A stretch of DNA of 64,000 nt from Pegea sp. RAD2-039 (taxonomy: Eukaryota; Chordata; Thaliacea; Salpida; Salpidae), in contig JAQGEQ010000015.1 in the NCBI GenBank assembly GCA_034620365.1, positions 62,001-126,000 on the forward strand. The letters run 5' to 3'. The translations under genes were made by a program, and so were the position numbers. The notes under the pieces were generated by a model, which saw only the letters and a program-made list of their open reading frames with translations, had not been told where the DNA came from and did no database searches. Below are positions 1-64,000 of this stretch, piece by piece (the stretch's first letter is position 1; each line of letters begins with the position of its first letter).

Positions 1-119
1 TAAATACATATCAACTTTTGAAAAAGATATTCTTTAAATTAACCATAAAACTTTTGGTAAAGTTTTTAAGATTTTTCTAGATTATAAATTCTGAAAGTGA
101 CGTTTTGAAAAACTTTACT

Positions 120-505
120 CATTTATTTATTTCAATTAATGCAAAGGAGGGTGCCTGAAGAGAGCACCTCCCGCTAACACACATTCTCACAAATAACATA
201 TATTAAGTTAAAAATATAGAAAGCAAAAGATGCAACACATGGTAGTCCTCAAAGCATATAACAGTGAACAATTACATAGAATTATAGTAATATTGAAAAA
301 AGGAAAAAAATCACAGTTTAGAAATGGCAATGTTGGCAATGTTATAACGGTTCAACTTCTTCTTGAACAACGCGAGGTGTTCTGACATGACAATGTCTGA
401 TGACAGCTGGTTTCAAGTACTAATTGTGCGGAATGAGAAAAAAATTGCTCTGATTAACGTACCAGGTGATATGGACTTATTAAGATGTAATGTGTTTCGT
501 CTGAG
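120..505 (-). mobile_element. 3' end of a non-LTR retrotransposon (LINE), decayed copy 1
   Basis: The block matches 57757..58130 closely along most of its length and in the same orientation. Shared words include CCGCTAACACACATTCTCAC and GGCAATGTTATAACGGTTCA. Read on the minus strand it encodes the end of a protein with the pattern [13 protein letters not shown]...[14 protein letters not shown], which looks like the extreme C-terminus of a LINE reverse transcriptase, where an aromatic/WN-LP segment precedes an FKxxL helix. In this copy the Trp codon of that motif is TGA, so the frame is broken. The 3' UTR of the element lies at the lower coordinates and holds an imperfect GAGG(G)TGC/GCACCTC hairpin near 148..171. 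The family (RTE, CR1 or similar) cannot be fixed from so short a piece. Confidence 0.7.
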
Positions 506-3500
506 TTGGTATAACTTGATGTAAAGACTAATGGAAAAGAAAGCATCCAATTTATGGTCAACTAAATTGTGGATAATTTAAAAAATAAGAATTAAGTCGT
601 ATTTAATCCATCGAATTTCAAAAGTATGTAAATTTATGAAGCTGAGATGATAGTTATACATATATTATAATATAGATGGACATAAAAAATAGTGTTAAAA
701 TTAAATGATAAAGATGTAAAATATGGCTGTAGTCAAACTATTGATTTGCTTATTTTTTATAATTAGTTGCTAATAAATTTTAAATTTTATAAACAATATT
801 TTTTTACCAAAATTACAGAAGTTCAAATACAAAACAATGATTTTTTAAACTAAGCTACTTGAATTTATTCATCTGACACCATTTAAACTTTTGATCAAAA
901 TTTATTTAAAAATAAGTATTGTAATTTAAGCTTTAAACAGAAATAATCAAATGCTATTAAAATAAATGTATACTTTCATATGGATACTGCAATGACAAGT
1001 TTGCCTAAGGCAACCGTAGCATCAAACAATTATCAAAGTAATCATATGATAAGATGATATTTCAAAAGTGTAACTTCAAAAAATAAAGATTTCTCAATAG
1101 AAAAACATTTCTAAAACTTTCAATTTATTTATACGACAAACTTTTGAAACTCAGCTTATAATTAGGCACTTTTTAAACTTGATAAAAACGTTTTCTTGTA
1201 AATATTAATAGATAGCAGAGTAGAAGCTTGCTACTAATCTTGTTATAAACTAGAATCATAATTTCAAATTAATTACTAATTTTAATTTTTCGCAAACTAA
1301 CTCTTTTTATGATTCAGTTATTGAAAAGAAGCAAGGCGGAAGTACTTATTCAAAAAAACTTACGAAATCTAAAACTTCTTTGTTTAATTAGAATCTTTTT
1401 ATCAGTTCAAATTGAATAAAAAGTAATTGGTAAAAGTTACTAAAAATATATCCCGAAATATTATTTCAATTTTCTTAAATTTTGAATTTTTATACTTTGA
1501 AATATCGATGGTGATTATTCAACTTTTGAAGAAGTTTTCTAGAGAAAACTTTCTTGGACAAAAGCCAAGATTTAGATAATATAAAAATAAAACTAATTTT
1601 AATTAAGGTTTTCTAACCATTTACTTCAGATGCTCATAATAAAAATCAATCAGTTTAACTTTGATTACAACATTTTATGATTCTTTTAATAACATACTGT
1701 GGTAACAAATGTCTAAAAAGGCTTTACAAGGATAAAAAAATACTTCCAAATTCACCTTGACTCATATAAACAAAATTAAATCTGAAAAACAAAATTCCTA
1801 ACTATTAAAGAATTACATTCTTGAAGAAATTTTGACAAATTGTTAATAAATGTGTTTGATTTTAGTCCAGAGTTGAATAACGAAGATAGATGGAAGCCTT
1901 GGGAAGGTATTTATTCATTGTGCAAAGCAAGCAAGGGTCATGTACCCTTTTGGAAAATATATAATTCGTCTTTTTTTCATGGTTACTATTTTAGATATAT
2001 TAAACGCTTTTGATTAATTTTGTTTTTCTTTGATCGATAAGAACATGTTAAAAACTAACTTTTCTAATATTATGTTAAAGTATTTTTTCTATCCGCTAGG
2101 GCTGCTGGAGAAAACTTGTCACCGATGATACTTTGCCTTACAGCTTATAAGGAGTATCACTTCTCCCAACATCCTGTAATAAGAATAAAACTTTTTCAGA
2201 AACAGATTTTATCTAAAAGCGAACTGAAGAAAACTCAAGTAGCCTACTAAAGACTGAAAAATATACCAGAAGATGTTCGAAACTAAAGTTTTCTATTAAA
2301 AGCCGAAGTACATAGGATACATCTATACATGATAAGTAGATTTAGATTAATTTGAAATAAAATGAAGTGATAAGAAATGGTTAAATGAAGAAACCCTGAA
2401 TTTGCTTAAAAAAATGAAATTTTTAATGTATCTGCTATAAGTTAAAATTAATCTTGTATATTATAATAGATTATACGGAGGCCTGATGATAACGCATTTT
2501 TAAATTAAAAAAATTATCTGAATTATATGAATCTTATAACGACAGATCTATGAGTTTGTGACTTTATCGTTTCTTAATGAAATGTTTTCTAAGAAGTTTT
2601 ATACCGTTGAGAGAAAAGTCACTGTGCTATAATAGAGAAGACACTAGATACTAAGAGATAATAAAACTCGAGAATATTTAAATGAAACTTAGTTTACAAG
2701 TTTTATGGTTTCTGAATTTCATCTGCAGTTACAATTTGTTAGTTGTTGTTTTGTAAAAGTTTAAATTGAAATCGATAATCTTTTATTCGAACAATTACGT
2801 ATCAGTTTATGCAATTTGTTGCCTTTATACTTAATTAAATATTTTTTTTGTATTAAACTAAATTTTCAATTGTTTAAGCATACATTTTTAAAAGGAAATG
2901 TTAGAAGTGATTTCAAAGCTGGTTAATCAATTGACTCTATAAAAATTTTAAAGAGCAGTATCATATACGTAGTTTTAGCCTGTAGTATTGTTAATTCTCA
3001 GGTAATTTTAAATTTTAAGCAACTTTTATGGCTTCTATTTTTATCAAACAATAGTTTTATAGAAATAATTTTATTGAAAGATTTTTATACGAATACATTT
3101 CAATAAACAAATAGCTTGATGTAATTGGCTGTTAAGGGATTAGTTAAAAAAATTCATTAATTTATCCTTTATTAAGTTGGGTTTTAATTTGAGTAAGATC
3201 TTACAATTAAAATGAGAAAACTCACTACTTAACATATTCTAAACATGCTAAATGTGTAACTTACTTTTAAAAAGATTCTGATTACATTCCATTTGTTCTT
3301 TGAGAAAACTTGATTAACGTCAAAGGTAATTTTTTTATTCACTTGCTTGTAAATTTTTCTTTTATACTTGTTGTTAAATTTTAATTTTTTAACTTTATAT
3401 TTTTAAGCCATTTTGTGTCTACAATTTACTTATTTACTTGTTTTAAGTTTTACATTTACTTTTATTTCAATAAACACATTTCTGTAATAAATGTTTTATT

Positions 3501-4043
3501 AAGATAAAGATAAGGTAAAAGATCTTATAAAAAGTAACTTTGATAAAAATTATAATTTGAATAATTAAACTGTATAATAAACATCTTGAAAAACTGTTTC
3601 TTTTGGATTTTCTTTTCTTTAAATTACCTTTTTAGTTTTTATTAAAGAATTATGAATAGTATAATTACTTTTATAAATATTATTTTACATTTTATTGCTG
3701 TTATTGAAATTTTTCCATTATTGAACCATATCTTTTACAATATTTTTGTAACTTACTAAAATTTAGATTAATTTAAAAAAATAGTTTGACTTAAAAATAG
3801 TCATGAAATATTTTATAAAAATTTAAATTGAATTTCCATTATTTATAATTCTAAAAATAATGCTCAATATCTAAAAAATTTGAATCTGTATTTATTATTT
3901 TTCATTGTATTATATCACTTATATAATATACACTATATATGGGACAAACCTTATTTCTATTTCTTTTTAATTAATTTAACATTATTATTAAACTTTTTTC
4001 AGCAGTTTCAAATTTAGATATTTCTTTACAAAATTGAAATCTA
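506..4043. other. AT-rich intergenic DNA, no gene seen
   Basis: No ORF with recognisable protein content, RNA gene or repeat was seen. A pyrimidine-rich 3' splice site (TTTTTTCAG) ends at 4002, 41 bases before the NKAP start codon. Its donor is not obvious, so it marks either a non-coding first exon further upstream or a spliced-leader acceptor. Confidence 0.5.
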
Positions 4044-5933
<1,890 letters not shown>

Positions 5934-5967
5934 AAAATATTTGTTTATTTCGATGATTTTATAGAAA

Positions 5968-5973
5968 AATAAA
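5968..5973 (+). promoter_or_regulatory. Poly(A) signal of NKAP
   Basis: A canonical AATAAA lies 35 bases past the NKAP stop codon, a plausible distance for a compact 3' UTR. Confidence 0.6.
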
Positions 5974-7521
5974 AGTCTGCATCAGTTAAGATGTTTTGGA
6001 TCAGATTCAGAATCATTTCTGCATCTAAATAATTGAAAGAAATTTTTTATAAGAATTTTTCTGAAATCTAAATTGTAGATTAAAACCGTTGGATTCTTGA
6101 TAATTTATTCGAGTATCTTTTACTTTGAGTAAGGAAACTTTCAAGATAAAAAAGAATGATTTTAACAAAATTTATGGATTATATTTTGATGCCTTTAAAA
6201 GAACTTATTTTTTGCAAATAGATAAGAAAATAATGAACTTTTTGAAAAATTTACTACAAAAAGCAAAATTGTCTTTTTTATGTAAATTTACTTCAAATAT
6301 TCTATCTTTGAAGTTTTAATGTTTTTTTTTTATATTTTATTACATTAGTTTTTGATATCCTTCATATAAAAATATTAAATTTACTCCAAAATCTCTTTGT
6401 CCTTATGATGTTAGCAGAAAATAAAGTATTTGACTGATAGGTACAAAAATGATAAAAAACAGTTTTAAGAAAATCTTTTAAAATAAATATAAATGATATT
6501 TATAAACATAATATTATAAATCTCTAATAAATATAATATTTTATTAGGAAAAAAAGTGAATTTGTATGACCCTTTAATTTATTCAATTAGTAATAAGGAA
6601 AAAGAAGATTTACTTTAATCGAATGATTTAGTCTTTAATTTCAAAATGCTGCAGTAAAAATAGATTTACAAGAAAAGTAAAAACTAATAAATCATTTAAT
6701 TTATTAATTTTAAACAAAGTTTACGAAAAAAGGCTACAACAAAAATAAAATTGAGATTTAAAGTAATCTAAGATTCTTTTTATAAATATATATTAGTTGT
6801 AAGACTGCAGTAAAAAAGCTGTTTTAAATTTCCATGCTAGATTTATTTCTTGCTGATAGTTGTAGGATTTTCATGTTTGATCTTCTTCTGAAAAATCTCT
6901 AAAGCTGTAGCTTCCATAATTGTTCTTAAATAGATATCAATTTTGAATCTAGTAATCAGTTACAGTCGTTGATAGAAGTAATAATTACATCTTACATTAG
7001 AAATCTTTTCTCAGTTATTTTTGAGCCTTTAAAACCAATCTTAAAAAGCGATGAAACAAAAGAAACTTTTTCACTTTTTGTAAAACTGTTTTTGTAAAGT
7101 TTTTATTAGCTTACAAGTAGAATTTAACTTTAACGAATTTGTTAATCTTTAAATTTTGATTTTTTTTATGTAAAGAAAATAATCTTGTTTTATATAGATA
7201 TTAAAAATATAAAAAATATTCGTTTAAAATATTCAAATTTTTACAGTTAAACCTCAAATAGCTTATAAAACAAAAGTTATAATAGTTAAAAAAAGTGTTT
7301 TTTGCTATATAAAATCAATTAAAGTAAAAACTGCTCAACTTGTATTTGACAAGCTTTCAATTTTTGCAAGAAACTAAATAGTTAAAGTATCAACAGTCCT
7401 ACTACCAATCGAAGTTGTCTATTGTCCGATTGTTTTGTTTAGTCACTTTGCTGCCATGTTAGCGACAACAACAAATTTGGTTTTTTACTTTGACAACAAT
7501 AAATCAGCACGCGAACCTTTA

Positions 7522-7529
7522 TGACGTCA
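7522..7529. promoter_or_regulatory. CRE palindrome TGACGTCA
   Basis: Perfect CREB/ATF/bZIP consensus in intergenic DNA; another lies 400 bases on. Occupancy is unknown. Confidence 0.35.
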
Positions 7530-7925
7530 TTAAGGCATGACAAGAGCAAGTAAAAAGGAGCTTCTAATCGTAAAAAATCAATGTATTATTGATTTAGCAG
7601 TGAGCGTATCCATTTTAAATGTATATCTAAGCTGGCAGTAATTAGCAAAGTCAAATTTACCTGATCTCTTTTAATTACCCTTAGTGGTTAAGTAGTAGTT
7701 TTGAAGGTTTTTTATGAAATTTTCAGCTTTTTAAATTTGTTTAAAATATATTTTTTTATTTAATTTTATACAAAAAGCAAGTTAGCAAACAAGCTTTTTT
7801 ATATAGAAAGATGCGTTTTACTTTTGAAAGATCGAAAATTTCAATTGTTCACTTACATTGATTAGCAACAATTCTTAGATAGAATAAGTGCCTTTATACT
7901 ATTCCTTGCTCTTTCAATGGTTGAG

Positions 7926-7933
7926 TGACGTCA
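7926..7933. promoter_or_regulatory. CRE palindrome TGACGTCA
   Basis: Perfect CREB/ATF consensus followed by ACGCGAA. It is the partner of the site at 7522. Confidence 0.35.
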
Positions 7934-10900
7934 ACGCGAATAGGTTGGGGTTATGGAAAAGTATCATAAAATATTCAGAAGAACTTTTTGAAAAAAAGAT
8001 GAATTTTAACTTGGGTTATAGTTATTTTTTAATAAAATTTTTAATTGAGAACCGCTTTTAAACGAACAAAAATTTGAGAAAATTTTGTAGAAAAACTCAG
8101 TAAGATTGACGATTAAGTTTTTATAATATAAATAAGTAACTACTTACAGAATTTTACAAATACAGAATTTCATGTTTCAACTAATTTTAAGCCTTCCAAC
8201 TTACACGAAAGCTTATTACTGTTTTCTATGTTTTACAAGTAGGTGTTTTCTTTAAATTGAGATAAGAATATCAAATTGAAATACTTGATAAAAGCTTGAA
8301 AGTCAAATTCTTAGAAAAGTTTGCAGTTTTTTAGGTAGCTTTTATTTTCTCATGTCGGGCTAATAAATTGAAAAAAATTAAATTAGTTTAAAATGTCGCA
8401 TGTTGATGAATTTATTGTCATTTATTGTAAACCAGTAAGTAACCTTTTATTTTGATTTGACGTAATAGCGGGTAAACCAAAATTGATTACCAGAAAAATT
8501 TACCCAGAAAATCTTTTCCTAGGTGTGTTCTATGCAATACAAAAGATTTATATTCAACTGAAGATTTGTGTAAAACTAACCATTGACAAACAATATTTTT
8601 TCTTCTTAATCCTAAGAGCTTTCAAGCAGTTTATTTGTTGAGTTTACAATTTTAATTACAAAAGTTTACAGATGTCAAAAATATTTATATGTTTTTGATC
8701 AGCAGCAGCATTTGTTTCATTTTTTTATTTTGTTATAAAAAGTAATAAGTTAAAAAACTCACTCTTTAATAAAATACAACTATGATAAATTAAAAAAAAA
8801 TCTTATGCTAAAAACTATGAAAATATTTTTTATCGAAAACACTTATAGATTTAGTTATGAAAATAAACTTTAAAATTCAGATTTGAACTTTTTATAGAAA
8901 TTGTTTAATAACTTGAGTGGAATTACACAAAAAAGCATTAAGTAGGTACTTCTGAACATGCATTTAGATTGTGTTGATGAGTTTATTGTACAACAAATAG
9001 AGATTAGGAAACTTTTTTAGATTTCAAAATTTATGTATAACTTTTCATAAATGAAATTTTTGAATCACAAGAATCATTTTTTTTATATAAAATCCTTTAA
9101 CAGTCTATTAACTGCTGCATAAAATGTAAAGCTCAATTTTATAATTAGAAATATAAAGAGGTGTAAATCAAGAATCAATTATACAGAAGAAAGTCCTTCT
9201 GAAATTGTAATATGCATTTTTAGGGTTACTATAAAGGATTAGTAAAACATCTACACTTTGATGTAAGCTTTCAGTAATTTTTACAATTGTTGTTTACAAG
9301 ATTGTTTGAAGTTTTTTGCAGTTATTTATTAATTTGTGTAACATGCTGTAGCTAAGACGCTTATCTTTATTTATTTAAAATATTTTAATTTATATTAAAA
9401 AGAAAAGTTTTATGTAAACCTATCTAAACATCAAATAAAATGCTTGAATTATTTATCAAAACTATTTCTTTTTTAGTTTATCAAAAGTCTTTTCTCATTA
9501 ACTTGGCTTTAGTCTGAGCGTCACTTCAGTTGAGCATATACAAAAGCAGCTGCTAACCTGAACTAGCTAAAAGACGATCAAATAAAATTTATTTCGGATT
9601 GAATTTTGCTTATTTGAGTCATACCTTAGTTAGAATTTTTACTTTCTTTATTTATAAACACATATTTATGAAGATACCAAACAGTTCCGTTCTGAAAACT
9701 TTAAAGATTTTCATTTTAACTTCAAATGATATTTTTGCTCAGAATATTTTAGTTTGTAACTGACATCAAGCCCAGAAAAATGAAAATAAGAATTTAATAA
9801 AGTTTCAAACTGAAAAAATAGCTGTCAAATTTGAAGAGATATATCTTAACTATGCGTTTTTGGATAGTACATTTTTAATTTAAAGCACAAAATAAAAAGT
9901 AAACAGCAAAATGTGTATTTATGCTAATTTTGTCAGAAAGTTTTAGCTTCGTGTTTACTAATCATAAAATATTTAATTCTTTCTTACAGACTTTTTCATT
10001 AGTTGTCAATTTTTTTTTGTAATAATTCCAAGTTAATGATTTTTTGTTATATTTTTTGAAAAAGAATCTCTATTTTCATAAAGATTTTATCACTTATATG
10101 CTTTATAAGTATGACACTATCAAACAATTATTGTCTGTTTTAAATAAACATGACGCATAGTTCACAGAATCTGTAAGTTAGACAGAGCATATAAGTTGGT
10201 AGCTTCGTCGTCTTTCTGATATTACAGTACAGTTACAAACAGTTGAAACTAAATTTATAATCACAAGACCAAATATAAAAAGTTCAAAATTAGCTTTACA
10301 AAAGTCAGTTTTGTTTAAAGTACAGTTAAAGCTAAGTTAATATAAAAAGTAAGTAAGTAATGTTTTAAAAATACAGTTTAAGAATACAATGATAAAACTC
10401 AGAATAAATGTCAAGTCCCTCCATTTGAATTTTTTTCTTTAAAAAGTTGTAAAATACTCAGCCGAATTAATTTAATTTGCCAGGAAAAGGTTTTAAAAAC
10501 AGTTGAAAATTGATATTACCGAAAAATTTTGTTTAAAAGCTTAGAATTGATTTTGTACTTTCTAAAATAATTCAAAATAGTTTGGCAAGGACTAGCAACA
10601 AATTAATCTGATTTAAAAGTTATCTTTATATGTAGAGTTTTGAAATTAAGAATTGTTATAAGATATAACTACGCGCCTTTTCCATAAATAAAACTCAGAC
10701 AAGTTTGTATAAAATGCAAAAATGAAATGCAGAAGAAGTTGAGTTCTCATCAGTTGATTTCTTCTGATTTTTTTTCGATTAACTTTTGCTAAAAGTTCGT
10801 TTATTTTGCGCTTTCATTACTTAATTGCAGAATAAAGTACGACTTCAAAAGTGTGAAATTTTCTAAGGAAAGTGTATATGATTACTAGATTGTGCTCGTA

Positions 10901-13247
10901 GTTTCATTTCAGAGAGAAACAAAATTTTTGCTTGTTTATTTTTGAGAGGATTTTTTTCAGATTCATATAAGTTTTTTGAATTTAATCTCTTAGGCGCAGA
11001 GTACATTCTAAAAATTTGGTTGTTTAGAGACTTTATAAACAACTTAGTTAAAATTTTCATTCTTAGCTAAATGAGTTTTATTATTTCAGTTATAAAACAT
11101 CTTAATGTAATGTGGTACTACCTTTAAAGTGCCTTTGTAGCTGTGTCATGTTTGAAGTATAAAGTTTATAAAATAAAGCAGCATGCATAACTAATCAACA
11201 ACCGTGTTTTGAGACTACCCAAGCCAGCTGGTTGATAGAACAGCTAAGGTGATAGTTCACCGTTTCCATAAGAACGTGCAATTGGCATGAGTATCTTCTT
11301 GAAATATGCATGAAGTCTCGTAATAAAATGAAGTTTTTATTACATAGCACAAGTAATATATGAGGATTTTCTTTGTGTTAAGAAAGTCATTATGCTCTTT
11401 AAAATATGTATGTTGAAAATCAATGTTTGATTTTTGTATACAATATATCTCAAATTGTTTTTATTGAGCTATATTTTGTAAATATACATTTTTCAAATGA
11501 ATAAATGTTCTTTGAATAAAAACTAGATTTGATACTTAGTAACATTATCTATTTTATTAATTTTATAATTTTTTTTGCAATGTAATAAATTGTTTAATGC
11601 TGGTCTATTTAGGTCACATGATAACTTCTTTATTTAAATCTATTTTTTATTTTTCAACCAAATTTTGTTTTTCTTTCTTCCATTAGTAATATTTAAGAAA
11701 GAGACGAGCGAAAATTGATTCACTTCAGTAAATACGATTCCAATCTTTTAGAAGATTTAAACAAGTTTTAGGATTACTAACTGTGCTAACAAATATTTCA
11801 TTAAAAATAGATGATTAAATGATTTAGTAACTAAAAACATTTTAATTAATTTCATTTACTTAGTTTTATATGTAAAGCAAGATTTAATTTCTTTCTGTTA
11901 TTTATGATTTATCAAAATTATGGAAACTTTCCGTATCATGTCTTGTTATTTGTAATCAAAAGAATTTGTTCTATTTTCAAACTTTATACTACAAAAATCT
12001 ATAACCTGCAAATCAAAGCAAAAAATTCATCAAATTCACCGAGTGAAGTGTTGCTAGAAGGTAGAATGCTAAAATTAATATCTTAAAGTTCATTTGATAA
12101 CTACTGATGTATGAAAAAGTAAAGTTTAGTGTATAAAAATCTATAAACTACTCTAAATAACTTCGAAATAGTTGTGAAATTTTCTCACAATATTTTCTTT
12201 TAGTTTTACCTGTTATAAAGTCAAGTTCACCTAAAAAGGATTAATGAAAAGACGAGTAAATATTTAAAGTATATCAAATTACAATAGTCGCTTTTATTCA
12301 TGGTTTTGTCGACTGATTTCAACTATCAAGTAAATTATTTAACCCTATTTTAACAATTACCGAACTCTCTTTTTTATTACTAATAATAGATAAAAGAAAT
12401 ATTATCTCAGACCTTTGTTATAACTTTTTGTCAAAAACATCTTTCAACTGAAAATCAACCGGCTGAATATTTTTTCGAGGTGATCCAATCGTTTGAATCA
12501 ATTAAATTTGAAATAATGGCAAATAGTCGCCAGACAATATTTCAATCTTATTATTATCTTTTTAGCTCTTTTTCGATTTACTAAAACACAATTTTAAGTT
12601 TTTAAATTTAGACGTTTTGTAGTAGAAAATTAAGTTTACAAATTTTACTTCTATAATTGTTGGTATTTAAAAAACCTATAATACAACTAATCTCTGTTTT
12701 GTTGCCTTCATTAAATATTAAGCATAACTTTCCACTGAGGTATCACATACTTTAATTTGGGTCTGTATAAAAAGCTCTAAATAATGCATTATGTTTATCA
12801 TTTGTACTTTATAAATTACATTTGATTAAGATATTTAAAATAAATTAAACTTAAAAAAGCTTTTATTGGTACTAATGTTTAGTTGGAAAAATTTTATTGA
12901 TATAATAATATCTACAGTTCTTTGCATTCATGAAGATAATTGTGAATGGCTTAATGATTAATTTATAGATCGTTGTCAAGGTTTAGAAAATGCTTTATTT
13001 TAACCTACTAAGCTACATTATGAGACAATAAAATTATCGTCTCTAAGATGATTTTATGAATTATAATCTATTTCTCTAGCTGAAAATCCATTTGTAGAAT
13101 CTTATTTGCTTTTAAAATAAGTGGAAGTTTGAACCATTTCAATATTTGTTCAGTAAATTGTCAACTGAATTTAATTTCTATTTAATAACTTTGCTTTTAT
13201 TAACCTACCGAAGAAAGATGTCTTATAAGCAATGTTGATTTTTTGAG

Positions 13248-13383
13248 ATGGATTATAAAGGACTTAATCGTTGGAAATTAGAAGCACGACACAAACAAAA
13301 AACACCAGTAAGTTAATTAATTATTTTCAAGTAACTCATAATCGAATCAAGACCTTTCGTTGTAGAAAGAAGCAACAAAATGA
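13248..13383 (+). CDS. Upstream ORF in the leader of the membrane-protein gene
   Basis: An ATG at 13248 opens a 20-codon stretch (MDYKGLNRWKLEARHKQKTP). It reaches a good donor (CCA|GTAAGT, exon end 13307), continues after the acceptor TTGTAG at 13365, and stops at TGA 13381..13383 after 25 codons in all. That stop overlaps the downstream start codon (ATG 13380..13382) in the arrangement ATGATG. No splice choice I tried joins this exon in frame to the membrane protein. I infer a leader uORF that could tune translation by reinitiation, assuming the exon is really in the transcript. Confidence 0.4.
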
Positions 13384-15044
13384 TGCCAACAAGTCTAATT
13401 ATCGGACTTTCAGTTGGATCATTTATACTACTAGTCACTAGTTTAATTTTGTTATGGTAAGTGAAACTTAACTTATAAGTCGAGTTTTATGAAAAGTTAA
13501 TGGGCTAAGTAAATGAAGAAAATTTGAGCTCATAATATTTGTTAAACATTAGACATAGAAAGTTATTTTTAAAAGAATTTGTTTTCAGGTTTTGCAAACG
13601 TAAGTCTGTATGGCCTTTTAAAAGTAATCTATCAGAATCTGTAACTTCAGCTCAACCAGAGAACAAGGCGGCAACAAGCATTTCACAAAATAGTGATTCT
13701 AATTCACTTTGTAACGAGCAGGATAAGTTTAAAACTCCCAACTATGAAGAGGGAGATAAAGAAAATTTTAAACAAATTTATAAAAAAGACCCTAATTTTG
13801 AAACTCCAAAAAAAATCAACAATCAAAAAAACTCCTTAAAAAGTTCTCTAAAAAAGAAAAAAGCTAAAGATGAAAAGCAGAAGAATAAGCTGAATTACAT
13901 CAGCGAAGACAAGACCAGCTCAATAAACTTCAATGAAAAAAGTTATAATTTTGAAACAATAGAGGAGAAACCATCATCATTTGAGCACATCAACTTATCT
14001 GGTACTGTTAGTCATCTTAAAGAACCTTCTTTGGGTATACAAAGGAATATTTCATCTTTTGAAAAAGGTTTCTCTCTCGCCAATGCTTTTAATTCAGTAA
14101 AAAAATCCTTAGGACATAATAGCACATCTGGGTTAAGAAGCAAACCAAGCGATACATCTGATTATGTGTCTGACTTAGAAAGTCGAAATCCTTCAAGAGC
14201 AGGAACATTCTCACAGCATGAAAATTATCACATTGAGAATAAGAGTGGGAAGTTATCGCAAAGTTTTTCCGATGTTACTGAGTACTTGCAATATAATTAT
14301 CAATTCATAAAAGCTCCTAGTTATAAACAAGGTGCAGGACAACAAGAAGAAACACAAGATCTCGATTCACGAAATGAAAATAATGTTGACTGCGAAGGTA
14401 AACCATCGCAAAAGAACTATTCGAACCGACGAACGCGAAGTAGTGAAGACAGCAGTGGTTTCAGTACTATCATAACAGAAGAAGGTGCGAAAAAGCGACA
14501 CTTTCGAAATAAATCGATCACAGAAGAGAGTTTATCAGCTGCAATCAATCAGCAGGCTTCTCGAACAATTATCGAGCTTCCTATATACTCACAGGCAACG
14601 TGGAGCGGGCCAGGAGGTATAAAGAAGAAACGAAGAGAAAATAAGAAACTACATTTGAAGGAGAAGAGATGGAATATGGAATCAAGCTCAGACATCAATC
14701 ATAGCACAAAAAAATCGAATATTAAAACTTCAAATTGTCAAGGAATGCCAACAAATGGTCCTTATTTATGCGCTCATTACAAATCACTGCCTATAGACAT
14801 GAGTCATCTACCTAAGGAGCTTATTGCTAAGATAGGTGGCCAACCAGACCGGTTGTTAGAACCAATTGACCAACTAGACTTCGCTCATTTGTGTCGTCCT
14901 TTGCCAGATCGGTCCGCAGCTAAAGAAAGCTCGAAAAGAATGGTGATTGAATCATTACATTTACCCCCGGGACACAGTGATATAGAAGTACTTTCTGGGA
15001 CCTATGAAGACCAGGACACTGGTATAGTTAGTACAGATCTTTGA
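13380..15044 (+). CDS. Unrecognised single-pass membrane protein with long basic/Ser-rich cytoplasmic tail
   Basis: Exon 13380..13456 encodes MMPTSLIIGLSVGSFILLVT and further hydrophobic residues to Trp. It splices through a GTAAGT donor to the large exon 13589..15044, restoring one frame of about 510 residues. Residues 4-26 form one hydrophobic membrane segment, followed at once by FCKRK, a positive-inside stop-transfer signal. This suggests a type III (signal-anchor) topology with about 480 residues in the cytoplasm. The tail is low complexity: Lys-rich at residues 85-130, then Ser/Asn-rich, with several basic-x-x-Ser sites such as RNKSIT. The last 100 residues are better ordered (PIDMSHLPKELIAKIGGQPD). 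The protein ends in STDL, which fits a class I PDZ-binding motif ([ST]-x-hydrophobic). No family was recognised. It could be a scaffold or receptor-like adaptor, but nothing proves this. Confidence 0.75.
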
Positions 15045-18000
15045 AAGATTAGATATTTTCATGTACAAACTTTTTCAAAGCGTTTTGCAATTATTTTTTT
15101 TATAGATTTTTATTAATTTTTACTTTTTCTCTATTGACCTATCTATATTGACCCTATTTGCTTCGGTCAGCTTAAAATATCATTCAAAGGTGCTAAAAGT
15201 CCCAATAACGTTTTTAAGAATACAATTCAGTTGACTGCTTTCAAACTCACTTTGTCAAATACAAGTTTAACAAATAACTATCATCTCTACTTTGCTTAAG
15301 GGCCGTAGATAAAAAAGATAAATCTGTATTTTTTTCACAGATAATTTTAACTCATTCTTAATAATAGTCATTAAATATTTCCTTTAAAAATATATTTTTT
15401 ATTCACAATACAGCTTATACTGCAACTAAATAAGTTTATAGATCAATTTATAAGTATACCAGCAGTGTTATTTTACTTAAGAAACTAATCAACAAAATCT
15501 AATTATTATAAAATTTCAGATTTTAATAAAATATGTTTTATCCATAAAGCTTTTGGGCTTATAAAAGACTTTCTATTTTTTGTATCAGGTATTAGATTGT
15601 GTAGCTAGTCATCATCTAATCATTTAAAAAGAAAGTTTGTACAAAATTTACTAACTGAATTAGCAGTATTACCAGTATTTAAGAAGATTGAAAAATAAAA
15701 GCCAGAATGTTAGAATAACTCATCATTTTTACAAGAGAAGCTGCAGCTTGTTTAAATTATTTTTGAAATGAGTTTAACAAAACTGTAGTGACACTTAGCT
15801 CAATTATTCTTACAATATAAATTTATTTAAATAACTGTTAAATATTTACTATCATTTTATTAAAAAAAAGATAACTTATGTCTGGAAATAACATTTGGAT
15901 GTCACATAACATATTAATCAGTTGTAAAAGCCTCAATTTGATATCAGTCTTTTTGATTACTATTCTATTTCTATATCGGTATAAAAAATATTTTCCGAGT
16001 GCTACTTTAATAGTTTAAATTAAACAGAAATTAAGTTGAAATGTAAGAAAGTGATAAACTACAAAGCCTTAGCTTTGAAATTGGATATGAGAAAAACCAA
16101 TAGTAGTAGATTCCTGAAATAATAAGTACAGGCAACAGTTTTAAGCTTTACAAAGAATAGAAACCAACAAATACATATTGACTTTTTGACATCTTTTATC
16201 TTATTGGTCTGTTTTCACCTTTATATAAGCTTAGCTGAGCTGTTTGAAAAAAAAATAACACTAAAAGAGTTGATTTTCAAGGATAGGTCTATTAATTCAA
16301 TTTTACTCTAAATAGCAAATGCAAAAAAATTGTTTAAGATTGATCTTATTTTTGTTATTTGAAATCGTGCATGTTCTAAGCATTATGTAATTTCCTTAGA
16401 AGTAATACTTTCTTAGAAAAATATTGGGTCATATTTATAGTTGTTTAATTTCATTTAGATGTAAACTTTGACTGATAACTTATAACGTTATTATAACTAA
16501 AATGTAATGTAACAAATTTAGTTTACTTAACCACATTTACTTTTAAACTAAGTAAAATAATAGTTATTACTACTAATGTATTTTCATTTGACTTTTTTGT
16601 AACTTTAGTTTACAAATAGTCCTAAATCGGTCTAATGATCGTATTGTTTCTCTACATTTGCTTATTTTTAAGTATCACTGTTTAGATGTGTGATAAAAAT
16701 CCTCAAAACTTAATAAAACTGTCTTCAGATTGCTTTTTATACCAGTTCAAAAATATAAACTTGATTTACAGCAACAATGTTTTCTATGATTGAAAAAAGA
16801 AACTATTAGGGTTGTTAGTTTCGCTAAAAAAGAAGTTAAAGATTAAATTTTCTTCTAAACAAACAGTTTGGCTTTAGTTGTGTTTGATCAAGTAAAGCAG
16901 TTAATAATTATCAATGGCTCTTTGTATGAGTCTTTTGTAAAAAGTATGACGAGTAGCTAAGTCGATTGGCTTATAATTCTTTGCGCTTTAAATGTGTTGG
17001 CTAAAATCTCAGCACCTCATCAAAGCTACGGCATTTGGTGCTGTATTACATCATGAGGTATTGAGCGTAAAAAGTATCCTTTGCAGCTATAGGTAACTAG
17101 TGTCACTACTTTATGATTGCTTTGGAAGCAAAAGATAAATGCACACAAGATGTCTACAAACCCTTGAAATCGATGTCACTCTTAATGTGAAGTTAATGGG
17201 TTATTAAACAGTAGATTTAAGAAATAAGGGGTTGTTCAGGGTACGCTACAATCCACTACAATCAAAGCTCAAACGTAGGTGGACAATTTTTTTGGTCAAA
17301 TACTCATCCAAAAAACAAACAAAAAAGACCTCAATAATTACCATACTAGTTAAAAAGCTCATATTTGAAAAATATTTGGCATATAGACTTACCAAAACAA
17401 TTAAAATCTTTTGATAAACATTTTTATGTTTGTTTTTCTACTAAAAACTTTGTAGCATGCAATATCTTTTGTCAACGGTCAATTCATTTTTGACGGAAAT
17501 AGCATGGAGTGTTATTGTAAACATATATTTTTTATAATACGGCATAAAATTCCATAATAACATGCAAAAAATTGTGCAAATATAAATGTGTGACTTATAT
17601 CGATATGATTCAACTAAAATAAAATAAAAAAGATACAATTATAGTTTTTTTAATTAAAAGGATAATTGAAGGCTGAGCATTTAAAGTATTTAGTATAAGA
17701 AACATTAATTTAATCAGCCACTTACGAACAGAGAGATTTGTATTTCTTGTAGAGATATTGAGCTGTTCTCGATTCAATTTATTGTTGGTCACCACACTTC
17801 CTTATTTGTACATGAAATCTTTTCATTCACAAGTTACTTTAACAGGTGTATTTGTTTTGTATTTTTATCATATTTAATTTATTATTTTTGATTTTATTTA
17901 TAAATTCTTGAATAGTTATGATTAACTTGAAAACTAGTTAATAAATAAGATGGAAGACAGATATTATTTATTCAAATTTATTCTTTTAAACTTTCATTGA

Positions 18001-19050
18001 AAATTCTGATGATAAATGAAATTCTGGAAATTCTTTTAATTTGTTTTGTAGAAGTTTTTACCATGTTATTTTAAATCTGTTTTCAAATAAGTCTATTAAA
18101 ATTTTAATTTTTTTGTATGATCAGTAAAAATAATTATTTTAATTATAATATATTTTTGATGAGCTGAAATTTTAAGAAAATGTAATTGTTAGAATGTATA
18201 AATGAAGAACTTTTTTCTAGATTTGATTGATAATAATTTATACTTCTATTAATTTCAAAGATTGCCTAAAATATTTTGTTTTTAATTTACTTTTCTGTTG
18301 ACTAAGTTTTAAAAATGTTTGAATATTTTTTCTTAATTATGAATTTATCTATATTTATTCAAACTAGCTTTAATGTAATTAAAATAATTTTTTTTTTGAT
18401 AACTAAAATTGACTTTTTTTAGTTTATTAAATTCATCAATTTTGTTGCTAATTTTCTATTATAATTTCTGTACACTATTGATTATGATTAATTTTAAGTA
18501 TATGAAATATGTGGTTTTATTTAGTAAGGGAAATTTTTATTGTGAAATGACATTTATTTTCTAGTTAAACTCATTTAACTTTGACATTATAATTTAATTA
18601 GATGATGTATACACATAAATTATGATAAATGAAATAAAAATGTATTTTTGTTTCAAAACATATTAAAAAGTGATTTCTTTTTAATAATTTTTTTCTTTAA
18701 TTTATATATTGCTTAAAGTGTTTAGTTTATAGTAGTACAAAATTGTATAGTACATTTCTCTAAGTTTTGTTTTCGAAATATTTCAATTGTATGAATCTTA
18801 CTTCATCTACATCTTTAATTTAAAAGCTTGTGTGTGGGTGATATATATTCCATTAATTTTTATATGATGTTATCTTTTAATGCAATTTCTTGATATGATT
18901 TTAATAATTTAAAACTTCTGTGAGATTTGAATTGAATATATAATTAACTTGGCTTTTGTTAAAAAAATATTCTTAAAGTGTTATGATAAATATTTTAATA
19001 ATTTTCAAATGTTTTATAGTTTAAATAGTAGTTTTAATAGAGTTGGGATA
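15045..19050. other. AT-rich intergenic DNA, no gene seen
   Basis: No supported coding or RNA gene was seen. Short inverted words occur at about 17010..17060 (AGCACC/GGTGCT and ACCTCAT/ATGAGGT), but the pairing is too short to call. ORFs here are short, AT-rich and featureless. Confidence 0.45.
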
Positions 19051-23791
<4,741 letters not shown>

Positions 23792-24876
23792 AGCACCTAG
23801 CCACTATTTAATATTATTCAGATTTTCATTAATCAACCCACTTCTCTTTAGCTGGTTTCTATGGCAACCACGTCGCGGCTTTTATCGATCAAATAGTTAC
23901 TTGGAAACCGACATGTGGTTTCCGTTTGTCTCACTAGTCATATGTATTTACTTCTGATGTATCACGCTTCTATCTTGAAGCTTTTCAACTTGGAAATATT
24001 CTGTCACCAATCACCACCATCTGTTAGTCACGTGTTGGTCTTCTGTCAGTCGGATGTTTTTTGTGGAAATCATAGATCAACATCTATGTCATCAACATCC
24101 GGTAAAGATAATTCTAAGAAGAACTCTAACAGATCTTTGATTTGGACTATTCTGTTTACGATGCTTTCTTCTCTATCTCGTTTGTATCGATTCACTACAG
24201 ACTGTCTGTTTCCTTAAATAATTCATTTGCTTCAACTTGATTCGCTTTCAATTTTTTATCCATATTTTCAAAGTTAGTTTTTTTTAATCCGAAATATTTG
24301 TATTAATTTCTGACAAACATTGATTTATTTCGAAGCTTTCAAACTAAATCTTGTTGAAACCGAATTTGTTTATTTCAGGAATAATTTCAAATGACATTTG
24401 CATAGATTTCTTTTTCTTTACTGTGAATCAAACATCAGTTGTTCTCATATCAACTATTCCAACATTTTTCTGATCTTTCACTTTTTATCTAAATCATTTA
24501 CTAAGCTCTAACTGATAACATGTCAAGTCGAGCTTTATGCAATCTCAGCGAATATCTTCTTAGTTTCTTTCTAACCGACTTTTTTGTAGCTTTTTCATGT
24601 TATCTGCTCGGAATTTTTCTCATTTTCATCTCATATTACTGTTTTTTTTTTAACTTTTTTCTACATATAATTGTTGATATGAAAGGGTAGTTTTAAAAAG
24701 CTGTTTCAGTATGAATTTCGATTTGTAGTTGGTTTTTAGATATCATTTGTATGCAATCTGAAAATAACTACTAATTTCTTGTACTTGTTACAATTTGTCA
24801 ATTAGTTGTATTTCTAATTCTTATTCCAATTTCTTTCTTGCTAGTAAGTTAGTAGTACTGTTAAGATATTTAAGTG
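23792..24876. other. Spacer between the tandem PAK genes
   Basis: This holds the 3' UTR of copy A and the 5' leader of copy B. A 100-codon ORF at 23915..24217 has no domain and is probably untranslated. A strong pyrimidine-rich 3' splice site (TTTCTTTCTTGCTAG) ends at 24844, 32 bases before the copy B start codon, with no evident donor close by. It may receive an upstream leader exon or a spliced leader. Confidence 0.5.
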
Positions 24877-27787
<2,911 letters not shown>

Positions 27788-30700
27788 CATCATCGCTTGT
27801 ATCCTCATCATCACTCAAGGAGCTTAATTGGATCGGATATTCACAACTACCACTAACTCATTTGGTTTATTCAGAATGTTGCCACCTTGACGAGACGTTT
27901 TTTGTATTTTTGTTGTTTGTTTCTTTCAACTTTAATGACAACAAGTAGTAACTTTCACTTATACTCACACCACCTTATCACTGATCAAAATATCTTCTCG
28001 TTTTCAGCGCGTAACATTTTGGTTACAACTGCTCAGTCTCCTTCTTAATCATTTATTTAAGGGCCAAAAGCGGTTTGTTTCAACTGGATCATGAACGCAC
28101 ATGTTTTTATAATCAGCTGATACTTGCAAATTCAATCAAACACATAATGCTACAACAGCTTCAAATTAATTAAACTTTTTTATTCATTTTCTTATACGAC
28201 TTTTTAAATCTTTGTTTGGAATTTAGTTCGTACTTTGAAAATCGTTTTCGATTTTTACCTATAATTTTTATAGCATAATGTCTACAAGGTTTTTTCGTAT
28301 TTGTTAATCATCAATTAATTCTGTTTTTGAATTTATTGTTTTCATCTTTAACGTCGTATCAAAATGTACAAATTTAAATGGTGAAAATGTTGCTTTTATT
28401 GTTTTTATTAAAATCACTAAATATTTGATAAAAATTCAAAATGAAATCTTTGAAAACAATTATTCGTTTTTTCTATAGTTTAAATGAGAGTACAAACTAA
28501 TCTTCTACTAATCGATCGTGCTATTTAAAATGGAATAAATCAAATCAAGATTTTTCGATTATTTTGTCTATCTCTTTTGAATACAAGTTTGTGGATTTTT
28601 TTAAAACTTAGATTCAGTTTAAAAATATTCACATTTTTCTAACAACTTCATAAATATTTGATTTTAATTTGTAAGAAAAACTAAGAAAAGAAATTTCTCA
28701 ATAAAATTCTCATTATAGCTCTAGTGAAAGTCTCTCATAATTAGTTGGCAATTTTTTACAAAATCAAATACATCTTTTGAGGTACAGCTGTTTGTAAGAA
28801 CCATTCAAGCATTTTAAGGATCAAATAGTTCTTCATTCTTATTTTTTGGCCAAATTGGACAGCTCTGACATCTTGAAAATATAATTATTTAACTTTGTTT
28901 AAGATCAAGCGTTTTAAATGGTTTGATCTAATTTTAAAGAAGTAATCAAACCTTTCAATAAATTTGTTAGTTTGTCAGATTTTTTGCACACAAATTGTAA
29001 AATGAAATTTTTCAGCTGAGCTAAACTTTATAAATGATTATGAAGTGTATAAGAATAAGAAATACGAGCTAGAAATTATTTTGTAATTTTCAACTCACAA
29101 CAAAATTCTTTTAGTTGTAGATTTTTACAAGTATCAACAATTAATTTCTAATAATAATTTCAGATATAAAATATTTTAGCAAAAATTAGAACCTTAATTT
29201 TATTAATTTTCCGCTAGAAGATGTTTTACAATTTATTAAGTTTGAAGCTCCAAGCTACTCTTATTCTTTATAAGAAGTACCTTAGCTGTAATTTTCATTC
29301 TATTTTTTGATTCAATATATTACTATCAACATTTTTTGTATCTTAATAATTCCTGGTTTTATCAACACTTAACTGATATAAAGTATAAAACTATTTTTAT
29401 AAAAGTAAACATCTACCAAATCCTTTACTTGGTGAAGAACTCTAATTAATATAATTTTGATCCTTTCTTCCAGAGCCTTTTGATAGTTATGGGGCAGATG
29501 TTGAATGTGGGACATTTTTTAGACTATACATTCAATATCTAACTCGCAGAAATTTATATTTTTAGAAGAGTATCCACACTATTCTGTTTTGTTTAGATGT
29601 ATTGTTAAAAGGAATAATTGATCTCTGAATATAAATTCTTTTGATTTAATAAAGCATAAAGATAAGAAGGTGTTCTAAACAAATAAATCATTAAGACCTA
29701 CTAAAAACAAGCATATAACATTTAAAAGAATATTGCTATAAACGAATAAAAAAAGTATTTACTTTAAGCTTTTGATCATTTTATGTAATAAAGTTGACCA
29801 ATTAATTTTTAGACTATTGAAAACAATTATTTCTTTCAAATGTATAAAAAACCGTCATCAAAGTATTAACAAATCTATACTGTTAGTAGGATAGTAAAAA
29901 TATATCTAAATTAATTATACACATTAAAAGCTATATTTTATTTGGTTGATATAAAAAGCAGTGAAAATAAAATTTAATGAAAATTCTAAAAAAATTGTTC
30001 AATACAAAGTTATGATTTTTTTAATCAAATTGAATGATTGTGACTTGTTCAACTACAGTTTGTTTATTTTGCTAATTTCACGTCTCAATTATTCTAACTC
30101 TTTGATTTACAAAAAAATAAATTTTTACATTATTAAAAGGTCAGATGTTTTATTAGTACAGATGTTTTATTAGTACACTAATAATTTTCTATAAATACTT
30201 TATACGAATTTTCATATGATGCACTTCAAATAGTATCAAATTGTGTGAAAACAACAAAATATACCTGCAGTTTATTCCATGTTTAAACCGATTAGCACAA
30301 TTTATTTTATTCCATTTTGTAAAGTTAATGAAATTTTTCAGAATCATAAAAAGTTTGGACAAAAGAATAGCTCTATAAAAATAGGTTGGATATTTTTCTC
30401 CATATTTGTTTTTCTGTTGGTGTGTTTCATTGAACTGTTCATTTTTATTGTGTACAATTGGGTTAAACTTTATCTGTTTTATTAGCCTAACATACGAAAG
30501 TATAATTCTTTAAATTGCGATTTGTTTATTTTCTCTGTCACCAAGTTTAAACTTAAAAAAAGATTCATTCCATCTTTATTGATCTACAGTTTTGTAAATT
30601 ATTTACTTGAATAATTTTACTACATGAGAAGCAATCATCAAGTACAGATAAAATTTTATATTCCAACGCTTACACATAATAAAAACTTCAATTTATATAC

Positions 30701-31209
30701 AGCAGATCAAATTCATTTATCGTTTTATCAGGTAGTCACAAACTCAGAATAGTATTCTAAAAATCAGCCTTTTAAACTAGATTTAGATGAAAGTTGTACA
30801 TAAATAATATAGTCAAGTAAACAGTTGTTTAAAACTGTATTTCAAGTTACTTCTACTTGTTGTGGTTTGAGTTATTTTAAAAGTTTATCTTATTCAATGT
30901 TTTTAATTTAAGTAAAATCGCTTAGTATAAAGTTTTTCTTTTTAATTCATAAAATAATTGAAGTATTTTCGAGTATTTGTCTCGAGTATTTCCACCCGCT
31001 AAGTAAATATATTTTAGAATTCTGAACTTAGTTTTATATCAAATTACGAACTAGATAAATAATCATTACAATGAGACTGTAGTAAAATACTGATTGAATG
31101 AAAAGCCATTTATAAAACATTTTTAGAAAGTGAGTGAGTCAAGTTAGGAAAGAGTCAATTAAAGAAATAAATTAGTGATAAAAGATGCATCAGATTATTA
31201 GATTTTGCG
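27788..31209. other. PAK copy B 3' region and AT-rich intergenic DNA
   Basis: No gene was recognised. Short ORFs at 29961..30173 and 30279..30485 are AT-driven, hydrophobic and without family features. The stretch leads up to the microRNA-like hairpins, so the promoter of a primary microRNA transcript could lie here, but no core promoter element is convincing. Confidence 0.4.
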
Positions 31210-31289
31210 ATGCTTATATTTCATAGGTAGTCGTAAGTTTTGGTTTTGATGACAATCCAAAACTTACGCCAACTTATGCAAAGAAGCAT
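31210..31289 (+). ncRNA. Candidate microRNA precursor, mir-196-like
   Basis: The 5' arm 31222..31243 pairs with the 3' arm 31257..31278 around a 13-base loop. The inner 12 base pairs are perfect (CGTAAGTTTTGG with CCAAAACTTACG). The outer ten positions hold two mismatches and one G-U. An outer stem ATGCTT/AAGCAT (31210..31215 and 31284..31289) closes it after a small internal loop, giving about 80 nt in the shape of a pre-miRNA. A 22-nt 5p product at 31224..31245 would begin UAGGUAGU, identical to bases 1-8 of miR-196, with weaker similarity after that. The 3p arm would leave a two-base overhang ending at 31278. In vertebrates mir-196 lies in Hox clusters and targets Hox mRNAs. Here it lies 3.7 kb past the Hox12 stop, on the opposite strand. 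A diverged let-7 relative is the main alternative (let-7 shares AGGUAGU). Confidence 0.72.
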
Positions 31290-31336
31290 ACTTTCTTCAA
31301 AAAACTTTTCATCAGAGATGAATGCTTTGTGATATC

Positions 31337-31408
31337 TTGCCTTGGTTACCCTGTAAGAATGCTACTTGCAGCTCTAACAAATAGCATTTTTGCAGGTAAT
31401 AAAGCTTG
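31337..31408 (+). ncRNA. Candidate microRNA precursor, mir-10-like
   Basis: The 5' arm 31346..31368 pairs with the 3' arm 31378..31399 around a nine-base loop. The pairing TTACC(C)TGTAAGAATGCTA / TAGCATTTTTGCAGGTAA has one bulged C, two G-U pairs and one mismatch near the loop. Pairing weakens below the arms, as expected at a Drosha cut site. A 22-nt 5p product at 31347..31368 would begin UACCCUGUA, identical to bases 1-9 of miR-10. The CUGUA form fits miR-10 better than miR-100 (AACCCGUA). The remaining bases differ from known miR-10. It lies about 50 bases after the mir-196-like hairpin on the same strand, so both could come from one primary transcript. In vertebrates mir-10 lies near Hox4 paralogues, so linkage to Hox12 would be a rearranged arrangement. 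Confidence 0.74.
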
Positions 31409-34400
31409 TGTATACATCCATCTTATTTCAGCAGTAATTAATTCAAATTATGATTTGAGAGATTATTTTTTGCTAGCTGGATTATAGGTTAGAAATAAAT
31501 TAAAACAGAGAACATCAAGTTTTATGAGAAAACAATTTTTTTTTCATGAAATTAAAAGGAACTAAATGATGTTGAAGATATAAGAAGGATCTTCAACTTT
31601 TCTATGTTAGCCGATCAATAAAAATATATATAGCTAATGACTTGCAATAATTTTAAGTGCCTTAAAAAACTCAAGGATTGCTCAGATTATTTGTAATTGA
31701 AAAAGTTTTAACAGAGTAGTAATTAAATACCTCAATACTAGTTTTATAACTAAAAAATGTTTTATAAAACAAAAGGTTAGTAAAGCTTAAGTGCATTACT
31801 TTCCAAACTAACTTTATGAATTTTTAAGAAGTGGCTAAGAGTCTAAACTGATGATATTTTTGTATGTTGGTATACTATCAATATTTTGTGTAATTAGTTT
31901 GTCCAGTATGCTTTAAGTGTCTTTTTATGACTTTCATAAAGTCATATAATGCTAATAGCATCAAAAATGTTTAATCAATTATTTCTAAAGATTAATTAAA
32001 ATGTTCTTGAAATTATTTAGACATTTATTTAATCTGATTGATAAAATAAACTAAAAAGGTGTAAATAGTTAAACAAAATTCCAAACTTTTATCGTTAATC
32101 TATTTTAGATATAGATTTTAATAAAATGTTTTTATACCCAATAAAAGATAATGTAAAGTTTTATCCAGGACTCTATACTCTGAAATTATTGAATATTCTA
32201 ACTCATTTATACAAATGGCAACCAGATGTTGGTATTCTAAAATTAAAAAAACAAATTGAAAATAATTTTTTGCGAACGTTTTTGCTTGGGCTGAAAGTAC
32301 GTGAGGTTGTCTGATGTTACTCGTTTGATATCTATCCGTTTTACAACTATTTACTGACGACTAACATAAAATTAACTATTTCAAAAGAGGTTTATGAAAT
32401 GCTTGAACGATGTTGACATACTACAATACAGTCAAATGAGCTTGATAGAAAAATTTCCTTTCAAAGAAAAAGTTGCTGCTGTTTAAAAAGCTCATCTGTA
32501 AACAAGTAAAAGCAAAATTGACTAGGCTTACTTAATTTAGATATTAAAAGACCACATCGAAAGTACGGTAAATATTTGTGGAATTTATTACATCAACAAT
32601 GGTACTATTTTCAAAATGTTATTCTTTGAGAATAACAATTATGGATTTTTTCTATGAAACATACATATTTTAAACCTTTAAAGAAAGATTACATTTATAC
32701 AAGCTGTACGTTTTTACTATAAACTATTACTAACTATATTAGATAGTTTTCGAAAAGTTGCATTAGTTTATGATAGTTAAATACTTATTTCAAAACCTAA
32801 ATAATTAAAAACTTTAAATATGTGATTTATAAGGAATTGATTTTTTATTTGATAGGCTTAGAATGCACCCATGCTTTAGCAGCTTTGAAGCATAAATTAT
32901 GAAAAAGTTTCTTAAAAAATATTGTCGCTTTGCTCAATAAAACAATTTTGATATTTTCTGAAACACTAAATTTGTTGTAAAAACTTTTATAATCTAAAGA
33001 TAAACTTCTAAACTTTTTTAAAATGAATTTATGTTAGTTTTATAAATCGTGTAAATCATACAGTTATCTATTATATAAACTTCTACATTACAATATTATA
33101 TTTGGTGTTTTTCCTAGTTTATAAGCTTGTTCAATATATTTTTATAAAATGGCCGACTATAAAATAGATTAAGGTAAAATAAAAAACTTTAGTATTTATA
33201 CTCAAAAGAAACATTTCTCTTCAACAAATCTTATGAATTAATGATTGATTTAAATATAAGAAATTACTTCTAAGAGTTTCAACTAACTTAAAAATCAGTC
33301 AAATAATGTTGATAAAGTTTCATTGATCTTACTAATTCTTTGAACCTAAAACAACTTTTTTCTATAACTAAAATAATTTTATAAATAAGTTACCAAAGTG
33401 TAGCTGAGGTTGTTGCAGAGAAAAAACATTCTTTTATTAAAAGCTCGATTAATTTTCAAAATTTTCAGTTAACAGTCTCATTATGAGAAGATGATGAACC
33501 ATCACTATTAAAATGTTGAGCTTGGTAAATACAGTATTTTTGAAAATGTCTGTATGTTCAAAATATAAAGCATATTCATTAATAGAAATAATTTTTTAAA
33601 TATTTTAAATTAAACTGATTAATAGCTTATATATTGATTTTACCCTTTACAAATGATTAGTTTGCTCATGAAACAAAGATCTAAAGCTCGTTAGTGTTTT
33701 TAATGACTTTGTTTTTATGATTAAGTTAGAAATTATTATGATCAGTTATAGAGAAGATGATGAACTTTCTAAAACATCATAATGATTTTTTATTAAAAGT
33801 CAAAAATGGTTTGCGTCAATCTTTATATCAATAACTTTTATAACATGGCCAGTGAATAATTATTATAAAAATATTAATTAATGTTTGTATTGATCAAATA
33901 AATATTTAAATTACAATTTTCTTCTATAATATTTATTGTAAATTTGAATTTTTATACTTTCATAAGCTACTTACACCTGTTTACATACTTTTATTAGCCT
34001 GACTGATAATTAATTTTATTAATATCATGATATTAGGATTTTTTGTTCTGAAATATAATATGGTCTTTCAAGAGTTGATTGTCTCACATCGTAAAAATCT
34101 AAATTATTTGGAAAGCTCGTCACCTTGATCTTTTAAAGTTTTCTCAGTCAGTTATAAGACAAGTTTTAATGGTCGTTAAACGATTTTTGACGGCAACAGC
34201 TTAAAGTCTCTTTAAGATAAGAAATAAATTGAAATTAGTTTTGATATATAGTTTGATTTGTTTGCTGGAATTGGTATTTTTATTATAACTGTATGTAAAA
34301 CTAATAATCGGCATCAAAACTATTTATTTTTAAATTTTAAATCAAACAAATAAAGTAAGTCTTTTTCATCTACCTTTGCTACAAAATCTTGATAAATTAT

Positions 34401-34951
34401 AGAAAGATTAATTCAGACTGATTTCAAAGTTTTTAAAATTATCTAAATTTTGATGATGACGAATAAATTTATAAATTTTCAAAAATTATTTTTAGCAAGT
34501 CCATCAGGTCAATCAAAGACCTTTTAAATACTTTTTTTCTAATTCAAGTTTAATTATATGGTAACAGGGATTTGAAAAAGTTTAAAGAATTGTTAAGAAA
34601 CCAACTGAAGCTAAGTGTTCAGACAGTTAAAAAAATCTTCCAAATAGAAAAATAATTTTAGCACACAAAGAAACAAATGTAAAAAATGGTTATTAGAAGC
34701 TTTAATTAAGAATTTATTAGCAATGTTAAAAGAAACAACATTTACAAATAAAAAATAAAATTATTGTTTCAATAGCTAGATTAGAAAGCTTCGGCTTTTA
34801 TTTGTTAATTAGAATGATCAAATAAAAAATACGTCGATAAGAAGAGCTTCAGAGACAAAGAAGCTAATATTTGAATGATGAAGATCATAAAAAAACCATT
34901 TCATGAAAATCGTAAAGCTGAAATGTCAATATTCATATTTGACAAACACCT
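31409..34951. other. AT-rich DNA between the hairpins and Hox12; Hox12 3' UTR
   Basis: No coding gene was seen. A 62-codon ORF at 32126..32314 has no family features. The right end must hold the Hox12 3' UTR, read leftwards. A rightward microRNA primary transcript would run towards it and could be antisense to Hox12 if it continues far enough. Confidence 0.45.
34797..34802 (-). promoter_or_regulatory. Possible Hox12 poly(A) signal
   Basis: AATAAA on the minus strand, about 150 bases past the Hox12 stop. The hexamer is common in AT-rich DNA, so this is only a candidate. Confidence 0.35.
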
Positions 34952-37552
34952 TTACTGTAATCTCTCATCTAAACTCGGTGTATTAATACAACTGTTTTCT
35001 TCACTAGACATAGATGACGTTATAAAAGGTGTTTCATCGCGATGACGTAATCGTTTCTTTTTCATTCGACGATTTTGAAACCAAATTTTGACTTGACGGT
35101 CTGTAAGTCCAACCTTTGTTGCAATGACTTCACGAAGCTCGCGGCTTATGAATTCGTTTCGATTGAATTCTCGCTCTAACTCGTTCAGTTGGTGTTTGGT
35201 GTAAGGTCGACGACGCTTCGGGCGTTTGTCGTTCAGCTGAAGAGGATCAACTGTAGGAACGTGATGCAAAGAGTTGTTGGATGCTACTGCAGGATGAGGA
35301 TAAGGATGATGAGAAGATATGAAGGAAGATCTACTCACTGTAAAGAGTAAACGTAGTTAAACTTCTTCTTTGAAATAAGGTCTTATGGATACAAATAAAA
35401 CATCCATGTTATGATCTTTTTATAAACAGTAAAAAGATAAGTTATTTTCAAATAGATATTTATCAGAATGATGATTCTATGACTTGAATCATTTTCTTGT
35501 CTACAATATGCGACTTTTACAAGCTTTTTATTTGATTAAATGCCGATGAAAATTTGAGTAAGTTAAGCCTTAGTTAAAAGAAGTTATTTACATAAAAAAA
35601 ATTGGCTTTTTATGTTTGATTTTTGTAATTAAACAAAATCATTCCTCAGTTAAATTATAGAAATTTGTTTTGTCAGATTCTTCGCTTTTCAAAACTTACA
35701 AACCTGCTGAAGCTGTAAAATTTGGATATTCTGGAGGGAGATGAGGCTGAGCGTATGTATAGTAAGGATACGAAGAAAAAGTTTGATATGAAGGATGATA
35801 ATGAGGTGTAATTGAATGTGAATAGCTCTCCATACCTTCAAAAAAGTTAATTCAAAGTTTTAAAATTAAGAAAATAAGTGGTAAGCCAATTAAAGTTTCT
35901 AGAAATTTCAAAGTTGATATTGAAGCAAGTAAAGTAATTAAACTCATTTTGTGTTTTATAGAAGCTAATCAAATGTTGTCGACAACTATATTATCTAGTT
36001 ACTGCGACGTTTAAAGTTTGGTTAACGATAGTTTTTAAGCAAACAACCCAATATCCTGATTAATAAAATGGCCGCTATAAAATAATCCCTAAATAGTTTG
36101 AAGGTAATAATATTTTCCCCGGGGATTTCAAGCTAAGCTATGTTTAGTATTTATAAAATAAACGCTTGCTGCTTTTTAAATTAAGTTAATATAAAAAAAA
36201 ATTAAAATCTGTAATGAAATATTTCTTATAACAACTATTTTCATAAACATTTATATAAGTGTTGTACTTCAATAACTAAAAAACATCAAGAAACCCAAGC
36301 TTAAAATTTAACCAACCATAATAAGAATTTTGCAGGTTGAGAGATTGAAGTAAATATTTAAAATTTTATGATAGCTATAATCTCTGAAATTAGTTAATAG
36401 AGCTTTAAGGTTTTACTGAAAACTAAACAAATTATGTTTTCATTTTTCATAGTTGTTTTATTTTTAAATAGAGAATAAATCTTGTTTACTTTTGAAAATC
36501 TTCTGAAAAATTATAATTAAAAGTTTAAAAAAATGCTTACACACTGCCTTAAACTCTACTGCATACAGAAAAAATTGTTTTAGTAATCTTGTTATTTTTA
36601 ACAAATTGTATTTAAAAGTTAGCATTTAATAGTTTCCTTTGACTTTATTGTTGCTAAAAGGTTAATCAATACAAGATTAACAAATTTTCAAAATTGAAAA
36701 TAACTTAAAAAAATATATAAATTACCATAATTATCTTCTTAATATGCAATTAAAATAATTTTCATTAATAAACCTATATATAGCAACACTTACAAAGTTT
36801 TTATTAAACAAACTTAAGTAATAAACTTTCGATCATAAAATTTGGTCAGATATAAACAGTTGCAATAAAACTGTCGAAACATTCCATCAATTACTACAAA
36901 AAAGCAGTAAATTTTCAATTTTACAATTATATAAACGCTTCAATAATTTAAGAAACCTCAAAGTTGTATTTCTTGGCTATTAACAGACATTACCTCGAAA
37001 ATAGAAGCCATCAGGTGATTGAGCCGAAGTCATTCGGTGGTAATCGTTGTGGTGGTTGTGGTGGTTGTGTTGAGGTAAAGATGTAGGAATGTGATGATGA
37101 GCATTCTCTGCTTCATAACTAAAGCTGATCTTATCACCGGGATATATAAAATGGGGGTCTTGAGGATGAACATAAGAATAAAGATCATTGATGCCACTCT
37201 TTATCTGATAAGTTTCAGGATTCAAAGAAGAATGCATCGATGGCTCTGATCCTAATCCTGATCCTTGGATTTGTAAAGATGATTCAGAAGAAGAATCAGC
37301 TGTAATCATTTTTTGATCATATTTGTATTCTGAATTGGAAGTTTGGATTAGAGCAGTTAGTGTCCTAGATGGAGATGTTGCAGAAGAAGAACTGTACATC
37401 TGATGATAATTGCTTGAATCAGATTTTAGAGCTTCTGTCGGGTTGTTCATTTTGCTAAGAGGATAGTTTGGATAGTTTGCATAATTATTGTGGTTTGTAT
37501 GATGACTTGCAGAAGGTTGTTCAGGTAAGATTCCAGTATAAGAATGATTCAT
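34952..37552 (-). CDS. Hox12: Posterior Hox homeodomain transcription factor, Hox12-like
   Basis: Three exons in transcript order, 37552..36994, 35835..35704 and 35337..34952, join with phase 1 junctions into 358 residues from ATG 37552. The first 230 residues are rich in Ser, His, Tyr and Pro (a typical activation region) and hold runs such as [11 protein letters not shown]. The homeodomain spans about 269-328 with [17 protein letters not shown], Trp316, Gln318 and Asn319 at positions 48, 50 and 51. Gln50 fits Abd-B/Hox9-13 DNA preference for TTTAT/TTAC sites. NEFI in helix 1-2 and RRMKKKR after helix 3 match Hox12 better than Hox9-11 (RRMKMKK, RRMKLKK, RRMKEKK) or Hox13 (VKDKK). No YPWM hexapeptide was seen, as usual for the most posterior classes. 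It stands head to head with the Hox13-like gene. Hox12 is the likeliest class; a derived Hox9-11 is possible. Confidence 0.88.
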
Positions 37553-39861
37553 TTCAGTGATGATGATTTTAAGTTTAAAGAAAGATCACTTGATCGGTAA
37601 TTTCATTTTTTTTTACAATTTTTTATCTATCAATTTTACTACAACTAGTTTCAATAGCTGTTTGATGTTTAAAAGTATTTTTTAAATGGTTAAAAAGTCT
37701 TTGAAAAAATAAGTTACTAAGACTTTATGCTTAGAAGTAAATTCATGAATATTTATTTCTTTGTCTAAATAATAAAAACTACATTTAGATAAAAAAATTA
37801 TCATCAGCTTGAGTTTTCATAGGTATCATATGAAATAGATGTATCAAGAAGTTATTTGCAGTTTAGCAAATCTAAAAACTACTCAACCAATAAACTATAA
37901 ATTTAATTGATGATAATAGAAGCATTATCATCAAGTTAAATAAACTACGCAATTAGTAGGCATCTTTCTCGTCAAGCACAAGGCTTGTTTAAAATGATCT
38001 ATGATATTTTACAAACCAAAGTAGACCAATTTTTTTAATCTTCCCGCTGCACAACTAGAATAAGAGTTAAACGGTCAAACAAACTTAGATTAATTCAAGA
38101 GATTAGTCATACAAAAGAGTATGAACATATTTAGTTAAAGCTATAAGAGTATTAGATGTATAAACTAAACTAACAGTGCTGAGGTTGATGAATGTCTTAT
38201 ATATAAAAAGCTTAATGAACTATATAACTCTCTTTACATATGATCATTAACAACTAGCAACTAATACAAAAACGTTGTTAATTTACCACCTCATGTCCTG
38301 GCTTAACATGAAACAATAATATACAATTAAAAATATAATTTTTAAATAATATCTTCACATTGAATTTATTTTATCATAAATTTAATATTTTCATTTTTAT
38401 GGCAATAAGCTTAGTAAAAGTACGGTTAATTCCTTCTACTACAAATTTAAACTGACTGCATTTGTTAAGTAAACTAATTAACAGAGCAAATACTTGCTTC
38501 TAGAGATCTAAACTTAAACAAACTGTATATAAATACTTTGTTTCATACAGCATTTTCACATCGGCATTACAGAACTTTTGAATTCTTTGTTTTACCTGGC
38601 AATTAATGAGGCTGTAAAAACTAATTTTGTTTTCCGTCGGATTGATTATCAGGTAAAAATAAAAAAAAGAATTAATAATTGATAGTTGAAAAATTTCAAT
38701 TCCCTGTTTAGTTAGCATTTAGATAAAGTTCATTAAAATAAGATCGAGGTAACATAATTAAAGATTGAGCTTATATTATCTAACATACTTCTTAATTTTT
38801 ATATATACAGCAATCAAATTCTTTTTATTAATTTTTAAAGATAATATAATCAGCTACAGCAAATTCATTAAACCTATAAAATAAAGCAAATTAACTTAGC
38901 CATTCCTACAAAACTTATACAAGTTCAGGCTATTTTCTGCTATTTCTATCTTGTAATTGTATAAAAGTTTTATTTTCTAAACTATTTTTAAATAAACTTA
39001 TTTATAAAGTACAATTTGATAAAGTTGTGACCAAACATATATACTTGAATTAATTTAAAAATGAAGAACTGCTCTGAATGAATAATGAAGAAGTTTTATG
39101 AGTTATCTTATTATGATATTTAAAAATGATTGTCGATCAATATGAGATAGTCAAGCACAAAATATTTATCTGAAAGATAGATTATATGAGATAGAAAACA
39201 GGTTGACATAACATTTAAAACTAGTTTTAGAAATACATCTAAAAATATTCAACTTCAGATCAAGTTTATTATAAAAAACAATTTTTAATTATTCATAAAT
39301 TACAATAATCAGTCGCAAGAAGCAGTGAACTCATGACTAACGTTTCAAGAGTTGTTAATACTTCAAATTTGATTTGTGTTTTAACCTTCCAAGATTTAAG
39401 ATTAGCTTCTATGTAAGTCTATCAGTTAATCAAGTTCTTGTTAGTTGCTTAATTCACCGACATCGAAGTTAAATCAGTTGATTTATGGCTGAATAAAGCA
39501 AACTTAGAACGCCGGATCTATGTTTGTTTGACAAAGAAAAGTAAAGACTATGTAAAAAATCTGCAAATCAAAAAATATATTTTCGTAGAAGAAAAAGTAA
39601 ATATTTTGTTAAAGGTTTGCTTTCTGAAAAATTTGGACAAGATTTTCAAACCTTCATGATAATTATATAAGTTTTAACTTTTCCTAATTATTGTTTGTAA
39701 CTAAAGTTTCTAAAATGGCGCTTGTTTAAAAAAGCTCACCCAGTGTAAACGTTTTTTTTATACAATTTACTAATTTTTACAAATTCAATATTTCTTTTGC
39801 TTAAAATTATTTATTGTCAATTTGAGTATCACAAGGAATAAAACTCTCTACTAGCTGGCAA

Positions 39862-39869
39862 TGACGTCA
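39862..39869. promoter_or_regulatory. CRE palindrome TGACGTCA, Hox12-Hox13 spacer
   Basis: Perfect consensus, preceded by AGCTGGCA. It lies 2.3 kb upstream of Hox12 and forms a loose pair with the site at 40277. Confidence 0.4.
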
Positions 39870-40276
39870 TTTTACATTGGCATAATCTGCTCAGTAAAGT
39901 TGTAAAATATGAAAATAATAATACGATGGCACTTTATGAACATTCTTTCAGTTTACAGCATCACGTTCAACACTCATGAAATAAAACTGCTATAAAAATA
40001 ATAACTTGATCACCGTAAAAGTTACTCAAATATAACAAGGTAACAAAGAAAAAAATTAAACGAATAAGCAGCTGGCGAAATTTGTGATTTATTTCTAGAT
40101 ATCCTGCTCAGTGTAATCGAAGCATCTTTCTACTAAACGACTGCTTAATGGACGAGGAATTCTAACGACCTCTTTGTCAATGATTAGCTCCTCTATCTAC
40201 ATCTCCTTCTAATGTTCTCTCACTCACTTTCAGCGAGAATTAAGAGGCCTCGAAGTCCACAAGAACCACGTGATTA

Positions 40277-40284
40277 TGACGTCA
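40277..40284. promoter_or_regulatory. CRE palindrome TGACGTCA next to E-box CACGTG, Hox12-Hox13 spacer
   Basis: The CACGTG E-box lies four bases before the CRE (CACGTGATTATGACGTCA). Both are palindromic bZIP/bHLH sites. They lie in a GC-richer patch about 2.7 kb upstream of Hox12. Confidence 0.42.
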
Positions 40285-43200
40285 TTTTGATGAAGTTGAT
40301 TTACAATAGTTTGAAAAGAGAATTTTTATCGTAATCAAACTCACTAAATCTGCAGTAAGAAAATAAAGTTGTAAAAATGCAAAAGTTTTCCAATTTACAA
40401 ATGTTGTACATTCAAATCACAAATCAGTTAGAAAATCAAGGAGGAGTCTTTTGGATTAGCGCAGAAATAAATCAGACTTAATGTGGGCTGCGATAAATGT
40501 CAAAAAAAGGAAGCTGAAAATCACTTGGTTTGGTTTAACGACATCGAGCAATCAGTTTAATCACCATCACGTGACTTTAAGATCAATAAACGCAGAGTAA
40601 TAGCAGTAAGCTTTGATCATGACCACCCAAATATTTTATGATCTTCAAAACTGAGTTATCAATTTTTTGTTCAAAATTTATCTCAACAACTAACCATCTC
40701 TATTCAGTAGAAAATTAAAAAAAAATAGTTTCTTATTTACCATGAGCTTTTGTGACAATTATTAACTACTTAATTACAATTTAAAAAACTTTGTTTCATT
40801 ATTTGCTAAGAGTAGAGAAAAACTCTCTTTTTGCTGCTAGTTTAGTTGTTTATTATAAACTTCAAAACAACAAAATCGAAAGTTTATCATCGAAATAGAT
40901 CTGCTTTTATCCTATATAAATTCATTAAATGAAAGTTGCTTCTTTTTTAGTAGATATCCATTTGAACTCTAAGCTTATTTAAGATTTGTAAATAATGTTA
41001 TATTTGATTTGATGTATTTTTATGTTGCAAATTCAAGTGCTTGAAAAATAAAGATTTTTAAACGCTATTTTACTGTTTTTAATGCATATAAATGCTGCAA
41101 AAAATATTAAAGCTAAAACCGATTGTTAGTTTTGTATATAGATGAAACTTCAAAACTAAAAATTGATTATTACTATTTGCAAGAAACGTGAGTCAAATAA
41201 AAAGTTAAATAATGACAATTACCTAACAAAAGGAGTCAATAATTTGTTTATAAGACTAATATAAAATCAAAACAGTCAATTTAAAACAAAGTTTTTTTTG
41301 TTACACAATACTTAATTAAAACTTCAATTATTTATTGTCAAATTATAACAAAGAAAAAGTAACTTCAGTTGGTGCATATTTAAATGATTTATGACAAACG
41401 AAACTAATCTTAAAACAATATAATGTTTGTTTTACTTTGTCATTTGTCGTAAATTTACATCTATTAATTTGACTTAACCATGTTATAAATTTAGCTTGAA
41501 CATTGAGTTAATAATTAAATAAATATTAAGTCTAAAATAACCGAACATTATGTGTTTAGTAATTGTTGTAAAATATTATTTGTTTGAAAACTGCCTTTGA
41601 ATGTAAAATAACAAAAAGTTTTAAATAATTTATTATGTCAAGTTTCTTTCAAGCCTTCTTATTAAACTTTAAATATCAGCTAATTATCAAAATATTTATG
41701 TAGAATAATCTTTTAATCATGATAAACTTTGTTTTTTTATCTCGTAGCTTTTAGGAAAAGTATTATAATTAAAAACTAATATTTACAAATCGGTTTGAAG
41801 TTAACTTTTTAAAATGTTTTTAATCTTTAAAAAACATTAAAGAAAAATAAACGAAAATGTTTCATAAAATCATTCTTTTATTATCTTCAAACATATTTCT
41901 TAACTCCATTATAGCTATCAAAACTTCTTTTCTTTTTATTTTTGACGTAGTGGCCTCAAAACTTTTTTATTTTCAACAGTATTCGTTACACATGAGAATG
42001 TAAAAAATTGCTCGATAAAAATTTTTCACTTCAGAGTCAGTTTGAGTTAGAAGATGTAATTCCTTTACATATGAATATTAATTTAGATTGTTAAAAAGAC
42101 TACTGGGCAGTTAAAAAGAGGTTACAGCCTGTATATTTGTATTTTGTTGGTTTTACTTATTGAATGTTTTTATATATAAAATCAAAGTCAAAACTATTAA
42201 ATTTTTTAATTCATTCTGATTTTCAAGAACATTTTTACAGTTTATTTAATTAATAGTTTTGCATCAGTTACTTTTAATTTTATATAAACTTTAGGGTGAA
42301 GGAGCACAATAAAATTTTGATGAGACATATAATTTTTACAAAACTTAATATTCAACGTTATAAGCTTTTCGATTGCTTTTGTGAAAGTATATTTATCCTA
42401 TTTCCTAAATAGTGTGATATTTTCACAAATACTAATTCAAACTTTTGGGAGGCTTAACATTTCCAAAGGTTGGTATGATTTGTAGCAGAAAGATTATAGA
42501 GTGGAATCATGCAACTTTAGGGAGGTTATTTTCAGTAAATCATCATAAGCTTTTCCTCACATTTATTTCTATTTTTGTCTATTTCAGCTTGTCTCTATCT
42601 ATTTCTCAAAATAATACTTTATAAAAATTGTAGCTAGAGTTAACCGGACAATATTTTAGCAGCAAAACGAAGGAAATATGCTTTCAAGTATATCTATTAG
42701 AATATTAAAAATATTTTCTGTTATCGAGATTTTTACCTTATCAAAAACCAAAACTTTTAAAACCGAGATAAGATTACGACTTGAATATTTTTCTTCATAA
42801 CTTTCTATTCTATTTAAAGTTTATGCTTTTTAATCACCATATGATTAAAGTTACTTTTAAATTAGTTTCAATTGTATGTACTTTACACGAAAATGTTTTG
42901 AATAATTATAAAGAAACGGATGTTTAATTTAAAGAAATTCTTTAAATGTAGGCTGCTTTAAAAAAGTCTTTGTTATTCATAATTTAATCATCTTTTATCT
43001 TTTTCTTGGATGCTTACTAATTCAAACATTATTTTTAATATCTTAGCTTTGCAAGATTTGAACGTATATTTTAAAAACTAATTCACTAAAAGCCATTTAA
43101 TGAAAATGTTGATGAGTATAAATAACTTATTTGTAGGATTTTAAGAATTGAGTAGTAATTATCAGATTGAAAATCCAAATTCTTGATTGAGTAAATTTAA

Positions 43201-46200
43201 TGAGTAGAAGATCAAAACTTATACACAAAAATCGGGTTAATAAAAAGTATCAATTTTATTGAAACATCAAAAGTAAACTTACAAAAGTTCAAATCGATAA
43301 ACAACTTTGAGCCTGCAGTAAACTCCTTTTTTTTGAGTGGCTCTGACAGTTAATTTAATGTTTAATGAAAATAGAACTTTGAATGTTCATACTACGCTGG
43401 TTTTACCCAAACTATTTGATAGAAAATAGTTGTTTGAAATAAATTATCTTTTAAAGTTTAAGAAAAAAAAGCTACAGCCGAAGTCAACATAAAACTGACC
43501 CACCAAACGAATCATTAAAAAATTAAACTCTGTAAGAAAGTAGGCATCATATGTAGTTGAAAAGTTGAAACTAATGGATATATCAACTCCTAGTTTCACC
43601 CAGAAACCTAGTAAGCCATGTCACTATTTCTAGAAGGAGTCGAAAATACTTGATTATGACGTAATTTTTTTCTAGTATTGATGACGAAATTGTAAGATGA
43701 AAGTGTAGTTAGATAAGCAGCTGGTTATACGCAAAAGGACCAACGCAGAAAAAGTACCTCAATTGTGTCTGATAGAAGATCTACATCAGTTTTACTCCTT
43801 TCAGCTTATTTTGTTTGGTCACAAGCTTTTCAAAGCTTCTTGAAAATCAAATTAACATTTTTCAATTCTTTCTAGAAGTTAGAAAATCCAAAATTTTCTA
43901 ATAAAATTCTTAGAAAAATAAAAAGTAAATTTTCGAAATTCTCCTTTTATAGCGAAATTAAGCTTTATTATTATTGGCGATTGCTTTGAGTTATGATAAA
44001 AAAAATAAATATTGAAACCACGAAATAACATTTCAGCAATAAAAGTTATGCTTGATGAATGAAGTTGAATTAAACCTTTGAAGTTCTTCAATTATTCTAC
44101 TTTCTGGTTGCTTGCCGGTTTAAAGCTATACTTTTGCAACCCTCAATAGTTTAACGATTCAAAATAAACAATTTTGTATTAATGACAATAAAAGAAAATT
44201 GTTGGTGTTTGTAACTCAACTGAAGTTTTAGCGAGTAGTTATTCATCTAAGTAAAGTTTGTCGATGCTCAAGATTTTAGCTGCTACATCAATTTATGTAT
44301 CACATCACAAGTTAATCCTAGATTACTTTAAATAAATGTAAAAAGAAATCGAATTAGCAACAGAGTAAGCAAGTGATAGAGTGCTTGGGTAAATCATTGT
44401 CGACTTTGTGGATTCAAGTAATAAACGTCCGGGCAATCATTTGGAGGCTTACTTCTTTCTCAAATAAATCTTCATCAATTTACTCTTACAGCCACCATCA
44501 AAATAGTATAATCGAAATGGTAGATTCAAATCATTAATTTGTTTTTTAACCAAGTTTCTACTTCAGTTTTTTCATTCAAAATTTTTCTGCTGTATACGTT
44601 TACTGTATCAACGGCTTGTTGATTTTGATTAAAGGATTATGTTAACAACCTAAATGGAGTATACGCCATTCCATTGTTTAAACATCCCCATCAAAAAGTA
44701 GTTTATCATTTTCAAGGTTTCATTTAAGCATTTTTAACGAAATTTTAGAGGGAATAGTTGTTTAACTGATTTTTAATTTTCTTTTCGAGTTGCGTTAAGT
44801 TGTCAGTTCCACTTTGAAAGGCTGAACTTCAGAAATGCCTTGAAAGGTTAATTAGCACTGTAAACATATCATCTGCTACATTAGTTATTGACTAAATCAC
44901 TAAATTTAAAATAACTTTCATGATTTGAACTCTGTATCAGATAACATATCAGTAAAACCCGAATTAAGTTTTTGAATAATAAGAATTGTTAAGTTAGTTT
45001 CTATTTTGAGTATATACATCGGAGTGTAAGTTTGTTGATTGAAAAGTTTTGATTTTGTGGATTGAACTTTTCAAATTGTAGCCAGTAAACTAACAACTGT
45101 AATCTTCAGTTTATTGTGAAATTTGAAACCTTAGTTTACCTGACGATTGTCTAATGTATCGAAAAGGCCACGTTGTTTAAGCAATGAAGCAGAATTTAGT
45201 AATTTTATACAAAGATTTAGAGAGATATTGATTTAGATAAATCACCTACTAAAACGTTTCTTGGTGACGCCTGGAAAACGTATTTGAAATAGCGTTTCTA
45301 TCAGTTTAATCATGCGTAGCAAACTTCTTTTTTTCAAGTTAAGCTATTTAACATTTTCATCATAGAGATGATCATCAATAGTTACAATTATATCGGATTG
45401 AAGTTGAAGTTGATTTAAAACAAATATCAAAACTTTTCAGTTAGCTACACCAAAATGAATTCTTTTTTTTTAATCTATTGTGATTGATCATAAAAGTTAT
45501 AACTATTAACTCATTTATTGATTCAACGCATGGATGCAAATGATAATTTAACCAGCTCTTATAGCGAATGCAAAACAATATGACTTTGCAAAGATAATGG
45601 AAAGGTCCTAAGAGTCACGATTTAACATCAGTAGTGTAATTAATAAAGAAACAATTGATTTGTATAATTCGAGAACAAAATAATAGAATAAGTGAAAAAG
45701 TAGAAGATGAAAAATAATGATTCTGTAAGCAAGCTGTGCCAACTTTTCAATTTCATTAGTCAACATTGATCAAAAAAGTCAACATAAGGAATCTATTTGA
45801 TTGTAAATGTGTGACAATCGGTAATCGAAAAGCTTTTTCAATAAATATTGGCCCACCCTGGTACTGAACTTTCTACTATTGTTTGATGGCTAAGGAAATC
45901 TGAGTTGAGATTGTTTTTATGTCATCACTTTCAACAGAAACTTCATATCTTAATGATGAAGTCTGTCGCAACGTAATCGGTTTTATCATCTTAAATAAAA
46001 GATCACTTTTTATTTACCTGATCTCACAGCGTTCCAGGTTCCATTTTAATGGAATTTTTTTACTGATTTTAAATCTAATAATTCAAATCTAAAAATGATT
46101 TTGAGCTAAGAACAATCAGTCAAAAATGAGATTTAAATTTTGTAATTTCATCTTTTCATTAGATCAAAAAGTGATTTTTTTCCAATTTTAATTCGATTGG

Positions 46201-46545
46201 TTGTAATTGCAAATTAGCACTGAGATTTAAAAGACTTCGAAATTCTTATTAACAGTTGTGATTTGAAGCTAAGCAAGACTCGATATCAGAACTTCATCTG
46301 AACCAGAAGGTGTTGAACTTCAAGAACAACTTTTCTAAAACTTCCATAAAATCTTAATTTGAATTTCTATGAATAGTTCAACAACAATTTTCGTTTACGC
46401 TGCGAATACTCGGTTACCATGACGATGAACACCCGATTTCTTTCAACTCATCCCTTAATATAAAGACAAATAAAAGTTTAAACTCCGGCATTAGTATCAA
46501 ATCATACCTAAAAAGATCAGAGTATTTGTCACGGGTAACTTAAGT

Positions 46546-46553
46546 GACGTCAT
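46546..46553. promoter_or_regulatory. CRE palindrome TGACGTCA, Hox12-Hox13 spacer
   Basis: Perfect consensus in a GC-richer patch about 5.9 kb upstream of the Hox13 start codon. It pairs with the site at 46872. Confidence 0.4.
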
Positions 46554-46871
46554 TACTTTGTTGATGAGGCGACACTAGAGGGTGTTTTACAGACTCCCAA
46601 CTAATATTTCATCAGTACTTGAATATGGAAGTTGTATTAACTTCTTTGAATAGGAAGCAGCATCCGGGAGTCTGATATTAACTGATAATTTGTTCATTAA
46701 GACGTCAAAGTAGCATCAAAGAAACAGGAAACAGTAAAATACTCGTTAAGCTCTTCAAACTTCATTGCTATGAGTTTCATTTGTTTTTATTTCGACTTCA
46801 GTCAGTAAATGAGACTAAAACATCTGCTTTTCATTTTTCACTAAATCCTATATTGCGCAATCGTCGACTAA

Positions 46872-46879
46872 TGACGTCA
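46872..46879. promoter_or_regulatory. CRE palindrome TGACGTCA, Hox12-Hox13 spacer
   Basis: Perfect consensus, 326 bases after the previous one, within the same GC-richer patch. Confidence 0.4.
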
Positions 46880-49800
46880 TTTTCACGCTTGAGTAGTAAA
46901 GTTAATGTTGGTAATTCACATCAAGTATTTCTTGATGAAGTATCTTCGTCTCCTCACTTGGTGTCTGTATACTATTCATCTTTTTTCCGATCCTGTTTAC
47001 CCCTCTACTCAAATTTCTTTTTGTCTGCAACTGCTTTTTCACCTGCAATATGTTGGCCAGTCTTAGAACTTCAAGTTTTATTCTCATTGTCGGAGAAACC
47101 GACCACCCTGTGTTTGAAACTAGCCCCGGCGTTACTCGCTACAATCAATTTGACTTTGATGGATGACTGTTGTCTGCTCCCTTCTCTACTTCTTAGATTT
47201 ATGTTCTATCAAGCGTCTACATAATATAGAGGCATTCAGTTTGAAAATATCTGAAACATTTTGTTAATGAGGAAAGAACAATTATCAAGGTTATATCTAG
47301 GTTTTCAAAAAGATAGAATTGTTACTCAGCTAATTAAAAATGAAGCTCCAGTTGTTTTGAAAGATTATTTGCTTTAAATATGTTAATAAGTGTTTAGAAA
47401 ATTAATTATCAGAAATTGTTACTAATATAGTGAGGTAATGTGATTTTTCAAGAGTTGAGTTTTGTTGTTGTAGAGTTTATATTATGTTTGATTAATAGCC
47501 AGCCAAGTTTCTTTAAAAAGACTTAAAAATTACAACAAATATAGTAAAAATCTTAAGTTTGAAACTATTTAATTGATAGTATCAATTGTAGTTTTGATAC
47601 AATGCCATATACGAGCATATGATATCAGTAAATGTTTTCAAGATTTTAAGTTTCAAAAAATATCTCATCCAGAATTGTTATTACTAAAAACATTGCTGCG
47701 TTCATTGAAATGGATAAATATTTCTTCCATATTTACATTCAAATGTAATTTGAAGATATAAAACGCAAAATATTTTAAATCAATAACTAAAACTTGTTTT
47801 GAAAAATCGTTGATGAAATTTTAATACAATGCAAAAAAGTTTAAAAATTAAAGGACATCTCAACGTTGAATTCTGATACTTTTTTGTGGTAAAGTTATCA
47901 AAAAAGCTTTTTTTTTTACTTCAGCGAAAGTTTCGAAATTAATTTATTCTTTTCGATAATATTTTTAAAGTTTTTGTTTTCTAATTTTTTTTATCAACTA
48001 AATTAAAATCAGCTTAGCTTTCTGTTTCAAATACTTCAAAAGTTTTGTGGTAGTTAATAACAAAACTTAATTCTCAGAATTATTGTTTAATCAGCTGGTT
48101 AAATTTTTAGTCAAGATATTACAAAAATGTTTATAACCTGCGTTTTATTTTGGATTAGTTTTCAAAGATTATTTCAATTGTTTTCAGTAAATCAACAGAA
48201 ATTTTAACTTGCTAAACAACATTACTGTTCTATAAAATAGTTCAGTTCATACTTTTATTTGTTTAAGTTTTATTTTCTCAAGTAAATCAGCTAAAGTTGT
48301 TAATACTTACAGCTAGACTTTTGTCTCAACATTTGAAAACTTGTTAAGTATTTGATAATTTTTTAAATCTATGATTCAATGAAAAATAGATTTAGTTGAA
48401 TAAAGTTAAAAGGTAAAACAAAAATCAATAAACTTTTTGTTCTCAATAAGTTTACGGAATTGAAAGTGCATATAACAAAAAACCAATAATTCAAAAGAAG
48501 GTTGCTTTTTTGTCCAACGATATTTTACTACTTGTAATAAAAATTGTCTCATACAAAGACAAAACGCTTTTGAAAGTAGTGAAAAAAATGTAGCTGTAAA
48601 AACCGGTAGAATTGTCAATTTAATAGCATTACGATTACTAAATTTTACAGGTTAGATTGTACCAAGTTTGCTCTTCAACAATTTAGTTTATTAGTACTTT
48701 CATAAGTTTTTTCTAATGAGTTTATTTTGACACCAAAATAATAAATTGAAAAGGTTGAGAAAGTCATATAGTAAGGTTTACAGCTGTTCATCATTAATTG
48801 CATTCAGTTAACTAAATAATTAGAAATTTCTTATTGAAACAATTTTAAAATAATTTCAGTCGTTGTTGCCAAATAAACAAAAAACTTCCTTAATTAGTCA
48901 CAGACGCCTAGATATTCATTTCCTCTTTCAAACATATTAACTTAGGAAACTTTTGAAAGCCTTCAATTTGCGAAACAAGATGAAACTACCAGTTTGTCAA
49001 TTAATAATTTTTTATAATTGTAAAGAAATTGTTAAAGTTTATTTGTTTTATTGTTCAAGCAAAAATGGCGCTTTTTTATTTGTAACTGTTTGAATAAATT
49101 TTTATTTACAACTTTTGGTGAAATTTGTCTTAAGTTTTCATTCATTATGTTGTACTTTATTCATTATATTTTAATGCAAAACTAACTTTTTTAAATTTTG
49201 TAACCTTATTTTGACTTATAATTATATCGTGTACTTAGTATAATCAATCTGTATACACAAATAAGGCCATAAAAATTTATTTCAAACACTTTTATAGATA
49301 TTTTTATTCAATACACATAAAATTCTAATCTTTTTGTTTGTTCAGACTTGCATAATTAATTCAAGTCCTTATAAAACTTCATGATAAAGCAAAATGTATA
49401 TTAAAGATATTAGTTGAAAGATAACCTACATTAAGTATTGTGAGTATCTATTCTAGTGTGATACCTTTTGCTGTAGAAGACTGCATATAGAAATCATCAA
49501 GTCGCCAACAAACTCAACTTGGCTTACACTTTCATTAAGCTGAGTTAATTTTGAATTCAAAACTATTTGTTGAAATCTTAAAAATAGCTGAATTGAATAT
49601 TTTCTTAGCTACCTCCTTTTGTCATTCCAAAAAATTCAAATGCTTGAACAAACCTAACTATTAAAAAGTTTTTCTACTTCACCAGATCTTCCTAAGAATC
49701 TATTAAATCTTTTAAATTACTTATTAAAAAGTTTAAGTGTGTGAAAATTATATTCAACATAATTAGATTTATCAAATTTTTAGAAAGCCTCACTTTTTAA

Positions 49801-52485
49801 ATCTAATAGTGTACAGAAAGTATTTCCAATACATTTGCAAGCATAATTTGCTGAGTGTGTAGAAGTACGAAAAAATATTTTAAAAGCAACAAAAGCCAAC
49901 ATTATAGCTTATTTTTTATATAAAAAGTATTTGTAAGTAATTCTTAATCTCAATTTTGTTTGATTTGGTTTAGTTAAATGTACTCAAATGTACTTGAAAG
50001 GATAGTATTAAAAAATTAAAATTTAATTTTGTTACTCTAAGAATATGAAACAAATTATTCAGTTTTAATGAAAGAAACAGTAACAAAAAGTAAGTTTGTT
50101 AGAAACATAATTGAGAGATTTTTAAAGAAAATTTATAATTTTTATCAACAAAGATATGTTTTCTAATTTGTTTATTATTTCAGTTTTAAAGGAATCCAAA
50201 TTATAGTTTTTAATAGAACTTTATTATTTTCCTTCAGTCTATTGATATATGTAGTTTTATCTCAAATTTAAAAAACTTTTTCCAAAGTAACAGTTTTACA
50301 AGTATTTTTTCTTAAGTTATTTGGCGTTATTTTAATGAAAGCAAGCAGAACTATTTTTAAATAAACCATTTTCACTTGCTGTTTAGCTTACTTTAGTGTC
50401 ACAAGCAAAAATATTAATTTACATAAATTAAAAACAAAACTTTGATCTTTAACAGCTATTATAATTCATTTTCTGAGATTTGTATCTTTATTACCTTGTA
50501 GTATATAAAAGCTTTCTATGATGTAGAGCATGCTCAATTGAGAACTGATTTAGGTAATTGATCAAAAATAAAACATCTTATTGAAATAGAACGAAATGTA
50601 TAGTAGTGATTTTGTAAAATTTAAACAAAAGAAGGAAAATTATAATAGACTTTATATTAAAAAAGGGTCTTGTTTTATGACTTAATTAGAAGATTGACTT
50701 TAATACCTTTCTTATAGTTATTTTAGTTTCTTATTAAGATATAGTTGACTGTTGAGTTGTTGAAAATTAGATTAATAACCAGGGCGGAGACAGACTATAA
50801 ACTTAATTAAATAATTTGCAATTTATTTCAGTTGTTCGTTTTATAAGCATGTCAAAATTTTATCCAGAAAGATTTTAAAAAATTAATTCATTTCCTAATA
50901 AGTAATAGCTAATATTATGTATATTTCAACTGATTGTATTTTTCTATAGAACATATTTTTATTTCCACCATATTTTGCAATATACATATTTTTAAAACAG
51001 AATTTTCAATTTTTCAGCTTATCTTTTTCGCGAGCTTTTTTATAAATGGAGAAGTTGTTTTTCAGAGTAGTAACAAGCCATTTGGTGAATAACTAGCTTT
51101 GTTTGTTGTAAATTGCTTATCATAATATAATTTATTTGCTTAAACAAAAATTAGAATATTTTTTTTTCAATTTGATCGATAAAAGTTAATAAAAGTAGAG
51201 ATTTGATTTTTGATAAACTTTTTTGGTTGAAACTTGATATTCATTTTACACATCAGTTTGTTTTAGCTTTTCTATCTTTAAAATGTTTGTACAATATCTA
51301 TGAACAATGAAATATTTTATTGTTAAAACAATTTTTGAAATCAATAACTATTATAAAGTAGACGTGTTTAATTTAAACTTAGTTTTAGAATGATAATTTT
51401 TGGAAAATAACACGTTATTGATATTTCTGATTTATAATTACTGTAACTTTATTATTTGGTTGATAAATAGTTTAATTTTTACAGCTACAATAAATAAGCT
51501 TACATTTATTATTTAACCCTCAAAATATTTTAAGTTAATGTGCCAATATATTTTTAAAGAAAAAAGTATTTAAAGTATTTTAATTAACAACTATCATATA
51601 TGAACAATTTAAAACAGTTCAAATTGCTAGTCAATCTGATACTTGATCTAACCTTTTGTTCAAATGCTATCCAAGCGTAGCAAATTTATAAGCATTAATC
51701 TATTACGAAAAAAGTTTTTTTTTTTAATTTTGTTCAACGACCCAACATGAATTTAACTCTGAAGAGCAAATTGCAATAAAGTTTTTTTTTCATATAATTA
51801 CATTCACTCAATAAATAAACTGCTAATTAAAAAATAATACAAAAAAGGTTAGTAGGTATTTGCATTAAGTAATTAATCTATTAAAACTTGTCTAAATAAT
51901 TGTTAATTGAACAATGTAAAAATGAAACTTTATCTTTTTCTTATTTTTTTATAACTTTTTTTAGAAGTGCATCAAATACTTTAAGCTTTGTTTCACAAAG
52001 CAGTTGACTTGACAAAGCTCATAGCCACTATATAGAAAATTTGTCTATGTAGAAAACTTTTTTTAACTTTTTCTGCACTAACTTACAATAGAAGTCAGTG
52101 AAACTGATAAAGACATGTTGTCGATCATATTTGGCTTAAATTTGTTAAAAAAATGTAAATCTATTTTTATAAAGTAATTTGAGAGTATTTTCAATTTTGG
52201 CAGAGACAAAATGTAATATGATTAAAAGTATTATGCTTGTTTGGAGAATTAAGTAACAAAAAGCTAAAAATGAAAAATAAAAATAATTTTATTGATGATT
52301 TAGCGCTTATATAGCTTCTAAATACTAACAAACAATTTTGGTAAAAAATTTGATTCTAAAAATAGTTGATTTGTTTAAGAGTAATTTCAAAGTTATTTTA
52401 TAATATTTTAACATTTTTTGAAAAAAAAATTGTTTATTTACGAAGCAATCGGTCATTATATCGAGGAAAATTTTCTAACATATAA

Positions 52486-55400
52486 ATGCTAAACAGTGAC
52501 CTGTTACAACCGCCTGACCTGACTCTGATGGAAGTCGGGACCAGCTGTCCTACAGTTTTATCATCACGGCAACAGGCCACTGGATGGTACCAAAACCCAC
52601 ATCCTTCTCAACAAATGGCCCACTTAAATCAAACTCCATCATTTATGACGCCGTTTAACCCGCCTCCATCAATGATGGGAGGTCCAACCAACCATCAAGG
52701 AGCAAATGTGTATAGTTCCTACCCTTACCATCACCATACAAGTCCTCACCCTCAACCACATCAAGCCATCAATTCTTCAACTTCTTCAATGAACCATCTT
52801 CTTGGAGCTGGTCCGCATAGCTACCATTCTGCGCATCACATGACCTTTCCTACATCTGTAGTTCCTGAACCTCTTCCAGGGAGTCAATTTCCTCTGATGA
52901 TAAACATTGAAAGAAACGAAGGTGATTTACTAAAAGTTATGATTAAAAAGATCTTTTTTGTTAATGTTTAAGTTTCAGCAATTGTTTAAATACCTTTTGT
53001 TTAATGGCTATTATTTTTATAGATTCATAGTCACGTTTAAATTGGTCATAAACTAATTTCACAGTTCATTAAATTGACTTTCACTTTTCCCACGCTGTCA
53101 TTCACAGTAAGGTTTATACAGCAACGCTTAATTTCTTACGATAGGTGATAATTTTAACGATTTAGTAGCTATGAAAATTATACAGTTGGGTTAAGTTGAG
53201 TTCGTTCACCAACTCTGCTTCCATTCAATATTTTACTAAGCTGTTACTTCATAAAAATGTTTGTATTATTACTACAGCAATCAATTAATTTTATATATGG
53301 TGGCTATTGTATAATTTTATTATTAAAATAATTTTACAGTTTAGTATAATAAACTAAACATTTTTTAGCTTTCATAGTCAAAGTACTTACATACCAAGTA
53401 TTTTAAAGTGTAAAAAACTTGGCGTGTTTACAGACATTTTGTTATTTAGTAGTCATATTGGCTTTGAATTTTGGTATTATCATAAAACGGCTTGAAAATT
53501 TTGATTTTAAATCTTTTTTGTTTATAATTTCAAGCAAACTTTCTATGAGCTGATTTTAATGCTCTTAACTTGTGATAGAAAGTAGTTTTAAAATGAAATA
53601 TTAATTTACAATAATTCATATTTACTTTGAAAGTAATAAAATCGCCGCAAAAAGTTAACATGATGAAAATTGCTTGTTAACATCAAGTGAACATTGAAAA
53701 AAAAACAAATTAGAATATCGTAAAATAGTCGTAAAAACTGTAAAAATAAACAAAAATATTTTGTTTCTACAGTTTACAAAAGTACATGAGTTTAATAATG
53801 TAATGTTATGACAAAAATAGCTTTTACTGCTAAAAATTGGTTTAGTTTAAACTTAGTTTAAAGTTTCTTAAAATAAAAATTGTTGATATTTGAAATTGAG
53901 GTTTCAGACTTTTTATAAAACATACCCAGCCAGTAAAAGCGACTAAATTTAATACCAAAAACTTAATACTCCAAGCGGTAAATCAAAGTAAGAGAGAGGC
54001 GGTTTTATAGCTCCTGTTCTAGTCATTTAATCGCCTCCCCTTTTTATTTAAAAGCAGATGTTATAGACTGTTTGCACTTAAACATTTCGGTTGTATTTAA
54101 TCCAACGGCAACTAATCCAAATCGTTAAGTAACTTACATAGGACTGTAACAGGTGTATCTTACACGCTCATCTTTATTTTACGACTTTTTATCAGAACTT
54201 TGTGAAGAGAAGTGAATATTTGGTCAGTTGTGTAAGGTCATCAGTGGTCTGAGGTTCTATTGGACTAGGTTTTATTTTATTTGGAAATTTCCGGAGCTGT
54301 ATTTACCAAAAAAATATTCACAAGTTTTTGATAAAAAACAAAATTAAGATTCTTTAGTTTATAGATGAAAAAAATAAAAATATTTATTTTAAGAATATAC
54401 AGATAAAAACTACTAGATTAGAGAAATTTAAAAAAACTCTCAGTTTGTCAACAAAAAAATCTAAAGTCCTAATTGATAGCTACTGAAGTAATTCATTTTG
54501 TTTATATTTTGGGATAAGTCATCTATAAATGTTTTATTGAGATTAACTTAATATTTTGTGATGAAACCTACGCAAGCTGTAAGTTTTGATTTTTGCCGAA
54601 ATTTGAAACTAAGTTGTTTGTGTTTGAATAACTACTTATAACCAACTGTACAAAACAAAAACTCGATACTAATATATGCAAAATCTGAAAAGGCTTTGCA
54701 GATTCAATGCTTTAGTTTCTTACCAAGTCATTTTAAGATTTTCTAAAACCAAAACGCTAATTATTGCTATCTGAGAAGATTTGAAACTTTTTTATCTTAA
54801 TCAGTTTTCTAAATATGTTTCAAATTCTCTACAAACCTAACAAAAATGTAATTTTTTTTGACGTAGTTTCATAAATCAAGTATTAAGTAAAGATAATTTT
54901 TCCGATTTTGTTGATAAATCAACCATAAAACTGTTTTATACTTACTAAACCAAATTTTTCTGATTATCAAGCAGAAATTTTCTTTTGTGAATAAATAGTA
55001 ATTTTTTTTTATATATTCAATTAGTGACAAGTTAATAAACTAATTTGAATAAATAATAAAATTCTTTAAACATGGTTGCTACTTGAAAACTAAAAATCAA
55101 GAATCATTGTATAAAGGGTCATGAACTTTTTCATCTTCCTCTTTTAACAAACCTTTCTTGATTTTGTATCAAACTGTTTGCTTTTATTCAAACAATTCAA
55201 GTTTGATGATTGGTCTTCGGGGTTACTTTGCTTTTTAATATAAAACCGTTTAATATTTGTTTTGTTAAAAGGTATTCATGATCTAACTATTTAATAAACT
55301 TGCTTTAATATTCGTAAGATTTAAGATAAATGTTGAACCTAATCACTTTTTTACGTAAATGTAAAACCCTACAAACTTATTTAATAGTTTTTTTTTCATT

Positions 55401-58400
55401 CAAATAAAAATGTTTCAGTTTTCTGAGGTGTTTCTTCCAAAAAAATTTCATAAGAGTAAAAAAAAAGTTTATTTACTTAAATTCTATTTATTTCTAATAT
55501 ATTTTCATAACTTTCATACTGTAAATTACAGTTTTGCAGCTAAGCTCGTTTGTAATGTAAAAAGTAGAAAAAAATTGAAAACCTAAAAAGTATTTGAAAA
55601 CGCTACAATTGAGTGATATGAAAATTGTTAAACTAAATTGTCCAAACGTAGCAGTTAAGATAAATAAAAGCTTCTTGCTGAGAACAAGCAGAATTCAAGT
55701 GGAGATGAAAGCTTTTGACTATGAGAATAAATCAGTTATTAGCTTCCATATAATTCTTATGTTCAATTCACAAAGTCATCTATAAAATCATAATAGGAAG
55801 AGATGGTTTTGCGGGTCAACTTGTATATCAGGACAACACAGTCAGATCGTGTGTCAATATTTTAGCCTTCAAAAAGCAGAGATGGTAAAGAGTAAAGATT
55901 AAAGATAATACTAAGAGAATAACAAAACGAAATTTACAGAGAGAAGAATACAGAAAGACGCAAAGACTGAACAGTTAAAGTTTATTGGTAAGCCATTTCA
56001 GTAAGCATATGTGGTTTTGGATTGTACGCTCATCGTAAAACAACGTTTACTCTTCAATCAAATTTCTATTTACTTTACACAAGTTACAATTTTTGGGACT
56101 TATTTTCATATTTTTCCGACTATTCACAGATGACACGGTTTTGTGATTAAAAATGTAATTTAGCCATGAGAACTTTAAATTGTTTAACTATTTGACAGAC
56201 ATGGTGATGTAATTCAAACAGTTGTTTTTAGAAAGTACAAATTGTAAAAATATGATTAAAATTCTAGTTGTAGAGTACTTACTGCAGTTGTTATTCTTAG
56301 GTTAGATTAATATCAAATCACAATACAGCAACAAAATATGCCGATACTCCTAAATATTTTTCAGTTCACCAAATTTTTACTTGAGCACAAAAGTTTATGG
56401 CAACATTTAAAGAAAAGAGTTTCCTATTTCATAACTCAAAATTTTGTTTCGCTTGTCAGCTGATAATAATATTCTACCAAATGTTTTGATTATAAAATAT
56501 TTTTGTTTTCAAAACAGTAAAAATACTTTCATTAAAACGTCTCATTTTGACTTTGTCGGATACATAGTCTTGACTACTTTTCGCTAATATTTCTTTGTAT
56601 TAAACAATTCTAACTTTTTCAAAGGATTCACTTGTGACTCTGAACGAGTTTTATTATTTTTACTAGGACAAAAGCGGCAGTCACCGTCCTTAAGGTTTCC
56701 TCATAACAAGTTTAAGTATTTCAATTATTTTAAGTTAAATATTAAGTACTGTACAAGTTTGTACCTAAAATCTTACCAAATTCTTACCAAAAATGAGTAT
56801 TTATTTTCTACACATAAATAGTTAAAAATAATTGTAAATTATATCGCCTTTACCTACATTCATTTAGAAAATTTGGTTTTATAAGCTGTAAAAACTTCAA
56901 TTTTAACAGCTTTTGCTTTCTATCCAATTATTTTTGTTAAATTTGCACATTAGGAAAATAAGAGATGACGACAAAAATAGAATTTTTCAATAAAATACTT
57001 CAATAATTAGTTTGAAGAGAAGTTATTGATGGAAATACTATTTGGCGCGATTTCCAACTGGTTTTATTCTATAAAAATCTACTCTGTTTTTACAAAACTT
57101 TATGAAATTTTCTCTAGATATTAAAAACTTGTTGAATTTTCAGTGTCAATGCCTCATCATCACCACCAAATTTCTTCTAACTCAACAAACGGAACTGGAA
57201 GTGGTTCTCATTCTCGAAAAAAGCGTCAGCCCTATTCAAAAGGACAAATTTCAAGCCTAGAGAGGGAATATCGGGCAAATAACTTCATCACACGGCAAAA
57301 GCGTGAGCAGATAGCACGCGACTTAAAGTTAACTGACAGACAAGTGAAGATTTGGTTTCAAAATCGAAGAGTAAAAGATAAGAAGTTAAAGCAACGTGAA
57401 CAAAAGGACCTTCAGGTTTGGGAAAGAATATTTGAAGGATAATTTTGTATAATAATTTTACTTTAATTGATTTGTAATTATGACTTCATTTTTTTTTATA
57501 AAAACATTTTGTCAGTAAATGTTGATATAAAAACACTTTGGATTTTTATAACTCTACACCTTTTCATCCAGTTATAAGTTTATTAATATTTTCAACTCTA
57601 AGTGCTGATACCATTTATGTGATACAAGTTTAAATAAAAGTAACTCTGTTAATTAGCTTAAATGTTAGATATTTTAAATGTTTTAAAATTATGGGCGGTA
57701 CACTATTATAATTAGCTTTAGGAATAATGATATATAGGAATTATTTCCATTTGATTTATTCATTACTTAATTATTACAATAAAAGCGAAAGAAGGTGCCC
57801 CCCGCTAACACACATTCTCACAAATAATACCTATTAAGTTAGAAATGTAAAAAGTAAAAGATGCAACACATGACATTTCGGAAGTCCTCAAAGCATATAA
57901 CAGTGAACAATTATATAAAATGACAGTATTATTAAAGAAAGAATCACAATTTAAAAACAACAATGTTGGCAATGTTATAACGGTTCAACTTCTGCTTGAA
58001 CAACACGAGTGACTTCGACATGGCAATGTCTGATGGCAGCTGGTTCCAAGTACTAATTGTGCGGAATGAGAAAAAAATTGATCTTATTAATGTACTGCGT
58101 GATATGGGCTTATTAAGATGTAATGTGTGTTTCTTTTTATTTTTATATGAAAAAAACAAAGAAATATATTTTATAGAAACTTAGTATTGTAAAGAAAGTT
58201 CCAAACAATATTAGAATTTGTTCAGATATAGCAAAAGTTCTTTTGTCTATTAAATAACAGTGATTCTTCTAACTTTAAACCAGTATTAGTACCATAATAG
58301 CATCCTAATTGTCAAACATACTCTTTCATTATTTACAGATAAAATTGTTATTATTTTGTTCTTATTAGCACCAACAAAAGTTTGTAAAATGGTTGCTCAT

Positions 58401-58698
58401 AGGCCTAGTAAAAAAAACTAACTAAAACTTATGTAGTTTTTTTTCAACAAAAGTTTTTGCTATAGCACTTACGTTATTCAAAAACTGACTGTGTAATTAA
58501 AAGAAAATATAGTTGTTTGAATTCTAATTTATTATTTGTAATTAAAAGTTCTTGTTCTTAAAGTTACAGCAACAACATCATCATCACACCATCGCCCAAG
58601 GAATGAGTTCAGATCAAACTACTCGCTTGATCCGTGGGGACATGTCTTCAAGACGTCCGTGCCCAACACAAGTCTGGCAAATGGGCGCTACTCATTAG
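52486..58698 (+). CDS. Hox13: Posterior Hox homeodomain transcription factor, Hox13-like
   Basis: Three exons, 52486..52921, 57144..57415 and 58570..58698, join in frame into 278 residues. The N-terminal 145 residues are Pro/His/Ser-rich ([18 protein letters not shown]). The homeodomain spans about 169-228 with [20 protein letters not shown], Trp216, Gln218 and Asn219 at positions 48, 50 and 51. The segment RRVKDKK directly after the recognition helix is the hallmark of Hox13 (other posterior Hox have RRMK). The short tail ends in VWQMGATH. Intron 1 is 4.2 kb and holds a GAGGCG/CGCCTC inverted repeat (53996..54037). Intron 2 (1.15 kb) contains a retrotransposon fragment in antisense. The gene is transcribed away from Hox12, unlike the same-strand order in vertebrate clusters. 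ATG 52486 is chosen as the first Met of the open exon; an upstream non-coding exon is possible. Confidence 0.9.
57757..58130 (-). mobile_element. 3' end of a non-LTR retrotransposon (LINE), copy 2, in Hox13 intron 2
   Basis: This is the same element as at 120..505. Its minus-strand ORF (58159..57944) ends in [20 protein letters not shown] and then [19 protein letters not shown], with the Trp codon intact, so this copy is less decayed than copy 1. Only the last 70 or so codons plus a 3' UTR of under 200 bases remain, as expected of a 5'-truncated LINE insertion. The GC-rich word GGTGCCCCCCGCTAACACAC lies in the 3' UTR. It is inserted antisense to Hox13 and does not touch the exons. Confidence 0.75.
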
Positions 58699-61555
58699 TA
58701 AATTGAAGAAAGATTAGATAAAAATGAGAGTTGGCCAATTGAAGTTACAACTAACTGATGAAAAAGTTTTATGAGTGAAGCATAAAACATATTTCTAGTA
58801 GGAAAGCCATGAGAGATATTACTATTCTTGATTATTTTGGATTAATTTTTTTACTTATTTGATATCACATTTGTATCTTTGAGGTCTAAAAGCATCTAAT
58901 ATTTGGATAGCTAAACTTGTTCATACAAGAAGTGATTACTTAAAACCGATATTATACGAAGAACATCTTCTTTCTATTTAAGTAATAATAAATCTGACCT
59001 TTTGCTTAGAAACCAATACTTTGATATAAAGACACTAAAGACTGTTAATCAAATTTTTACTTTTTAAAATAATTTCTAATCTTTAAGATTATATTGCTAC
59101 TCGTTTTGTTTAAAGTACTTTCTAACTTTAATAATATTTAAATTTTCGAATCGAATTTTTGTAACTGAGTTTGTAAAATGAAAATTCAAACTACTGCCTT
59201 TAATCTTGTACAGCAATCAATATTTGTTGTACTTCAGCACTTTGAAAAAAGGTTTTACAGCGACCTTACATAGCCAAAATATAATGTATTATGCATAAGT
59301 GAGAATCAAAATTAATTTTTTTTTAGTTTGAATGAAACTTCACTATTAAATTTTAAAATTCAGATTTGAAAATTTGATATGTTTCTATGATCTCATTTAG
59401 AAAGTTTATCGTTGTAATAACTTTAATTTAACTTTTAATGCACTATAAAGCATCATTCATCTTAGTAAGTCAAGGAAATCATGGTTAGAATATAAAATTA
59501 TTGTTAATAAAAGCTTTAAATGTTTCATGCAAATTTATTGCTTTTCGTGGTCCATCATATTTTTTTGAAAACAATCACTCAACATAAAAACAATTGAAAG
59601 CATATACCGCAGACAATTTTATAGAATGTTATAATAAGGTCTTCACTATAATTTATGACATCATTTCTAATCAAAGTGATTTTTCTTGTCTTTTCACTTT
59701 GATAGATTTTACAATTTGATTAGTATTTGATTCTATTTTTCTTATTGAAATTAAGAAAGAAAAATAATTTGTCAAATTTGTTAATTTCATTCAATTTTCT
59801 TAAGTTGTTGCTTTCAGTTAGAAACAAAACTAGCCGACTCATCAACATTTTTAATTATTTTATATCTAAAGTATTTTAAATAAAGGTAATATGTTTGCCA
59901 TTGACAAGCAAAAAGTCTTGCGCTTAGGAGAGATTATGAACTTTGACGAAGCTTTTTCCTCAAAGATTTTTTAGTTGTGGTTTTCTTACTGTCGAAAAGC
60001 GATAAACTAGATATCAATTTATAATATTTTCTATATGATTATAAAATGATGTATTTTATGTGAAATTATAATATCGTTGCGAAATACAATGAATGATTTT
60101 TACAGAAACCGTTTTATTTGTATCTTCTTATAAATTAAAGCAAATATCTTTCATCAGTTCTCAGTGTTCAACTAGTTTACTTAAACAATGTTTTCTTAGG
60201 AATGAACAGTCCGTATAGATTTTAATCTTTCAAGAGTTTATTCATCACTTACTGCAGAGTTGTATAACTTACCGATGAATACCATTAGCTCTAGATACCT
60301 GCTGCAAAAAGATTTAACGTTTTCTTTGAAATGTTCAGCAGGTTGAAAGAAATACTACTACATCAGTTTAATTAAGTTTTATAAATGGTAGACTAGGCTT
60401 TACAACTTTAGTATTCATCATAATAAAACGTGTTATAAAACATTATGTTCTGAAATTCAAATATTTTTTTTTTACTAAGCTCATATAATATTTATAAATA
60501 TCAAAAAAAAGTAATCTAATGTTTCATTTTTTTGTTACTGAGTCATAAACGCTTTTTGAAAGTTATACAACTATAAAAATGCATTATACAACTTTAAATA
60601 GTAATAAGTTAAATCATTTTTTGTATCGATATTTTGCTAATATTTTAAAATATTATTCTACTTTTTTAAAGAAGTTTGATTACCACAATTTTTGACATCT
60701 TGTATCTCAACTGAACTGAATAAACTGACTGACTCCGTCATGCTTGCTGCGGCTATTACCAGTAAATAAAAATTTTAAACAAGATTGCAGATAAATAATC
60801 GAATTATTTCCCTTTTACAAATAAACAATTAACTAAATATTCTTTAGTACTTGCTAATCTTCAATCCAAAATACATTTATAGGTGGTTTCAAGTTAATAT
60901 CAACATAATTGTTCAAATTAACAAATGATACCAGCAATTAGTTATTAATGCACTAAGTATTCTGAAGTTTTTGGGGCTAGTCGATTTATTCATTTTCTTG
61001 TGAAAGATATAAATCTTTAGGATGACATTAGGTCATCAACAACACCACAAGTAATTTTATAGCTGCGAGTTTAAAGTAAGGTTGTTTTCATCTTGGTTTC
61101 AGCTTATTTGAGGTAAGCATAATATGATTTTGTTTAATTTCTAAAAAAGGAAATATGACTTATTACAAACGAATGAAATATTATTGTATTAGTTGTTGAG
61201 TTTTAAAAAAAATGAAGCGGCTAAATAGAAGTAGGAAAATTTCAGCATTATACAAATTATAGTCAGCAAAAATTTGAGAATAATTTCAATTTTGCTGTCA
61301 AACGCTAATGCTAATAATTAAAAGTAGATTTAACAGAATTATAAGAATAACAGATAATAGTAGATTAGAGAAACAGTAAAACAATCGTTTGTCATTAAAT
61401 CTGAGTTTGATAACAATTCAGTTTTTGTAAACTTTTTAATTTATTAATCTCTGCAATTTTTATTTGTTATATAAAATTAAAGTTGGATGAACTACTTTAG
61501 TTTTTTTAATAAAATAGGCTAGAGATAGTTTACACCAATTTGGTAAAAAGGCCTT
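58699..61555. other. Hox13 3' UTR and AT-rich intergenic DNA
   Basis: No gene was seen. AATAAA-type signals are frequent (one near 58986) and cannot be told from background. No seed match for the mir-196-like or mir-10-like hairpins was noticed in the first kilobase after the stop. Confidence 0.45.
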
Positions 61556-61589
61556 GTGAGTTTGGTTAATGACAACACTTCTAGTAGAC

Positions 61590-61810
61590 GCAAAACTCTG
61601 AATTTAAAACCGGGATTGGAGCCTCGTAGGCAGTTCGTCACTGTACTCAGTGTGGTTTTGGCAACTCCTGCGACGCCAGCTGGGCGTAGCTACATCAGTC
61701 CTTCTATTCCGCTGCATAACCTTGTTGGTGTAGAGAGTGGAATCCTGCTGCATTGGCAACAAGTGGATCTCCATAACATCTGCCCTGGCACATATATGCA
61801 TGGCTCGTTC
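61590..61810. other. GC-richer island of unknown nature
   Basis: About 220 bases are clearly richer in G and C than anything within kilobases, with open frames on both strands. The plus frame 61556..61834 and the minus frame 61801..61604 are each free of stops. The minus frame reads more like protein (MEIHLLPMQQDSTLYTNKVM and then an Arg-rich stretch), but no domain is recognised and no clear splice sites frame it. It could be a fragment of a mobile element, a degenerate exon, or a conserved regulatory block. Confidence 0.35.
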
Positions 61811-61834
61811 AATACTATTACCCTTTGCAATTAA

Positions 61835-63059
61835 AATAGTTTCAATTTTCTATTGTTCTTATTCATCAAGTTATTTCATAATTTTAACTATGTTTATGTG
61901 TTATCTTATAAAGATTGTTTTTCAAATCTTTAATGCTTCACTTCATAAAAATTTAAAATCTATTTTGACTATATTCTTATTTATTAAAACTTTATTATTA
62001 GTTTTAATGTCTTCTCATAAATCATTTTATATAACCACCAATAAAAATTTCAAAGACCAAAACATAAAGTTCATTATTTAAGTAACGCTTTATTTGAAAT
62101 TAAATTTATATAATCTTCAAGTTCATTTATTGTTTTATTTTAAAATCAACTTAACTAAAAACAGTTTTATTTGTATTGTAAACATAACAATACTTTGATG
62201 ACATTTTGAAATAGTAACTTTAATCTTTTAAAAAGAGATTGGTATTTAAAAAGAAGATATTTACAAAATCAATCATTTTAAGCCTATGTAATACGAGATG
62301 CACATCGATTTGATGTTTACTTTTAAAATTAGAGGTAGAAACTAAGAATGCATTGTCTTTTATTCTTAATAAATAATAAATTAATTATGGAAAGTGAAAG
62401 CGAACAGCTTGGCCAAACCTTATATTGTTATGACTAATCCACTCTGAATAACTGACGAGTATTGATTAGCTTATCAGAAATAAGATATTCCAATAGTTTT
62501 TAAGTATACACAAGTATTAGCATTAAAAATTTGTAAAATGTCTCGATATTTTTTCTGAAACTATTATTTAAGTCTTAGCTTTACCAGAGCTATTTTTTAA
62601 ACACTCTTATTTTTATAATCTGTCAAATAATCTATACTGCTTTATTTACGCTATAATACTTAGTCATTTTAGAAATTTTATAAAATTGCAGATTTATCAA
62701 TTCAGATAATTATTTTATTAAATAGAATAAATATTTCTCATCAGCAAAATCTTCCTAAGCTGAAAAATTTGTCTACTTTACCTAAATATTTATATTGATT
62801 ATTTATATATTTATATTTTGATTAAACCCTTACTTACTTATCATTAATCATAATTAACTTAAATTGCTCGTAATAACTTGTTTGTAAAGTATTTACATTG
62901 TAAATCACACGAATCAGTGTTTAATGTAGTCTCTCAATAATTAGTTGAAACAGCAATCGTTATCATTAAACATTAAATGCAAAACGTAGTGAAGCAAGAA
63001 GTACATTTTCTTCACTTGTAGAAAGTAAACAACAAGTTCCGACAATTAAGAATATCTTC
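61835..63059. other. AT-rich DNA downstream of the vWA gene
   Basis: Contains the 3' UTR of the minus-strand gene that ends at 63060. TTTATT (AATAAA on the minus strand) occurs at 62641..62646 among other candidates. Nothing else was recognised. Confidence 0.45.
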
Positions 63060-64000
63060 TTATTGTGTCAGGCACAACAAACTAATAACTTTATTCCTTG
63101 CTGAAATCAGCTCTTGTGGTGTACTACCTCTAAATTGTAACAAGGTATCCGGGGTAATTGATGTTGCTGTGGTCTTACTTGCATCGTCATTTGGTGTAAC
63201 TACCACTATAGTAGCACCCTTTCTTCGTAGCTTATTTGCATATTCAGTAGTTTTATCATTGCTAACACCTTTTAATTAAAATGAAAATTTACAAATTAGT
63301 TTGTTTAAATCATACTCAAAATATGTTATTACCTCCAGAAAAGAATACAATGACCTTCAAAGCGTTTTGACGGAATGCAAATCCTTTACTGCTGTAGTTA
63401 AAAAACATATGATCGATATATTTAAAAGCGAACCCAGCCCTAGATCTATACCCGCCTTTAAATTTGATCTTACGTATTCCAGAAGAAACCTGTTCTTTAT
63501 TTGGGTACCTAAAGTTTACTATTAGTTAAATACTGAAACAATCGTATAATATATTCGAGTTACCTCGCAAATGTAAAGATAAACTCTGCCAAGTTACTAT
63601 ATTTAACTGCAGCAACTCTTGAATTGGGAATAGACATTTCAGAAACAATTTGTTGAGCAAACTCACGAGTCAACATAAATCTGTTACTCGGTCCGTATTT
63701 AGATGTATCAAGCGCAAAAATCAGATCGATTGGGCTAGTTTTACAAAGTGCGCTAGCCTGTCCAGACAATGGAGAAACCATCGTCGCTTTAAGGTTGCTG
63801 TAAGATAAAAAAAAATTAAAGATCATTTAGTTATTTAAGCGCAAATTTGATGTTACCGAACAGTGATTTTATAGCATAGCAAAGAAGATAGGTCTTTCAG
63901 CTCGATGGACTGTTGAACAGTTTTAGTTTCAAGTAATCTCTTTCCTTTACAATCAGTGAGTTTAACCTTGAAAGTAGAGCTGGTAGCATTCCATTTCAAT
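63060..64000 (-). CDS. Extracellular-type protein with fibronectin III and C-terminal von Willebrand factor A domain (5' end outside window)
   Basis: Four exons in transcript order, 64000..63857, 63797..63564, 63508..63333 and 63268..63060, join in frame into the last 253 residues, ending at TAA. The first exon reads LKWNATSSTFKVKLTDCKGK and ends YKITVR, the E-F-G strand pattern of a fibronectin type III module. The next exons form a vWA fold: PIDLIFALDTSKYGPSNRFM, helix LTREFAQQIVSEM, VAAVKYSN, then IRKIKFKGGYRSRAGFAFKY, then VIVFFSGG and GATIVVVTPND. The metal-binding MIDAS is degraded. DxSxS is DTSKY, the usual Thr of GGxT is missing, and the DG of the T-D-G motif is SG. Metal-dependent ligand binding is therefore unlikely. 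The protein probably acts in the matrix or at the cell surface. The N-terminus and any signal peptide lie outside the window. Confidence 0.85.

Follow-up and report, generated by a model that had tools for sequence, protein, structure and literature searches.

Results

The Hox Genes and the Two Hairpins

The window, i.e., the whole stretch of 64,000 nucleotides of Pegea sp. DNA that we analyzed, contains two Hox-like genes in opposite orientation, which form a divergent pair, and two stem-loops of the pre-miRNA type lying beyond the 3' end of one of them. The features on which the rest of this text relies are the following:

31222..31278, + strand: mir-196-like pre-miRNA hairpin (hairpin 1), tight stem-loop, with a basal stem reaching to about 31210-31289
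31224..31245, + strand: predicted 5p mature strand, miR-196-like, from its match to Halocynthia miR-196
31257..31278, + strand: predicted 3p strand of hairpin 1, from pairing with a 2-nt overhang
31345..31400, + strand: mir-10-like pre-miRNA hairpin (hairpin 2), tight stem-loop, from the fold and the 5p pairing
31347..31368, + strand: predicted 5p mature strand, miR-10-like, from a 9-nt 5' identity (TACCCTGTA at 31347-31355)
31379..31400, + strand: predicted 3p strand of hairpin 2, from pairing
34952..35356, - strand: Hox12-like homeodomain exon and end of the coding sequence (homeodomain E 9.2e-21)
36980..37585, - strand: probable first coding exon of the Hox12-like gene (open frame with ATG, no Pfam match, predicted splice)
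52486..52971, + strand: probable first coding exon of the Hox13-like gene (open frame with ATG, no Pfam match, predicted splice)
57125..57442, + strand: Hox13-like homeodomain exon (homeodomain E 2.3e-20)

The number 12 is the one that we take the first gene to bear, from the arrangement and from characteristic residues. When the two homeodomains were compared with the PDB, an engrailed construct (6m3d) ranked first for both, and the top Hox matches were Hox-A9, C9, B13 and A13 for the Hox12-like protein and Hox-B13 for the Hox13-like protein. The hairpins are located on the strand opposite to the Hox12-like gene, 3,552 bases beyond its stop, which bears out the proximity to a Hox12-like gene proposed when the sequence was first read.

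Hox12 and Hox13 are also adjacent and oppositely oriented in Halocynthia and Ciona, according to a passage of PMC5602962. The homeodomain search, with 150 of 156 candidates scored, listed none on contig C235 besides these two, and this lone Hox12/Hox13 pair fits the statement, in a passage of PMC7337526, that Hox12 and Hox13 had no link to other Hox genes in the enterogonid ancestor. The same passage gives a distance of 7,676 bp between the Hox12 and Hox13 homeoboxes of Corella inflata, compared to about 22 kb here.

Elsewhere in the window, PAK1/2/3-like kinase exons are present in tandem duplicate on the + strand (21077-23541 and 26649-27585, 90-99% identity in three blocks), which may correspond to a recent duplication, to alternative exons or to an assembly artefact. 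A 502-amino-acid open frame (13536-15044, + strand) had no Pfam match at E 0.001.

Folding and Layout of the Hairpins

The sequence-only reading had described two pre-miRNA-type hairpins on one strand, with the miR-196 and miR-10 seeds at their 5p starts, and we recovered both of them on the + strand: TAGGTAGT occupies 31224-31231 and TACCCTGTA occupies 31347-31355, and both stand where the 5p strand of a stable hairpin begins. That reading had also named the comparison with shuffled sequence as decisive. The fold of hairpin 1 (31222-31278) has an energy of -23.2 kcal/mol (z -6.4), the lowest MFE among the 27 hairpins of the window scan, and that of hairpin 2 (31345-31400) one of -22.0 kcal/mol (z -5.1); in each case none of 1000 dinucleotide shuffles equaled the tight hairpin. 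Hairpin 2 is weaker when wider flanks are included: its z falls to -3.05 and 8 of 1000 shuffles fold as well, while a second run gave z -3.35 and 1 of 200. The stem of an animal microRNA pairs 16 or more of its 22 mature bases; in the 87-nt scan frame, 18/22 bases of the putative 5p mature strand were paired in hairpin 1 and 20/22 in hairpin 2. Drosha substrates are known to carry a CNNC motif 16-18 nt past the 3p end. Such a motif starts 17 nt past the predicted 3p end of hairpin 1 (CTTC, 31295-31298), and another starts 15 nt past that of hairpin 2 (CATC, 31415-31418), both at or near the usual distance.

The tight hairpins are separated by 66 nt, instead of the 50 bases initially given, and their 5p starts by 123 nt, a layout that fits a two-gene microRNA cluster. 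AATAAA occurs at 31494 and 31617, and an 86-amino-acid frame spanning the hairpins (31227-31487) had no Pfam match.

The folding leaves the strand undecided, since the antisense strand forms almost equally stable hairpins, with z -6.0 (0/500 shuffles equal) for hairpin 1 and z -3.2 (4/500) for hairpin 2. These values could suggest that the minus strand, or both strands, are transcribed, producing antisense microRNAs read in the same direction as Hox12, and the Drosophila iab-4/iab-8 locus offers a precedent for transcription of both strands. However, base pairing alone predicts that the antisense of a palindrome will fold, and the family seeds stand at 5p starts on the + strand; we thus consider antisense microRNAs very unlikely and describe the locus on the + strand.

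Seeds and Hairpins Expected by Chance

Neither the seeds alone nor stable hairpins alone are rare, since 1.24 copies of TAGGTAGT and 0.16 copies of TACCCTGTA are expected by chance in the window, and since 72 of the 42,604 starts tested satisfied the hairpin criteria, yielding 27 hairpins over both strands (four of them being the hairpin 1 and hairpin 2 loci, each on both strands). Their combination was evaluated with random sequences of the window composition bearing the seed at the 5p start, a hairpin being counted when at least 17 bases were paired and the MFE was -22 or lower. A hairpin was formed in 13 of 24,000 trials with TAGGTAGT and in 8 of 24,000 with TACCCTGTA, and the combinations of seed and hairpin expected in the window number about 7e-4 and 5e-5, respectively. 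These figures apply to two Hox families that were picked once the result was known, whereas the sequence-only reading might have named other seeds. A genome-wide search (105.7 Mb) for the ordered seed pair with a gap of 100-130 nt gave a single match, and its reversed-pattern control gave none. The 231-bp hairpin stretch had no second copy in the genome, which counts against a palindrome derived from a transposon. The seed-hairpin pair is real and non-random.

One could still suppose that neither hairpin is a microRNA gene and that both are inverted repeats formed by chance, or old palindromic elements, which contain the seeds by accident in this AT-rich DNA. The 27 window hairpins satisfying the same criteria would agree with this, as would the structure of hairpin 1, an inverted repeat with 78% identity, and the top Rfam scores at 31000-31600, which belong to other palindromic families far below threshold (mir-548 with 29.9 bits for a cut-off of 90, mir-957 with 27.5 bits for a cut-off of 66). 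The missing second genomic copy, the joint rarity of seed and hairpin, the unique ordered pair, the likeness of hairpin 1 to ascidian miR-196 past the seed and the linkage in Ciona and Halocynthia (see below) all argue against such an accident, which we regard as improbable.

Hairpin 1 and mir-196

The mir-196 5p seed UAGGUAGU is present at the 5' end of the hairpin 1 arm. We compared the first 20 bases of this arm with the miR-196 of Halocynthia roretzi, using the sequence given in Table 1 of PMC5399378, and found 16 bases in common and 4 substitutions, making it the top site in the window (runner-up 14/20). The 12 post-seed bases agreed at 8 positions, a level reached by 0.37% of the window 12-mers. 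This resemblance to the Halocynthia sequence past the seed goes further than the initial reading, which had the arms diverged outside their seeds. In a gapped comparison with human miR-196 beyond the 5' end, 1060 of 2000 shuffles were as good.

The Rfam mir-196 model (RF00256) did not reach its gathering score in the window, and the locus was absent from the whole-genome scan (59 candidates scored), where this model gave one sub-threshold match of 21.6 bits, the seed being absent from the 120 bases inspected. More generally, no Rfam family reached its gathering score anywhere in the window, and neither mir-196 nor mir-10 was among the 18 matches obtained at 31000-31600 with E up to 10. As a control, miR-124 was found in the genome with 1 mismatch, indicating that the assembly contains ordinary conserved microRNAs.

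The location expected of a mir-196 gene, close to posterior Hox genes, was observed, the Hox12-like and Hox13-like genes being present in the window. Hairpin 1 is likely mir-196.

Other candidate sites in the genome were inspected with a mir-196 pattern made after the window sequence was known. With at most 1 mismatch, it gave 6 matches including the window, as many as in the reversed control (6). Four other 1-mismatch matches, when placed in the 5p arm, gave folds of -8.7 to -14.5 kcal/mol. A sequence on C32 shares 18/20 bases with Halocynthia miR-196, yet it was rejected because of its poor folding (z -1.09, 72/500 shuffles equal).

Hairpin 2 and mir-10

The mir-10 5p start UACCCUGUA is present at the 5' end of hairpin 2. 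Past the first 9 bases, the 5p arm was no closer to human miR-10 than shuffled sequence, 1114 of 2000 shuffles being as good or better; the 3p arm, compared with the human miR-10 sequence, was equaled by 527 of 2000. The Rfam mir-10 model (RF00104) did not reach its gathering score in the window, and the whole-genome scan did not return this locus (59 candidates scored); its one sub-threshold match in the genome (23.6 bits) had no seed in the 120 bases inspected. A search of the genome for canonical mir-10 with 3 mismatches gave 40 matches versus 62 in the reversed control, i.e., no canonical mir-10 signal. A pattern built from the 5p arm of hairpin 2 itself, with at most 3 mismatches, gave 4 matches including the window versus 1 in the control; the three further matches, which fold at -9.7 to -17.2, were discarded.

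Adjacency to Hox4, expected of a mir-10 gene, was not observed, hairpin 2 lying beside Hox12, and the 34 kb around Hox4 (C18:814000-847999) contained a single mir-10/100 seed word without a good hairpin. Another tunicate microRNA, mir-1473, has been traced to mir-100 (passage of PMC5006418), and as described there it resembles hairpin 2 in being a diverged tunicate microRNA of the mir-10/100 type. The 7 kb around the let-7 cluster on C42 contained a single ACCCTGTA word (C42:51476, - strand), outside any hairpin arm.

The papers disagree on whether tunicates retained miR-10. Its loss from tunicates is stated in a passage of PMC2148072, mir-10 was not identified in Ciona according to one of PMC2884542, and a BLAST search reported in PMC5602962 found no mir10 in Halocynthia; miR-10 is named where a Ciona savignyi survey dates microRNA families (passage of PMC5831862), and a 2012 review (passage of PMC3394115) places the Ciona miR-4069 in the miR-10 family.

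Hairpin 1 could be a genuine mir-196 next to a lineage-specific microRNA whose 9-base match to miR-10 is due to coincidence or convergence. The resemblance of hairpin 2 to miR-10 past these 9 bases, no better than that of shuffles, could be explained in this way, as could the lack of a mir-10 model match at the locus, the 0.16 copies of the 9-mer expected in the window and the reports on Halocynthia (PMC5602962) and Ciona (PMC2884542) in the passages quoted above. On the other hand, a hairpin with exactly such a 5p start is expected only about 5e-5 times in the window, hairpin 2 adjoins mir-196 at a Hox locus, and the Ciona miR-4069 found at posterior Hox genes is assigned to the miR-10 family in the same passage of PMC3394115. 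We consider a coincidental match unlikely and regard hairpin 2 as a probable, though diverged, relative of mir-10. The assignment to mir-10, which stands on 9 bases, on the location and on precedent, is weaker than the sequence-only reading supposed. Taking seed, location and precedent together, mir-196 is likely and mir-10 probable.

Search for Target Words near the Hox Genes

Canonical miR-196 and miR-10 7-mers were absent from the 3.55 kb located 3' of Hox12 and the 5 kb located 3' of Hox13, stretches that need not equal the UTRs. One miR-196 word was present 5.7 kb past Hox13 and another past the hairpins, on the strand that carries Hox12. The 7-mers were also absent from the 2.1 kb located 3' of the genes that we take to be Hox4 and Hox5/6 (again, the stretch need not equal the UTR), and as a raw count one miR-196 and one miR-10 word occurred within 1.6 kb of the presumed Hox1, these three labels coming from homeodomain tails and characteristic residues. 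Regulation of the neighboring Hox genes by the pair is not supported, since simple target words are absent from these stretches 3' of Hox12, Hox13, Hox4, and Hox5/6.

Other Observations in the Same Genome

Four let-7-type hairpins lie within about 600 bp on the minus strand of C42 (53785-54357), all below the Rfam gathering score (best 47 versus 53.5 bits). They adjoin a coding fragment for which HUWE1 is the top match in the PDB (E 4.6e-12) and are seemingly inside that gene; the mammalian let-7f-2/mir-98 sit in an intron of HUWE1. The 16-mer ATTCTATTTGAATAAG, the Ciona spliced leader, has 272 copies in the genome, and a tandem array of it with units of about 199 bp is found at C4:1135044-1142217, GTAAG coming next in the units inspected. 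This spliced-leader pattern supports the tunicate origin that the sequence-only reading had guessed.

Discussion

In vertebrates, mir-196 is flanked by Hox9 and Hox10, and mir-10 by Hox4 and Hox5 (passage of PMC3394115). The pair described here shares with them the seeds, the 5p position and the linkage to Hox genes. It differs from them in its tandem layout, its diverged arms and its place, past the 3' end of Hox12 on the other strand. The closest counterpart is that of Ciona, where the corresponding passage of PMC3394115 places miR-196 and the miR-10-family miR-4069 upstream of posterior Hox genes. There also, a miR-196 and a miR-10-family microRNA accompany posterior Hox genes; this likeness of the Ciona mir-196/mir-4069 concerns the described location, whereas here the tandem arrangement, the distance, the order and the strand are known.

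In Halocynthia roretzi, miR-196 is located at S54:165680-165756 (Table 1 of PMC5399378) and Hox11/12/13.b on S54 (section 16 of PMC5602962), which suggests that mir-196 and Hox13 are linked in this species too, provided that one scaffold numbering applies. This co-location emerges from joining the two sources, whose passages carry no comment on it. In contrast to the mir-10-like hairpin found here, no mir10 was found in Halocynthia according to the passage of PMC5602962.

We thus favor, with a probability of roughly three in four, the interpretation of the locus as a two-gene tunicate microRNA cluster, in which mir-196 is followed 123 nt further (5p to 5p) by a diverged gene of the mir-10 family, both of them lying past the 3' end of Hox12 and facing the other way. 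The two microRNA genes probably share one transcript. A single + strand primary transcript would carry both hairpins, Drosha and Dicer would cut both of them, and the 5p strands would be loaded into Argonaute. By analogy with other animals, these strands may pair through their seeds with the mRNAs of Hox or other developmental genes and reduce them, in the posterior region in which the neighboring Hox genes would be active.

The locus had been proposed to be a rearranged Hox-microRNA locus that kept its linkage. This proposal is supported in part. The linkage to posterior Hox genes stood, with the precedents of Ciona (passage of PMC3394115) and Halocynthia (passages of PMC5399378 and PMC5602962). 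As to its origin, the mir-10-like gene at Hox12 may have been relocated from Hox4, may be a duplicate, or may have formed independently. As a tentative scenario, mir-10 may never have been lost from tunicates; after the breakup of the Hox cluster, a copy would have landed in tandem with mir-196 at Hox12/Hox13, and the unit would have stayed with the posterior Hox pair while diverging outside the seed beyond the reach of homology searches.

In the openly licensed literature, which omits most subscription journals, we found no description of mir-196 and mir-10 standing in tandem in a tunicate. MicroRNA linkage to posterior Hox genes is not new as a kind, given the Ciona precedent (passage of PMC3394115). 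What this locus adds is a tight tandem linkage in another tunicate and a candidate for a microRNA that had been reported missing. It also points to a place, past the 3' end of Hox12, where every tunicate genome can be checked, and this makes it testable whether Hox-embedded microRNAs keep their linkage to Hox genes after the dispersal of the cluster.
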